Positions 1 through 64,000 of a DNA stretch of 64,000 nucleotides are shown in pieces (the stretch's first letter is position 1; every line of letters begins with the position of its first letter). The notes beneath the pieces are model-generated. The model saw only the letters and a program-made list of their open reading frames with translations. It was not told the origin of the DNA and did no database searches. The stretch is from an uncultured Bacteroidota bacterium (lineage in GTDB: Bacteria > Bacteroidota > Bacteroidia > Flavobacteriales > Flavobacteriaceae), in the NCBI GenBank assembly GCA_902626365.1, contig CACOFE010000001.1, forward strand, positions 62,001-126,000. The letters run 5' to 3'. The position numbers were made by a program, and so were the translations under genes.

Positions 1-521
1 CTATTTTAGCTATTTCAAAGAATTCTTTTGGTTTAAAAGAAAACCCTGTAAATTCTGAGGTTGTTGAAATAAATTTTAATATATCAGAATCGAGAAATAA
101 AGTAAAATCAATAGACAGAGCAACAAATAAAGTTACAATTGCCGATGCTGATATTGTTGTTTCTGGTGGAAGAGGTTTAAAAGGTCCTGAAAATTGGCAT
201 CTAATTGAAGAACTTGCTGAAGTTCTCGGTGGTGCAACAGCATGCTCAAAGCCTGTCTCTGATTTAGGTTGGAGACCTCACAGCGAACACGTGGGACAAA
301 CCGGCAAGCCTGTATCATCGAACTTGTATATTGCAATTGGTATTTCTGGGGCAATTCAGCATCTTGCAGGTGTTAATTCATCAAAAGTTAAAGTTGTTAT
401 AAATACAGACCCTGAAGCTCCTTTTTTTAAAGCGGCTGACTATGGAATTGTTGGAGATGCTTTTGAGGTTGTGCCAAAATTAATTGATAAACTAAAAGAA
501 TTTAAAGCTGCTAATGGGTAA
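1..521 (+). CDS. etfA: Electron transfer flavoprotein alpha subunit (C-terminal part, cut by window edge)
   Basis: Only the last 172 residues are present; reading begins in frame at base 3. ETF passes electrons from acyl-CoA and other dehydrogenases to the quinone pool through ETF-quinone oxidoreductase. The visible part holds the FAD-binding C-terminal domain, with the run GGRGLKGPENW, the segment RPHSEHVGQTGKPV and NLYIAIGISGAIQHLAG, which are typical of EtfA. Residues near the end (NTDPEAPFFKAADYGIVGD) are the usual terminal strand-helix of the family. The etfB partner would be expected upstream, outside the window. It is followed 42 bases later by the BFN-domain gene in the same direction. 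Confidence 0.95.
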   Translation, partial: ILAISKNSFGLKENPVNSEVVEINFNISESRNKVKSIDRATNKVTIADADIVVSGGRGLKGPENWHLIEELAEVLGGATACSKPVSDLGWRPHSEHVGQTGKPVSSNLYIAIGISGAIQHLAGVNSSKVKVVINTDPEAPFFKAADYGIVGDAFEVVPKLIDKLKEFKAANG

Positions 522-563
522 TCTTTATTTTTTTAAATTAAAACATAACATTAGATTTACTTT

Positions 564-1160
564 ATGAATCTTATTCAACTACTAATTAACGGTATTTCCT
601 ACAGCCAAACTCAGAATGGTGCGTATGCATTAATTTTGAGTGAAATTGAAGGTGAGAGAAAGTTGCCAATTGTAATTGGCACAAATGAGGCACAATCTAT
701 TGCGATAGCTATTGAAAAGGAAATTAAACCTCCTAGGCCGTTGACTCATGATTTGTTCAAAAATTTTTGTGTAAGATTTGATATCAAAATAAAACAGGTG
801 ATTATTCACAAGCTAGTTGATGGTGTGTTTTACTCTAGCGTTATTTGTGAAAGAGATGGAATTGAAGAAATAATCGACTCCAGATCCAGTGATGCAATTG
901 CTTTGGCTATAAGATTTGAAGCACCAATTTACACTTATGAAAATATTCTTGAGAAAGCAGGTGTAGTGATTAAAGTTGAAAAAGAAATTGACGAAAAGTC
1001 ATTGCTTAAAGAGTTATTTTCAGAGGAAAATTCAGAAGTTGAAAATAGTGACCTTAAAGAGAAAACAACCAAAGAATTAGAAGAATTATTAAAAATTGCT
1101 GTTCAAAATGAAAATTATGAATCAGCTGCAAAAATCAGGGATGAAATTTCTAATAGATAA
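564..1160 (+). CDS. Bifunctional nuclease (BFN/DUF151) domain protein with C-terminal UVR motif
   Basis: 198 residues. Residues 1 to about 135 form a DUF151/BFN domain (GAYALILSEIEGERKLPIVIG, then the SRSSDAIALAIR segment), a family for which combined RNase and DNase activity has been reported in plants. Residues about 165-198 (KELEELLKIAVQNENYESAAKIRDEI) match the UVR motif of UvrB/UvrC, a helical hairpin used for protein contacts. The BFN-UVR combination is common in Bacteroidota, but its cellular job is not established. The stop codon lies inside the start of the nupC gene (20-base overlap), so the two are probably co-translated. Function beyond the domain names is inference. Confidence 0.85.
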   Translation: MNLIQLLINGISYSQTQNGAYALILSEIEGERKLPIVIGTNEAQSIAIAIEKEIKPPRPLTHDLFKNFCVRFDIKIKQVIIHKLVDGVFYSSVICERDGIEEIIDSRSSDAIALAIRFEAPIYTYENILEKAGVVIKVEKEIDEKSLLKELFSEENSEVENSDLKEKTTKELEELLKIAVQNENYESAAKIRDEISNR

Positions 1161-2544
1161 AAAAAAGATACTTTTAACAACCTTATTTTTTATTTCTGCA
1201 AATACTTTTGTTTTTGCACAAGATCAGAATATTATTCCAAGTAATGGCTTTACCCTTGAAGGGTTTCTTAGAGGTCTATTAGGAATATCATTTCTAATTT
1301 TAACAACTTATCTTCTTTCAAATAATAAAAAAGCAATCAACTGGAAAACCGCATCAACTGGCTTAATACTTCAATTAATTCTTGCAGTTGGAGTTCTTAA
1401 AATTTCTTGGGTAAAAATGATATTTGAAAGTGCAGGAAAAGTTTTTGTTAAAATTCTTGATTTTACAATGGAGGGTACCAAATTTTTATTTGGAGATTTA
1501 GTGAGTGTAGAAAATTTTGGAAATGTGTTTATTTTTTCCATTTTGCCTACAGTGATTTTCTTTGCAGCATTAACATCCATTTTATTTTATCTTGGAATTA
1601 TACAAAAAATAGTAAGAGTGATGGCTTTACTATTATCTAAACTTCTTGGTGTTTCTGGGCCTGAAAGCTTAAGTGTTGCGGGAAATATATTTCTTGGTCA
1701 AACCGAATCTCCACTAATGATTAAAGCATACTTAGAAAAAATGTCAAAATCTGAAATTTTACTGGTCATGATTGGAGGAATGGCTACAGTTGCAGGAGGT
1801 GTTCTTGCTGCTTATATTGGTTTCCTTGGAGGAGAAGACCCTGAACTTAAAGTCTATTATGCAAAACATCTTTTAACAGCATCAGTAATGGCTGCACCTG
1901 GTGCAATTGTAATTTCTAAAATTCTTTATCCAGAAACTGAAAAAATTGATTCAAATGTTGAAGTGTCCCAAGACAAAATAGGGTCTAATTTTTTAGATGC
2001 TATTTCTATCGGAACCTCAGAAGGATTAAAATTAGCAGCTAATATCGCGGCTATGCTTCTAGTATTTATCGCCTTTATAGCTTTAGTTAATTATATATTA
2101 AGTGGCTTTGGTGAGATAACAAATTTAAACACATGGATCAGTGATAAAACTGTATACTCCGAATTATCACTAGAGCTTATATTAGGATATATTTTTGCTC
2201 CAGTTATGTGGTTGATAGGTGTTGCAAAAGAGGATATTACTTTGATGGGGCAACTATTAGGTATAAAATTAGCAGCTAGCGAATTTATAGGATACATCCA
2301 ATTATCTGATTTAAAAGATGCTACCAATGTGATTCATTTAAATTATCAAAAATCAATAATTATAGCTACTTATATGCTTTGCGGTTTTGCAAATTTTGCA
2401 TCAATTGGAATTCAAATAGGTGGAATAGGTGCTCTTGAACCAAAACAAAGAAAAAATCTTTCAAAATTTGGATTTAAAGCTTTAATTGGAGGTACTTTAG
2501 CATCCCTTTTATCAGCAACAATTGCAGGTATGATTATTGGCTAA
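1141..2544 (+). CDS. nupC: Concentrative nucleoside transporter, NupC/CNT family
   Basis: About 467 residues from the chosen ATG at 1141. An in-frame ATG at 1096 lies deep inside the upstream gene and would precede a short basic segment; starting at 1141 gives a clean hydrophobic leader (MKFLIDKKKILLTTLFF, ending near VFAQ). The protein has many membrane helices and the CNT signature GQTESPLMIKAYL, with a second conserved segment near the C terminus (CGFANFASIGIQIGGIGAL). CNT proteins import nucleosides with Na+ or H+. It sits immediately before thyA and folA, which fits a nucleotide-salvage and dTMP gene group. The signal-peptide-like N terminus could instead be an extra helix. Confidence 0.88.
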   Translation: MKFLIDKKKILLTTLFFISANTFVFAQDQNIIPSNGFTLEGFLRGLLGISFLILTTYLLSNNKKAINWKTASTGLILQLILAVGVLKISWVKMIFESAGKVFVKILDFTMEGTKFLFGDLVSVENFGNVFIFSILPTVIFFAALTSILFYLGIIQKIVRVMALLLSKLLGVSGPESLSVAGNIFLGQTESPLMIKAYLEKMSKSEILLVMIGGMATVAGGVLAAYIGFLGGEDPELKVYYAKHLLTASVMAAPGAIVISKILYPETEKIDSNVEVSQDKIGSNFLDAISIGTSEGLKLAANIAAMLLVFIAFIALVNYILSGFGEITNLNTWISDKTVYSELSLELILGYIFAPVMWLIGVAKEDITLMGQLLGIKLAASEFIGYIQLSDLKDATNVIHLNYQKSIIIATYMLCGFANFASIGIQIGGIGALEPKQRKNLSKFGFKALIGGTLASLLSATIAGMIIG

Positions 2545-2560
2545 AAAGTTAATAACTTTT
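2544..2560 (+). terminator. Weak hairpin at the end of nupC
   Basis: A 7-bp perfect inverted repeat (AAAAGTT / AACTTTT, 3-base loop) starts within the nupC stop codon. It is AT-only apart from one G-C pair and has no clear U tract, so it may only be a weak stop or a chance fold. Confidence 0.25.
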
Positions 2561-2615
2561 ACTTTTCTTATTGATTAAGATTCTCACTATTAATTATTTT
2601 TACTAACTGAATTTT

Positions 2616-3440
2616 ATGAGACAATATTTAGACTTAGTTAAACATGTTCTTGATAATGGAGAACTAAAGGAGGATAGAACCGGAACTGGTACTAAAAGTG
2701 TTTTCGGTTATCAAATGAGATTTAATTTGGATGATGGATTTCCAATGGTAACAACAAAAAAACTTCATCTTAAATCAATAATTTATGAATTACTATGGTT
2801 TTTAAATGGCGATACAAATATTAAATATTTACAAGAAAATGGAGTAAAAATATGGGATGCTTGGGCAGATTCAAAAGGTGATCTTGGTCCTGTTTACGGT
2901 TTTCAGTGGAGAAATTGGAACAATGATGGAATTGATCAAATATCAAACTTAATCAATGATTTAAAAAACAATCCAAGTAGCAGAAGGCATCTTATATCAG
3001 CATGGAATCCATCTGTTTTACCTGATACTTCAAAATCTTTTGAGACCAATGTTGCTAATGGAAAGGCTGCATTGCCTCCATGTCATGCATTTTTTCAATT
3101 TCATGTAATTAACGGTAAACTTTCTTGTCAATTGTATCAAAGAAGTGCAGATATTTTTTTGGGAGTACCTTTTAATATCGCATCATATTCGCTTTTAACC
3201 ATAATGATAGCTCAAGTGTGTGATTTAAAAGTGGGTGATTTTATTCATACTTTTGGAGATGCTCATATTTATAGCAATCACTTTGATCAGATGAAATTAC
3301 AACTTACTAGAGAACCAAGAAAGCTACCAACTATTAAAATCAATAAAAAGGTTAAAAGTATTTTTGATTTTAAATTTGAAGATTTTGTTTTGGAAGATTA
3401 TAATCCTCATCCCCACATCAAAGGAAAAGTTGCAGTTTAA
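2616..3440 (+). CDS. thyA: Thymidylate synthase
   Basis: 274 residues, full length for ThyA. It methylates dUMP to dTMP using methylene-tetrahydrofolate and yields dihydrofolate, which the next gene's product reduces. Visible features are the phosphate-binding Arg in DRTGTGTKS (residues 20-27), the catalytic Cys156 in [26 protein letters not shown] (175-191) and the HIYSNH segment near 217-222. A short insertion before the active-site Cys (about 137-150) is also seen in other Bacteroidota. The gene is separated by 8 bases from folA, so it should be co-transcribed with it. The 71-base gap after nupC may contain a promoter, but I see no strong consensus. Confidence 0.97.
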
Positions 3441-3448
3441 TCAATCTC

Positions 3449-3949
3449 ATGATAAAAAAAACCATAACCATTATTGTTGCAGCAGCTGAAAATGATGCTA
3501 TCGGAAAAAATAATGATCTAATCTGGAGCTTGCCTGATGACCTAAAAAGGTTTAAAAGACTTACCTCAGGTCATTGCATAATTATGGGTAGAAAAACATT
3601 CGATTCGTTTCCAGGATTATTACCCAACAGAAAACATATTGTTATTTCAAAAAAATCGGAAAGCTATTTTCCTGACGAAGTTGTTGTTGTAAATAATTTT
3701 GAGGATGCAATAAAAGCAACTAATGAAGATGAAAATCCATATGTTATTGGGGGTGGGCAAATTTATAATCTAGCCATGAAACACAGCGATATTATCGAAT
3801 TGACAAGGGTTCATGAAGAGTTTGAAGCTGATACTTTTTTTCCAAAAATTAACTGGGACGAATGGGAATTAATTAATGAAGAAAACCATGTAATAGATGA
3901 ACGCCATAAATATTCATTTACATATAAAACATATTTAAAAATTAAGTAA
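3449..3949 (+). CDS. folA: Dihydrofolate reductase
   Basis: 166 residues, the usual length for chromosomal DHFR. It reduces dihydrofolate to tetrahydrofolate with NADPH, closing the cycle with ThyA encoded just upstream. Visible features are the N-terminal strand and Met20-like loop (AAENDAIGKNNDLIWSLP), the catalytic acid Asp31 in LPDDLKRFK, the NADPH-binding IIMGRKTFDS (residues 44-53) and the VIGGGQIY motif. The stop codon overlaps the fabD start as TAATG, indicating translational coupling with a fatty-acid gene. Confidence 0.96.
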   Translation: MIKKTITIIVAAAENDAIGKNNDLIWSLPDDLKRFKRLTSGHCIIMGRKTFDSFPGLLPNRKHIVISKKSESYFPDEVVVVNNFEDAIKATNEDENPYVIGGGQIYNLAMKHSDIIELTRVHEEFEADTFFPKINWDEWELINEENHVIDERHKYSFTYKTYLKIK

Positions 3950-4842
3950 TGAAAGCATATATTTTTCCAGGTCAAGGAGCACAATTTCCCGGAATGGGAA
4001 AAGATTTATTTGAAAATTCAAATACTGCCTATGAACTTTTTAATAATGCTAACGAAATTTTAGGTTTTAAAATAAGTGATGTGATGTTTAACGGATCAGT
4101 TGAAGACTTAAAACAAACATCGGTCACTCAACCAGCAATTTTTTTACATTCTGTAATATTGGCAATGAGTAAAGAAAATGAAATTTCACCTGCAATGGTT
4201 GCTGGTCACTCATTAGGCGAATTCTCAGCTCTTGTTATAAATAAATCTATTTCATTTGAAGACGGACTAAAGTTAGTTTCAATTAGAGCAAATGCAATGC
4301 AAAAAGCTTGTGAAAATAATCCTGGAACCATGGCGGCTGTTTTAGGACTTGAAGATAATCTCGTTGAAAATGTATGCAGTGAAGTTGAGGGCACTGTGGT
4401 AGCTGCAAATTATAATTGTCCGGGGCAATTGGTTATATCAGGTGAATTAAATGCAATAGAATTAGCATGCGAAAAATTAAAAGAAATTGGTGCTCGACGT
4501 GCATTAGTTTTGCCTGTCGGGGGTGCATTTCATTCTCCGCTAATGGAAGAAGCAAAAAGAGAACTTGAAAATGCTATAAATGAAACTATTTTTTCTGATC
4601 CAATATGTCCAATATATCAAAACGTTAGTGGCCTTCCCTACTCTTCAGAAATTGAAATAAAAGAAAATTTAATATCTCAGCTAACCCGTCCAGTAAAATG
4701 GACACATTCAATAAATCAAATGGTTAAAGATGGAGCTAAAGAGTTTATTGAGGTTGGGCCTGGTCGGGTTCTACAAGGATTGGTAAGAAAAATTAATGTT
4801 GATATAAATTCAAGTTCATTAAATTTGGAAAATGTTGGATAA
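3949..4842 (+). CDS. fabD: Malonyl-CoA:ACP transacylase
   Basis: 297 residues. It transfers malonyl from CoA to acyl carrier protein, the entry step of type II fatty-acid elongation. It starts with the family's FPGQGAQFPGMG glycine-rich loop and has the nucleophile Ser88 in GHSLGEFSAL, Arg113 in SIRA and the catalytic His195 in GGAFHSPLM. It is translationally coupled to folA (TAATG), and its last 11 bases overlap lspA. Placement between folA and lspA and away from other fab genes is an operon of convenience rather than a pathway grouping. Confidence 0.96.
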   Translation: MKAYIFPGQGAQFPGMGKDLFENSNTAYELFNNANEILGFKISDVMFNGSVEDLKQTSVTQPAIFLHSVILAMSKENEISPAMVAGHSLGEFSALVINKSISFEDGLKLVSIRANAMQKACENNPGTMAAVLGLEDNLVENVCSEVEGTVVAANYNCPGQLVISGELNAIELACEKLKEIGARRALVLPVGGAFHSPLMEEAKRELENAINETIFSDPICPIYQNVSGLPYSSEIEIKENLISQLTRPVKWTHSINQMVKDGAKEFIEVGPGRVLQGLVRKINVDINSSSLNLENVG

Positions 4843-5320
4843 AAGAAAACGTAATTTATTAATTACAGCAATAGTTTTTTTAAGTATTGCAATTGATCAA
4901 ATTTCAAAAATTTGGGTTAGAAATAATTTTGAGAGTTATATCGAAAATAGCATAATCGGTGATGTATTTACCCTAATAAAGGTTGAAAACACCGGTGCAT
5001 TTTTGGGCATGGGAAGTGAGCTCTCAGAAACGCTTAGAATCTTATTACTAATTGTTTTGCCTATAATAGTCTTAATTTCAATAACTATTTACACTTACAT
5101 CGATAAAGCGCTTGATAAAATTTCTATTATCGGATTTTCATTGATAATTGGAGGTGGAATTGGAAATATTTTTGATAGAATTGTTTATGGCTCAGTAACA
5201 GATTTTCTCTATTTGGATTTTGGTGGTATATTTAAGACCGGAATATTTAATTTTGCTGATTTGTCGGTTACAACAGGTATGATTTTGATTTTAATCTACA
5301 GCTTTAAAAAGAATCCTTAG
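4832..5320 (+). CDS. lspA: Lipoprotein signal peptidase (signal peptidase II)
   Basis: 162 residues with four predicted membrane helices. It cleaves the signal peptide of prolipoproteins before the lipid-modified Cys. The conserved blocks are VENTGAFLGM (residues 51-60), GGGIGNIFDRIVYGSVTDF (107-125) and FNFADLSV (139-146). Asp124 and Asp143 are the expected catalytic pair. The ATG at 4832 overlaps the end of fabD by 11 bases. The stop overlaps that of the convergent amidohydrolase gene by 4 bases, leaving no room for a separate terminator between them. Confidence 0.95.
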   Translation: MLDKRKRNLLITAIVFLSIAIDQISKIWVRNNFESYIENSIIGDVFTLIKVENTGAFLGMGSELSETLRILLLIVLPIIVLISITIYTYIDKALDKISIIGFSLIIGGGIGNIFDRIVYGSVTDFLYLDFGGIFKTGIFNFADLSVTTGMILILIYSFKKNP

Positions 5321-6591
5321 TTCTTATAAATTACTCCTCCCTTCATTACAAATGTGACATTTTCAAGGGTAGAAATGTCATCTTCAGGATTTAATTTAGT
5401 AGCTACAATATCAGCAATAAAATCCTTTTTTATTTGCCCAATTTCATTTTCCATTGAGAGGATCTTAGCATTAACTATTGTTGCAGCCTGAAGACATTCA
5501 ATGATTGGAATTCCAGCTTCATACATGTATATAAATTCTTTTGCATTCTTGCCATGAGGAAATACCCCAGCATCTGATCCAAAAGCAATATTAACCCCTG
5601 CCTTATATGCTCTTTCGGTAGTACTTTGAATTTTTGGACCTATTGCTAATGCTTTTGGTACAACTAATTCATCGTAGTAACCAGGAATTTTTGCATTAGC
5701 TGCCACCTCTTTTCCAGCAGTTATTGTCGGAACATAATAAGTTCCATATTGTTTCATTAATTTCATTGACTCCTCACTTAATAATGTGCCATGTTCAATT
5801 GTATGAACACCGCCGATAACTGCTCTTTGAATTCCTTCATCACCATGAGCGTGAGCAGCAACAATCATATCATAATCATTTGCTGTTTCACAAATTGCTT
5901 TAATCTCCTCAAGAGTAAATTGAGGGTTTTGACCATTTTTTGCTATACTCATAACTCCACCAGTTGCTGTAATTTTTATAACATCAGCACCATTTTTATA
6001 TCTTTCACGAACAGCCTTTCTAGCATCGTCAACCCCATTAATGACACCATCCTGAGGCCCAGGATCTCCTGCAATACTTTTTTTCCATCCGTTTGTGGGG
6101 TCTGCATGACCACCTGTTGTTCCGATGGCTTTTCCAGCAGTAAAGATTCTGGGGCCGATTACTTCACCCTTATTAATTGCATTTCTTAAAGAAATATTAA
6201 CGCCACTACCTCCTAAATCTCTAACGGTAGTAAATCCAGCCATTAATGTACGTTTTGCAAATTTTAGAGAACTAAATGCTATTTCTGATTCTTCAGCGGT
6301 AAATTCGTTAAGATATTTTTCAGGATTATATTCACTCTCAATATGTACATGCAAATCAATAAATCCAGGCATAACAGTAGAATCTTTTAAATCAATTATG
6401 ACACTATTATCATTTTCTGTAAGTTCATAACCCTTTTTTATGTCCTTAATTTTATTACCTGAAACTATAATTGTCATATTGTCTAACATCTTACCTTCAT
6501 TAGAATTAAATAATTTACCTACATGGAGATAATAATCTTGAGCATTTATGCTTAAACTGAAAAATAAGATCAAAAACAATAATTTTTTCAT
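5317..6591 (-). CDS. Secreted metal-dependent amidohydrolase (imidazolonepropionase-like / prolidase-like)
   Basis: 424 residues with a signal peptide ending near residue 17 (MKKLLFLILFFSLSINA). It is a TIM-barrel amidohydrolase: His81-x-His83 (DLHVHIES), the putative carboxylated Lys206 (IKITATGG), His247/His249 (AAHAHG), His267 (TIEHGT) and Asp340 (FGSDAG) make up the full two-metal set. Close families include Xaa-Pro dipeptidases of the Sgx9260 type and other broad hydrolases, so the substrate cannot be named; peptides or acyl amides are likely. Export suggests action in the periplasm or outside. It is transcribed alone, divergent from waaA and convergent with lspA. Confidence 0.85.
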   Translation of the reverse strand: MKKLLFLILFFSLSINAQDYYLHVGKLFNSNEGKMLDNMTIIVSGNKIKDIKKGYELTENDNSVIIDLKDSTVMPGFIDLHVHIESEYNPEKYLNEFTAEESEIAFSSLKFAKRTLMAGFTTVRDLGGSGVNISLRNAINKGEVIGPRIFTAGKAIGTTGGHADPTNGWKKSIAGDPGPQDGVINGVDDARKAVRERYKNGADVIKITATGGVMSIAKNGQNPQFTLEEIKAICETANDYDMIVAAHAHGDEGIQRAVIGGVHTIEHGTLLSEESMKLMKQYGTYYVPTITAGKEVAANAKIPGYYDELVVPKALAIGPKIQSTTERAYKAGVNIAFGSDAGVFPHGKNAKEFIYMYEAGIPIIECLQAATIVNAKILSMENEIGQIKKDFIADIVATKLNPEDDISTLENVTFVMKGGVIYKN

Positions 6592-6636
6592 AATAACATT
6601 GATTTGGGACTAACTAATATAATATTAATTTTTGGT

Positions 6637-6644
6637 TACTTTTG
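6637..6644 (+). promoter_or_regulatory. -7 promoter box TACTTTTG before waaA
   Basis: Exact match to the Bacteroidota -7 consensus TANNTTTG. It overlaps the only nearby start-like codon (TTG at 6642) of waaA, so either transcription starts elsewhere or translation starts downstream of 6650. No convincing -33 TTTG lies at the usual spacing. Confidence 0.5.
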
Positions 6645-7865
6645 TTTAAAACTGGCAATATTAATTCTCTATTAATTAAAATATTTGAAGTCGGGCTAAG
6701 ACTATACGCTCCTTTTTCAAAAAAAATTGAAAAAGGTGTCTTGGGTAGAAAGAATAGTTTTAAAAAACTAAAATCATCATTTAAAAAAAGTGATAATATT
6801 ATACATGTTCACTGTGCATCTCACGGGGAATATTTAATGTCAGAGGAATTAATCACTCGTCTAAAGGATAAGTTTATCGATTATAAATTTCTCTTGTCAT
6901 TTATTTCACCTTCAGGCTATGAAAATGCTAATGTAGATTTATTTGATTGTGTGATTTATCTACCTCTTGAGTCTAATAAAAATTGTGTTGAATTTTATAA
7001 AATAATATCACCTAAGGCTACATTTTTTATTAAAAACGAAATTTGGCCAAATTTTATTAAACATGCAAAAATGAGTGGCTCAAAAGTTTACTCAGTGGGT
7101 GGTAATTTCTCGTCAAATTATTTAAAAAAATTATTTAAAATAAATTCAGCAATAAAAGAATTTGATTCCGTTTTTGTTTTAAACAAAAGGTCAAAAAAAA
7201 TAGTTGAGGATATCGGAAATCATAATGTAATTGTTGTTGGAGATTTAAGATATGACACTGTTATTCCAAAATTAAAAAATGAGACTAATGAAATTATAGA
7301 GAGATTTATTGACAACAATAATTGTATTGTTTTTGGAAGCACATGGAAAGAAGACGAAAACATAATTGTTAAATACATAAATAATTACAAAGGGAATACT
7401 AAATATATTATTGCTCCACATGAAATTGTCAAAAATTCAGAAAGAATTAAAAAGTGTTTAGGAAGTAAATCTATTTTATTTTCAAAAATTAATTCGAATA
7501 CTGACTTGAAAGAATTTTCATGTTTAATTATTGATAATGTAGGAATGTTATCATCATTATATTCATATGGTACGATTGCCTATGTTGGAGGAGGGATGGG
7601 AACGAAAGGACTACATAATATATTAGAGCCTGCCTACTTTTCCAAACCTATAATTATAGGAAAAAATTACAAGGGATTTGATGAGGCGGAAAAAATGATT
7701 AAGAATGGAAATGTGATTAGTATTTCAAATTATAGTGATTTTACTAATGAATTAGAATTGATTATTAATAATAAAAGTATAATCAAAGAGATGGCTAGTA
7801 AATGCACTGAATTTTTTAAGAAAAATAAAGGTGGGGTTAAATTAATTTTAAACAAACTACAATGA
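6642..7865 (+). CDS. waaA: 3-deoxy-D-manno-octulosonic acid (Kdo) transferase
   Basis: About 407 residues. It adds Kdo to the lipid A precursor at the inner membrane during LPS core assembly (GT30 family). Visible features are a membrane-associating N-terminal helix, the GRKNSF segment, HCASHGEYLMSEEL with the family's catalytic Glu (Glu63 from the TTG start), IKNEIWPNFIKHAK, APHEIVKNSERI, and the sugar-nucleotide-binding YVGGGMGTKGLHNILEPAYFSKPIIIGKNY. The start is unclear: the TTG at 6642 lies inside a TANNTTTG promoter box and no ATG follows near the N terminus. By comparison with family N termini, translation may begin near 6654-6663, possibly at an ATT. The 3' end overlaps the next gene by 4 bases (ATGA). 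Confidence 0.9.
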   Translation: MFKTGNINSLLIKIFEVGLRLYAPFSKKIEKGVLGRKNSFKKLKSSFKKSDNIIHVHCASHGEYLMSEELITRLKDKFIDYKFLLSFISPSGYENANVDLFDCVIYLPLESNKNCVEFYKIISPKATFFIKNEIWPNFIKHAKMSGSKVYSVGGNFSSNYLKKLFKINSAIKEFDSVFVLNKRSKKIVEDIGNHNVIVVGDLRYDTVIPKLKNETNEIIERFIDNNNCIVFGSTWKEDENIIVKYINNYKGNTKYIIAPHEIVKNSERIKKCLGSKSILFSKINSNTDLKEFSCLIIDNVGMLSSLYSYGTIAYVGGGMGTKGLHNILEPAYFSKPIIIGKNYKGFDEAEKMIKNGNVISISNYSDFTNELELIINNKSIIKEMASKCTEFFKKNKGGVKLILNKLQ

Positions 7866-9205
7866 AATATAAAATACAACATTATATAATAATATTACTT
7901 ATTACCAATTCAACCTTTTCACAGAGCGTTATTTTAGAATCTTTTGGCCCATCTTTTAATACACCTGTTGAAATTAAAAATGCTGGTGACGATAGGCTTT
8001 TTGTAGTTGAAAAGTCAGGAAAAATTAAAATTTTAAACCAAAATGGAAGTGTAAATTCTACCCCATTTTTAGATATTGAAGATAAAGTTTCAACCAATGC
8101 CAATGAAAGAGGTTTACTAGGTTTGGCATTTCATCCAAATTATCCTGAAAATCCATTTTTCTTTGTTAATTATACTAATAATAATGGTGATACAACAATT
8201 TCAAAATTCTCTGTAAGTTCAGATCAAGATATTGCTAACGATAATGAAACAATATTACTGGTAATAGATCAACCTTACGGGAATCATAACGGAGGTTGTA
8301 TAAATTTTGGTCCAGATGGAAATCTTTATATTGGAATGGGAGACGGCGGGAGTGGCGGTGACCCACAAAATTATTCACAAAATACAGGATCACTTCTAGG
8401 TAAGATGCTAAGAATAAATGTAAACAGTAGTGCTTATTCAATTCCAGAAAACAACCCTTATAATGATGAAATTTGGAGCATTGGCCTTAGAAATCCTTGG
8501 AAATTTAGCTTCGACAGTTTGAATGGTGATTTATGGATTGCTGATGTTGGTCAAAATGAATTTGAAGAAATTAATATGATTCAAGGAAATCCAGCCAACA
8601 TCAATTATGGATGGAGATGTTATGAAGGTAATGAGCCATATAATATGTCAGGATGCCCAGACGATGATGATTTAACTTTTCCAGTTGCTACTTATTCTCA
8701 TTATAATAGTGGTGACTTTAAATGTTCTGTAACTGGAGGATATATATATCGTGGTAATCAAATCTCAGGATTAAATGGTGTTTATTTTTTTGCTGACTAT
8801 TGTAGTGGAGAAATTGGCTTTCTTTCAAAAAATGATGAAGATAATTGGGAGATGAGCCTAGCATTTCCCAATATAAACGGAAGTTGGGTTTCGTTTGGTG
8901 AAGATATAAATGGTGAACTTTATATAGCATCAATTAACGGGGGAATTTATAAGATTGTAGATGCGGCACTTTCCAATAATGAAATTGAAAATAATTCGTT
9001 TAATTATTTCCCAAATCCGGTTGTAGATAAGTTAGAAATTCAATCTGATAATCCGCTTGATATTAAATTATATAATTTGTCTGGCATGTTAATTAAGAGT
9101 AATAATGGTCTTATCAACCAGACTTTAGATTTAAGTTATTTAAGTAGCGGTACTTATATATTAAAAATCAATAATTACCAATACAGAAAATTGCTTAAAA
9201 AATAA
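7862..9205 (+). CDS. Secreted PQQ-dependent sugar dehydrogenase-like beta-propeller with T9SS sorting domain
   Basis: 447 residues. The signal peptide ends near residue 20 (NSTFSQ). Residues about 30-365 form a glucose/sorbosone dehydrogenase-type six-bladed propeller: NERGLLGLAFHPNYPENP, NHNGG with His142 (the position of the catalytic His in soluble glucose dehydrogenase), LYIGMGDGGSGGDP and LRNPWKFSFD with Arg210. The last 70 residues (FNYFPNPVVDKLEI, then LYNLSGMLI and SGTYILKI) are a type A C-terminal sorting domain, so the enzyme should be exported by the type IX system and held on or released from the surface. The substrate is unknown. It is translationally coupled to waaA and followed by a hairpin at 9208-9230. 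Confidence 0.85.
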   Translation: MKYKIQHYIIILLITNSTFSQSVILESFGPSFNTPVEIKNAGDDRLFVVEKSGKIKILNQNGSVNSTPFLDIEDKVSTNANERGLLGLAFHPNYPENPFFFVNYTNNNGDTTISKFSVSSDQDIANDNETILLVIDQPYGNHNGGCINFGPDGNLYIGMGDGGSGGDPQNYSQNTGSLLGKMLRINVNSSAYSIPENNPYNDEIWSIGLRNPWKFSFDSLNGDLWIADVGQNEFEEINMIQGNPANINYGWRCYEGNEPYNMSGCPDDDDLTFPVATYSHYNSGDFKCSVTGGYIYRGNQISGLNGVYFFADYCSGEIGFLSKNDEDNWEMSLAFPNINGSWVSFGEDINGELYIASINGGIYKIVDAALSNNEIENNSFNYFPNPVVDKLEIQSDNPLDIKLYNLSGMLIKSNNGLINQTLDLSYLSSGTYILKINNYQYRKLLKK

Positions 9206-9233
9206 AAAAGGGAGTAAAAACTACTCCCTTAAT
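9206..9233. terminator. Hairpin between the sugar dehydrogenase gene and the 3' trp leader copy
   Basis: Inverted repeat GGGAGTA / TACTCCC with a 5-base loop (9210-9228). Read on the minus strand it is followed by a long T-rich run, so it is a good intrinsic terminator for transcription leaving the trp region. Read on the plus strand the tail is only TTAATT, so it ends the sugar dehydrogenase message less strongly. It stands where copy B of the trp leader has its own GC-rich hairpin. Confidence 0.75.
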
Positions 9234-9293
9234 TAAACATAAATAAATAAACAAACTAAAACTAATTACTAACTATATAACTTAAAATGTTAC

Positions 9294-9329
9294 AAAAAAA
9301 AAGCTTATCGTGATGATAAGCTTTTTTTT
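9294..9329 (-). terminator. Attenuator terminator of the 3' (orphan) trp leader copy
   Basis: Stem GCTTATC / GATAAGC with a 5-base loop, flanked by A9 and T8 runs, so it can work in both directions. It lies 23 bases after the stop codon of the WWW leader peptide at 9352-9408, exactly the layout of the attenuator upstream of trpE. No minus-strand gene lies downstream; the next thing is the second hairpin at 9208-9230. Confidence 0.85.
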
Positions 9330-9351
9330 AAATTAAAATATAGCAACTACC

Positions 9352-9408
9352 TCACGAAATGAATATTTCATGTTTCCACCACCACATATTTAATTGTAAT
9401 TTTTTCAT
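9352..9408 (-). CDS. trpL: Orphan trp leader peptide, second copy (3' of trpA)
   Basis: An 18-codon reading frame encoding MKKLQLNMWWWKHEIFIS, beginning 36 bases after the trpA stop. Three consecutive UGG codons (residues 9-11) make it a tryptophan-starvation sensor by design. It differs from the trpE-proximal copy only at residues 16-17 (F-I in place of L-V) plus one silent change, and keeps the TCG-TGA end that may form the antiterminator. As part of the trpA message it would be an eighth cistron. I see no gene it could regulate downstream on this strand. Intact frame and terminator argue against simple decay, though a recent duplication would look the same. Confidence 0.8.
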   Translation of the reverse strand: MKKLQLNMWWWKHEIFIS

Positions 9409-9444
9409 TGATGTAAATATAACAAACTATCTTAATAAAAAAAA

Positions 9445-10209
9445 TTAAATTTTAATTTGATTGATGAAATTGCGGATGTTTTTTAAACCATTTTTTTGAA
9501 TGTATTTTATAAAAGCGCTACCCACAATACAACCCTTTGAGTATTTACTAGCAATGACGAAATTTTCATTATTTGAAATTCCAAAACCAATAATTTTAGG
9601 TGTAGATAAATTCATTTTTTCTAATTTTCTGAAATAATTTATACTGTTTTCATTTAATTTATTTGTAGAGCCAGTTATACTTGATGAACTTACAACATAA
9701 AGAAATCCATCGCTATTTTTGTCTATATATTCTATTCTTTTTTTACTAGTTTGCGGAGTAATTAAAAATATATTTTGAAGCTGATTTTTTTCAAAAATTC
9801 TCTTATAATTTGAAAGGTAAATATCAATTGGTAAGTCAGGAATTATCAAGCCATCAATTCCAATTTCATTACACTTTTCACAAAATTCCTCAACTCCAAA
9901 TTGGAAAATAGGATTGAAATACCCCATAATTATTAAAGGAATATTGACATGATTTCTAATTTCTTTGAGTTGTTCAAACAAAATATTTGTTGATATTCCA
10001 TTATCTAATGCAATTTTTGAGCTCATCTGAATAGTCTCACCATCAGCTAAAGGGTCACTAAATGGTAAACCAATTTCAATCATATCCACACTAGCAGAAA
10101 CTAAATTTTTAATTATTTCAATTGTACTATTTAATTCAGGAAATCCTGCAGTAAAATATATTGACAAAATATCGTCTTTTTCTTTAAGAGTTTTGCTAAT
10201 TCTGTTCAT
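9445..10209 (-). CDS. trpA: Tryptophan synthase alpha chain
   Basis: 254 residues, TIM barrel. It cleaves indole-3-glycerol phosphate to indole and glyceraldehyde-3-phosphate and channels indole to TrpB. The catalytic acids are Glu45 in DMIEIGLPFSDP and Asp56 in LADGETIQ, matching Glu49/Asp60 of the enterobacterial enzyme. The phosphate-binding end (GFGISNN, then GCIVGSAFIK) is present. Its ATG overlaps the trpB stop by one base. It is the last structural gene of the operon; after its stop there are 36 bases to an orphan WWW leader peptide. Confidence 0.96.
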   Translation of the reverse strand: MNRISKTLKEKDDILSIYFTAGFPELNSTIEIIKNLVSASVDMIEIGLPFSDPLADGETIQMSSKIALDNGISTNILFEQLKEIRNHVNIPLIIMGYFNPIFQFGVEEFCEKCNEIGIDGLIIPDLPIDIYLSNYKRIFEKNQLQNIFLITPQTSKKRIEYIDKNSDGFLYVVSSSSITGSTNKLNENSINYFRKLEKMNLSTPKIIGFGISNNENFVIASKYSKGCIVGSAFIKYIQKNGLKNIRNFINQIKI

Positions 10210-11390
10210 TATATATTAAAATAATTTATATAATTCTCTAGATCTTTATCACCTCTACCTGAAAGGTTTAAAACAATTATATCAGTCGAATTAAATTTTT
10301 TATGATCAAATACTGCTAAAGCATGTGAGGTTTCAATAGCAGGAATAATTCCTTCAAGTTGTGACAATTGTAAACCAGCTGACATTGCCTCATCATCATC
10401 TATTGAAATAAACTCTCCTCTTCCAGTGCAAAATAAATTAGCATGCATAGGCCCTATTCCTGGATAATCTAATCCAGCTGAAATTGAATAGGGTTCAGTA
10501 ATTTGACCGTCATCGGTTTGCATAAGTAAGGTCTTACTACCATGTATAATTCCGGTTTTACCCAATTTTGTAGTCGCAGCTGATTTTCCAGAATTTACTC
10601 CTTTTCCAGATGCCTCAACACAAATAATTTTTACTCTTTCATCATCCAAATAATCATAAAACGTTCCAGCCGCATTACTTCCCCCACCTACACAAGCGAT
10701 TAAATAATCTGGGTAATTTCTTCTTTCAACTAAAAGAAGTTGCTCTTTAATCTCTTTCGAAATAACAGACTGAAATCTAGCAACCATGTCAGGAAAAGGA
10801 TGCGGTCCAACAACGCTCCCAACAATATAATGAGTATCAATTGGATTGTTAATCCAGTCTCTCATTGCTTCATTAGTCGCATCTTTTAAAGTTGAACTTC
10901 CAGATGTTACAGGAATGACATCAGCTCCTAACATTTTCATTCTTGCAACATTTGGAGCCTGTCTTTTAACGTCAGTAGCACCCATATATACGATACATTT
11001 TAAACCCATTAAAGCACAAACTGTTGCTGTAGCCACTCCATGTTGTCCTGCTCCAGTTTCAGCGATAATCCGCGATTTTTTTAATCTTTTTGCAAGGATT
11101 ATTTGTCCTATTGTATTGTTAATTTTATGGGCTCCTGTGTGATTTAGATCTTCTCTTTTTAAATATATTTTAGCTGAATATTTTTCTGATAAATTTTTTG
11201 AAAAATATAGTGGAGATGGCCTACCAACATAGTCTTTAAGCAATTGATTAAATTCTTGCTGAAAACTATCATCACTCATTATTTTAATATAATTTTCTTT
11301 AAGCTCATCAATATTATGTAAGAGCATTTCTGGAATATATGCGCCTCCAAAATCTCCGTAGTAACCTTTAGAATTTACATTATAACTCAT
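10209..11390 (-). CDS. trpB: Tryptophan synthase beta chain
   Basis: 393 residues, PLP enzyme that joins indole and serine to make tryptophan. Lys89 in [10 protein letters not shown] carries the PLP Schiff base (Lys87 in E. coli numbering), GGGSNAAG binds the cofactor phosphate, and GRGEF and the SGRGDKD tail are as in TrpB1 of standard operons. It overlaps trpF by 11 bases and trpA by 1 base, consistent with coupled translation giving alpha and beta in equal amounts. Confidence 0.97.
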
Positions 11391-11988
11391 TTTTAAAATT
11401 TTTAATTAATTCATAATCTTTTTTTGCATACTCAATTTCAAAGTGACTATTAATATCTATTGCTAAACAGTATTTTGAAATTGTTGAACTAAAAAAGTCT
11501 TTTAGTTCCTCTATATTGTGTAAACCAATACCACCACTTAAGAAATATGGTTTATTAAATTTATAGTTTGTTAAAATTTTCCAGTCAAAAGATATTCCAT
11601 TACCCCCCGGTAATTTTCCTTTTGTATCAAAAAGAAAATAATCGCATTTCATATAATTTTCAGTTGAATTAAAATTGAAATTTTTATCAATTGAAAAGGC
11701 TTTTATTATCTTAACATCTCGAATTTGTGATATAAAATCAGGTTTCTCATTTCCATGTAATTGCACCATATCTAAATTATATTTTTCAATAATAAAGTTT
11801 AGGTATTCGATTTCAGGATCAACAAAAACACCTACTTTTTTAATATTTTTATTAACTCTTGGTATTGGTTCATTATCGAAAAATCTTTTTGATTTATTAT
11901 AAAATATAAAGCCCATATAATCAGGGTTTAATTTTGAAATTAAACTGATATTATCATTATATTTCATGCCACATATTTTTAATTTCAT
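11380..11988 (-). CDS. trpF: Phosphoribosylanthranilate isomerase
   Basis: 202 residues, a stand-alone TIM barrel not fused to TrpC as it is in enterobacteria. It carries out the Amadori rearrangement of phosphoribosylanthranilate. Cys6 in KICGMK and Asp121 in [12 protein letters not shown] are the expected catalytic base and acid, and LSGGIG provides the phosphate site. It overlaps trpC by 4 bases and trpB by 11, inside the trpEGDCFBA operon. Confidence 0.95.
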
Positions 11989-12770
11989 ACTTCAATTTTT
12001 TTTATAAATTCGCTAGCAGCCAGGCCCGGATTTATTGTTTTCATAAAATATTCTCCAATTAAAAAACCATTGAACCCATATTTCCTTAAATCTTTGACAG
12101 TATTATAATTGTCAATTCCACTCTCTGAAATCTTTAAAAAATCACTAGGAATTTTTTTTGAGATTTTTTTTGAGATGTTTATATCTGTTTTAAATATTTT
12201 TAAATCCCTATTATTCACTCCGATCAAATCTATATAAGGATTCATCACCTTTTCTAGTTCATTCTCATTATGAATTTCTGCCAAGACTTCTAGATGTAAC
12301 TCATTAGCTAGCTTGGACAGCTTGAAAATTTCCTGTTTACTTAAAACTGAAGCAATTAATAAAATTACATCAGCGCCTATTGATTTTGATTCAACAATCT
12401 GAAATTCATCTAAAATAAAATCTTTTCTTAAAATTGGTCCTTCAAAAATTTCTCTAGCAATTTTTAAATCATCATTTGTCCCGCCAAAGAAATCAAAGTC
12501 TGTTAGAACTGAAATTCCACAAACTCCTGCATCTTGATATCCGCGAATCACCTCTTGTATTTTTAGTTCATTGTTGATGATATCTTTTGATGGAGATTTT
12601 CTTTTATGCTCTGCAATTATTCCAGAGATGCTTGATTTTAATTTGCTTTTTAAAGAAATAGTTTCTCTATCAAAAAATAAAGAAGACTCTAATTGACTTG
12701 TAGAATAATTTAGTTTGAGATGACTTATCTCATTTTTTTTGTGACGAATTATTTTATTCAAAACATTCAT
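11985..12770 (-). CDS. trpC: Indole-3-glycerol phosphate synthase
   Basis: 261 residues. It closes the indole ring from carboxyphenylaminodeoxyribulose phosphate. The hallmark IIAEHKRKSPSK (about residues 50-61) with catalytic Glu and Lys, the ILRKDFILDEFQI segment, GVNNRDL and SESGI at the barrel's C-terminal face are all present. The start ATG overlaps the trpD stop by 4 bases, so the gene is coupled to its neighbours. Confidence 0.96.
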   Translation of the reverse strand: MNVLNKIIRHKKNEISHLKLNYSTSQLESSLFFDRETISLKSKLKSSISGIIAEHKRKSPSKDIINNELKIQEVIRGYQDAGVCGISVLTDFDFFGGTNDDLKIAREIFEGPILRKDFILDEFQIVESKSIGADVILLIASVLSKQEIFKLSKLANELHLEVLAEIHNENELEKVMNPYIDLIGVNNRDLKIFKTDINISKKISKKIPSDFLKISESGIDNYNTVKDLRKYGFNGFLIGEYFMKTINPGLAASEFIKKIEV

Positions 12771-13762
12771 TTACTTAGTTCAATTAATGTGTTAAATGAT
12801 TTAAAGGCTTTTTTACTTAATAATGAGTCTTTTGCTAAGTCAAAAGCTTCAGAAATTCCAATTTCTTTTGCAGTAGAAATTGCCAAAGCAGAGTTTGCAA
12901 GAACCACATCAGTTTGCTCTTTCGTAGATCTCAAATTTAAAACATCAAGAAAAATTGAAGCAGCTTGCTCTATAGTATTACCACCAAAGATTTTTTCAGG
13001 GGAAATTATCTTTGAATCAAAATCTTTAGGTTTTATTAATAACTCATTATTATTTGAAACAACTTTTGAATCTCCTGTTAATGAAATTTCATCGTATCCA
13101 TCTAAAGAATGAACAATTGAATATTTAAATCCCCTAGTTGTTTCAAAAACAGATTTATAAAGTCTTAGAATATCCAATCCGTATACACCAACAAGTTGAT
13201 TATTTGGTCGACAAGGATTTACCAATGGACCTAAAATATTAAAAAATGTTTTCATTCCGAGTGCCTTTCTCACAGGTGCAACATTTTTCATTGCAGGATG
13301 AAATAATGGAGCATGTAAGACACATATATGGGCCTTATTTAAACAGGTTTTTAAAAAGTCTTCTTCATTTGTAAATTTTATACCAAAATACTCTAACACA
13401 TTGGATGAACCACAAGCTGAAGAAACAGAATAATTACCATGTTTTGCAACATGAATTCCTGCACCAGCTGTAACAAAAGATGCCAGGGTAGAAATATTAA
13501 ATGTATTTTTATTATCACCCCCGGTACCACACAAATCAATGGTTTTAAAATCACTAAAATCCAATTTTACACATAATTCTAGCAATGCATCTCTAAATCC
13601 AATTAGCTCATTTGTTGATGTTCCTCTTAACATAAAAACTGTCAAAAAAGAAGCAACCTGTTCATGATTATATTTTCCCATTGAAATATCAATAAGAATT
13701 TCTTTAGATTCTTTTTCATCTAAATTTTCATGATTTATTAATCTTGTTAAAATTTCTTTCAT
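12767..13762 (-). CDS. trpD: Anthranilate phosphoribosyltransferase
   Basis: 331 residues. It transfers the phosphoribosyl group of PRPP to anthranilate. The GTGGD motif (79-83) in DLCGTGGDNKNTFNIS binds PRPP, and KHGNYSVSSACGSSNVLE is the second family signature. It is a stand-alone enzyme, not fused to the TrpG glutaminase. One base separates it from trpG upstream, and it overlaps trpC downstream. Confidence 0.96.
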   Translation of the reverse strand: MKEILTRLINHENLDEKESKEILIDISMGKYNHEQVASFLTVFMLRGTSTNELIGFRDALLELCVKLDFSDFKTIDLCGTGGDNKNTFNISTLASFVTAGAGIHVAKHGNYSVSSACGSSNVLEYFGIKFTNEEDFLKTCLNKAHICVLHAPLFHPAMKNVAPVRKALGMKTFFNILGPLVNPCRPNNQLVGVYGLDILRLYKSVFETTRGFKYSIVHSLDGYDEISLTGDSKVVSNNNELLIKPKDFDSKIISPEKIFGGNTIEQAASIFLDVLNLRSTKEQTDVVLANSALAISTAKEIGISEAFDLAKDSLLSKKAFKSFNTLIELSK

Positions 13763-13763
13763 T

Positions 13764-14327
13764 TTAATTATTAATCCAGTTTTCTATAATTTTTTTTCCA
13801 TAAGGGGTTAAAATAGATTCAGGATGAAACTGAACTCCCTTAACGTCATATTGGGTATGTCTTATCGACATAATTTGCTTATTGTCATCAACAGACGTTA
13901 TTTCAAGTTGTTCAGAAATATTATCTACGACCCATGAATGATATCTGGCTGCCTGAAAATTATTTTTGAATCCATGAAAAATTGATTCGTCTTTTACACA
14001 AAGGTTTATGTTCGATGAAATTCCATGAAATACTTCATCTAAATTTTTCAAAGATCCACCATAAACTTCAGCAATAGCTTGTTGGCCGAGACATATTCCA
14101 AGAATACTTTTTGTTGGACCATACTTTTCAATTACTTTTTTCAATAGACCTGCCTCGTCGGGAATACCAGGGCCAGGCGATAATAAAATTTTATCAAATT
14201 TTGAAACATCATCTAAATCAAATTTATCATTTCTAACAACGGTTACATCATAATTCATTTCCTTAATTAGGTGTACCAAATTATAAGTAAAACTATCGTA
14301 ATTATCTATTACTAAAACCCTATTCAT
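13764..14327 (-). CDS. trpG: Anthranilate synthase component II (glutamine amidotransferase)
   Basis: 187 residues from the ATG at 14327, which gives the standard N terminus MNRVLVIDNYDSFTYN; an in-frame start 8 codons earlier would overlap trpE and adds nothing conserved. It supplies ammonia from glutamine to TrpE. The triad is Cys79 (GICLGQQ), His168 and Glu170 (FHPES). LSPGPGIP and the histidine of RYHSW are also present. It starts one base after the trpE stop codon. It could also serve para-aminobenzoate synthase, as some TrpG proteins do. Confidence 0.95.
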   Translation of the reverse strand: MNRVLVIDNYDSFTYNLVHLIKEMNYDVTVVRNDKFDLDDVSKFDKILLSPGPGIPDEAGLLKKVIEKYGPTKSILGICLGQQAIAEVYGGSLKNLDEVFHGISSNINLCVKDESIFHGFKNNFQAARYHSWVVDNISEQLEITSVDDNKQIMSIRHTQYDVKGVQFHPESILTPYGKKIIENWINN

Positions 14328-14328
14328 T

Positions 14329-15726
14329 TTATAATTTATCAGCCATTTCAATTGACTTTGTTAACGCATTTAATTTATTGTAAACCTCTTGTAATTCATT
14401 ATTTTCATCTGACTTATCTACGATACCAGCACCTGCTTGCCAATACAAAAAGTTATTTTTACTTAGGAAGGTTCTTATCATTATTGCATGATTAAAATCC
14501 CCGTTGAAATCTAAAATTCCTATTGCACCTCCATAATAACCTCTATTAGTTTTTTCATATTTTTCGATTAATGTCATAGCCATGTGTTTTGGAGCTCCAG
14601 AAAGAGTTCCAGCAGGAAAAGTGTCTGCAATTATTTTTAAATTTTTATCATTTGTATCCAGCTTACCGGTAACTTTACTTACTAAATGAATAACATGAGA
14701 GAAATATTGAACTTCTTTAAATTTTTCAACCTTAACAAGCTCACAATTCCTACTTAAATCATTTCTAGCAAGATCAACTAACATAACATGCTCACTTCCT
14801 TCTTTTGGGTCATTTAGCAGTTTTTCAGCAAGTATTTTATCCTCTGTTTCATTTCCAGTTCTTTTAAATGTACCTGCGATAGGGTGAATTTCAGCTAACT
14901 TTTGCTTGATAACAAGTTGGGCTTCCGGTGAACTACCAAAAATTTTGTAACCTCCATAATCAAAATAAAATAAGTAAGGGGAGGGGTTTATACTTCTTAA
15001 TGCTCTGTATACATTGAAGTCATCTCCAGAAAATTTTTGAGAAAATCGCCTAGATAAAACCAGTTGAAAAACGTCTCCTCTTTTACAATGATTCTTGGCA
15101 TAATTGACTTGTTTTATAAATTCTTTATCTGTTAGATTTGAATTTATATCATCAATAGAATTAAATTTATAATTACTTGAACTAGATACTTTTATAAGTT
15201 GATATATTTTGTCAATATTATTTTGCTCATCTGAAGAATGACAAAAAATATAAGCTTCATTCCTGAAATGATTAATTGCAATAATATTTTTATAAATACC
15301 ATAATACATTTCAGGAATTTTTACTGAATCTTCTTTCACACTAATTTCTAAATCCTCAAAATATTTTACAGCATCATAAGAGGTGTATCCAAAAAGACCG
15401 TTGCTAATGAATGGTAATTCAGATGATTCAACCTTAAATCGATTTATGAAATTTTGCAGTTCAATGATTAAATTTTCTTTAGAGCAAGAAATCTCATTGT
15501 TTGACTTGTCAGGAAATTTCGTTGATAGAATATCTTCAAAAACTTCAAAAGATGCAATCTGATTAAAGCATATATATGAGAAACTGTTATTATTTGAGTT
15601 GTAATCGCTACTCTCTAAGAGAAGGCTATTAGGATATTTATCTCTAATTCTTAAATAAACACTTACAGGCGTAATTGTGTCTACTAAAAATTTCTTTTTA
15701 TATGTCTTTAATCTAAATTTTTTCAT
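14329..15726 (-). CDS. trpE: Anthranilate synthase component I
   Basis: 465 residues. It converts chorismate to anthranilate, the first committed and feedback-inhibited step of tryptophan synthesis. The N-terminal LLES motif (residues 36-39) is the tryptophan-binding feedback site, so the enzyme is probably inhibited by the end product. C-terminal chorismate-binding blocks are present: HPIAGTFKRTG, EHVMLVDLARNDL, TLSGAPKHMAM and GAIGILDFNGDFNHAIMIRT. It is the first gene of the operon, preceded by a WWW leader peptide, a terminator and a GC-rich hairpin. Expression should therefore rise when charged tRNA-Trp falls. Confidence 0.97.
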   Translation of the reverse strand: MKKFRLKTYKKKFLVDTITPVSVYLRIRDKYPNSLLLESSDYNSNNNSFSYICFNQIASFEVFEDILSTKFPDKSNNEISCSKENLIIELQNFINRFKVESSELPFISNGLFGYTSYDAVKYFEDLEISVKEDSVKIPEMYYGIYKNIIAINHFRNEAYIFCHSSDEQNNIDKIYQLIKVSSSSNYKFNSIDDINSNLTDKEFIKQVNYAKNHCKRGDVFQLVLSRRFSQKFSGDDFNVYRALRSINPSPYLFYFDYGGYKIFGSSPEAQLVIKQKLAEIHPIAGTFKRTGNETEDKILAEKLLNDPKEGSEHVMLVDLARNDLSRNCELVKVEKFKEVQYFSHVIHLVSKVTGKLDTNDKNLKIIADTFPAGTLSGAPKHMAMTLIEKYEKTNRGYYGGAIGILDFNGDFNHAIMIRTFLSKNNFLYWQAGAGIVDKSDENNELQEVYNKLNALTKSIEMADKL

Positions 15727-15737
15727 TTTTACTTCTT

Positions 15738-15761
15738 AATGGGGGCTTTTACACCCCCGTT
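15738..15761 (-). other. GC-rich hairpin just upstream of trpE
   Basis: Stem AATGGGGG / CCCCCGTT (8 pairs, one T-G) with an 8-base loop, ending 11 bases before the trpE ATG. On the minus strand no U tract follows, so it is not a terminator. It could mark a 5' processing or stability site or limit access to the trpE start. The orphan leader copy has a hairpin (9208-9230) in the corresponding place, but there it has a terminator-type tail. Confidence 0.55.
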
Positions 15762-15790
15762 AAAAAAACAAACTAAAACCAATCATGAAC

Positions 15791-15823
15791 AAAAAAAAAG
15801 CTTATCGTGATGATAAGCTTTTT
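15791..15823 (-). terminator. trp attenuator terminator
   Basis: Stem AAAAAGCTTATC / GATAAGCTTTTT around a 5-base loop, followed on the minus strand by nine T. It lies 25 bases after the leader peptide stop codon and 64 bases before trpE. The loop and 3' stem contain TCACGA (bases 15805-15810), complementary to TCGTGA at the leader's end (15849-15854). Pairing of those two would break the terminator when a ribosome stalls on the Trp codons. Confidence 0.88.
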
Positions 15824-15848
15824 CTCAAATTAAAATATAGCGACTACC

Positions 15849-15905
15849 TCACGAAACTAAAATTTCATGTTTCCACCACCACATATTTAATTGTAATTTT
15901 TTCAT
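15849..15905 (-). CDS. trpL: trp operon leader peptide
   Basis: 18 codons encoding MKKLQLNMWWWKHEILVS, with three consecutive UGG codons at positions 9-11. It lies in the leader of trpE on the same strand, 123 bases upstream of the trpE ATG, and is followed by an intrinsic terminator. This is the classical layout in which ribosome stalling at Trp codons prevents terminator folding and lets RNA polymerase enter the operon. In Bacteroidota, leader peptides with runs of Trp before trpE are expected by analogy with other amino-acid attenuators. Too short for routine gene callers. No strong -7 box is visible upstream; TATATTTA at 15908-15915 is closest but very near the ATG. Confidence 0.9.
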   Translation of the reverse strand: MKKLQLNMWWWKHEILVS

Positions 15906-15974
15906 TGATATAAATATAAGAATCTATTTATTTAAATTAAAAATGAAATGAAAAAAATTTTAATTTTTTTTTTG

Positions 15975-16005
15975 ATTGAATACCCGAATAAATAGCCGAC
16001 ATTTG
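15975..16005 (+). promoter_or_regulatory. Candidate promoter of the DEAD-box helicase gene
   Basis: ATTG (15975-15978) and GACATTTG (15998-16005), 19 bases apart, approximate the Bacteroidota TTTG-N19-TANNTTTG promoter, with one mismatch in the -7 T. It would start transcription about 10-12 bases before the ATG at 16023. Confidence 0.45.
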
Positions 16006-16022
16006 CAGCGAGAATTAATTTT

Positions 16023-17732
16023 ATGGTTGGTTTTAAAGAAATTGGGGTTAATAAAGATTTATGTAAAGCAATAAATGAATTAGGCTTCACAACCCCAACC
16101 GAAATTCAAGAAGAATCGATTCCTTTTTTATTGTCCAATAACAACGACCTTATATCACTTGCTCAAACAGGTACTGGAAAAACCGCAGCTTTTGGATTAC
16201 CCGTAATACAAAAAACCTATTTAGAGAACAAATTTGTACAGACTATTATATTATGTCCTACAAGAGAACTTTGTATTCAAATTTGTAAAGACCTAGAAAA
16301 GTATTCAAAATATATTTCTAGTCTCAAAATATTATCTGTTTATGGGGGTACTAATATTGAAACCCAAATCAAATCATTAAATAAAGGTGTCCACATAGTT
16401 GTAGGTACACCTGGAAGAACCAAGGATTTAATCAAGAGAAAAGTTTTAAAATTAGAATTGGTTGACAAAGTAGTTTTGGATGAAGCTGACGAAATGTTAA
16501 GTATGGGTTTTAAGGATGATTTAGATTTTATATTAGATAGAACAAAATCTGAAAGACAAACAATGCTTTTTTCAGCGACAATGTCAACAGAGGTAAAAAG
16601 TATTTCAAAAAAATACATGAAAGATGCAAAAGAAATTAGCGTATCAAAAATCAATTCTGGAGCAAAAAATATTGAACACCATATTTATAGTGTAAGTTCA
16701 AGAAACAAATACGAGGCACTAAAAAGAATTGCAGACTTTAATCCTAATATATATGGGATTGTTTTTTGCAGAACAAAAAGACATACGAAAGATATTGCAA
16801 ATAAGTTTATAGCAGAAGGATACAATGCAGATGCTATTCATGGAGATTTGTCTCAAAACCAAAGAGACGAAGTAATGCAAAGATTCAGAAATAAGTCCCT
16901 ACAAATTTTAATTGCAACTGATGTAGCTGCACGTGGCTTAGATGTAGATGATATAACGCACGTAATCAATTATTCCCTACCAGATGATCCCGAAGTATAT
17001 ATTCACAGAAGTGGAAGAACAGCAAGAGCAGGTAAAAGTGGAATTTCAATTGCAATCTCAAATGAAAGTGAGAGACGAAAAATAAAATCAATTGAAAAAA
17101 AGGGAGGAATAAAGTTCTTAAATAAGGAAGTTCCAACCGGAGTTGAAATTTGTTCTAACCAACTTTATAAAATGATAGACGAAATTGAAAATGTGGAAGT
17201 TGACGAACAGCAAATTAAGCCATTTTTAAATGATATATATAAAAGACTTGAATGGCTTGACCGAGAAGAGTTAATTAAAAGATTTGTTTCTGCAGAGTTT
17301 AATAGATTTTTAAACTATTATAAAGAATCAAACAGATTACAATCTAAAAAAAGTAAAAAATCTGAGAAAAAAAGAGGAAACGGAAAATCTTTAACTGGGT
17401 TTTCGATTAATATTGGAAGAAAACACAGAGCAACACCGATTGATATTATATCAATAATTAATAGAGCTTTAAAATCAAATGATATTGAAATTGGTAAAAT
17501 TGAACTAAACAGATATCAAACATTTTTTGAAATAGATAAAGATTTTGCTGATAAATTAAAGTCAAATATTAAAAAAATTGATTTTAGGGGAAATGAAATT
17601 ATTTTAGATAGTCCAATGGATTTTGAAGAAATTCCATCAAGGAAAAGAAAGGACAGAAGAAAATCAGTTAGGAAAAGTAGCTCTAGAAAAAAAGGTAAAA
17701 AAAGAAAAAAGAAAAAATCTAGGTTTAAGTAA
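16023..17732 (+). CDS. DEAD-box ATP-dependent RNA helicase with DbpA-type RNA-binding domain
   Basis: 569 residues. Q motif around GFTTPTEIQEESIP (21-34), Walker A AQTGTGKT (47-54), DEAD box 153-156, SAT 184-186, then the second RecA domain with ARGLDVDDITHVINY and HRSGRTARAG. Residues about 480-545 are a DbpA RNA-binding domain (RKHRATPIDIISIINRA, then ending near EIILDSP). The last 25 residues are almost only Lys, Arg and Ser. This set is that of DeaD/CsdA helicases, which act in ribosome assembly and RNA turnover, especially in the cold; a more exact role cannot be read off. It is a single gene, ending at a strong bidirectional terminator. Confidence 0.92.
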   Translation: MVGFKEIGVNKDLCKAINELGFTTPTEIQEESIPFLLSNNNDLISLAQTGTGKTAAFGLPVIQKTYLENKFVQTIILCPTRELCIQICKDLEKYSKYISSLKILSVYGGTNIETQIKSLNKGVHIVVGTPGRTKDLIKRKVLKLELVDKVVLDEADEMLSMGFKDDLDFILDRTKSERQTMLFSATMSTEVKSISKKYMKDAKEISVSKINSGAKNIEHHIYSVSSRNKYEALKRIADFNPNIYGIVFCRTKRHTKDIANKFIAEGYNADAIHGDLSQNQRDEVMQRFRNKSLQILIATDVAARGLDVDDITHVINYSLPDDPEVYIHRSGRTARAGKSGISIAISNESERRKIKSIEKKGGIKFLNKEVPTGVEICSNQLYKMIDEIENVEVDEQQIKPFLNDIYKRLEWLDREELIKRFVSAEFNRFLNYYKESNRLQSKKSKKSEKKRGNGKSLTGFSINIGRKHRATPIDIISIINRALKSNDIEIGKIELNRYQTFFEIDKDFADKLKSNIKKIDFRGNEIILDSPMDFEEIPSRKRKDRRKSVRKSSSRKKGKKRKKKKSRFK

Positions 17733-17740
17733 TAAAAAAA

Positions 17741-17761
17741 CCCCCATCATTTTGATGGGGG
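17741..17761. terminator. Bidirectional terminator between the helicase gene and the tRNA genes
   Basis: Perfect stem CCCCCATCA / TGATGGGGG with a 3-base loop, an A7 run before and TTTT after it. It ends the helicase message on the plus strand and, with seven U, the tRNA transcript on the minus strand. Confidence 0.93.
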
Positions 17762-17766
17762 TTTTG

Positions 17767-17852
17767 TACTGAAGGCGGGACTTGAACCCGCACGGATATT
17801 ACTATCCATTGGATTTTAAGTCCAACGTGTCTACCAATTCCACCACTTCAGC
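17767..17852 (-). tRNA. tRNA-Leu (anticodon UAA)
   Basis: Cloverleaf read on the minus strand: acceptor GCTGAAG / CTTCAGT, D arm GGAATTGGTAGACAC, anticodon loop CTTAAAA with anticodon TAA, a long class II variable arm with GGAT / ATCC stem, and T loop GTTCAAGTC. The CCA end is not encoded (CAA follows the discriminator A). The 1-72 pair is G-U, which is unusual; leucine tRNAs normally have G-C there. Confidence 0.93.
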
Positions 17853-17861
17853 AAATATTTT

Positions 17862-17936
17862 TGGAGCGAAAGACGGGATTTGAACCCGCGACCCTCACCT
17901 TGGCAAGGTGATGCTCTACCCCTGAGCTACTTTCGC
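17862..17936 (-). tRNA. tRNA-Gly (anticodon GCC)
   Basis: Minus strand: acceptor GCGAAAG / CTTTCGC, D arm with CTCAGGGGTAGAGC, anticodon stem-loop ACCTTGCCAAGGT with anticodon GCC, T arm GCGGGTTCAAATCCCGT, discriminator U and an encoded CCA at 17862-17864. It is transcribed first, 12 bases ahead of tRNA-Leu, probably as one precursor. Confidence 0.95.
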
Positions 17937-17971
17937 ATTATTTTAAAGAACATGCACCAGAAGTGCGGATG

Positions 17972-17979
17972 CAAATTTA
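17972..17979 (-). promoter_or_regulatory. -7 promoter box TAAATTTG of the tRNA-Gly/tRNA-Leu unit
   Basis: Exact TANNTTTG match on the minus strand, 35 bases before the mature tRNA-Gly 5' end and just after the GH97 gene's stop. No clear -33 element is seen. Confidence 0.6.
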
Positions 17980-18002
17980 AGATAAATTTTCAAATATGAA
18001 AC

Positions 18003-22786
<4,784 letters not shown>

Positions 22787-22879
22787 TTGGATAAGTTAAA
22801 TACTATTTTTATACCTACATCTTTACTAATGTAATTATTATTTAGTTGTTTAAAAAACAAATGTTTTAAGTAAGCTTAA

Positions 22880-23413
22880 ATGAAAAAATTAAAAAATAGT
22901 GAATTAAACAGAATTTCAATTGAGGAATTTAAAAACTCCTCTAAAACCCCAATTAAAGTTTTACTTGATAACATAAGGAGTGCGCATAATGTTGGAAGTA
23001 TATTTAGATCGTGTGACGCTTTTTTAATAGATGAGATTATTCTATGCGGTATCACAGCTAAACCGCCAAATAAGGAAATTAGAAAAACTGCATTAGGAAG
23101 TACTGATTCAGTAAAATGGACTTATTTTGAAAATATTAAAGATGCAATTTTAAAATTAAAGCAAGAAAAGTATCAAATTATTTCGGTTGAGCAGGCTGAC
23201 AAATCAACTGATCTAAAAAATTTTAAAATTCAATCTAAAAAAAAGTATGCAATAATTTTTGGTAATGAAATAAATGGTGTTAATCAAAAAGTAATTGATA
23301 TGAGCGATGACGTAGTTGAAATACCTCAATTTGGCACAAAGCACTCATTTAATGTTTCGGTGTCTGTAGGAATTGTTATTTGGGATTTTTTCACCAAAAT
23401 AAAAACTAATTGA
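22880..23413 (+). CDS. TrmH/SpoU family RNA 2'-O-methyltransferase
   Basis: 177 residues, the bare catalytic SPOUT domain without the N-terminal substrate-binding extension seen in rRNA enzymes. Motif 1 NIRSAHNVGSIFRSCDAF, motif 2 IIFGNEINGVNQKVID and motif 3 SFNVSVSVGIVIWDFF form the knotted SAM site. The target could be a tRNA ribose, but the family alone does not decide between tRNA and rRNA. Its last 8 bases overlap the end of the convergent folK gene. Confidence 0.88.
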   Translation: MKKLKNSELNRISIEEFKNSSKTPIKVLLDNIRSAHNVGSIFRSCDAFLIDEIILCGITAKPPNKEIRKTALGSTDSVKWTYFENIKDAILKLKQEKYQIISVEQADKSTDLKNFKIQSKKKYAIIFGNEINGVNQKVIDMSDDVVEIPQFGTKHSFNVSVSVGIVIWDFFTKIKTN

Positions 23414-24530
23414 TTCCATTTATGATGGATAAATAATCCAATCTATTTTTTACAAAATCCATTTCAGATACATCTATAAATTTTACATTTAAATCTGGTC
23501 TGGATTTAAAAAATTCAGAATAGCTCTGATTAATTTTTTTTAAATAATCTGCAGAAATTGTCGATTCATAATCTCTGCCTCTTTTTTTGATATTTGTTTT
23601 CAGATTTTCAATCGTTTGATTTAAAAAAATAATTAAATCAGGTTTAACAATACTCCTATACAATGAATAAAATAATTTCCTGTATAAATTATATTCATCA
23701 GAGTTTAAATTAATTTTTGAGAAAATCAATGACTTATGGATGTCATAATCGCTTATAATATTCTGACTAAAAAAATTTAATTGTGATAAATCTTCACTTG
23801 TTTGTTGATATCTGTCAGCTAAAAAAGACATCTCTAACTTAAAGGCAAAATCTTTTGGGTTTTCATAAAATTTAGCTAAAAATGGATTGTCAATAAATCT
23901 TTCAAGCATCAATTTTGTATTAAAATCACTTGAAATTAATTTTGATAAGCTTGTTTTTCCTGAACCTATATTACCTTCAACCGCTATATAATTATAATTT
24001 GTTACGTTGGTTAAATGTGCTGGATTTTTAAGAGATAAATCTTTCTTTTGAACTTTTTGATTGGATTTAAGAGAAGTGAAAATTTCTTTAAATGAAATTT
24101 TACTGATAGGATGAATTAAATTTGGATCAATTTCTAATAATGGTTCTAATACAAATTTTCTTTTACAAATTTCCAAATGAGGTATTTTTAACTCCTCTGA
24201 ATTAATTACCATATCTTCAACTAATAAAATATCAATGTCTATAATTCTAGAGACATATTTTTTTTCTTTGCTTCTATTCCTACCTAAAACAGTTTCAATT
24301 TCAAGCAACTCATTCATTACATGATATGGGGATTTGAAAGAATTAAACGATAAGCATATGTTAAAAAAATCATCACCTTTAAATCCAATTGATTCAGTTT
24401 CATATATTGATGAAATTGTAAGAATTGATGCAATTCTAGAATGAATTAAGTCAATTGATGACTGAATATTGTTCAATCTATCTCCAATATTAGACCCTAT
24501 CGATATATGATATTTTTTATGAAAATCCAT
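23406..24530 (-). CDS. folK: Fused HPPK (folate pathway) and deoxynucleoside kinase
   Basis: About 374 residues from the ATG at 24530; a TTG 7 codons earlier adds no conserved sequence. The first half is 6-hydroxymethyl-7,8-dihydropterin pyrophosphokinase: YHISIGSNIGDR, then the Asp-x-Asp of RIIDIDILL that binds Mg-ATP. The second half is a deoxyadenosine/deoxyguanosine kinase-type P-loop domain with EGNIGSGKTS, a LADRYQ motif and a KKRGRDYE lid. The fusion links dihydropteroate synthesis to deoxynucleoside salvage and is known in Flavobacteriaceae. The two activities do not share substrates, so a common reason for fusion is unknown. Confidence 0.92.
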   Translation of the reverse strand: MDFHKKYHISIGSNIGDRLNNIQSSIDLIHSRIASILTISSIYETESIGFKGDDFFNICLSFNSFKSPYHVMNELLEIETVLGRNRSKEKKYVSRIIDIDILLVEDMVINSEELKIPHLEICKRKFVLEPLLEIDPNLIHPISKISFKEIFTSLKSNQKVQKKDLSLKNPAHLTNVTNYNYIAVEGNIGSGKTSLSKLISSDFNTKLMLERFIDNPFLAKFYENPKDFAFKLEMSFLADRYQQTSEDLSQLNFFSQNIISDYDIHKSLIFSKINLNSDEYNLYRKLFYSLYRSIVKPDLIIFLNQTIENLKTNIKKRGRDYESTISADYLKKINQSYSEFFKSRPDLNVKFIDVSEMDFVKNRLDYLSIINGIN

Positions 24531-24566
24531 ATGAAATAACAAATTAGTCAAAAGAAATTGATTTAC

Positions 24567-24574
24567 TATATTTG
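24567..24574 (+). promoter_or_regulatory. -7 promoter box TATATTTG before the queuosine-precursor transporter
   Basis: Exact TANNTTTG match 15 bases before the ATG at 24590. It contains an in-frame TTG (24572) that would otherwise look like the start; the box explains why that TTG is not translated. Confidence 0.6.
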
Positions 24575-24589
24575 ATTAAAGACAAATTC

Positions 24590-25294
24590 ATGAATCCTGA
24601 AAAAAAAATTTTAGCTCAAAAACTTTATTTGATTCTGGCATCTCTTTTCATTACGTCTTTAGTAGTTTCAAATTTAATTTTTCAAAAGTTTTTTTATTGG
24701 CATCCTATTGATATAGAAATTTTTGGTGAAAAACTATTTTATTTGTCAGTAGGTATTCTTCCATATCCTATAACTTTTCTTATAACTGACCTCATAAGTG
24801 AAATTTATGGGAAAAAGAAAGCTAACCAAGTTGTTACAGTCGGTATTTTTGCTGCAATTTTTTCAACTTTAATAATATATGTAGCTGATTCAGTTCCTGC
24901 AATGGAAAATTCACCAGTTGATGATGCCTTGTTTACAAAAGTATTCGGAAGCACAATAATTGCTGTACTATCTAGCATGCTTAGTTATTTGTTTGCTCAG
25001 TATATTGATATTCATATATATCATTTTTGGAAAAACCTGACAAAGGGTAAAATGTTATGGTTAAGAAATAACTTTTCAACTTTTTTCTCACAGTTTGTTG
25101 ACACATTCACCATTTTATTTTTATTGTGTATGACAAATGTTTTGAATTGGGATCAATTTGCAGGATTGTTAATTTCAGGATTTCTATTTAAAGTTTTAGT
25201 CGCGCTTGTTGATACTCCCTTTTTATATTTAGGTGTTTATTTATTTAGAAATAAATTTGATTTGAAGATTAATGAAGAAATTAATATAGATTAA
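24590..25294 (+). CDS. Queuosine precursor transporter (VUT/DUF165 family)
   Basis: 234 residues and about six membrane helices. The family (YhhQ in E. coli) imports 7-cyano-7-deazaguanine or related queuosine precursors. Family marks include YPITFLITDLISEIYGKKKA in the first half and the charged helix near RNNFSTFFSQFVDTFTILFLL. The ATG at 24590 was chosen because the upstream TTG lies inside a promoter box. It is transcribed alone, divergent from folK and nearly touching the convergent DUF2797 gene (7-base gap). Confidence 0.88.
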   Translation: MNPEKKILAQKLYLILASLFITSLVVSNLIFQKFFYWHPIDIEIFGEKLFYLSVGILPYPITFLITDLISEIYGKKKANQVVTVGIFAAIFSTLIIYVADSVPAMENSPVDDALFTKVFGSTIIAVLSSMLSYLFAQYIDIHIYHFWKNLTKGKMLWLRNNFSTFFSQFVDTFTILFLLCMTNVLNWDQFAGLLISGFLFKVLVALVDTPFLYLGVYLFRNKFDLKINEEINID

Positions 25295-25301
25295 AATTAA
25301 T

Positions 25302-26102
25302 TTACTGGGAGTCAATAGTAATTTTAAATATGTGTCCTTCGTGCCCTCTATAATTAATAACTTTATCTTGGTCAAAAATTAAATATTGCCCTTTGACACC
25401 TAATAATTTTCCTGAAAACTTTGAGTTTTTTTTGAGCTTAATTGAATTTGGTTTTAAAGGAAATTTTTTAACAGGAAAATCTATATTGAATACTTTGCTG
25501 TTTTCATTAAAATAGTGAACAAGATTACTTGGAATATAAGTTTTTGCCTGTTCTTTAATACTTAATAAATTAACATTGTCTCTCTCATTTTTTAACATTT
25601 TTCTCCAGTTAGTCTTATCACTCATGTACTTTTTTAATGCGACTTCAGCAGTACCAGCCAAAAATCTATTCGGAGTTTCAATAATTTCAATAGCCTCATG
25701 TGCTCCTTGGTCAATCCATCGATGAGGTAATTGTGATTTTCTTGTGATTCCAACCTTTACAGATCCAGTATTTGATAAATAAACAATATGAGGTTGGAGT
25801 TGAATTTTCTTTTCATAATCAAGATCTCGGTCTGCAATATTTAAATGTGCTTTACTTAATTCAGGTCTTATAATCCAATCGCCTGCAAGAGGGCTTTCAA
25901 AAAAACATCTCTTACAAAAGCCTTGTCTAAATATGTCATCTTTAGAAGAGCATGAGAGACAACTATATCCAATACATTCAATCGTAAATGATCTTTCTAA
26001 AAATTGGTTTAAATGAATATAACTATTTTCAAATTCAATAAAATAATTAATCACTGAAGAATACTCAGTAGTCATTTTTCTTACCACTCCTTCAAAATGC
26101 AT
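25302..26102 (-). CDS. DUF2797 protein: zinc-ribbon plus GIY-YIG-like domain, function unknown
   Basis: 266 residues. An N-terminal region holds two Cys pairs (CLSC and CKRC, about residues 47-70), a likely zinc ribbon. The following segment, HIVYLSNTGSVKVGITRKSQLPHRW then AGTAEVALKKY, has the look of a GIY-YIG fold (Tyr, Gly-x-x-Lys-x-Gly, Arg and a later Glu). The family is widespread in Bacteroidota and Actinobacteria, and no function is established that I can cite. A nucleic-acid role is inference from the fold. The gene sits alone between two genes on the other strand, with 42 bases to the GH3-like gene. Confidence 0.75.
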   Translation of the reverse strand: MHFEGVVRKMTTEYSSVINYFIEFENSYIHLNQFLERSFTIECIGYSCLSCSSKDDIFRQGFCKRCFFESPLAGDWIIRPELSKAHLNIADRDLDYEKKIQLQPHIVYLSNTGSVKVGITRKSQLPHRWIDQGAHEAIEIIETPNRFLAGTAEVALKKYMSDKTNWRKMLKNERDNVNLLSIKEQAKTYIPSNLVHYFNENSKVFNIDFPVKKFPLKPNSIKLKKNSKFSGKLLGVKGQYLIFDQDKVINYRGHEGHIFKITIDSQ

Positions 26103-26144
26103 AAAATTTTATAATTTTAAGAGAAAGTAAATTACAAAAAAAAG

Positions 26145-27659
26145 ATGCCAATTCCATTAATTAATTCAATTGCTTCATGGCTTCTTAAAAAAAGAATGCA
26201 TCAAATTGAGCTATTTATAAAATATCCCAATGAGGTGCAAAATGACATACTTTTAAATCTTATAAAATCGGCAAAAGACACATTTATTGGCAAAAAATAT
26301 AATTTCAATTCGATTAAAAATTATCAAACCTTTTCAGAGAGAGTTCCGGTATTTAGTTATGAGGAATTTTCGGATAAAATAGATCTAGCCAGAAAGGGTG
26401 AAAATAATATTTTTTGGTCATCAAAAATTAAGTGGTTTGCAAAATCCAGCGGGACAACAAATGCAAAGAGTAAATTTATTCCTGTTAGCGATGAATCTCT
26501 GGAGGATTGTCATTATGCCGCGGGCAAAGACTTGTTATGTATGTATTTAAATAATAATCCAAATTCTCAACTCTTTACCGGAAAAAGCCTAAGACTTGGA
26601 GGAAGCAAAAGCCCTTATCAAAAGAATGGTACATTCTATGGTGACCTATCTGCAATTCTCATTGATAATATGCCTTTTTGGGCAGAGTTTAGTAGTACTC
26701 CAAGCAATAAGACTTCCTTGATGGAGGACTGGAATTATAAAATTCAAGCAATAATTAATGAAACTCTAAACGAAAATGTTACCAGTCTTGCTGGGGTGCC
26801 ATCATGGATGTTAGTACTATTAAATAGAATCCTAAAAGAAAGTAAAAAAGAATATATTTCTGAAATTTGGCCAAACCTAGAAGTATATTTTCATGGAGGA
26901 GTTAGTTTCAAGCCTTACTTAAATCAGTATGATGCCATAATTAATAAGGATTCAATGCAATATTATGAAATATATAATGCTTCTGAAGGATTTTTTGCTA
27001 TTCAATATGAAAATAATTCAAACGAGCTTTTACTAATGTTAGATTACGGTATTTTCTATGAGTTTATTCCTATGAAAACATATGGCAAAAAGAATGAAAA
27101 AATTATCTCATTGAACGAAGTTGAAAAGGATATAAATTATGCAATATTAATAACAACAAATGCCGGATTGTGGAGATATAAAATCGGAGATACCGTAAAA
27201 TTTACAAACTTAAACCCATATAAAATAGTTGTTTCAGGTAGAACAAAACATTTTATAAATGTTTTTGGGGAAGAAGTAATTATTGAAAATACTGATAATG
27301 TAATTAATAAATTATCATCTAAGTATAATTTGGAAATTGTAGATTATACAGTGGCGCCTATTTTTATGGAAAAAAATAAAAAAGGCGCCCATCAATGGTT
27401 CATAGAATTCAAGAATATTCCATCTGAAAAAATTAATGTTGCCGAAATAATTGATAAAGAATTAAAATCGGAAAACTCTGACTATGATGCAAAAAGGTAT
27501 AATGATTTTACGCTTAAAAAACCTGAAATTATAATCTCTAAGAAAGGAGTTTTTTTAAAATGGTTAGAAATAAATAATAAAATTGGTGGACAAAATAAAA
27601 TTCCTAGACTATCAAATGAAAGAAAATTTATTGATAGCCTAATAGAATTAAACAATTAA
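26145..27659 (+). CDS. GH3-like acyl-adenylating enzyme
   Basis: 504 residues, member of the GH3 auxin-responsive family that in plants conjugates amino acids to jasmonate or auxin after adenylation. The ATP-binding [15 protein letters not shown] is at about residues 101-115; [39 protein letters not shown] and [15 protein letters not shown] are further ANL-type motifs. The bacterial enzymes have no assigned substrate, though a carboxylic acid and an amine acceptor are expected. Nothing in the neighbourhood hints at a pathway. The stop overlaps that of clpX by 4 bases. Confidence 0.8.
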
Positions 27660-28885
27660 GAAGCTGCTTTTAATTTTTCTAAACTTATTCTAGACATTTG
27701 TTGCTCTGCATATTTCTTATTAACAATCAATTTTTTAATCTCACTTCCAGGTAGATTGAACATTGCATCATTAAGAATTTCCTCACAAAGAGATCTTAGC
27801 CCCCGAGCTCCTAAATTATAGTCAATAGCTTTATCTACAATATAATTTAGGGCGTCTTTTTTAAATTCTAGAACAATATCATCCATTTGAAATAGTTTAA
27901 CATATTGTTTAATTAATGCATTTTTTGGATCTATAAGTATACTTAAGAGAGCATCTTTATTGAGTGGATTCATATAAGTAACAACAGGGAGTCTTCCAAT
28001 AATTTCTGGTATCAAACCAAATTCTTTAAGATCCTTTGGATTAATATGTTTTAAAATATTATTCTTAGAAACCGAATCTTTACCTGTACTCTTATAACCA
28101 ATTACATTTAAATTTAGTCGTCTTGAAATATGTCTTTCAATTCCATCAAATGCACCTCCAGCTATAAAGAGAATCTTTTCGGTATTAATCTCGATAAAAT
28201 TTTGATCAGGGTGCTTTCTACCACCCTTGGGAGGAACATTTACTACAGTTCCCTCTAATAACTTTAATAAGGCTTGCTGAACACCTTCACCTGATACATC
28301 TCTTGTTATTGAAGGATTATCACTCTTTCGAGCAATTTTATCAATCTCATCGATAAATACAATTCCTTTCTCAGCCTTCTCAACATTATAGTCAGCAGAT
28401 TGTAAAAGTTTGGTTAAAATACCCTCTACATCTTCACCAACATAACCAGCTTCAGTTAAAACAGTAGCATCAACAATAGCTAATGGTACATCTAACATTT
28501 TAGCAATTGTCTTTGCTATTAATGTTTTACCTGTACCAGTTTGACCAACCATTATTATATTACTTTTCTCTATCTCTACTTCATTCTCAGTCTCTTGACT
28601 AATTCTTTTATAATGATTATAGACAGATACAGAAATTACTTTTTTTGTATAATCTTGACCTACTATATAATCATCTAAAAACAGCTTGATTTGTCGTGGT
28701 TTTAGAAGCTCTAGATCTGATTTTTCGCTTGAATTATTTTCGTTTGAATTATTTTCCTGAAGAATAATTCCGTTGGCTTGTTCTATACATAAATCACAAA
28801 TGTGGGCATCAATACCTGCAATTAACAGTCTGGTTTGATCTTTTTTCTTACCGCAAAATGAACATTGCAAATCAGACTTACTCAT
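27656..28885 (-). CDS. clpX: ClpX, ATPase subunit of the ClpXP protease
   Basis: 409 residues. N-terminal C4 zinc finger (Cys8, Cys11, Cys30, Cys33), then AAA+ domain with GQTGTGKT (114-121), the [11 protein letters not shown] pore-loop region, [10 protein letters not shown] Walker B and a RGLRSL sensor 2 motif. It unfolds tagged substrates and feeds them to ClpP, encoded 5 bases upstream. The Ser/Asn/Glu-rich linker (42-58) between zinc finger and AAA+ is normal for the phylum. Confidence 0.97.
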
Positions 28886-28890
28886 TTTAT

Positions 28891-29565
28891 TTAGCTTTTG
28901 GTTAGAATTTCATCAATCATCCCATATTCAAGTGCTTTATCAGCCTTCATCCAATAATCTCTATCACTATCTGCGTATACTTTATCATATTTCTGCCCAG
29001 TATGTTTACTTATAATTTTATAAAGTTCTTCTTTAAGAGATAGTATCTCTTTGGTTGTTATTTCAATATCACTTGCTTGCCCTTGAGCACCACCCAGAGG
29101 TTGATGAATCATAACTCTAGAATGCGTCAGTCCGCTTCTTTTGCCCTTTTCTCCAGCACATAAAAGCACGGCTCCCATTGAAGCTGCCATTCCAGTACAA
29201 ATTGTGGCAACATCTGGCTTAATAAGCTGCATAGTGTCGTATATACCTAAGCCAGCATAGACACTTCCTCCGGGTGAATTAATATATATTTGAATGTCTT
29301 TGGTTGAATCTGTACTTTCTAAAAATAATAACTGAGCTTGAATAATATTTGCTACCTGATCATTTATCGCAGTACCCATAAAAATAATTCTATCCATCAT
29401 TAATCTAGAGAAAACATCAAAAATTGCGATATTCATTTGTCTTTCCTCAATAATATTTGGAGTTAATCCACTTGGAAACATACTGCTAACAATATCGTTA
29501 TAATAAGTGCTGCTAATACCTTGATCCTTAGTTGCGAATTTTTTAAACTCTTTTCCGAAGTCCAT
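28891..29565 (-). CDS. clpP: ClpP protease subunit
   Basis: 224 residues. The serine-protease triad is Ser129 (GMAASMG), His154 (MIHQP) and Asp203 (DSDRDYWM), spaced as in E. coli ClpP. The N-terminal 25-30 residues are longer than in enterobacteria and may be a propeptide or start-site extension. It forms the tetradecameric chamber served by ClpX, encoded next, and follows tig, the usual tig-clpP-clpX order. Confidence 0.97.
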
Positions 29566-29597
29566 GATTTAAATTTTATTATTTATAAATATAAGAA

Positions 29598-30920
29598 TTA
29601 CGATGGATATGCCTCCTTTATATATTCATCATAGCTAACTTTTTTTGTTTTGTAATTAAAATTATCTTTAAAAAAGTTTAGGATTCTTGTACTGGTTAAT
29701 TGTTCAGTTAATCTTTTAATTTCATCTTTATTACTCATCACTCTCGCAACTATTCCATCAACTTCTTTTTCATCAGGAATGGCTTGACCGTATTGTAGCA
29801 TCTGATTTTTTATTAAATCGGTAGTGAAAGACTTAAGGTCTTCAAAATTTACCTGTAAATCATTATCAATAATAATTTTACTTTCAATTAATTGATATTT
29901 CATACCCTTTTCAGACTTTTCATACTCAGATTTTGCTTCATCAATTGAGATTTTATTTTCTGAGCTTAATTTCATCCATTTGATTAAAAATTCAGAGGGT
30001 AAATTAATTTTTGTTGATTCAATTAAATATTCAATAGTATCATTCATTAATTTTTGATCAACTTGATTTTGAAATTGTTTGACAAAATCGTCAGATAGCT
30101 TATTCTTCATCTCTGTTACACTTTTAACAGAATTCTTACCAAAAACTTTATCAAATAAGTCCTGATCAAGATCAGCCATTTCTCTTTCATTAATTTCTTC
30201 AATCTTAATCGATACTTTGCTTTTAAAGTTTTTTGCTTTTTCTAATTCAATCTTCAAATTTCTTGAAAGCTCATAATTTTCTTTGAAAATCTTCGAGCCG
30301 ATTTCAGTCAATTCATTACCCACTTTTAATCCTATAATTCTTTTTAAGAATGATGGTTTTAAACTATCAGTCTTAAACATACTGGAATTATTGATTTCAT
30401 CTGTTGTACAATTAAAGTTCGCCGTTATCTCTGAATTGTTTTCAACTTTAGGTTTTGAAATTAATTTTCCGTATTGTGATTGAATATTTTTTATCTGACC
30501 ATCAACCATCTTTTTGTCAGCTTTAACTTCGTATTTAAGTATGGGTTTTTTTGGTTTTAGATTAATCTTGAATTCTGGAGTATAGCCTATTTCAAAATCA
30601 AAATTAATTATTTCAGAATCCCAATTTATGTCATTATCCATATGAGGAATTGGGCCGCCTAAAATATCTAATTTTTCGTCCTGAATATATTTTTTCAAGC
30701 TAGAATCAAGTAGTTTATTAATTTCATCAACCTTAACAGCATTTCCATACTGCTTTTTTACTAAGCCAATTGGAACAAATCCTTTTCTAAAACCCGGTAT
30801 CTTTGCTGTTTTTGAATACCTTTTCAATACATCATTTACCTTTTGCTCATAATCATTCTTCTCTATTTCTATTGAAATAATTCCGCTAAGCTTATTTTTT
30901 TTATTTAAGGTAATTTTCAT
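29598..30920 (-). CDS. tig: Trigger factor-type ribosome-associated chaperone
   Basis: 440 residues. The N-terminal ribosome-binding domain ends with the signature PGFRKGFVP (about residues 41-49), which contacts L23. The middle PPIase-like domain is strongly divergent, as in other Bacteroidota trigger factors, and may lack prolyl isomerase activity; this is inference from weak similarity. The C-terminal helical arms include MADLDQDLFDKVFG. It is first in the tig-clpP-clpX unit; a TACTTTCG box lies upstream at 30939-30946. Confidence 0.9.
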   Translation of the reverse strand: MKITLNKKNKLSGIISIEIEKNDYEQKVNDVLKRYSKTAKIPGFRKGFVPIGLVKKQYGNAVKVDEINKLLDSSLKKYIQDEKLDILGGPIPHMDNDINWDSEIINFDFEIGYTPEFKINLKPKKPILKYEVKADKKMVDGQIKNIQSQYGKLISKPKVENNSEITANFNCTTDEINNSSMFKTDSLKPSFLKRIIGLKVGNELTEIGSKIFKENYELSRNLKIELEKAKNFKSKVSIKIEEINEREMADLDQDLFDKVFGKNSVKSVTEMKNKLSDDFVKQFQNQVDQKLMNDTIEYLIESTKINLPSEFLIKWMKLSSENKISIDEAKSEYEKSEKGMKYQLIESKIIIDNDLQVNFEDLKSFTTDLIKNQMLQYGQAIPDEKEVDGIVARVMSNKDEIKRLTEQLTSTRILNFFKDNFNYKTKKVSYDEYIKEAYPS

Positions 30921-30938
30921 TTGTTACTAATTGGTCTG

Positions 30939-30946
30939 CGAAAGTA
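30939..30946 (-). promoter_or_regulatory. Candidate -7 box TACTTTCG upstream of tig
   Basis: Minus-strand TACTTTCG differs from TANNTTTG at one base and lies 18 bases before the tig ATG. It would drive the tig-clpP-clpX unit. Confidence 0.45.
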
Positions 30947-30985
30947 CTGTTTTTTTTACTGGTCTGAAAGGAAAAATATTAATTA

Positions 30986-31750
30986 TCAGATTAAACTTAA
31001 TAAGATAGATATAAAATCAATCGGATTGTCAACATGTAACCAATGACCTGCATTAGGAATCTTATAAAACTTAGCATTTGGAAATAGATTATTGATCATT
31101 ACTTTATCAGATTCATTGATATAATCAGATGTCTCACCCTTGATAAAAATAACTTCTCTGGTGAATTGAGTATCAGATTCAATTTTTTGACCAATTTTAC
31201 CAATATTTTGAGACAGTGATTGTAAGTTGAATCTAAAATTTAATTTTCCGTCATTCATTCTATAAATATTTTTTAAAAGAAAATTTCTTAGTCCTTGTTG
31301 ATCAACTGATTTTCTTAACTCAATATCTATTTCTTTTCTAGTCACGAAAACACTTAAGTCAATTTCTTTTAGTGAATCAATAATGTTTTGATGTAGCACT
31401 GGGTATCCCCTTGGTGATGTGTCTAAGACAATAAGTTTAGAAACTAATTTTGGATGAATTAAAGAAAAATTCATTGCAGTTTTTCCACCCATTGAATGAC
31501 CGATTAAAATTGAATTGTCAATGTTATGATGTTTAATATAATTGAATAGATCTTCACACATAAGGACATAGTCAAATTTTTCAGAATGAAAGCTTCTTCC
31601 ATGATTTCGTTGATCAATAAGATGAATTGTGTATCCAAGTGGATTTAATTTTCTTGCGATAGAGATCCAATTATCTCCAGAGCCTAAAAACCCATGAAGA
31701 ATTAATATATGCTTGTTTGAATCACCTAATATTTTTGAATGAAGAATCAC
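30986..31750 (-). CDS. Alpha/beta hydrolase (YbfF/PhaC-like esterase family)
   Basis: 254 residues, starting at a GTG directly after pdxJ (3-base gap). The oxyanion segment ILHGFLGSGDNW, DQRNHGRS, the nucleophile Ser86 in GHSMGGK and the catalytic His in NAGHWLHVDNP are present. This pattern is shared by acyl-CoA thioesterase/esterase YbfF, so a small ester or thioester substrate is likely. Pairing with pdxJ is common in flavobacteria but gives no functional clue. Confidence 0.85.
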   Translation of the reverse strand: MILHSKILGDSNKHILILHGFLGSGDNWISIARKLNPLGYTIHLIDQRNHGRSFHSEKFDYVLMCEDLFNYIKHHNIDNSILIGHSMGGKTAMNFSLIHPKLVSKLIVLDTSPRGYPVLHQNIIDSLKEIDLSVFVTRKEIDIELRKSVDQQGLRNFLLKNIYRMNDGKLNFRFNLQSLSQNIGKIGQKIESDTQFTREVIFIKGETSDYINESDKVMINNLFPNAKFYKIPNAGHWLHVDNPIDFISILLSLI

Positions 31751-31753
31751 AAG

Positions 31754-32473
31754 CTAAGACAAAAATTCAAGATATTTTTTGATGGTATTTTCCAAGCCAA
31801 AATACAAACTCTCCGTTATTAGTGCATGGCCTATGGAAACTTCAAGAAGATTTTCAATGTTTTCTTTGAAATATTTGATGTTTTTTAAATTAAGATCATG
31901 ACCTGCATTAATACCAATTCCGGCTTTACCTATTTCTCTGGAACATTCACGGTAATTATTAATAACGCTAAAATTGTTTTTAGAGAATTGTCTTGCATAA
32001 TCCTCGGTATATAATTCAATTCTGTCAGGCTTTATCTCACATACAGAATCTATGAACTGAATATCAGGATCCAAAAAAATTGATACTCTTATTCCGTATG
32101 ATTTAAATTCACCAACAACCTCCTTCAACATACTTTTATTAGTATTCGTATCCCATCCAGAATTTGATGTAATTGCATCAATAGCATCAGGGACCAGTGT
32201 TACTTGGGTTGGTTTTATATCAGTAACCATCCTAACGAATTTATCAATCGGATTACCTTCAATATTAAATTCAGTGGTTACAACTTTTTTCAAATCATAA
32301 GCATCTTTATATCTAATATGTCGCTCATCAGGTCTAGGGTGGATAGTTATTCCATCAGCACCATATTCTTGAATATCAAATGCAAAATCACACACATTTG
32401 GATAATTTCCTCCCCTTGAGTTTCTAAGAGTTGCAATTTTATTTATGTTGACGCTAAGCTTTGTTTTTCTCAA
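31754..32473 (-). CDS. pdxJ: Pyridoxine 5'-phosphate synthase
   Basis: 239 residues. It condenses deoxyxylulose phosphate with aminoacetone phosphate to make pyridoxine 5'-phosphate in the DXP-dependent vitamin B6 route. Typical segments are LSVNINKIATLRNSRGG, the catalytic ADGITIHPRPDERHI, VTLVPD, VSIFLDPD, ELYTEDYA and GINAGHDLNL. Translation seems to start at a TTG (32471-32473), since the next ATG would remove the first strand of the barrel. It is divergent from nadK. Confidence 0.95.
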   Translation of the reverse strand: MRKTKLSVNINKIATLRNSRGGNYPNVCDFAFDIQEYGADGITIHPRPDERHIRYKDAYDLKKVVTTEFNIEGNPIDKFVRMVTDIKPTQVTLVPDAIDAITSNSGWDTNTNKSMLKEVVGEFKSYGIRVSIFLDPDIQFIDSVCEIKPDRIELYTEDYARQFSKNNFSVINNYRECSREIGKAGIGINAGHDLNLKNIKYFKENIENLLEVSIGHALITESLYFGLENTIKKYLEFLS

Positions 32474-32557
32474 ATTATAAGTAAGATATTTTCTGCAAAA
32501 CTAATTTATTTTTACTTAATTTTGAACCTTTAATTAGCCTAAATTTTATATGAAATT

Positions 32558-33421
32558 TTGAAATTTGCTATATACACAAAATTAGACCCACAAGAAAATA
32601 ATGATTATATATTTTCAGTGTTAAAAAGCCTTCAAAAACACAATATAGATTTTGATATTGATGGTGATTCATTCGATCTATTATTAAATGGTTTAAATTC
32701 AAAAACTAATTTTAACAGAATAAAAAAACTGACCAAGGAATATGATTATGTTGTTTCAATTGGGGGTGATGGAACTATTTTAAGATCTGCAGATGAGATC
32801 GGTAAACTATCTATTCCGATTATTGGTTTAAATAAAGGAAGACTTGGATTTCTTGCTAATTCACCAGTTGAAGTTTTTGATTCTTTAATAGACAAAATAC
32901 AAGCATCAAAGTTTAAGATTTCTGAGAGATCAATTATACAAGTTGAGTTTGAAGGAAATATAAAAAGTGCTCTGAATGAAATTTCTGTTTCAAGAAAAAA
33001 TACAACATCACTGATTACAATTGACACAAAGCTTGATAATCAATATCTAAATACTTATTGGGCTGATGGATTAATAATATCAACTCCCACTGGATCAACC
33101 GGATATTCTTTAAGTTGTGGTGGGCCAATAATAATGCCCGATAGTAAAAATTTTGTTTTAACACCTATAGCTCCACACAATCTAAATGCCAGACCATTAG
33201 TTATCTCAGATGAAAAGAAAATTGAAATTTCAATTAACGGAAGAGAAAATGAATATTTTGTTTCAGCTGACTCAAAAATATTTTCTGTAAGTATAGATTC
33301 TAAGCTAAATATTTCAAAAGCTCCACACGTTTTAAAAATGATAGAATTTGAAGAGGATAGCTATATAAATACGCTGAGAGAAAAATTGATGTGGGGTAAA
33401 GACAGAAGAACCGAACAATAA
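32558..33421 (+). CDS. nadK: NAD kinase
   Basis: 287 residues from a TTG start that gives the standard first strand MKFAIYTK. It phosphorylates NAD to NADP. The GGDG motif (69-72) in VSIGGDGTILR, NKGRLGFLA, the NE of ALNEISVSRK and the TPTGSTGYSLSCGGPI run are all there. It is divergent from pdxJ and followed by the porG-like gene in the same direction. Confidence 0.95.
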   Translation: MKFAIYTKLDPQENNDYIFSVLKSLQKHNIDFDIDGDSFDLLLNGLNSKTNFNRIKKLTKEYDYVVSIGGDGTILRSADEIGKLSIPIIGLNKGRLGFLANSPVEVFDSLIDKIQASKFKISERSIIQVEFEGNIKSALNEISVSRKNTTSLITIDTKLDNQYLNTYWADGLIISTPTGSTGYSLSCGGPIIMPDSKNFVLTPIAPHNLNARPLVISDEKKIEISINGRENEYFVSADSKIFSVSIDSKLNISKAPHVLKMIEFEEDSYINTLREKLMWGKDRRTEQ

Positions 33422-33460
33422 TTTAAAAAGATTATAGTTTATTTTTAAAACAGAAATATT

Positions 33461-34153
33461 TTGAACAATTGGTGTATTAAAATATTAGTCATATTTCTTT
33501 TTACTCAGATGTCTTTTTCTCAGATTTACGAGGTGGGAGCTTCATACGGCAAATCAAATTTTATCGGAGATGTAGGTAATACTACATTCATTAATCCAAA
33601 AGATGATACATTTGGTGCGATTATAAAATGGAATCGAAGCCCAAGACACTCATACAGAATGACTTACCTTAGATCTACACTATCAGCTGATGATTTAGAA
33701 TCTAAAGACCCTCGTAGAATTGAAAGAGGATATAATTTTGAGTCTCCAATTAATGAATTATCATTAGGAATGGAATTTAATTTTTTTGAATTTGATCTTC
33801 ACGATTTTGATGTTTTATTTTCGCCTTACATTTTCTCAGGTATTTCTTACGTGACCTATAAAGAACAACTGCTATTAAACGGGGCTCTCATTAATACAGA
33901 TAAAAACCAGTCTACATTAGCAATTCCAATGATTGTGGGGTTTAAGCATAGATTTTATGATAATCTGATTTTATCCGTAGAAATTGGCGCAAGATACACC
34001 TTCTCTGATAAAATTGACGGAAATAGTATGATAAGCGATGATTTAAATTATAACTTTGGTAATATAAATAATAAAGATTGGTATATGTTTTCAAACTTTA
34101 GTTTAACATATACTTTTGGAAGAAACCCATGTTATTGTAATATTGGACAATGA
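33461..34153 (+). CDS. porG: DUF6089 / PorG-like outer-membrane beta-barrel protein (T9SS-associated)
   Basis: 230 residues beginning at a TTG, with a signal peptide ending near residue 20 (FLFTQMSFSQ). The mature part is an eight-strand-like beta-barrel: YEVGASYGKSNFIGDVGN at the front and WYMFSNFSLTYTFGRNPCYC at the end. DUF6089 proteins are related to PorG of Porphyromonas gingivalis, part of the type IX secretion machinery. The flavobacterial position directly before uppS and bamA is as expected. The 4-base overlap with uppS suggests co-translation. A role in T9SS is inferred from family membership. Confidence 0.75.
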   Translation: MNNWCIKILVIFLFTQMSFSQIYEVGASYGKSNFIGDVGNTTFINPKDDTFGAIIKWNRSPRHSYRMTYLRSTLSADDLESKDPRRIERGYNFESPINELSLGMEFNFFEFDLHDFDVLFSPYIFSGISYVTYKEQLLLNGALINTDKNQSTLAIPMIVGFKHRFYDNLILSVEIGARYTFSDKIDGNSMISDDLNYNFGNINNKDWYMFSNFSLTYTFGRNPCYCNIGQ

Positions 34154-34887
34154 GTTTTGAAAAAATAGACAAAAATAATATTCCTCATCATGTAGCGGTC
34201 ATTATGGATGGTAATGGTAGATGGGCGAAAAAAAGAGGAATGAAAAGGGAGCATGGTCATCGTGCTGGAAGAAAATCTGTTAAAAAAATCATTGAATCAT
34301 GTATTGAACTGGGCATTAAAAACTTAACCCTTTACGCTTTTTCAACCGAAAATTGGAATAGACCTAAAATAGAAATTGATTTTTTAATGCAACTATTATT
34401 TTTATCTCTAAAGGGAGAATTAAAAAATCTGAATAAAAATGGGATCAAGTTCGAAACTATTGGAAATCTCAACAGACTTCCGAAGAAAATTGCTAATTAC
34501 TTAGAAAAAGTAAAATTAGAGACTAAAGAAAATTCAAAATTAACCTTGACTTTAGCCTTAAGCTATGGAAGTCGAAATGAAATAGTAAATGTCGTCAGAG
34601 AGATATCAGATAAAGTTAAAAATAATATAATTTCTTCAAAAAATATTGATGAAACCGTAATAAATAACCATCTTTACACCCGTAATTTGCCAGATGTTGA
34701 TTTATTGATTAGAACAAGTGGTGAAAAAAGAATTAGTAACTTTTTACTTTGGCAAATTGCATACTCTGAGCTGTATTTTACAAAAAAATTATGGCCAGAC
34801 TTTAGAAAAAAAGATTTATACAAGGCTATAGTTAGCTATCAAAATAGAGAAAGAAGATTTGGAAAAACCAGTGAACAGATTAAATAA
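34150..34887 (+). CDS. uppS: Isoprenyl (undecaprenyl-diphosphate) transferase
   Basis: 245 residues, cis-prenyltransferase that makes the C55 carrier lipid for peptidoglycan and LPS O-units. It has the catalytic Asp20 in VAVIMDGNGRWAKKRG, the HRAGRKSVKK and YAFSTENWNRP segments, and the C-terminal RTSGEKRISNFLLWQIAYSE block. The ATG overlaps porG by 4 bases. Its end overlaps the probable bamA start by up to 29 bases. Confidence 0.95.
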   Translation: MSFEKIDKNNIPHHVAVIMDGNGRWAKKRGMKREHGHRAGRKSVKKIIESCIELGIKNLTLYAFSTENWNRPKIEIDFLMQLLFLSLKGELKNLNKNGIKFETIGNLNRLPKKIANYLEKVKLETKENSKLTLTLALSYGSRNEIVNVVREISDKVKNNIISSKNIDETVINNHLYTRNLPDVDLLIRTSGEKRISNFLLWQIAYSELYFTKKLWPDFRKKDLYKAIVSYQNRERRFGKTSEQIK

Positions 34888-37459
34888 TTCTGATAGACTG
34901 AATAAAAAGTGCTCATTTGTAGCTTGCTTTATGCTGCTTCCACTAATGTTCTTTTTATCAATATCATCATATTCTCAAAATAATGTTGAAAGATATAATA
35001 TAGGTAAAATTGAAGTTACAGGAAATACATCGTTTAGCCCTATTACTATAGTTACCTTTTCTGGATTAAGGGAAGGTGATGCCATAAGTATTCCAGGAGA
35101 GAAATTGAGTAATGCTATAAAAAAACTGTGGGGTTCTAACCTATTTAGATCTGTAGATGTTTATAAGACTAGGGTTGAAGATGGTATAATTGACCTTGAA
35201 ATAGAATTATATGATCTTCCCGAATTGACAGATTTGTCAGTAACAGGGGTAAAAAAAAGAAAAATTGAAGAAATAATAAAAGAAAATAAACTTCAAACTG
35301 GAGTAAAGGTAACCGAAAACTTAATTACTACTACAAAAAATTATTTAGAAAATAAATACAAAAAGAAGGGATTTCTTAATGCAAAAGTTATCATAAAAAC
35401 CGAAGAAGTTGTGGACTCCTCAAAAAAATCTAAAGTTAAAATGACATTAGATATTGTAAAGGGTAATAAAATCAAGATAAACGAAATTAATTTTAACGGA
35501 ATTAGCGAGCTCAAGGCTAAAACTCTTGAAAAAGCTATGAAAAACACCAAAAGAAGAAAATTCTATAGAATTTTTAAGAGATCAAAGTATGTTCCAGATG
35601 ATTTTAAAGAAGATCTTTCTAGCCTAATCGATAAGTATAAAGAAAATGGGTTTAGAGATGCAAGAATAATTTCAGACACAATTTTAAACAATGATGATAA
35701 GGAAATTGACGTATCCATCTCACTAATTGAGGGGTCAAAGTATACTTTTGGAAAAATACAATATCTAGGTAATAGTGTATATACAGATCAACAACTTAAT
35801 CAAATTTTAAAAATTAAAGAAGGAGATACATATAACGGCGTAGAATTGGAAAAAAGAATTGCAGATAGATCTGACCCTGATGCTGATGATTTAAGTAATC
35901 TTTATCAAAATAATGGATATTTATTTTCATCAATTACCCCTGTTGAAGTAAACGCAGACGGAAATATAATTGATTTAGAAATTAGAATTAACGAGGGAAA
36001 GCCTGCTTACTTTAACAAGATTTCTGTTGTTGGAAATAATAAGACTAATGATCATGTGATTTATAGAGAAATAAGAACAAGGCCAGGTCAGTTGTACAGT
36101 AAAGCTAACGTATTTAGATCATTAAGAGAGCTTGGTCAATTAGGGTTTTTTGATCCTCAATTAATTTCACCTGATTTTAAAAATATTAATCCTAATGACG
36201 GGACAGTTGATCTTGAATATACTCTTGTAGAAACTGGATCTAGCCAAATTGAACTGCAAGGTGGTTATGGTGGTGGTGGATTTATAGGTACTATTGGACT
36301 ATCTTTTAACAATTTCTCGATTAAAGACATTTTCAAAAAAGAAGCATATACCCCAATTCCTATGGGTGATGGTCAAAGATTAGCCTTGAGATTACAAGCA
36401 AGTAGATTTTATACTGTAAACAGCTTCAATTTTACAGAACCCTGGCTAGGAGGTAAAAGGCCTGTTCAATTTTCTGTTCAATTATCTCAAACAAAGCAGT
36501 TCATGTTTAATCCTTATAATTACACTGCGGACAAATCTAGATATTTTAATATTTCCGGAGTTTCTGTAGGTTTAGCAAAAAGACTAACTGTTCCAGATGA
36601 TTATTTTACTTTATCTCAATTCATTGGATTTCAATATTATGATTTGAATGAATATAATACGGGACTTTTTACTTTTGGTAATGGATCATCTAACAATTTA
36701 TCTTATACAGTTGCTTTAAGCAGGAATAATACATACACTGATCCAATATATCCAACCGGAGGTTCTAACTTCACACTATCTGCTAAACTAACTTTTCCTT
36801 ACTCAGCATTTAACGATGTTGATTATAAAGCTTTAAAAGATGAAAGAGATGATCTAGTAGATCAACTAGGAGTAGATCCTACTAACACATCGGCTGGAGA
36901 TAGAATAGCTGAAATTGATCAAGAAAGATATAAATGGCTTGAGTTTTATAAAATCAAATTTAAGGGTGAATGGTTTACAGCTCTTACCAAGAAACTAGTA
37001 TTAAGGCCTTCCTTTGAATTTGGTTTCCTTGGAGCATATAACAATGACAGAGGTGTAATTCCTTTTGAAAGATTTTTTCTAGGTGGAGATGGAATGGGAA
37101 TGTATAATCTTGATGGTAGAGAAAATATTCCTTTAAGAGGTTACCCAAATCAGTCATTATCAGCACAAGACGGAGGATCAATTTATAATAAATATTCTCT
37201 AGAATTAAGATATCCAATAAGTCTTGGTGAACAAGCAAAAATATTTGCATTAACATTTTTAGAAGGTGGATCATCATACAATAGTTTTAGAGATTTTGAC
37301 CCATTCTTACTTAAAAGATCTGCTGGAATTGGTGTTCGTTTATTTATGCCGCAATTTGGACTTTTAGGAATTGATTTTGGTCACGGTTTTGACCCTGTAC
37401 CTGGGCAGTCATCAAAGCATGGCTGGGAAACACACTTTATATTTGGTCAAAACTTTTAA
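34859..37459 (+). CDS. bamA: Outer-membrane protein assembly factor BamA
   Basis: Up to 866 residues. A hydrophobic signal region (FMLLPLMFFLSISSYSQ) ends about residue 40. Five POTRA-like repeats follow to about residue 450, and then the 16-strand barrel, ending in LGIDFGHGFDPVPG and a terminal Phe (HFIFGQNF), the usual outer-membrane sorting end. BamA folds and inserts barrel proteins. The start is uncertain: TTG at 34859 or GTG at 34871, both inside the end of uppS; no ATG precedes the signal peptide. The two skp genes next to it encode helper chaperones. Confidence 0.93.
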   Translation: MEKPVNRLNNSDRLNKKCSFVACFMLLPLMFFLSISSYSQNNVERYNIGKIEVTGNTSFSPITIVTFSGLREGDAISIPGEKLSNAIKKLWGSNLFRSVDVYKTRVEDGIIDLEIELYDLPELTDLSVTGVKKRKIEEIIKENKLQTGVKVTENLITTTKNYLENKYKKKGFLNAKVIIKTEEVVDSSKKSKVKMTLDIVKGNKIKINEINFNGISELKAKTLEKAMKNTKRRKFYRIFKRSKYVPDDFKEDLSSLIDKYKENGFRDARIISDTILNNDDKEIDVSISLIEGSKYTFGKIQYLGNSVYTDQQLNQILKIKEGDTYNGVELEKRIADRSDPDADDLSNLYQNNGYLFSSITPVEVNADGNIIDLEIRINEGKPAYFNKISVVGNNKTNDHVIYREIRTRPGQLYSKANVFRSLRELGQLGFFDPQLISPDFKNINPNDGTVDLEYTLVETGSSQIELQGGYGGGGFIGTIGLSFNNFSIKDIFKKEAYTPIPMGDGQRLALRLQASRFYTVNSFNFTEPWLGGKRPVQFSVQLSQTKQFMFNPYNYTADKSRYFNISGVSVGLAKRLTVPDDYFTLSQFIGFQYYDLNEYNTGLFTFGNGSSNNLSYTVALSRNNTYTDPIYPTGGSNFTLSAKLTFPYSAFNDVDYKALKDERDDLVDQLGVDPTNTSAGDRIAEIDQERYKWLEFYKIKFKGEWFTALTKKLVLRPSFEFGFLGAYNNDRGVIPFERFFLGGDGMGMYNLDGRENIPLRGYPNQSLSAQDGGSIYNKYSLELRYPISLGEQAKIFALTFLEGGSSYNSFRDFDPFLLKRSAGIGVRLFMPQFGLLGIDFGHGFDPVPGQSSKHGWETHFIFGQNF

Positions 37460-37495
37460 TAAAATATTTGAACTATTTTTACGTTCTAATTTATC

Positions 37496-38230
37496 ATGAA
37501 AAAGAATTATTTTTTTATTATACTGTTTTTAATTACCTACTTAGTTAGTGCACAAAGAAGCGTTAAAATAGGTTATATTGATACAGAATACATACTGGAA
37601 AATCTGCCAGAATATAATCAAGTTTCAGATAGATTGGAGGAAAAAGCCGCAGGTTGGAAAAAAGAAATTGAAGACAGATCTAGAGAAATTGAACAAAAAA
37701 AAGAAGCTTTAAATTCCGAAAGAATTCTGTTGACGGATGAAATGATAGATGAAATTGAAGAAGAGATAACTCTTGATGAAGAAGAGTTAAATGAATACCA
37801 GCAGAAAAGATTTGGTCCAAGAGGTGACCTAATAATACAAAAACAACAACTGATTCAACCTATTCAAGATCAAATATTTAATGCAATTAGGGAATTAGCA
37901 GAATCTAAAAATTATGACTTTATTTTTGATAAATCAGCCGATATTGTTATGCTCTATTCCGATAAAAGATTTGATGTTAGTGATCAGATACTAAGAACAA
38001 TATCTAGAGCTAACAACAGAAAAAAACTTGACTCAAGAAAAGACAAAAGAGAAATTGAAAATCAAAGCCTAATTGATGATGAATCAACTTTAATTTCGGA
38101 TTTAGAAAATAAAGACAATGAAAATATTAATGAGGAAAATAATGACAAGCCAAAGAAAAAATTAACTGTCAAAGAATTACTTGAACAAAGAAAACAAAAA
38201 AATAGTAACAAAAGAAAAGTAAAAGATTAG
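37496..38230 (+). CDS. skp: OmpH/Skp-family periplasmic chaperone, long form
   Basis: 244 residues, signal peptide to about residue 19 (LITYLVSAQ). The mature start SVKIGYIDTEYILENLPEY is characteristic of OmpH/Skp, which holds unfolded outer-membrane proteins on their way to BamA. A long charged coiled coil (about 45-120) forms the tentacle. Unlike the second copy it has an extra 75-residue Lys/Glu/Asn-rich tail after residue 165. It is between bamA and the second skp gene. Confidence 0.88.
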   Translation: MKKNYFFIILFLITYLVSAQRSVKIGYIDTEYILENLPEYNQVSDRLEEKAAGWKKEIEDRSREIEQKKEALNSERILLTDEMIDEIEEEITLDEEELNEYQQKRFGPRGDLIIQKQQLIQPIQDQIFNAIRELAESKNYDFIFDKSADIVMLYSDKRFDVSDQILRTISRANNRKKLDSRKDKREIENQSLIDDESTLISDLENKDNENINEENNDKPKKKLTVKELLEQRKQKNSNKRKVKD

Positions 38231-38273
38231 TACCTTTACTTTCATTAAAAATAAAAAACACAAAATATTGATT

Positions 38274-38777
38274 ATGAAAAAGATTAAAATATCATTGGTA
38301 ATTTTACTTTTTGCAATTAGTTTTTCTGCAAATGCACAATCAAAAGTTGCTCATATAAACACAACTGAGCTGGTAGCTTCAATGCCAGAAATGAATGATG
38401 CTAAAGCTGAATTAGAAAAACTTGCAAAAACCTATGAGACTGATATTCAAACAATGGCTGCAGAACTTCAAAGCAAGGTAAAACAATATGATACAGAAGC
38501 CGCAACACAAACTGATGAAGAAAACGCTAAAAGACTTCAAGAAGTTCAAGGAATGGAGCAAAGTATAAGACAATATCAAGCTCAGGCACAACAAGAATTA
38601 CAAAAAAAGGAGTTTGATCTTTTAAAGCCAATCACTGAAAAAGCTCAAGCTGCAATTAATAAGGTTGCTGAAACTCTTGGCTTTGATTATGTTTTAGACT
38701 CCACTCAAGGACAAGGAGTTATTGTTGCAAAAGGTACCGATTTAATGGAAGAAGTTAAAAAAGAACTTGGATTCTAG
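38274..38777 (+). CDS. skp: OmpH/Skp-family periplasmic chaperone, short form
   Basis: 167 residues from the ATG at 38274; an upstream in-frame TTG (38268) is not needed. The signal peptide ends in FSANAQ, then SKVAHINTTELVASMPEMNDAK and a coiled coil (about 30-105) follow, and the protein ends in GFDYVLDSTQGQGVIVAKGTDLMEEVKKELGF, close to the standard Skp length. It is a tandem paralogue of the preceding gene and is closed by a strong terminator. Confidence 0.9.
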   Translation: MKKIKISLVILLFAISFSANAQSKVAHINTTELVASMPEMNDAKAELEKLAKTYETDIQTMAAELQSKVKQYDTEAATQTDEENAKRLQEVQGMEQSIRQYQAQAQQELQKKEFDLLKPITEKAQAAINKVAETLGFDYVLDSTQGQGVIVAKGTDLMEEVKKELGF

Positions 38778-38798
38778 AAGTTAGGTTATCAAAATTTT

Positions 38799-38829
38799 AA
38801 AGCTGTCTAATTTAGACAGCTTTTTTTTT
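38799..38829 (+). terminator. Terminator after the second skp gene
   Basis: Perfect stem AGCTGTCTA / TAGACAGCT with a short AT loop followed by nine T. It closes the nadK-to-skp run of plus-strand genes and lies 10 bases before the murI ATG, so murI needs its own promoter, or readthrough. Confidence 0.92.
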
Positions 38830-38838
38830 ATAAAAGCT

Positions 38839-39615
38839 ATGGAAAATCCTATTGGTATATTTGACTCTGGTATTGGTGGTATTTCAATTTTAGAAAAATT
38901 AAAGAAATTATTGCCAAATGAAAATTTTATATATCTAGCAGATAATCGAAATTGCCCATATGGAAGTAAATCTAAAAAAGAAATACTTTCACTTAGTGAT
39001 AAGAATTGTGAAAAATTAATTGAATTTAATTGTAAAATTATAATTATTGCTTGTAATACATCCACAACTAATTCAATTCAAAAACTAAGAGAGATGATAT
39101 CTCTTCCAATAGTAGGTATTGAACCAGGGTTAAAGCCCGCCATTAATTATACAAAAACAAAAAATATTGGAGTTTTAGCAACTGAAAAAACCCTTGGAAG
39201 TAAGCTTTTTTTTGAAACTTTAAATAAGAATAAAATTGATGATATTAATATTCATGAACAAATTGGTTATGAATTAGTTAATATGATCGAGGAAGGTTTA
39301 AATTCAAAAAAGAATCTTTACAAAATTTTGAAATCATATTTAACCCCCATGATTAATAAAAATATTGATTGCCTACTTTTAGGATGCACTCATTTTAATC
39401 ATATAAAAGATATAATTAAAGAAATTCTCCCTAAAAATATCAAAATAGTTGATACTATAGGCCCAGTTAATAAACATGTTTTGAATAAACTTAAATTCAA
39501 AAACATATTGAATAAATCTAAGAATAAAAGATTTATTAAAGTATTCTATAATGGTAAGGAATTGTCGAGTAATTATCTTGACAAAGAATATGAATTAAGC
39601 TATTTAGAATTTTAA
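38839..39615 (+). CDS. murI: Glutamate racemase
   Basis: 258 residues. It makes D-glutamate for peptidoglycan. The N-terminal IGIFDSGIGGISILEKL, the first catalytic Cys72 in IIIACNTSTTNS and the second Cys183 in LLLGCTHFNHI are in place. It begins right after a strong terminator and stops one base before the end of the convergent porP/sprF-like gene. Confidence 0.95.
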   Translation: MENPIGIFDSGIGGISILEKLKKLLPNENFIYLADNRNCPYGSKSKKEILSLSDKNCEKLIEFNCKIIIIACNTSTTNSIQKLREMISLPIVGIEPGLKPAINYTKTKNIGVLATEKTLGSKLFFETLNKNKIDDINIHEQIGYELVNMIEEGLNSKKNLYKILKSYLTPMINKNIDCLLLGCTHFNHIKDIIKEILPKNIKIVDTIGPVNKHVLNKLKFKNILNKSKNKRFIKVFYNGKELSSNYLDKEYELSYLEF

Positions 39616-39616
39616 A

Positions 39617-40639
39617 TTACTTAAGCCAAGGGCATTCGCAGTCATATCTCTGTTTACGGCAACCAAAATTAAAACCTAGGGTAATCTGGTGATATCCGCC
39701 GTTATCAAATACTACGGAATTAGATTGATATGAATAAGTGTATGCAAACACAAAATTATCAAATTGTAATCCTACTAGTGGAGTAATATATTGAAGCTTT
39801 TGAGTTTTGATTTGATCCTGAGAATTTAAATACTCTGCACCATCAAAACTATTTCTATATGACAAACCCGCCCATAACCTTCCGAAATCAGTTTCTCTAT
39901 AAATTTTAAGATTTACATCAGCAAAAGTTTCCTTGGTGGCGTCTTTATGAGCAAACATCAAAGAGGGCTCAAAATTCCAGTTATTTGATGAATCAGAAAA
40001 TAAATAACCGGTTGAAAAAAGATAAGTTCTCAGATTATTATAGCTTAGGCCCTGCTCATTAAAGTTGATTCCATCATTATTTAACAAATTTTTAATTGAA
40101 GCATGTGCATAAAAATCTAAGTATTGATAGGAAAATCCAAAATCAATATTAAAGTCTGTTGCACTTTGTTCAAAGCCGGAAATCAGAGGGTCAAAGCCAC
40201 CAGCTAAAAACGCTGATTCATCTAGCTTATATTGAATCATACCTGCACTGAGTCCAAAAGATAACATGTCTAAATCTAACTCACTTCTGGAAAACATAAT
40301 ATGATGTGCATAAGTAATATATGCCCCAGACTGCGAGTGATATCCATTTTGATCTTTAAATACAATGGTTCCAAGTGCAGATTTGGAATCTCCAAGCCTA
40401 CCATTAATACTTACAGTTTGTAAATTGGGGGCTTCATCCTGGTCCATCCATTGTTTTCTACCTGTAAATCTAACTTTGGTACAGTTTGCAGCTCCTGCCA
40501 TTGATGGAAATAAAAGATAATAGTTATCAGTTAGGTAATCAGAATATATTGGTAATCCTTCCTGAGAATAGAATTTTGTATTAAAGATTAAAAATACAAA
40601 GAATGATAAGATTAAAAAATTAGCCCTCATTTGTTTCAT
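39617..40639 (-). CDS. PorP/SprF family T9SS outer-membrane protein
   Basis: About 340 residues from the ATG at 40639. An earlier in-frame ATG at 40684 adds 15 polar residues in front of the signal peptide (MRANFLILSFFVFLIFNTKF), so it is unlikely. The mature part begins QEGLPIYSDYLTDNYYLLFPSMAGAANCTKVRFTGRKQW, the PorP/SprF hallmark, and ends as a beta-barrel with ITLGFNFGC. These barrels anchor large T9SS-exported adhesins or hold part of the machinery. Here no large adhesin gene or PorK/L/M/N lies next to it, so its partner is elsewhere. Confidence 0.85.
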   Translation of the reverse strand: MKQMRANFLILSFFVFLIFNTKFYSQEGLPIYSDYLTDNYYLLFPSMAGAANCTKVRFTGRKQWMDQDEAPNLQTVSINGRLGDSKSALGTIVFKDQNGYHSQSGAYITYAHHIMFSRSELDLDMLSFGLSAGMIQYKLDESAFLAGGFDPLISGFEQSATDFNIDFGFSYQYLDFYAHASIKNLLNNDGINFNEQGLSYNNLRTYLFSTGYLFSDSSNNWNFEPSLMFAHKDATKETFADVNLKIYRETDFGRLWAGLSYRNSFDGAEYLNSQDQIKTQKLQYITPLVGLQFDNFVFAYTYSYQSNSVVFDNGGYHQITLGFNFGCRKQRYDCECPWLK

Positions 40640-40742
40640 ATTACAAGCATCAATAACTATACCGTTAAGATATAGGTCGGTCAAATATATAAATTTTAAT
40701 AGACATATCTCATCAATTATTTTAGTAAAGGCTCTTATTTAC

Positions 40743-40750
40743 TATTTTTG
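40743..40750 (+). promoter_or_regulatory. -7 promoter box TATTTTTG before the Nfu gene
   Basis: Exact TANNTTTG match 18 bases before the ATG at 40769. An in-frame TTG inside it (40748) is best explained as promoter, not as a start codon. Confidence 0.6.
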
Positions 40751-40768
40751 CAGAAATACTTAATAAAC

Positions 40769-41638
40769 ATGAAATACTTTGTTAAAATCGAGAGAACCCA
40801 GAATAAGTTTATAAATAAATTTGAAGTTAATGAGTTTATTACGAATCATCTAAGTTTTGAATACAATAATATTGATGATGCAAAAAATTCTAAACTAGCT
40901 CAGGAATTATTTTATTTGCCTTTTGTCAAAAAGGTATATATCACCTCTTCGTTTATTTCTATCGAGAGATTTAACATAGTTGAATGGGATGACGTTGAAG
41001 ATGAAGTGAAAAAATTAATAGAAAATTACCTTAACAGCGGCAGAAAAGTTATTGATGAAGCTGAAAAAAATAAAAGTAACCCAATTTCAATATACACCGA
41101 AAGTACTCCAAATCCAGCAGTATTAAAATTTGTTTCAAATAAATTGATTGTAGAAGATAGTTTCGAATTCAATAATATTGAGGAAGCTCAGGAAATGGAA
41201 TTTGCAAAAAAACTATTTGAATTCTCATATATTAAAAGTATTTATATTTCAAAAAATTTTATTTCGATAACCAAATATGACATTAAAAATTGGGATGAGG
41301 TTTCATTAGAATTGAGAAATTTTATTAAAGGTTATTTAGAGAATAATGAGGTTATATCCTCAGTTAATAAAATTGAGGTTATAAAAAATGACCTAGACGA
41401 AACATCAAAAAAAATAGTATCTATTCTTGATGAATATATTAAACCCGCAGTAGCATCCGATGGCGGAAATATTTTATTTGATTCTTATGATCCTCAAAAA
41501 AAATTAGTAAAAGTAGTGCTTCAAGGAGCATGTAGTGGATGTCCTTCATCAACTGTAACTTTAAAAAATGGTATTGAAAATATGTTAAAAGAAATGCTGT
41601 CAGAAAAAGTTAATTCGGTTGAAGCAATAAACGGATAA
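40769..41638 (+). CDS. Nfu-type iron-sulfur cluster carrier with duplicated N-terminal domain
   Basis: 289 residues. Two tandem Nfu N-terminal domains (about residues 1-90 and 105-190) share FxYNNIDDAK.../FEFNNIEEAQ... and WDDVEDEV/WDEVSLEL patterns, showing an internal duplication. The C-terminal NifU domain has EYIKPAVASDGGNI and the cluster-binding pair Cys255/Cys258 in GACSGCPSS. Such proteins carry assembled Fe-S clusters to target enzymes. No suf or isc genes are in the window. It is followed 28 bases later by yyaL in the same direction. Confidence 0.9.
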   Translation: MKYFVKIERTQNKFINKFEVNEFITNHLSFEYNNIDDAKNSKLAQELFYLPFVKKVYITSSFISIERFNIVEWDDVEDEVKKLIENYLNSGRKVIDEAEKNKSNPISIYTESTPNPAVLKFVSNKLIVEDSFEFNNIEEAQEMEFAKKLFEFSYIKSIYISKNFISITKYDIKNWDEVSLELRNFIKGYLENNEVISSVNKIEVIKNDLDETSKKIVSILDEYIKPAVASDGGNILFDSYDPQKKLVKVVLQGACSGCPSSTVTLKNGIENMLKEMLSEKVNSVEAING

Positions 41639-41653
41639 AATCTAATCATTTTG

Positions 41654-41661
41654 TACTTTTG
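41654..41661 (+). promoter_or_regulatory. Candidate -7 box TACTTTTG before yyaL
   Basis: Exact TANNTTTG match in the 28-base gap between the Nfu gene and yyaL, only 5 bases before the ATG. If used it would give a very short leader; it may also be chance in AT-rich DNA. Confidence 0.35.
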
Positions 41662-41666
41662 ATTGC

Positions 41667-43757
41667 ATGGTAAATAATTTATTTAAAATTTTCGCTGTAG
41701 TTTTTATTTTAATTTCATGCAATAATGATATGAAGAAGCTAAATAATTTAAAAAATGAAACTAGTCCTTACTTACTTCAACATGTAGAGAATCCTGTAAA
41801 TTGGAATCCATGGGATACAAAATATCTGAACAAAGCAAAAAAAGAGAATAAATTAGTTATTGTAAGTATCGGTTATGCTTCCTGTCATTGGTGTCATGTA
41901 ATGGAAAGAGAAAGCTTTCAAGATTCAACAGTTGCTGAGCTGATGAATGATAAATTCATTTCAATAAAAGTAGATAGGGAAGAAAGACCAGATATTGATC
42001 AGGTTTATATGAATGCTATTCAACTAATTACTGGTAGTGGTGGTTGGCCATTAAATGTAATAACACTTCCTGATGGACGACCGATTTGGGGTGGCACGTA
42101 TTTTTCAAAGGATCAATGGACTTCAGCTTTAAAACAAATATCAGAAATTTATGAGGCTGAACCTGAAAAATTTATTTCTTATGCTGATAGAGTTCAGGAA
42201 GGAATTAATGCACTCAATATAGTTGAATCTAAGAGTAATAGCTTTGAAAATATTGATATTAAAAAGTATTCAGAATTATTGTTAAATAATATAGATGAAG
42301 AGTTTGGGGGATTTAAGGGTGCTCCAAAATTTATGATGCCAAATAATCTGCAGTTTTTATTAAGATATAGTTTTCAAGAAAGCAAAGAAGATTCTAAAAA
42401 TAAAATTTTGAGTACTCTTGATATAATGGCATATGGTGGAATTTTTGATCATATTGAAGGCGGTTTTTCAAGGTACTCAACAGACGAAAGATGGCATATT
42501 CCACATTTTGAAAAAATGTTGTATGATAACGGACAATTAATGAGTCTTTATTCAATCGGATATCAAATTTCGAATAAGGATTTATACAAAGAGACAGTAT
42601 ATAAAATTCATGAATATATTAGTTCAGAGATGAAAGACATATCGGGTGGATATTATTCTTCTTTAGATGCAGATAGTAAGCTAGAGGATGGGAGTTATGC
42701 AGAAGGAGAATATTATTTATGGGAAAAAGAAAAGCTTAAAGAGTTAATAGTTAATGATTTTGATTTATTCTCAAAATACTATAATGTAAATGAATATGGG
42801 TTTTGGGAGACTGAAAACAAATACGTTTTGATAAAAAGTATCCCAGATATCGAATTTATGAATAACAACAATCTGGATAAACAATTATTTTATCAGATGA
42901 AATCTGAGTGGATAAATAAACTTAAGAAGGCTAGGAAAAATAAGAAGAAGCCTAGTCTTGATTATAAAATAATTACATCATGGAATGGCCTTATGATAAG
43001 TGGATATGTTGATGCATACAAATCTTTTAATGATGATATTTTTAAAAATGAAGCCATAGAGGCAGGAGAATTCATATACTCAAATTTGAAAAAAAGAGAT
43101 GGAGGATTATTTCATAATTATGTTAATGGAAAAAGTAAAATAAACGGTTATCTTGAAGACTATGCTACGGTGATTCAGGCAAGTCTTGACCTGTATGAAA
43201 TTACATTAAATCAAATATGGATTGAAAGAGCATTAGAATTATCTGAATATGTTTTAGATAATTTTTCTGGGCTTAATTCAGAATTATTTTACTTCACTTC
43301 AAAAGATGATGAAGATTTAATTTCAAGATCCATTGAATTTAGAGATAATGTAATACCTTCAAGCAATTCAATAATGGCGAAAAATTTATTCAGACTATAT
43401 CACTATTTTGATAAGCAAGTATACTTGGAAAAAGCTAAAAAAATGTGCCTTTCCGTAACCGAGGAATTCGAAACATATCCAAGTGGATATACAAATTGGT
43501 TTGATTTGATTTATAATTTAAAATCAAATTATTATGAAGTAGCAATTGTTGGTGAGAACTCGATTGATCAGGTCAAAAAAATTAATTTAAAATATATTCC
43601 TAACAAACTAATAATAGGATCAAAATCTGAAAACAACCTTCCTCTTTTAAAAAACAGATATGTAGAAGGAAAAACTCTAATTTATGTATGTGTAAATAAA
43701 GCATGTAAAATGCCTACTGAAAGCCTTGAAGAAGCAATATCATTAATTAAATATTAA
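41667..43757 (+). CDS. yyaL: YyaL/SSP411-type thioredoxin-domain and six-hairpin glycosidase-like lipoprotein
   Basis: 696 residues. The N terminus has a lipobox (ILISC, Cys18), so it is probably a membrane-anchored lipoprotein. Residues about 25-165 are the DUF255 thioredoxin-like domain ([14 protein letters not shown], then [14 protein letters not shown] and [10 protein letters not shown]). The rest is an alpha/alpha-barrel with [32 protein letters not shown] and LYFTS-like segments. The family is nearly universal, but its activity is unsettled; a redox or carbohydrate role is inferred from the folds. The 3' end overlaps the convergent tsaB by 11 bases. Confidence 0.88.
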
Positions 43758-44430
43758 TCTTTTTACCTCCGAACTCTTTTAAATATTTTGGTTGAAAATC
43801 TGAAACATCTTCAAATTCACCTTTTTTAAAACTTGCAAAGGATATTATCCCCATTTCATTAGCGGAGGGCAACATAAAATCCGAAAAAATGATATTATCA
43901 TGATTTAAAAATTTGTTTATTTTTTCATTACAATTTCCAACAAAATTTACGATTGATGATTCTAAATAATTAGAAAATGAATTTGAATTTATAATCATAC
44001 AATCGGTTTTACCAACTTTTATGGGAATTTTACAATTATTAGATTTGAATACTGAATAGTAGATTTCGTCTCTTCTCGCATCCATAACAGAAATTATATA
44101 TCCTTCAGCACACTCTATTTTTCTAGCTAAAATTTGCATTGTGTCAATTGCAATTAAGGGTAGATTTAATGCAACGCAAATCCCTTTTGCAGCAGACACT
44201 CCAATTCTTAATCCAGTATATGAACCTGGCCCTTCAGAGATAGCAACAGCTGAAAGTTTCTGAGGAGATAATTTTGTTTGTTTAAATATTTCATCTATAA
44301 ATACATGAAGAGATTTTGAATGTGAATATTCATCAAAACTTTGCTCTTTCAACCCAATTATTTTACCATTTTCAGAAATGGAAACTGAACAGTTTTTACT
44401 AGATGTTTCAATATTTAAAATTATACACAC
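43747..44430 (-). CDS. tsaB: tRNA threonylcarbamoyladenosine biosynthesis protein TsaB
   Basis: 227 residues from a GTG start. It is the scaffold paralogue of TsaD in the complex that makes t6A37 in tRNAs reading ANN codons. The ASKHA N-terminal domain has [14 protein letters not shown], then [23 protein letters not shown] and [14 protein letters not shown]. Other t6A genes (tsaC, tsaD, tsaE) are not in the window. It follows the TolC gene by 5 bases and may be transcribed with the efflux operon. Confidence 0.93.
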
Positions 44431-44435
44431 AAAAA

Positions 44436-45746
44436 TTATTTTTTACCTATGTAGTAATCTAAGACTTTTGTTTTAAAAATAAAATCATATTTTGCATTAA
44501 TCATTGATGACCTAGCATTTAACAGTCTAATTCTTGATTGCTCTAAATCAAATGAATTTAAAGAACCTAAACTGAAACGTTGTTGCGAATTTTCAAAGGC
44601 TAATTCTTGGGATTCTAAAGATAATTGAGCAGCCTCAAAAGCCTTAAGCGCTGCCTTTGCGTCAGTAAAAGCTCTTTGAATTGTAGATTCAAGATTTACC
44701 TTTACCTGATCTAGAGCAAGATTACTTGTTTCTTCTTGAATTTTAGATTTTTTAACCTGAGCTTTCGTTTGATTTCTGTTAAAAATAGGTATTGAAACAT
44801 TCATATTTATAGAATGACCTTTATTATCATTTAACTGATCTATAAATTGATCATCTTCAGTTAAGTTTGAAAAGTTAGCTGATGCACTAAAACCATAACC
44901 CATTGATATATTTGGCAGATAGGCACTCTTGGAAATTTTTGTTCCCAATTTGGCTAATTCAATATCACTCTCAGCAACTTTAATCTCATTTCTATTTTGC
45001 ATTGCATAATCAAGAATTGGAGCTATTTCATCGTACATTAAATTAGCAGATGGTGTGTCAATTTGAATAACTTCTACATCAAAATCATCGTATGATAACT
45101 GTAATAATTGTGCTAAGGTTAATAATGCTAAATCGTGATTATTTTCTGCAATTGTCAGATTTTGAATATCTCTGGCATAAGTTGCTTGAGTTTCGATTAA
45201 AGTAGACATTGGTTCTGATCCTGCGTCAACTAATGTTTTTATTTGATCTACTTGAAACTTTGAGAAATCAACTTGAGATTTAGCAAGTTCAAGATTTTCC
45301 TTATTAAAAAGAACATTTAAGTATGTATTGGCAACGTTTAAAGAAATATCATCCTTTAATCTATCCAACTCAAACTGATTTCTTTCTAAACTAAGTTTAC
45401 TTTGATTTAGTAGATTAATATTTCTAAAACCATTAAATATATTCTGAGAAAACCCCACACCCAATGATGTTGAATAAAATTCTCTATCTCTAAATTCTCC
45501 AGGAAATACCTCAATATTACCTAGACTAGCTCCTCCACTTACACTAGAACTAATGGCAGGTAAAAAATTTCCTTTGGCACTTACAATATCTTGCTCAGAT
45601 GACAATAAGCTATTCTTTGCTTGTAGAATAGTAATATTATTTTCCAGAGCGTGATTAACACATTCTTCGAGTGTCCACAAATTATTCTGAGCAAAAGACA
45701 TGCATGTCATCAAAATAAAAAGCTTAAAAATTTTAATTTTTTTCAT
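44436..45746 (-). CDS. TolC-family outer-membrane efflux channel
   Basis: 436 residues, signal peptide to about residue 19 (LMTCMSFAQ). It has the duplicated outer-membrane efflux domain with long coiled-coil helices (EECVNHALENNITILQAKN, later the repeat QNRNEIKVAESDIELAK). It is the outer-membrane exit for the ABC-type exporter encoded upstream, being the last member of an ATPase-permease-permease-adaptor-channel operon. Confidence 0.92.
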   Translation of the reverse strand: MKKIKIFKLFILMTCMSFAQNNLWTLEECVNHALENNITILQAKNSLLSSEQDIVSAKGNFLPAISSSVSGGASLGNIEVFPGEFRDREFYSTSLGVGFSQNIFNGFRNINLLNQSKLSLERNQFELDRLKDDISLNVANTYLNVLFNKENLELAKSQVDFSKFQVDQIKTLVDAGSEPMSTLIETQATYARDIQNLTIAENNHDLALLTLAQLLQLSYDDFDVEVIQIDTPSANLMYDEIAPILDYAMQNRNEIKVAESDIELAKLGTKISKSAYLPNISMGYGFSASANFSNLTEDDQFIDQLNDNKGHSINMNVSIPIFNRNQTKAQVKKSKIQEETSNLALDQVKVNLESTIQRAFTDAKAALKAFEAAQLSLESQELAFENSQQRFSLGSLNSFDLEQSRIRLLNARSSMINAKYDFIFKTKVLDYYIGKK

Positions 45747-45761
45747 AATTATTGAATAATA

Positions 45762-46913
45762 TTAGTCTTCTAATTCTCTTGAGTTCTCGTCTTGTCTCCT
45801 TCTAGCCTCATCCTCATCCTCATCCTCAACAGAATTCCAAACTTTAATTTTATCTCCTTCTTTTACACCTTTTAAAATCTCAACATTAATTCCGTCTGAA
45901 ATTCCAACTTCCACTTCTTTTGTAACGAATGAGCCATCATCTTTTAGGATTTCCACAAAAGGCTTATCAGTGATCCTATTAAACTGTAATAAAGACTCAT
46001 TAATACATAAAATGTTTTCTTTTTGTCCAATTGACATAATTGCATTAGCACTATATCCAGCTCTCACATTAACACTTTCAGGAATTTTAACATCAGCCTT
46101 TATTTTAAACTGAACTGCACCCCCAATTTCAATTCCTTTTGGAGCAACAAATGTCAACTTTGCTTCAAATTCATCCTTTTCGAGTGCACCAAGAATTACT
46201 TTAATTTCAGATCCTTCAGCAAGTTTCGAAACTTCAGTTTCATCAACTTGTCCTTCAAAAATCATTTTTGTCATATCAGCAACAGTAGCAATAGTTGTCC
46301 CAGGGCTAAATGTATTGGTTTCAGTAATAGGACTACCTTCCCTAATCGGAATTTCCAGTATAGTTCCCGAAATTTGAGATAATACATTAGTATTAGCTGT
46401 ACTCCCGCCTGTTAGGGTTCCTTTTTTTATAATCTTAAAATCATTTTCAGCTTGTCTTAAGGATTCCGTACTTTGTTCCATTGACAATTGACTATTTTCA
46501 AAATCCTGTTTAGAAATAACTCCCTTTTCATATAATTTTTCACTTCTTTCAAACAGTTTTTTTGCATTATCATATGATAATTTTGCTGAATTTATCCTAC
46601 TTGTTGCACTTAATAATGCTTGTTCATTAGGAACCACTCTGATGTTTGCAATTAAGTCTCCTCTAACTACAATATCACCCTCTTCTACAAAAATCTTGTC
46701 TATAATACCGCTTACCTGAGGCTTCAATTCGATTTCATCTTCAGGATTTAATTTACCTGTTGCCACAACTTCTTTTTCAATCGAAGTATAAAAAGGCTGT
46801 TCGGTTTCATAATCAATAATCGAAGCTGAATTTGCTTCCTTGAAATAGTTTAATACGTATAATAAGGATCCTATGATTAGGAATATTACTATATACTTAA
46901 TTTGATTTTTCAT
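45762..46913 (-). CDS. MacA-like periplasmic adaptor (membrane fusion protein)
   Basis: 383 residues. One N-terminal membrane helix (7-24), then a barrel-sandwich (VVATGKLNPEDEIELKPQVSGII), a coiled-coil hairpin about 100-160 and the second barrel half. It joins the inner-membrane ABC permeases to the TolC channel. The C terminus ends in an unusual run of acidic residues (EDEDEARRRQDENSRELED). It is 15 bases from the TolC gene. Confidence 0.9.
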   Translation of the reverse strand: MKNQIKYIVIFLIIGSLLYVLNYFKEANSASIIDYETEQPFYTSIEKEVVATGKLNPEDEIELKPQVSGIIDKIFVEEGDIVVRGDLIANIRVVPNEQALLSATSRINSAKLSYDNAKKLFERSEKLYEKGVISKQDFENSQLSMEQSTESLRQAENDFKIIKKGTLTGGSTANTNVLSQISGTILEIPIREGSPITETNTFSPGTTIATVADMTKMIFEGQVDETEVSKLAEGSEIKVILGALEKDEFEAKLTFVAPKGIEIGGAVQFKIKADVKIPESVNVRAGYSANAIMSIGQKENILCINESLLQFNRITDKPFVEILKDDGSFVTKEVEVGISDGINVEILKGVKEGDKIKVWNSVEDEDEDEARRRQDENSRELED

Positions 46914-46932
46914 TTATTTAATATTTAATTTA

Positions 46933-48171
46933 TTATTCTTCTCTTAAAGCATCTATTGGTTTTATACTAGTTGCACGATTTGCTGGGATTAGACCTATAA
47001 GTGTTCCAAATACAACTAAAATTATTACAGCGATAAAAACAACGATTATAGGTACTGATGCATTGATTAAAACTGAATCTGGTCCACTACCAAAAGCCGA
47101 ATCCATAGCAATTAAAATCCAACCACCACTAATGATTCCAAAAATTCCTGCTATAATTGTTAAGAAAATTGATTCTATAACAATTTGTCTTTTTATTTCA
47201 AAAGGGGTTGCTCCGATTGCTCTTCTGATGCCTATTTCCTTTGTTCTTTCTTTTACAGTAATTAGTAGAATATTTCCAATGGCAAATACCCCAGCAATCA
47301 AAGTAGCAATACCCACAAACCAGGTAAGAAATTGCATTCCCATTAAAAACCCTTCAAATCTTTCAAACAACTCTCCAAGATTAAAACTTCCAAAAGCACG
47401 ATTGTCATCTGGATGAACATAATTTAAATTCTTTAATACAAGTTTAACGTCTTTCTCTAATTGTCTGATGTTAAAACCATCCTCTCCAGTGACTGTTATC
47501 CAACCAATATTATCACCCTGGTTATAAACTTTTTGAAAAGTTGTGAATGGGATGTGAAGTTGGCCTCCAAAATCAAAATCTCCCTGTTCAAAAACACCGA
47601 CAACTTTATAACTTATTTCATTAATTTTTATAAAATCTCCAATTGCCTCTTCATCAGCATCAAATAATTGCTTAAAAACATCATCTGAAATAACGGCAAC
47701 TTTTTTAGTTTCATTTATATCAGACTGGTTTATAAATCTTCCTGCAATCAAGTTCTTTTTTTGGATTTGATCTAGAAGAGGGAAGTCACCGGACATTGTA
47801 AAACTAGCATATTGAACTCCTCTGACAACTTGTGCATCTCTGGCATTTCTAGGTAATAAAAACTTGATTCCCCTAACCTGATTTTTAATTTTTTCAAGAT
47901 GAGAAAATTTAAGTCTTGGAAAACGACCCTCTTGATATCCTTTGAAGGCCATGCTTGTAGATTGGCCCCAGATAAAAACGCTATTTGTTGCATAATCTCC
48001 AAATTGAACACTAAACTTATTTTCAATTCCTTTTGCTGAACCTAATAAGCCTATCAAAAGAAGAATACCCCACCAAACGCCTATCATGGTAATTACTGTT
48101 CTAAGCTTATTTTTTGTTAAGCTTTCCTTCAATTCTTGCCAAGTATCAATATCAAATAAAAATCTAAACAT
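46933..48171 (-). CDS. MacB/FtsX-type ABC transporter permease, second copy
   Basis: 412 residues. One N-terminal helix, a large periplasmic MacB core domain (about 50-280) and three C-terminal helices with the FtsX block KERTKEIGIRRAIGATPFEIKRQIVIESI. It is a paralogue of the next permease upstream; the two probably form a heterodimer with the shared ATPase. A substrate (antibiotic, lipid or peptide) cannot be told from sequence. Confidence 0.9.
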   Translation of the reverse strand: MFRFLFDIDTWQELKESLTKNKLRTVITMIGVWWGILLLIGLLGSAKGIENKFSVQFGDYATNSVFIWGQSTSMAFKGYQEGRFPRLKFSHLEKIKNQVRGIKFLLPRNARDAQVVRGVQYASFTMSGDFPLLDQIQKKNLIAGRFINQSDINETKKVAVISDDVFKQLFDADEEAIGDFIKINEISYKVVGVFEQGDFDFGGQLHIPFTTFQKVYNQGDNIGWITVTGEDGFNIRQLEKDVKLVLKNLNYVHPDDNRAFGSFNLGELFERFEGFLMGMQFLTWFVGIATLIAGVFAIGNILLITVKERTKEIGIRRAIGATPFEIKRQIVIESIFLTIIAGIFGIISGGWILIAMDSAFGSGPDSVLINASVPIIVVFIAVIILVVFGTLIGLIPANRATSIKPIDALREE

Positions 48172-48172
48172 A

Positions 48173-49405
48173 TTATTCGTCTCTTAATGCCACAATTGGT
48201 TTAATACTTGCAGCTCTGTTTGCGGGAACATAAGCAGCAATTAATCCAGCTAAAATTAAAGTGAATGTTGCTCCTATCACTAATGATGTACTTACTCCAG
48301 GATCAGTAATCCAATAATCTTCCAAATCAAAACTATTTAAAACAGCTCCACCTAAAAGAAGACCCACGTATCCAGAAATAGCAGTTACGAATACAGATTC
48401 TAAAACAATGATTAATTTTATAGATGAAGGTGGTGCGCCTAGAGCTTTTCTAATACCAATCTCTTTTGTTCTCTCTTTAACAATAAATATCATTATATTA
48501 CTAATTCCAACAACTCCCGCAACCAAAGTACCCATTCCAATTATTAAAACTAATATTGCTAACACTCCATTGAACTGGGTTATTTCTTGATTTTCTCTGG
48601 CTCTATTTCTAGCTCTAACAGCAGATTGATCATTGTCAGCAACAAAGAAAACTTCTTTGATTTTGTCAACTATTTTATTTCCAAATGCAATTGCTTCTTC
48701 CTCAGAAAGGCTTGGGTTATATGTTAAGTTAATCTGATCAATATAATCGTTGTTACCATATATCTTTTGAGCAGTTGAAATTGGCATATAAATAACTCTA
48801 GCTTCATTACTGTCTGACCCTTCTGTTCTTTCAACAAAAACACCAACAATCTTAAATTTTATCTTGTTGAGATCAAGATATTTTCCGATTGGGTCAATCT
48901 CTCCAAACAAATCTTCAACTACTAAATTTCCAATTACAATATTCTTGGTGTTATTTTTAATATCCAGTGGATTAATAAATCTTCCATCTTTAATTTCAGA
49001 TTTCTCAATAAACTGATGATCAGGATTTACAGCTCTAACTGAATAATTACTTTTTTCATTTCCAAAACTTGCGGTAACGTTTTTATAAACCCTGCCGGTT
49101 ATAAATTCAATATCATCACTAAACTCTTGTTTTATTTCACTGTATAATGGGTTATCAAATTGAATTCTTCTTCCAGTTTGATATCCTTCAACAGCTTTTG
49201 AAGTACGTCCAGAGTAAATAAAAATGGAGTTATTTGCATCACCAGCAAACTCATTGTTAAATGTATTTTGAAATCCATTAGCTATTCCAAATAAAATTGT
49301 GAATAGCATTATAGCAAATGCAACAGTAAATCCGGAAAGAAGTGTTCTAAGTTTATTTTTATTTAAACTTTGAAATATTTCTCTAAATAAACCAAGATCT
49401 ATCAT
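48173..49405 (-). CDS. MacB/FtsX-type ABC transporter permease, first copy
   Basis: 410 residues with the same plan as the downstream permease: an N-terminal helix after FQSLNKNKLRTLLSGFTVAFAIM, a periplasmic core, and the C-terminal block KERTKEIGIRKALGAPPSSIKLIIVLESV followed by ANRAASIKPIVALRDE. It lacks a fused ATPase, unlike enterobacterial MacB, and overlaps the separate ATPase gene by one base. Confidence 0.9.
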   Translation of the reverse strand: MIDLGLFREIFQSLNKNKLRTLLSGFTVAFAIMLFTILFGIANGFQNTFNNEFAGDANNSIFIYSGRTSKAVEGYQTGRRIQFDNPLYSEIKQEFSDDIEFITGRVYKNVTASFGNEKSNYSVRAVNPDHQFIEKSEIKDGRFINPLDIKNNTKNIVIGNLVVEDLFGEIDPIGKYLDLNKIKFKIVGVFVERTEGSDSNEARVIYMPISTAQKIYGNNDYIDQINLTYNPSLSEEEAIAFGNKIVDKIKEVFFVADNDQSAVRARNRARENQEITQFNGVLAILVLIIGMGTLVAGVVGISNIMIFIVKERTKEIGIRKALGAPPSSIKLIIVLESVFVTAISGYVGLLLGGAVLNSFDLEDYWITDPGVSTSLVIGATFTLILAGLIAAYVPANRAASIKPIVALRDE

Positions 49406-50097
49406 TAAATTAATCTGTTTTGTTTAATTTTTTTATCTTCCATTATAACCCCATCTTTTAATCTTACAATCCTCTTACACATCAATGAAATATCTTCTTC
49501 GTGAGTAACGATTAATATAGTTTTTCCTTCATCATTTAATTGTTGTAAAAATTGCATGATGTCCTGTGAGGTAGCTGAATCTAATGCACCTGTTGGCTCA
49601 TCGGCAAGAAGTAATTTGGGTTCTGCTGCCAAGGCTCTTGCTATTGCTACTCTCTGCTTTTGACCTCCTGAAAGTTCATTTGGTAAATGGGTTGACCAAT
49701 CGGCTAAACCTACTTTTTCCAGATGAAACATAGCTTTTTCTTGTCTTTCCTTTCTCTTTAGGCCTTGATAATAGAGTGGTAATGCAACATTTTCCAGAGC
49801 ATTCTTAAAATTTATTAAGTTAAATGACTGAAAAACAAATCCTAAAAATTTATTTCTGTATTGAGCAGCTTTTTTTTCCGTTAAATCCTTTATCTCAATG
49901 CCATCTAAAGTATATTCGCCAGAATCAAGCTCATCTAGAATTCCAATGATGTTTAAAAGTGTCGATTTTCCAGAGCCAGAAGACCCCATAATAGCTACCA
50001 TCTCACCTTTCTCAACATGAAGATTAATTCCTTTTAAAACATGAAGACTAGAGTCTCCCATTTTATAAGACTTATGGAGTTTGTTTATCTTTAACAT
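49405..50097 (-). CDS. MacB/LolD-type ABC transporter ATP-binding protein
   Basis: 230 residues. Walker A GSSGSGKST (about 38-46), Q loop VFQSFNLI, signature LSGGQKQRVAIARAL, Walker B LLLADEPTGALDS and H-loop VTHE are all in place. It powers the permease pair encoded next. It is the first gene of the exporter operon; the 111 bases upstream hold no gene and probably its promoter (AT-rich, no exact -7 box). Confidence 0.94.
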   Translation of the reverse strand: MLKINKLHKSYKMGDSSLHVLKGINLHVEKGEMVAIMGSSGSGKSTLLNIIGILDELDSGEYTLDGIEIKDLTEKKAAQYRNKFLGFVFQSFNLINFKNALENVALPLYYQGLKRKERQEKAMFHLEKVGLADWSTHLPNELSGGQKQRVAIARALAAEPKLLLADEPTGALDSATSQDIMQFLQQLNDEGKTILIVTHEEDISLMCKRIVRLKDGVIMEDKKIKQNRLI

Positions 50098-50208
50098 TTT
50101 GTCTCTAAATTTGTAAACACAAAGGTTAATAAAAAGAAGTGTAAATCTTGTTAATTAGTTGTTAAAAGGAAGAAAACTAATGTTAATGTCAAATATTAGG
50201 AAAGTGTA
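50098..50208 (-). other. Gap before the exporter operon
   Basis: 111 bases with no coding potential, between the small CxxC protein gene and the ABC ATPase. A TAACCTTTG stretch (50119-50127, minus strand) resembles the -7 box with one extra base. No hairpin is evident. Confidence 0.3.
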
Positions 50209-50415
50209 TTACTTTTTAAATTTTTTATAAACTAAAAAGATCATAAAAAACACAATTAAATATGGTAAAAAAGCCAAATACATAATGCCATTATTAATTC
50301 CCTCAGCCATTCCCTCATTTTCACTACTTTCTAAGACCGCTCTACACATAGCGCATTGAGAGTAGCTAAAATTGTTAGTGAAAAAACAAAAAATTAGTAA
50401 TAAAAATCTATTCAT
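50209..50415 (-). CDS. Small membrane protein with a CxxC motif, respiratory-cluster associated
   Basis: 68 residues from the ATG at 50415, just after the DUF420 stop; an in-frame ATG 4 codons earlier overlaps that stop. It has a signal-like hydrophobic N terminus, then SQCAMCRAVLESSENEGMAEGINNG and one membrane helix (YLAFLPYLIVFFMIFLVY) with a basic tail. The conserved part (CAMC, EGINNGI) is seen by me in similar positions near SCO genes of Bacteroidota. A metal- or redox-related job in cytochrome oxidase assembly is inference from the CxxC and the neighbours. Confidence 0.65.
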   Translation of the reverse strand: MNRFLLLIFCFFTNNFSYSQCAMCRAVLESSENEGMAEGINNGIMYLAFLPYLIVFFMIFLVYKKFKK

Positions 50416-50419
50416 AAAC

Positions 50420-51022
50420 CTATACATAATAAGGAGATATCATTATATAAACTATTACCCCTGTTACTGCTACATAAAGCCATATGGGAAATGTAATTTT
50501 AGCAATTTTTCTATGTATTTTAAAATCACCAGTGATTGCTCTGATATATGAAAAAAGCACAAAAGGAATAACAGTAATAGATAGTAAAATATGAGAAATT
50601 AAAATAAAGTAATATATATATTTTATAGGACCTTCACCTCCAAATGATGTCGGATCACTAGTAATGTGATAAGCTATATACATAACTAAAAAACACAGAG
50701 AAAGAGCAATACATATTTTAATCAAATTTTCATGAATATTTCTCATACCCTTTTTAATATAATATACAGCCAAAACCAAAATAATTGCAGTAATTCCATT
50801 TATAGTGGCATAAATTGGTGGTAAGAATTTTAGGGGTTTTGCAATAGGTAAATCTTCAATCAATATTATTGGTTCAAAATTCGGTGATCTTAAATCAAAA
50901 ACCAATTTGTCTAAATCCCATTTTAAGAACAATAAAAGTGCAACTACTAAGGGGACCAAAATAGAAACTATGACCGTAAGTCTATTATAAAGGTTTATAT
51001 TTTCTGAATTTGTTTTATTCAT
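50420..51022 (-). CDS. DUF420 membrane protein
   Basis: 200 residues, five membrane helices, with conserved His residues (YHITSDPTSFGGEGP, HRKIAKITFPIWLYVAVTGV). DUF420 proteins (CtaM-like) occur with cytochrome oxidase genes and are linked to oxidase maturation. It overlaps the SCO gene by 8 bases. A direct role in heme or copper handling is suggested by position only. Confidence 0.85.
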   Translation of the reverse strand: MNKTNSENINLYNRLTVIVSILVPLVVALLLFLKWDLDKLVFDLRSPNFEPIILIEDLPIAKPLKFLPPIYATINGITAIILVLAVYYIKKGMRNIHENLIKICIALSLCFLVMYIAYHITSDPTSFGGEGPIKYIYYFILISHILLSITVIPFVLFSYIRAITGDFKIHRKIAKITFPIWLYVAVTGVIVYIMISPYYV

Positions 51023-51758
51023 TTAATAATTTTAACAGATCTTCTTTGAGGATGGTGATCTCCTCAGCTTCACCATTTGAATCTAACTTATCCATATAGT
51101 TTACCGAACCTTTATAATATATTTTAGGATTTCCAAATTCGTCATTTCTACATCTTATAAATCCTTCCTTGTCAATTAAAGCAAAATAACCAGAATGTTC
51201 AAAACCGTCAATAAATTCTGAACTTGCAGCAGTATAAAGATTAAATCCGTCGTTTGCTAACTTGTATATTTCATTTCTGTCTCCGGTCATTAAATTCCAA
51301 TTACTATTAACAATGCCATTGTCTTTTGCATACTGATTTAATACATCAACAGTGTCATATTCAGGGTTAATTGTAAATGATGCAATACCAAAATCTGAAA
51401 ATTTGGTAAAGCTGTTTTGAATATGTGTTAGATTTGTGTTCATTATTGGACAAATTGTTGTACAGGTTGTAAAAAAGAATTCAACAATATAAACTTTACC
51501 AATATAATCATCATTAGAAATAAGTTCTCCATCCTGATTTACAAACTTAAATTCAGGAACTTTTTTTCTTTCATTATTCATTAATAAATATGGAAGAGGC
51601 TTAATATTTTTTTCGAAATTATCAAGCTTTAAGCTCCTGCTTTCACTTCGAGAAATATCATTATTTTTTACTCGATCAATTATCCTTGGAACAAAAACCA
51701 AACCAAAAACAACAATCAATATTATTATTAAAATATTTCTTTTATTTATCATTACCAT
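51015..51758 (-). CDS. SCO1/SenC family copper chaperone
   Basis: 247 residues with an N-terminal membrane anchor (9-24). The thioredoxin-like domain carries the copper-binding Cys99-x3-Cys103 (FTTCTTICP) and the later His (FEHSGYF). Such proteins deliver copper to the CuA site of cytochrome c oxidase subunit II. Translation may start at 51758 or at the second Met (51752). It overlaps the upstream gene by 17 bases and the DUF420 gene by 8. Confidence 0.92.
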   Translation of the reverse strand: MVMINKRNILIIILIVVFGLVFVPRIIDRVKNNDISRSESRSLKLDNFEKNIKPLPYLLMNNERKKVPEFKFVNQDGELISNDDYIGKVYIVEFFFTTCTTICPIMNTNLTHIQNSFTKFSDFGIASFTINPEYDTVDVLNQYAKDNGIVNSNWNLMTGDRNEIYKLANDGFNLYTAASSEFIDGFEHSGYFALIDKEGFIRCRNDEFGNPKIYYKGSVNYMDKLDSNGEAEEITILKEDLLKLLNE

Positions 51759-52458
51759 CTAAGTTACTTATTCGTCTAATATTGGAATTAAAATTTCCTT
51801 TTCTTTTTTGCCTATACTCAGTAAACAGAATTCTTATGTCATCATTCATTTTCTTCTTAATTTCTGAAACAATTATTGAATTGTATGAATACAAGCCAAA
51901 TAGATCAATATTCTTTTCAATTTGATCATCATCCCGGTCATCAATTCTACCTCTTTGATTTCTTTGCTTATCGATTATGAATACTTGACTTGTATAATTT
52001 GAAGAATCTAATCCTTTTTGAGATCTTAATGAGCTGTAAATTTTATTTATTTCCTCATCACTAGTTGTAGCAAAAAACCAATATTTTAATTCATCTGATT
52101 TTAGCAACTCTTTTTTTACATTCTCTAATGATTTTTCAGAGTTTAATGATGCTATAGAAATAATTTGAAACTTTTTAAAGCCTTTGAATTTATCATAAAC
52201 CAGTTCTTTGAGATTTAATGTACCAGTGATATTTTCGACTGGCATATCACCTAAAAAATTTAAAATGGTAATATTTCCTTCAAAATTTGTTTTTCTCTTA
52301 TCAATGAAATTCAAGAAATCTGTTTCTTTAATATCTTCATTAACTATGTCTAATGTATTATAATTATGGGTAGAAGGATATAGAAATAATAAAAAAATGA
52401 CGGGTAATAAAAAAAGTATTCCCAGAATAATCCATTTTCTGTAAAAAGTATTGATCAC
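51742..52458 (-). CDS. Membrane-anchored thioredoxin-fold-like protein without cysteines, unknown function
   Basis: 238 residues from a GTG start. One membrane helix (10-27), then a segment NITILNFLGDMP like the first strand of SCO/thioredoxin domains, and SLNSEKSLENVKKELL and VFIIDKQRNQRGRIDDRDDDQ in the order of an SCO fold. There is no Cys in the whole protein, so it cannot bind copper as SCO does. It is directly upstream of and overlapping SCO, which suggests an accessory role in oxidase assembly. Not recognised as a named family by me; this is a fold guess. Confidence 0.6.
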   Translation of the reverse strand: MINTFYRKWIILGILFLLPVIFLLFLYPSTHNYNTLDIVNEDIKETDFLNFIDKRKTNFEGNITILNFLGDMPVENITGTLNLKELVYDKFKGFKKFQIISIASLNSEKSLENVKKELLKSDELKYWFFATTSDEEINKIYSSLRSQKGLDSSNYTSQVFIIDKQRNQRGRIDDRDDDQIEKNIDLFGLYSYNSIIVSEIKKKMNDDIRILFTEYRQKRKGNFNSNIRRISNLDGNDK

Positions 52459-52470
52459 AATTTCAGCTAA

Positions 52471-52860
52471 TTAAAAATCTGTTTTAATATAATTTGACGT
52501 GTCATAAAATTCGTCAAAAATATAACCACCTTCTTGAATAAGAATAAAAGTAAGATAAAGAATAAGAAATACAGAAGTCCAAACCACCACTCTTCTTAGT
52601 ACAGAAGTTTCATCGCGCATATGCATAAAATCCCAAGTTATATAATAAGCCTTGACGATAGTAAGAATAATGAAAACCCAATTTAAAAGCTTCAAATTTA
52701 AAAAGGACTCATTTAAAGCGGCTGGTTTATATATACCTAATACAACCTCAATAAGTGTAACTATAGACAATAATATTAAAACACCAATTATCTTTTGAGT
52801 ATTAGATTTAAATTTTATTAAACCTCTAAAAATTTCCAACTTGTGTGCGTGTTCAGCCAT
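52471..52860 (-). CDS. Cytochrome c oxidase subunit IV family protein
   Basis: 129 residues, three membrane helices, with KAYYITWDFMHMRDE in the middle, typical of the bacterial subunit IV (prokaryotic COX4) domain. It stabilises the heme-copper oxidase. It begins 4 bases after the large subunit III gene. Confidence 0.88.
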   Translation of the reverse strand: MAEHAHKLEIFRGLIKFKSNTQKIIGVLILLSIVTLIEVVLGIYKPAALNESFLNLKLLNWVFIILTIVKAYYITWDFMHMRDETSVLRRVVVWTSVFLILYLTFILIQEGGYIFDEFYDTSNYIKTDF

Positions 52861-52864
52861 AATA

Positions 52865-53845
52865 TTATACTAAATAGAAAAATGTAAAAACAAAAACCCA
52901 AACCAAATCAACAAAATGCCAATATAGACCTACTTTTTCAACCATTTCGTAACTTTTTCTTTTCTCATATGTCCCGATAATAACGTTAAAGAAAATAATA
53001 ATATTAAGAACTATTCCTGAAAAAACATGGAAGCCATGAAATCCTGTTATAAAGAAAAAGAAATTGGCAAATAAGGGAACACCATACTCATTTTCAATTA
53101 GATTAGCTCCATTAACAACGGAAACCCCCGTTGACTTCAAAATATTTAATGATTCTTCTCTTGAGAGGACTGTTTTATGACCATTTTCATCTAAGTTTTG
53201 AGTTCTAATTACAATATTTGGAGAAGCTTCCATACCAGCAATTACTTCTTCTACAGAAAATGAAGGAAGGGTAGCTTCTTCTCTGTACCATATACCATTA
53301 TATTTTTCATGCTGATCTCTCGAACTTGAATATAAAAATGCAAAATCACTTACAGATACCCTTTTTGAAGTTTCTGAATCTAAGAATTGTAATATATTTC
53401 CACCCTTTGTTTTTACAGCCCCATAATCACCCTTTATAAAAGTAGCCCATTCCCATGCTTGTGAACCAACAAAAATTATACCTCCAATAATTGTTAAAAA
53501 CATGTAAAAAGTTACCTTGGCCTTATTCATTTTATGACCTGCATCAACTGCTAAAACCATTGTAACAGATGACATAATTAAAACAAATGTCATAAATGCA
53601 ACATAAATCATAGGCAGCTCTTGACCATGCATAAAAGGAACATGAGTAAATACTTCATCCGCTATGGGCCAAGAGTTTGCATATTTAAATCTAGCAAATC
53701 CATAAGAAACTATAAAGCCTGAAAAAGTTAACGCATCTGAAACAATGAAAAACCACATCATCATTTTACCGTATGATGCATTCAAAGGCTTATTACCGCC
53801 GTCCCAAATTTTTTCGTTTGAAGTTGTACTTACAGTAGTTCCCAT
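52865..53845 (-). CDS. Cytochrome c oxidase subunit III, long form
   Basis: 326 residues. Helices of subunit III flank a soluble insertion of about 100 residues (about 140-245, DYGAVKTKGG to NLIENEYG), which is normal for this flavobacterial type. The final NFFFFITGFHGFHVFSG and VGLYWHFVDLVWVFVFTFFYLV are the family's helix motifs. It forms one of two subunit III proteins; subunits I and II are not in the window. Confidence 0.9.
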   Translation of the reverse strand: MGTTVSTTSNEKIWDGGNKPLNASYGKMMMWFFIVSDALTFSGFIVSYGFARFKYANSWPIADEVFTHVPFMHGQELPMIYVAFMTFVLIMSSVTMVLAVDAGHKMNKAKVTFYMFLTIIGGIIFVGSQAWEWATFIKGDYGAVKTKGGNILQFLDSETSKRVSVSDFAFLYSSSRDQHEKYNGIWYREEATLPSFSVEEVIAGMEASPNIVIRTQNLDENGHKTVLSREESLNILKSTGVSVVNGANLIENEYGVPLFANFFFFITGFHGFHVFSGIVLNIIIFFNVIIGTYEKRKSYEMVEKVGLYWHFVDLVWVFVFTFFYLV

Positions 53846-53878
53846 AGTTTAATTTAATGAGGTACAAAAATAATTATT

Positions 53879-54448
53879 TTAACCGAAGAAAACCAAAAAT
53901 ATAAAGAGGTAAATCCATAAAATGTCTACAAAATGCCAAAATATTGAAGCAAGATCAAAACCTGTTAAATTATTATGACTATATACTCCTTTAAAATTTT
54001 TAATAAATACAACAATTAACGCAATTAAAGCAACAATTATGTGGATAATATGTACAAAGGCAATTAGGAAAATAAATGAACTATTAATAGTGCTAGTAGG
54101 CCCTGTAAAATGGTAGCCGTTATCCATAATTTGATTAAACCCTACAAATTGAAAAACAATAAATAAGACTCCAAGAATAATTGTGAATAGAAGAAAAATT
54201 GAAACCAGATTTAGTTTATTGTTAATGAGAAATTTTCGAGCTATTATTAATGTGATACTACTGAAAATAATTAAAAATAAACTATAGTAAAAGGCTTCAG
54301 GTAAATTAAAATTTTCTACCCAATCATCTCTGTTTTTGCTTACTAAAAAAGCACTTGTTAATCCGGCAAATGTCATAATTAGTGAGCCAATACCAAACCA
54401 AAGCATCATTTTTAAAGCTCTATTTTTTTTATTTTCTAATGAACTCAT
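53879..54448 (-). CDS. Cytochrome c oxidase subunit III, short form
   Basis: 189 residues with five helices; FVHIIHIIVALIALIVV and FDLASIFWHFVDILWIYLFIFLVF are the conserved ends. It is about half the size of its neighbour and probably an additional or alternative subunit of the same oxidase. 33 bases separate the two genes. Confidence 0.9.
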   Translation of the reverse strand: MSSLENKKNRALKMMLWFGIGSLIMTFAGLTSAFLVSKNRDDWVENFNLPEAFYYSLFLIIFSSITLIIARKFLINNKLNLVSIFLLFTIILGVLFIVFQFVGFNQIMDNGYHFTGPTSTINSSFIFLIAFVHIIHIIVALIALIVVFIKNFKGVYSHNNLTGFDLASIFWHFVDILWIYLFIFLVFFG

Positions 54449-54450
54449 AC

Positions 54451-55320
54451 TTAGAATATTTTATCAAATAAAAATGTGAGCTGTACGAAAGTTAAATATA
54501 TCACACTTGTTAACATTAATTTATTTGCATTTTCGTTTTTACCATCAAGAAAGAGAGCATAGGACCTAAAAATTAAATATGCTCCTAAAATAATTATTGC
54601 ACAAACTCCAATTATACTCAACTTTAATTCACCTGTTATTCCAAAGTAAGGAACAATAGAAATTAATACAGCCCATACGGAATAAAACAAAATTTGTGCC
54701 GAGGTAGACTTATCTTTTTTCCCCGTGGGTAGCATTTTAAATCCAGCTTTTTCATAATCAATGCTTTGTGCCCAGCCAATTGACCAAAAGTGTGGAAATT
54801 GCCAAAAGAATTGCATCAAAAATAAAGTAATAGCCTCTATTCCAATATCATTTGTTGCTGCCACCCATCCGATCATAAATGGAAAAGCACCAGGTATTGC
54901 ACCAACAAAAACGGAAAAAGGACTTATAAGCTTCATTGGAGTATAAACAGCAGTGTAAAGAAATATAGAAAGAGCTGCAAGTATGGCAACTTTAATATTT
55001 ATAAGATACATTAATATTAATCCAATCAATGAAAAAGCAATAGCTAAAAATAAAGCAGCTCTTTTAGTAATTTCGTTTTTTGGTAAAGGACGATTTTTTG
55101 TCCTCTTCATAAGCTTATCTAAGTCTCTTTCTATTATTTGATTAAAAATATTAGAAGAGCTTACTATAAGAATACCACCAGAAATCAAATAAAAAAGTTG
55201 AATGTAATTTACCTCTGCAGCACCAAGCAAGTAACTAATAAATGAAGAAAATACAACACTTAAAGTGAGTCTAAATTTTGTAATTTCTTTGATTATGTGT
55301 ATTGAAATATTTGTAACCAA
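54451..55320 (-). CDS. ctaB: Protoheme IX farnesyltransferase (heme O synthase)
   Basis: 289 residues, seven to nine membrane helices. It adds farnesyl to heme b to make heme o for the terminal oxidase. The polyprenyl-binding Asp-rich motif is NIFNQIIERDLDKLMKRTKNRPLP, and the second is DYEKAGFKMLP. Translation seems to begin at a TTG, 21 bases after a promoter box. It overlaps nothing and precedes the short coxIII gene by 2 bases. Confidence 0.93.
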   Translation of the reverse strand: MVTNISIHIIKEITKFRLTLSVVFSSFISYLLGAAEVNYIQLFYLISGGILIVSSSNIFNQIIERDLDKLMKRTKNRPLPKNEITKRAALFLAIAFSLIGLILMYLINIKVAILAALSIFLYTAVYTPMKLISPFSVFVGAIPGAFPFMIGWVAATNDIGIEAITLFLMQFFWQFPHFWSIGWAQSIDYEKAGFKMLPTGKKDKSTSAQILFYSVWAVLISIVPYFGITGELKLSIIGVCAIIILGAYLIFRSYALFLDGKNENANKLMLTSVIYLTFVQLTFLFDKIF

Positions 55321-55340
55321 TCTATGTGATAAATTAAATG

Positions 55341-55348
55341 CAAATATA
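55341..55348 (-). promoter_or_regulatory. -7 promoter box TATATTTG of the ctaB/oxidase unit
   Basis: Exact TANNTTTG on the minus strand, 20 bases before the ctaB TTG start. It lies in a 71-base gap and probably drives the long respiratory operon that runs down to 50.2 kb. Confidence 0.6.
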
Positions 55349-55391
55349 AGATATATTCCACCTTAATTTATTTAAAAACATTAAAAAGATA

Positions 55392-56102
55392 TTAATCCTG
55401 AACTTGGAAAATTATTGGAAGTGAATAGGGAACAATCACAGCTTTACCTCTTTGTTTGCCTGGCTGCATTTTGGGCAATAAGTTTATAACTCTCTGAGCT
55501 TCTTTTTCTAACCTAGGATGTGGAGCTCTAGCTCTTACACCTGTAACATTTCCACTTTTATCAATTTTAAAAATTACACTAATTCTCTGTCTTCCAGTCA
55601 ATCCTAAATCACCAGCTAAATCAGTGTTAAATTTTCTTTGGACAAATTTTGCAATTTTATCAGACATACATTTTCTTTTCTTTTCATTATTACCTCTTTC
55701 ACAGCCGGGAAAGACAGGTACATTTTCGATAACAGCAAAAGGAACCTCGACGTCTTCTTCTACCTCTTCAATTTCTATATCCTCAATTTCTAATTCCTCA
55801 TCAGATTCAGTAGACTCAATTATTGTTTCCTCTACTTCTTCCTCATCTTCAACGATTTCAATTACTTCTGGAGCAGGTGGAGGTGGTGGAGGTGGTGGAG
55901 GTGGTTTTACCTGTTCGGTTATTGGAACCTCTTCTTCATCTAATGCATCCATATTAACTCTGTCAATTCCAGTAGCGTCTTTGTCATAAACCTTATAATT
56001 GATGGTTCCATATGACATAAACATCATTAGGGCAAGCCCTAATGCAAAATAAATAGAACTGTTCCTACCTATATCAGCTTTTGGATTTTTTTTATTTTGC
56101 AT
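55392..56102 (-). CDS. Energy transducer TonB
   Basis: 236 residues. One membrane helix (about 15-33), a poly-proline stretch (about 66-76), a very acidic spacer (about 80-122, nearly all Glu/Asp/Ile/Val) and a C-terminal TonB domain starting VPVFPGCERGNNEKKRKCM with two Cys in place of the usual pattern, ending VIVPYSLPIIFQVQD. It couples the proton-motive force to outer-membrane receptors; ExbB/ExbD are not in the window. The Pro-rich plus acidic linker is usual in Flavobacteriaceae. Confidence 0.9.
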   Translation of the reverse strand: MQNKKNPKADIGRNSSIYFALGLALMMFMSYGTINYKVYDKDATGIDRVNMDALDEEEVPITEQVKPPPPPPPPPPAPEVIEIVEDEEEVEETIIESTESDEELEIEDIEIEEVEEDVEVPFAVIENVPVFPGCERGNNEKKRKCMSDKIAKFVQRKFNTDLAGDLGLTGRQRISVIFKIDKSGNVTGVRARAPHPRLEKEAQRVINLLPKMQPGKQRGKAVIVPYSLPIIFQVQD

Positions 56103-56181
56103 AGAAGTTTATGATTAGGCTAAAATAACCAATAATTTATAAATAAAACAAGTTTTTTAGTTTTTCAATATTTTGATTTTA

Positions 56182-56562
56182 CTATTCCCCAATTAAGTCT
56201 TTGTATTGGTCAGCATCTAACAAATCATTAAGATCATTAGGATTGTTAACTTTTAATTTTATCATCCACCCTTTAGAGTATGGATCAGAATTAACATCCT
56301 CAGGCGTCTCTTCAAGCGAGTCGTTAAATTCAATAATTTCGCCTGAAACAGGTAAAAATAAATCTGAAACTGTTTTGACTGCTTCTACAGTTCCAAAAAC
56401 AGCATCTGCATCTAAAATTTCCCCCACAGTTTCAACTTCTACATAAACTATATCACCTAGCTCTCTCTGCGCAAAATCTGTAATTCCAACAGTTGCTATT
56501 TCACCATCAATAGAGATCCACTCATGATCCTTTGTGTATTTTAATTCATTTGGTATATTCAT
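56182..56562 (-). CDS. gcvH: Glycine cleavage system H protein
   Basis: 126 residues. It carries the lipoyl arm on Lys63 in [19 protein letters not shown]. The start YTKDHEWI and the C-terminal GWMIKLKV are as in the family. It shuttles the aminomethyl group between the P, T and L proteins, which are not encoded here. It follows sprA by 12 bases; no glycine riboswitch is seen. Confidence 0.96.
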
Positions 56563-56574
56563 TTTTACAATTAT

Positions 56575-59500
56575 TTAATTTCCAAAATTATATCTCATAG
56601 TAAACCCTGCTCTTATTGTTGTCTGAGGAAATGCTGTTGATATTGCATATTCAGAAAACGAATAATCAAAGTAAAAAATTCCAGTTAAATTTTGACTAAA
56701 CGCATAATCCGCTGAGTACTTTAAATTTAAAATTGTTTGCCCAGAGGTTACCTGATTATTATCCAAGTCCAAATATCGAACAATTGTTTTATTATTCCTA
56801 ACGGAGAAGTCAGCTTTCATATTTAAATCACTCTTAATTAATTGGCTTGAGCCACCCAATCTTGATCTAATTTGAAGATCTTTTACTCGATAACCTAAAC
56901 CTAATATATATTCATAACCCTGAATTTCGGTTAAAAGATTATTATCAAAGCTCAGTGAAAGCAATCTGTCTTTTCTAATTTCAGTCTGAAGTTTTAATGA
57001 ATTTTTCATTTCAACATCTATTTTAATAAGCGGGCTAAATTGCTCCATTAAATTTATATTACTAAATAGAGTTTTATTTTTATAATTATCAGACTGATCA
57101 AAAACATCACTATTTTGAAATGAATAATCGAGATTAAAATCTGGTTTTACATAGTCAAGATTTGACCTAAACTGATTGATAGTATACATAGAATTATATC
57201 CGTGAGATATTGAAAATCTTTTAAAGTTTTTTCTAAACCAATCCATTTTCATGAAGCCAGAATATTTAACACTCCAATTTGGAATAGGGATATTTCTAAA
57301 AGCTCCAAGACTAACCTTATTAGCATCAACTCCTGAGTAGGCAGAAAGGAATGATGGTAATAGAACTAATTGACTAGTTCTTCCAAAACCAAGTGGGAAG
57401 CCATTTAAATCTCCATTTTCAAAATTATTTGGATTTGTAAAATCTACACCTTCTCTAGCAGCTAATCTTCTTGCAATTATTAATCTGTTTGATTTAAAGG
57501 TTTCAAAAACTTCAGAACTAAATTCATCACTTTTTGAAAAAGCAGTTTTTATTAGTAAGGTTGAAATATTAAAGTTACCTGTTGAGTTTTGAATAAATGG
57601 ATTATAAATATCACTAAGCCCGTCGTTGTTGTTGTCAATAGTGTTAAATGATTCAGTTAAGTTTTCAGCATAAGTTCGACCTCCAGTCAAATCGATTTTC
57701 AAATCATTAATAGGGACTAAATTTGCAGAAAATGTAAGGTTAGAATTTGTTGTACTCGAAAATTGTTGATTAAAATCAGGAAAAACAGTAAGCCACCCAT
57801 TACGAGCTGCTAGATATCTAATATCTTTTTGACTACCAAAAACATATCCAAATGTTGGGGTGAATGAACCGATAAATCCAGGTGTGTCTAAAAATCCAGG
57901 TAAATAAGAACCGTTATTTTCAGAATAATTGATTTGAATTCTTTTTACTGTGGTAATTAGATCAATAAAGGATTTCAAAATCGGATTAGTTTTTTTTGAG
58001 CTGTTGTTTTGAGCAAACCCTCTAACAGCCTTTGTGTCTGAACCTCTATTAAATTTAGTTAACCCAAGATATCTGTATAATTTCTGCATATCCAGGACAG
58101 AATTGATGTTATGAGTATTAGCATTTGAAATAGAATTACCCAAATCATAAGTCTGTCCATCTAGTGTGAGATTTCCAAATAAATCAGATCCTTTTTGCCA
58201 TTGAAAATCGCCTGTGTACGAATAACTGGTTTTTATAAAATTAAAAGTCGGTATTTTATTCAAGGGTAAATCATAATTGATTGCAACTTGCTGGACCTGT
58301 CTGTTAGGATCTCCTATATCAAAGAATCTATCCCAAACATCTAGCTCTGGATCTTGCATCCCGTTAATTTGATTATCTATAAAATAATTTCTTACAATAT
58401 TATTGTTACCCAGATTATAGTTTAGCGTTAAACTTTCTGAAATTGGATAATTTATCGCTAACTGAAAATCAAATGAATAATTTCTTCTGAAAAGTTCTTG
58501 AATTCCGATATTATCTTGACTTAAATCTATTTCTCTAAATTTTTGTTTATTGAACTGCCTAATATAATCGGTGTTAATACTAATGCTTGATGGTAATAAG
58601 TTAATATTGAAATCTTTTAGAATTTTTAAATATTTACTGTTAAAAATAGAATCATTTTTCTTTAGAGGTTCCAATTTTATAGTATTAAAATTGAAGTTAT
58701 AATTTACCCCTGCTCTAACGTTTTGATCAAGCATATTCTCAATTTCATAATCTCTATGATTAACCTCATTATATGAGTAATTAAATGTTAGATTCTCTAC
58801 ATCATAAAACCTAGGAGTTTTTTCATCGTTAGTCCTTTGTTTATTTACTCCGATTAAGTTCACGCTTTTTCTTTTCGTGTAATCCTCTGACTGTCTTAAA
58901 ATTGCATCTTTATCTTGCTGAGATTCTGCTTGATCAATTCTAGATGAAAGTGTAATATCTCTATATTGTTGATCAAACTCTGGGGTTATGTATTCCTCAC
59001 CCTGGCCATAATTTAGAGGAATATTCAATCCCCATGTTTCTGGAAATAACTGACCTACATTAATATTTGAAATTATATCGTATTGTTTTTTATCTATTTT
59101 ATCTCTTTCACTTGGCCCCTGTTCAATATTTCCAAATCCACTGGTACTTTGTCTAGCAGTAGCAGAAATATTCATAAAATCTGCCACATTTGTATCAACT
59201 GCTAATGTTGCAGCCCATCCACCTTCATTGTCCATATCAGAAAGTCTCAACTCGTTAAACCACACCTCAGCACAAACATCCATATTATCCTGGCTTGGAT
59301 TTTTTACTCCAATCATCAAAGTTCTTATATCACCAAAATTGGGATTACCTTTTATTGAAATTCTTTGCTCTCCAACATCAAGTGGTGAAAATTCATTTAC
59401 AGATTCTTCGTTAACATCATCATTGACAACATCATAAAAAATTGGCTGGTCAGATCCCAAAGTACCATTGAGTATTGAAAGTGATTTTATTGTTTCTAAA

Positions 59501-62500
59501 GCACTTATTGGTAAATCAATTTCATTGATTACAGGCCAAACTGATTGAGCATTTAACGAACCCGATGGGGACTCTTGTAATGGTATCTCAATTTGATAAT
59601 AGTTTTCTGAAAGATCATTTCCTAATCTAACAAATCCGATGATATCTCCGTCTGTAAAACCTGGGGATGCTCCATCCTCGGCATGCATGAACATTCTAAG
59701 CCTATTAAATTGTCTCATGTCAACACTAATATTTTTATAGACACCTCTTGAATCTTCAGGTTCTAATTCACAAACATTTAAAACTAGAGACTGTTCATTC
59801 TGTCTTACAATGGTATTATTATTATTAAATTGTTCTCTTTCAACTCCAGGTGGTGAAACATAACTTTCTTCATTTTCTTGAATACCAATGATTCCAACCG
59901 AAAAATCGGTTGTGTCATTATTATTATCAATTTCTTCATCTAGACTGAGTTGATATTTTCTCCAATCACTTCTCACAAGCTCTAAAGTTCCAAATCTGAA
60001 AATGGTATTTTGAGTAAACTCGGTTAAATACATTCTCATAAATCTTATTGATCTAAAATCTGATATTCCTCCTACAGACCCAGTTGGTTCATTAACTGGA
60101 ATTCTAAATTGATACCATCTTACAAGTTCAGAAGAACCGTTGGGTAAATTCACATTTTTTTCTTTTCTATCAATTATGTATGGGTTATTTAAGTTTGATA
60201 AAGAATTTGGAGATATTTCTAGTTCATACTCAAAATAACTATCAATAGTATTCATTGTATTATCCCTATTAATATCTTCAACATCTGGGTAAGTTGATGA
60301 TCCTCTGTCATTATTAGAAATCGTTTCTGGTGAATTACCATCTAGTCCATTATAATCCATATATCTTTCAAAAATACTCCCGGACTTATTAAGAAAATAA
60401 TTATAATTATCGTTTGCAGGATCAGATAAGTCTGAAAAGGCAGTAAAAATAGCCGCCTCTTCACTATCATCATATCCATCTATTCCGACATCTTGATTTA
60501 TTCTTGCATCGCCCACTGATGAGAAAGCATAAACTAAAGATTGATTTTGAGGGACAACTGTTCCCCAAGTGGTTACAGGAAGAAGGCTAATATCCCCATC
60601 CTCAGGTAAACCATTTTCATATTGCTTTCTTCCATCTTTGATAATATCCTCTGAAATGTTACCTAAATTAAAAGTAAGTTTACCTCCGGTATTTTCATCA
60701 TCCTCTAAAAAAGGATCCATTAACCAAAACTCTAAATATTCAACATTAGATTGCTCAAAATCAGTAGTATTAATAAGTCTTGTGATTCCTGCCCAAGAAT
60801 CATTAACATCATCTATAATTCCATCAGATGCTGAAGGGTCCATGTTGTAAGGACCACGTAAATTTGGATAATAGTTTAAATCCAATGAATTTATTACTGT
60901 TGTTTGACCTTGAACTAAATCAATCTGAGGGAAAATTTCATCTATAAAAATTCTTCTTGAATATAAATTTGATAAATCTTCATTTGAAATTTCTGCTGGT
61001 CTCTGGCTACTGTAAAAAATTGGATCGATTGAATACCAGTTTAGCAAAGCTCGATCAAAACCATTTTGAATTCCATTATTATCTTCATCTCCTTCAAAAT
61101 AAATATTTCCTAAATCTTTTGGACGACTTGAAATAGACCACGATTGCGGAGCAAGCAAATCTATAACATTTTGAGTCCCTTCAAAATCATCTATATACGA
61201 TGTGGCCTCACCATTAAAATTATTTCCCTTTGGGGCACCTGGCAATAAATATGCAAATTCACCTCTTAGTGAAAAATTTGAAGGAACATCAGTTTCAATA
61301 TTTGGGAGCTTATTGATTAGCCTTGTGAGTAAAGGAATTTCTCTAGAGAAGTTACCATCAAATCCAACCATTGTATTATTGATGGGTTCTGTACCAAAAT
61401 TTGCCTTCTGAGTAAGGGGTCTTTCGTGTAAATTTAAGAGGGTTCCCGAAACAATAAAATCATCGCTAAATTGATGTTCAACGTTAATCCCTGAAAATCT
61501 TTTAGTCTGCTGACCAAATAATGCATTATTTTCAACACTTACATTTATTGGTATATTTGAAGCTTGTAGTCCAGCATCTAAAATTTGGACTGTTCCCAAT
61601 TGATAATTTACTGTGTAATCAACCCCCTCAACAAGAACTCTTCCACCAGCAGTAACAGTTACAGATCCACGTGGCACATTATATGCTCCTATTGGAATTC
61701 CTCCTCCCGAAGATGATTTATACTTCCCTTTAGCTAAAAACTTATTTTTTTCGGCAGCTTGCTCAGCAGCTGTCTTTGTCGAATTATAAAGCGTATGATA
61801 GACATACTTTTTTTGATTTGGATTATAATCATCTAAATTGTTTTGATCACCATCATAATCCTCTGAAAAATCTAATCTCAAGGATTCAAATAAGAATTCT
61901 CCAAAGGGCTCAACTTTAGTAAATATAATTTTACCAGTTTGTTGAACAACCGTTATTTCAGGAACAAAGTCAAAGAAACCATCTCCACTAATTTGTGGGT
62001 CATTGTTATAATTTAATCGGTCAAAATTAAAGAAACTTAGTAATGGTTGTTCATCAATAGGAAGGCTTCCAGTTGATGTTGGGAATGGTGTTCCTTCAAC
62101 TGGTGTTATATAATTTAATTCTGAGGATTCTTTATAGAAAATATTTAATTTAAAATCCTCTCTTTCTAGTTGAAATGCACCAGTGTTATAAATATTCTTC
62201 ATCATTAAATCCCAAATTGGCTCATCTACATTTGTAACCGTGCTTTTCAATAATTTTAAAATAAGATTATTAGAGTTTACAACTTGATTATCATTTTCAA
62301 AAGACACTTCAGTTGCTTGAACTCCATCATTAGCAAATTCTCCTACTTGAAAAACCTGATCTCCAACAGTATATTGAAATGCAACAGCAAGAATCTCATC
62401 ATTATCTAACTTCTGTGTTAATGAGATATATCCAAGCTGAGGATGAATTTGGTAATCAATATTTTCTCTAAGTTTTTGGGCGTTTTCTAATTTACCATAA

Positions 62501-63705
62501 TCAATTCCTTCACTAATGTTAGGAACTAGTATCCCAGACTGAACAGACGCAATATCTCTAACCAAATTTGTTAATTGTGATCCAGCATCTCCAATCACTG
62601 TGGGATTATATGCGTTATTTGAATTATCTGGGTATGAATTTGGAGGAGACAAAACATTAACTGAAGATGATATGTTTTCAGTTTCACCCAAGTCCTGAAA
62701 TGCCAAAATATTCCTTACATCTTCTATTTGATTATTTCTGTTTGTAACCCAAACTTCAGCTCTGGTAATTTGAACATTGGAATTTATATAAGGATAATTT
62801 TCAAGGGACTCATCATACTTGTTACGAAAATAGTGACTCAAAAAGAAGTGTCTGTTTTCATCATAATCTAAAGCCCTAAATTCGAATTCTTGAACTGTTC
62901 CACCCCCCTCAGAAACAACAGATCTTGATTCCGATTTTTGTTCTGAGAAAATTGCCTTTATTATTGTTTTACCAAACTTAAGTTCAGTTTTGACTCCAAA
63001 AAGACTTTGTGCACCGGAAATAAGCGAACTATTAAGTGGCATGCTTACATTACCAACCTCAATTTTTTGAATTATGTCATCTTCAGTAGGTTCATATTCT
63101 AACTTTAATAGATTTTGAAAATCAAAAGAGGATTGTGTGTCAAAATTTGCATTAACCTGTACTCTTGTTCCAACTTTTCCAACTAAGCTCAATCCAATTC
63201 TCTGGTCAAAATCAAATGTTAAATTACTTCTATTTCTTGGCGAGAAGGCGGGATTATCTTGTTTGGTATAAAGGACTCCTAAATCAACTTCTAACGAACC
63301 TTGAGGAACAACTTGGATTGAATTTCCTCCAAATATTGATTCAAATAATTGCGAATTGACATATATCTCCGGGATTAGATTTCTTTGATTATCCTCCGAG
63401 CCATCTTTCTTACCCTCAGCTGCATCGATTTTGGATTTATAATAATTTTTTAAATCTTCTTTTAATATAAGCTCTTGATATTCCTCGGAAGTTAATATAA
63501 TTGGATAGCTAATATCATATTCTCCAACTTTAATATTATAATAATATAAATCACTGGCTGCATCGTATTCATAATTTTCTATGTAACTAGATGGATTAGG
63601 AATATTTATTTCTCCAAGATCAGCGTCTTGTGCACCAATTTTATCTACTAACAAGATTGAAAGTAAAGCAAAGACAAAAAATCTAAGATTTAAACTAGGT
63701 AACAT
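56575..63705 (-). CDS. sprA: SprA, outer-membrane translocon of the type IX secretion system
   Basis: 2376 residues, an exceptionally large protein with a signal peptide (LLSILLVDKIGAQ) and a long series of outer-membrane beta strands. SprA forms the 36-strand barrel through which T9SS cargo leaves. Recognisable parts are VYVNSQLF-type N-terminal segments, GSLPIDEQPLLSFFNFD, IPVNVSVENNALFGQQTKRF, NFSLRGEFAYLLPGAPKG, DDFEGTQNVIDLL and the C-terminal TIRAGFTMRYNFGN. It is one of several T9SS-linked genes in the window (porG-like, porP/sprF-like, and a cargo enzyme). ruvA ends 8 bases before its ATG, so the genes are one unit. Confidence 0.95.
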   Translation of the reverse strand: MLPSLNLRFFVFALLSILLVDKIGAQDADLGEINIPNPSSYIENYEYDAASDLYYYNIKVGEYDISYPIILTSEEYQELILKEDLKNYYKSKIDAAEGKKDGSEDNQRNLIPEIYVNSQLFESIFGGNSIQVVPQGSLEVDLGVLYTKQDNPAFSPRNRSNLTFDFDQRIGLSLVGKVGTRVQVNANFDTQSSFDFQNLLKLEYEPTEDDIIQKIEVGNVSMPLNSSLISGAQSLFGVKTELKFGKTIIKAIFSEQKSESRSVVSEGGGTVQEFEFRALDYDENRHFFLSHYFRNKYDESLENYPYINSNVQITRAEVWVTNRNNQIEDVRNILAFQDLGETENISSSVNVLSPPNSYPDNSNNAYNPTVIGDAGSQLTNLVRDIASVQSGILVPNISEGIDYGKLENAQKLRENIDYQIHPQLGYISLTQKLDNDEILAVAFQYTVGDQVFQVGEFANDGVQATEVSFENDNQVVNSNNLILKLLKSTVTNVDEPIWDLMMKNIYNTGAFQLEREDFKLNIFYKESSELNYITPVEGTPFPTSTGSLPIDEQPLLSFFNFDRLNYNNDPQISGDGFFDFVPEITVVQQTGKIIFTKVEPFGEFLFESLRLDFSEDYDGDQNNLDDYNPNQKKYVYHTLYNSTKTAAEQAAEKNKFLAKGKYKSSSGGGIPIGAYNVPRGSVTVTAGGRVLVEGVDYTVNYQLGTVQILDAGLQASNIPINVSVENNALFGQQTKRFSGINVEHQFSDDFIVSGTLLNLHERPLTQKANFGTEPINNTMVGFDGNFSREIPLLTRLINKLPNIETDVPSNFSLRGEFAYLLPGAPKGNNFNGEATSYIDDFEGTQNVIDLLAPQSWSISSRPKDLGNIYFEGDEDNNGIQNGFDRALLNWYSIDPIFYSSQRPAEISNEDLSNLYSRRIFIDEIFPQIDLVQGQTTVINSLDLNYYPNLRGPYNMDPSASDGIIDDVNDSWAGITRLINTTDFEQSNVEYLEFWLMDPFLEDDENTGGKLTFNLGNISEDIIKDGRKQYENGLPEDGDISLLPVTTWGTVVPQNQSLVYAFSSVGDARINQDVGIDGYDDSEEAAIFTAFSDLSDPANDNYNYFLNKSGSIFERYMDYNGLDGNSPETISNNDRGSSTYPDVEDINRDNTMNTIDSYFEYELEISPNSLSNLNNPYIIDRKEKNVNLPNGSSELVRWYQFRIPVNEPTGSVGGISDFRSIRFMRMYLTEFTQNTIFRFGTLELVRSDWRKYQLSLDEEIDNNNDTTDFSVGIIGIQENEESYVSPPGVEREQFNNNNTIVRQNEQSLVLNVCELEPEDSRGVYKNISVDMRQFNRLRMFMHAEDGASPGFTDGDIIGFVRLGNDLSENYYQIEIPLQESPSGSLNAQSVWPVINEIDLPISALETIKSLSILNGTLGSDQPIFYDVVNDDVNEESVNEFSPLDVGEQRISIKGNPNFGDIRTLMIGVKNPSQDNMDVCAEVWFNELRLSDMDNEGGWAATLAVDTNVADFMNISATARQSTSGFGNIEQGPSERDKIDKKQYDIISNINVGQLFPETWGLNIPLNYGQGEEYITPEFDQQYRDITLSSRIDQAESQQDKDAILRQSEDYTKRKSVNLIGVNKQRTNDEKTPRFYDVENLTFNYSYNEVNHRDYEIENMLDQNVRAGVNYNFNFNTIKLEPLKKNDSIFNSKYLKILKDFNINLLPSSISINTDYIRQFNKQKFREIDLSQDNIGIQELFRRNYSFDFQLAINYPISESLTLNYNLGNNNIVRNYFIDNQINGMQDPELDVWDRFFDIGDPNRQVQQVAINYDLPLNKIPTFNFIKTSYSYTGDFQWQKGSDLFGNLTLDGQTYDLGNSISNANTHNINSVLDMQKLYRYLGLTKFNRGSDTKAVRGFAQNNSSKKTNPILKSFIDLITTVKRIQINYSENNGSYLPGFLDTPGFIGSFTPTFGYVFGSQKDIRYLAARNGWLTVFPDFNQQFSSTTNSNLTFSANLVPINDLKIDLTGGRTYAENLTESFNTIDNNNDGLSDIYNPFIQNSTGNFNISTLLIKTAFSKSDEFSSEVFETFKSNRLIIARRLAAREGVDFTNPNNFENGDLNGFPLGFGRTSQLVLLPSFLSAYSGVDANKVSLGAFRNIPIPNWSVKYSGFMKMDWFRKNFKRFSISHGYNSMYTINQFRSNLDYVKPDFNLDYSFQNSDVFDQSDNYKNKTLFSNINLMEQFSPLIKIDVEMKNSLKLQTEIRKDRLLSLSFDNNLLTEIQGYEYILGLGYRVKDLQIRSRLGGSSQLIKSDLNMKADFSVRNNKTIVRYLDLDNNQVTSGQTILNLKYSADYAFSQNLTGIFYFDYSFSEYAISTAFPQTTIRAGFTMRYNFGN

Positions 63706-63713
63706 TAAGTAAA

Positions 63714-64000
63714 TTAAATATTTTTCAAAGTCTCCTTGATGATTTCCTCTACAGTAATATCTAAATTATCTTTAATTATTTTATCAACTAATCTCTCTGC
63801 AGATTTTTTATTTATACCAAGAACCTCTAAAGCAGATAACGCTTCTTCTCTTGTGGTATTGTTTGAATCAACAAAAGCTTCATCAATATCATATATTTTT
63901 AATACTTTATCTCTTAATTCTATAATTAATCTCTGAGCTGTTTTACTTCCAATTCCCTTGACTGATTGAACAATTGAAACATTATTTGATGATATTGCAT
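63714..64000 (-). CDS. ruvA: Holliday junction DNA helicase RuvA (C-terminal part, cut by window edge)
   Basis: The last 95 codons are visible. Helix-hairpin-helix VKGIGSKTAQRLIIELRDKV binds junction DNA. The C-terminal domain (REEALSALEVLGINKKSAERLVDKII) contacts RuvB. RuvA targets RuvB to Holliday junctions. The stop is 8 bases before sprA; the ruvA-sprA-gcvH order is widely kept in Flavobacteriaceae. Confidence 0.93.
   Translation of the reverse strand, partial: AISSNNVSIVQSVKGIGSKTAQRLIIELRDKVLKIYDIDEAFVDSNNTTREEALSALEVLGINKKSAERLVDKIIKDNLDITVEEIIKETLKNI

Follow-up and report, generated by a model that had tools for sequence, protein, structure and literature searches.

What is a tryptophan attenuator doing behind a trp operon, with no gene after it to control, and how did it come to lie there? 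The question is raised by a 64,000-nt stretch of DNA from an uncultured member of the Flavobacteriaceae (genome G000; hereafter the whole stretch is called the window), in which the trpEGDCFBA operon (9445–15726, minus strand) is followed, directly 3' of the trpA stop codon (9447–9445) and on the same strand, by a second trp leader. As a preliminary description had stated, its leader ORF (9352–9408, minus strand; MKKLQLNMWWWKHEIFIS) is intact, with 18 codons, three consecutive tryptophan codons (WWW) and a TGA stop. The promoter-like box TATATTTA (9414–9421, minus strand), almost invariant in the alignment of leaders from the genus, lies 5 nt upstream of the ATG and about 25 nt from the trpA stop, and it resembles TAnnTTTG, which we take to be the Bacteroidota −7 motif. 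An antiterminator box, TCGTGA (9352–9357, minus strand), overlaps the stop codon and is the complement of TCACGA in the attenuator terminator T1 (9294–9329, minus strand), which consists of a stem at 9303–9321 and the A/T flanks already described. Beyond the spacer (9229–9293, minus strand) follows a second terminator-like hairpin, T2 (9200–9228, minus strand), whose stem was found at 9210–9228 (9208–9230 in the preliminary description) and which carries a U tract on the leader strand, like the stand-alone alleles discussed below. The spacer has no substitution in 65 positions relative to G004, and is expected to be transcribed only on read-through. A TTAGTTTTAGTTTG-like stretch between T1 and the second hairpin (9229–9293, and 15760–15790 in the leader before trpE) recurs in stand-alone and operon alleles.

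No ORF of at least 90 amino acids is present on the leader strand from 9445 to 6591, and the next gene (7862–9205, plus strand) is convergent, as had been noted; T1 and T2 could also act for this gene. It encodes a glucose/sorbosone dehydrogenase (GSDH) domain with a secretion-system C-terminal sorting tail, and the dehydrogenase was not found beside the locus in some relatives, for example G007 and G009. The leader before trpE has its ORF at 15849–15905 (minus strand; MKKLQLNMWWWKHEILVS), its T1 hairpin at 15800–15818 (minus strand) and, before the trpE start, a hairpin at the T2 position (15741–15758, minus strand) that lacks a U tract. The near-identity of the two leaders claimed earlier amounts to 90.1% over 161 nt (BLASTN, E about 2e-58), or 95% over 130 nt in the whole-genome search. 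Only these two copies gave full leader matches in the G000 assembly (1.30 Mb, 68% complete, contamination estimate 0), and a dispersed repeat family was rejected for that reason. WWW is present in the two window leaders and in each of the 19 genus leaders compared; elsewhere in the window, four consecutive TGG triplets occur at 36267 (plus strand).

Several properties identify the element as a candidate ribosome-mediated attenuator. The 129-nt leader RNA has a folding energy of −29.4 kcal/mol (z = −4.65; none of 200 shuffles was equally good), and in its predicted minimum-free-energy structure the WWW codons lie on one arm of a large leader helix, the box lies in an inner helix, and T1 is formed as well. 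Across 21 sequences, 94.1% of cells are paired in the T1 stem with its U tract and 87.7% in the whole structure, compared with 41–50% in slid versions of it. Eight pairs have both partners changed, where shuffles give 4.0 and 1 of 500 comes as high, although one of the 21 sequences itself supplied the structure and one slid version also had eight double-changed pairs; pair types showed no excess over shuffles (258 of 500 as high). The antiterminator pairing UCGUGA–UCACGA is formed by 91.3% of cells in the 21 leaders, the shuffle control for these 6 bp being weak (20 of 500; covariation score 12 of 500). Furthermore, boxes pair better with the hairpin of their own leader than with swapped ones (mean −13.99 versus −12.81, sd 0.14, 40 swaps), and the longest Watson–Crick run is 6.45 in own versus 5.95 in swapped combinations (best of 200 swaps, 6.11); these values come from 128 of 155 leaders, with relatedness uncontrolled and with one chance-like hit, L194, among them. 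The set of 155 excludes a near-duplicate genus leader (L036), and 27 leaders were dropped because the parser accepted only leaders with a perfect stem and two TGG codons side by side. The predicted antiterminator and terminator are thus mutually exclusive, the arrangement by which a ribosome-mediated trp attenuator is recognized. An Rfam scan of the window at the gathering threshold returned two tRNAs only and no match at either leader, including to the Trp_leader model (presumably RF00513). The leader before trpE precedes a Trp biosynthesis gene; the 3' copy precedes none.

A covariance model built from 21 leaders matched 352 of 397 Flavobacteriaceae genomes, seven of them twice. Outside the genus, 137 hits were examined, chosen as the best-scoring, small-genome and two-hit cases among the matching genomes, and trpE was the next trp gene in 131 of them, its BLAST match beginning at a median distance of 21 nt; five were chance-like and one lay before trpB2 (G209, in which the best trpE match is 28% identical). 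Five second hits in two-hit genomes (L192–L196) were attributed to chance, since neither a Trp-run peptide nor a trp gene could be found with them. None of the 137 hits was a stand-alone leader, and the other matching genomes may hold some.

The picture is different within the genus, for which we compared 21 genomes, none of them 90% complete (the DNA search covered 60 genomes, and 17 regions were annotated). A strong leader match was obtained in 17 of the 21, and the locus lies between a DEAD-box helicase gene and the GSDH/kdtA genes. The leader stands alone in seven (G001, G002, G003, G004, G007, G012 and G013), precedes trpEGDCFBA in eight (G005, G006, G008, G009, G011, G014, G016 and G019), precedes trpB2 in one (G020; TIGR01415, 623 bits), and flanks the operon on both sides in G000 only. 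One attenuator at one locus is therefore found with three cargo states: operon, trpB2 or none. Four genomes gave no leader match: in G017 a contig end truncates the trp operon, and no leader lies behind trpA; G010, G015 and G018 are 56–66% complete. In the eight operon-free genomes no trpE was detected (best matches 24–27% identical, or none) and no trpB proper (28–30%, or none; the 36% match in G020 is TrpB2); these organisms are presumably tryptophan auxotrophs, a reading that we keep conditional because their assemblies are 63–86% complete. In more distant relatives that share the neighbouring genes (L065, L066, L068 and L079; helicase 67–79% identical), neither a trp gene match nor a Trp-run ORF was found in the interval between the GSDH and helicase genes.

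The trp leader before a trpB2-like gene was seen in two genera (L044:7120–8508, minus strand, and L271:1455–2816, plus strand); the gene product in G020 belongs to TIGR01415, that in G209 has a similar N-terminus and a PALP domain, and both genomes lack a close trpE. This combination suggests the use of indole under tryptophan attenuation.

The preliminary description had called an attenuator with nothing to attenuate unusual, and among the operon-bearing genomes seen in the genus a copy behind trpA indeed occurs in G000 alone. Seven of the eight others with a leader have a single strong leader match, and the eighth, G006, has two, each before trpE on its own contig; the region on one of these contigs stops in or before trpA. 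The two trp loci of G006 (MED649 assembly, contamination 6%) are on contigs C12 and C31 and perhaps represent two strains in one bin. What recurs in relatives is the leader unit without an operon, not the operon with a leader at its 3' end.

The history of the locus was read from the divergence of the operon and its flanks. By its flanks, G000 is closest to the operon-free G004 (DEAD-box gene 98% and GSDH gene 95% identical; fourfold-site divergence of the DEAD-box gene 0.20). Relative to the operon-bearing G005, G016 and G006, its helicase gene diverges by 0.44–0.62 at fourfold sites and its trp genes by only 0.11–0.12, a comparison in which rates may differ between genes. Nearly identical operons thus accompany distant helicase genes, so that the species sharing these operons are distant, and the trp operon appears to have been exchanged between species of the genus; that of G000, of which trpE, trpB and trpA were scanned, was probably acquired horizontally.

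The two leaders of G000 have different affinities. Over the 120 positions from +90 onwards, which span T1 to T2, the 3' leader has no substitution relative to G004; the two differ by 1 nt in the length of the T1 U run and at 4 of 57 ORF positions, and they group together in the leader tree with a support of 91. The trpE leader and that of G005 agree at 145 of the 146 positions between +60 and trpE, and in the 120 nt upstream of the leader (−120 to −1) G000 differs from G004 at eight positions and from G005 at 16. The other end of the operon carries a candidate junction, AAATTAAAAT (9449–9458, minus strand), a 10-bp microhomology common to the donor-type trpA 3' end and to the G004-type DNA upstream of the leader. 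The trpA genes of G005 and G006 continue past CAATCAAATTAAAAT and end about two codons later beside the GSDH gene; at the same point trpA of G000 switches to DNA like that upstream of stand-alone leaders and then stops, and is thereby shortened, ending about two codons early.

Given the T1–T2 match to G004, the mismatch between operon and flank divergence and the 10-bp junction, a resident leader was most likely already in place when the operon arrived. We place the probability at roughly 0.7 that what lies behind trpA is a resident Flavobacteriaceae trp attenuator of the operon-free kind, next to which an operon was inserted later. On this account, the ancestor of G000 would have carried a leader alone at the locus, with its own second terminator; a trp operon from another species would then have been inserted, together with its own leader, just upstream of the resident one, through a homologous crossover in or near the leader at one end and the microhomology at the trpA 3' end at the other, and the resident leader would have been left behind as a 3' orphan. 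The reverse order, in which recombination between two leaders removed an operon from G004, is the less likely one: the operon divergence (0.11–0.12) is smaller than that between the helicase genes of G000 and G004 (0.20), and the trpA junction of G000 is the odd one out. The two-leader arrangement itself is represented by one draft genome.

The mechanism that we infer from anatomy and comparison is a tryptophan-dependent switch. When tryptophan is ample, the ribosome would reach the UGA and cover the UCGUGA box, so that T1 could form and release an RNA of about 115 nt; when tryptophan is scarce, the ribosome would stall at WWW, the box would pair with UCACGA of T1, and polymerase would continue to T2, giving an RNA of about 200–210 nt. 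In operon-free cells the stand-alone leader would then be a free tryptophan-switched small RNA, and behind trpA it would define the 3' end of the operon.

Whether stand-alone leaders are kept by function was evaluated first of all in the leaders of G012, G013, G003 and G002 (the F group), a cluster without an operon-bearing member (support 72). Here the 29 critical sites, covering the ATG, WWW, stop and stem, carry no change against 31 changes at 107 other sites (Fisher P = 1.9e-4; P = 7.9e-4 relative to ORF and linker sites only; P = 0.025 for ATG, WWW and stop, and P = 0.032 for the T1 stem), in a test designed after the alignment was seen. The helicase gene intermixes F-group genomes with the operon-bearing G006 and G014, so the stand-alone history of the group is deduced from the leaders' own clustering. 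In G013, G003 and G002 the box has changed, and with the older hairpin its predicted pairing weakens from −9.9 to −4.1 for the G013 box and to −5.8 for the G002 box; a loop change common to G013 and G003 brings it to −8.5, and a different one in G002 to −8.4. Loop changes giving −7 or better number 3 of 15 with the G013 box and 2 of 15 with the G002 box, and by these predictions the antiterminator pairing of the F group is restored by compensation. In stand-alone alleles a U tract, which is imperfect in G012, also follows the T2 hairpin, whereas operon alleles have a hairpin at the T2 position with no such tract, or with TTTT only in G008 and G011. Across eight alleles the ORF showed no indel, while 29 of the 66 spacer columns contain gaps.

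These features count against the strongest competing explanation, by which stand-alone leaders are neutral leftovers of frequent operon loss, refreshed by recombination among leaders and idle as orphans. It draws on the apparent exchange of the operon between species and on the peptide of the stand-alone G007 leader, which is the same as that of the operon-bearing G005, so that recombination can refresh L-type leaders; the stand-alone ones among these (the near pair G000–G004 aside) differ at 2–12 of 128–129 positions despite helicase divergences of 0.53–0.63. Between G013 and G003 (L047 and L049) seven leader positions differ and none of 178 in the upstream region, spacer and T2, so the leader has changed faster than its surroundings. 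The F-group changes are spread evenly over codon positions (3, 2 and 4), which also leaves a conserved trans-acting peptide unsupported; outside WWW the peptide looks unconstrained. Stand-alone leaders differ at 11–13 of 129 positions at helicase divergences of 0.30–0.39 and attached ones at 4–9 of 127–129 at trp divergences of 0.35–0.39; judged by these linked divergences, measured on different genes, the former are no more conserved than the latter and have diverged at least as far. We regard idle leftovers as a real but rather doubtful possibility, and would give the stand-alone copies slightly worse than even odds of being functional. Tentatively, and with a little less than half our confidence, we propose that the stand-alone leader serves as a free gene for a tryptophan-switched sRNA in apparent auxotrophs, a sensor that has outlived its operon, and also as a fixed socket for trp cargo (operon or trpB2) exchanged by gene transfer.

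The remaining explanations concern the G000 arrangement itself. The preliminary description had offered a tryptophan-chosen 3' end of the message, or a further cistron whose ribosome stalling protects the mRNA; both are physically possible in G000, and a functional 3' end would suit an intact leader placed directly behind trpA, with only about 25 nt separating the stop codon from the promoter-like box. The copy was found in none of the other operon-bearing genomes of the genus, however, so conservation gives these proposals no support, and insertion beside a resident leader already explains the 3' copy; we consider them unlikely. A chimera of DNA from two cells or strains, formed in assembly or amplification, would account for a microhomology junction seen in a single genome, and amplification chimeras can join DNA at microhomologies if this is a single-amplified genome; yet the contamination estimate is 0, both flanks come from one species as judged from G004, and each leader lies in a consistent context, which makes a chimera improbable. 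The scar of a tandem operon duplication with one copy lost, also proposed in the preliminary description, would suit the 90% identity of the two leaders but is very improbable; it was rejected on the leader tree and the piecewise comparison with G004, in that the 3' leader matches the allele that stands alone in relatives without the operon, is followed by their spacer and T2 and not by operon DNA, and the operon looks like the newcomer.

Resident before the operon or not, the element resembles known systems. With the E. coli trpL type it shares a short ORF with consecutive Trp codons and competing leader, antiterminator and terminator pairings; it differs in three respects: the leader can occur with no structural gene, a second terminator belongs to it, and its promoter-like box suggests a transcription start at or near the AUG. 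This −7-like box, which is conserved in the genus leaders at 5 nt from the ATG, might reflect a promoter of the leader's own and a leaderless start, as in the rnTrpL type. In Sinorhizobium meliloti, the attenuated trp leader is a separate small RNA (rnTrpL, encoding peTrpL) whose 5' end is at the uORF ATG and which acts in trans (PMC7298713), a precedent for trans action; that leader still stands before trpE(G), whereas the stand-alone copies here have no trp genes behind them. Leader-peptide attenuators of the same general proposed mechanism are reported upstream of amino-acid operons in Flavobacterium psychrophilum, a member of the same family, in a paper whose main text contains neither trp nor tryptophan and whose passages on the subject name no stand-alone copies (PMC9723704). 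Our literature search, which covered few subscription journals, returned no paper on orphan attenuators and none on a tryptophan leader-peptide attenuator in Flavobacteria. The mechanism is of a known kind; the stand-alone form in apparent tryptophan auxotrophs and the plug-in history of the locus were not found in the literature searched.

Attenuators are usually taught as parts of operons. Here, an attenuator is found without an operon in several species and with varied cargo in others, and an independent life of the attenuator as a sensor RNA becomes testable. The locus further offers a natural record of how a pathway, along with its regulation, may be recovered by cells that lack it.
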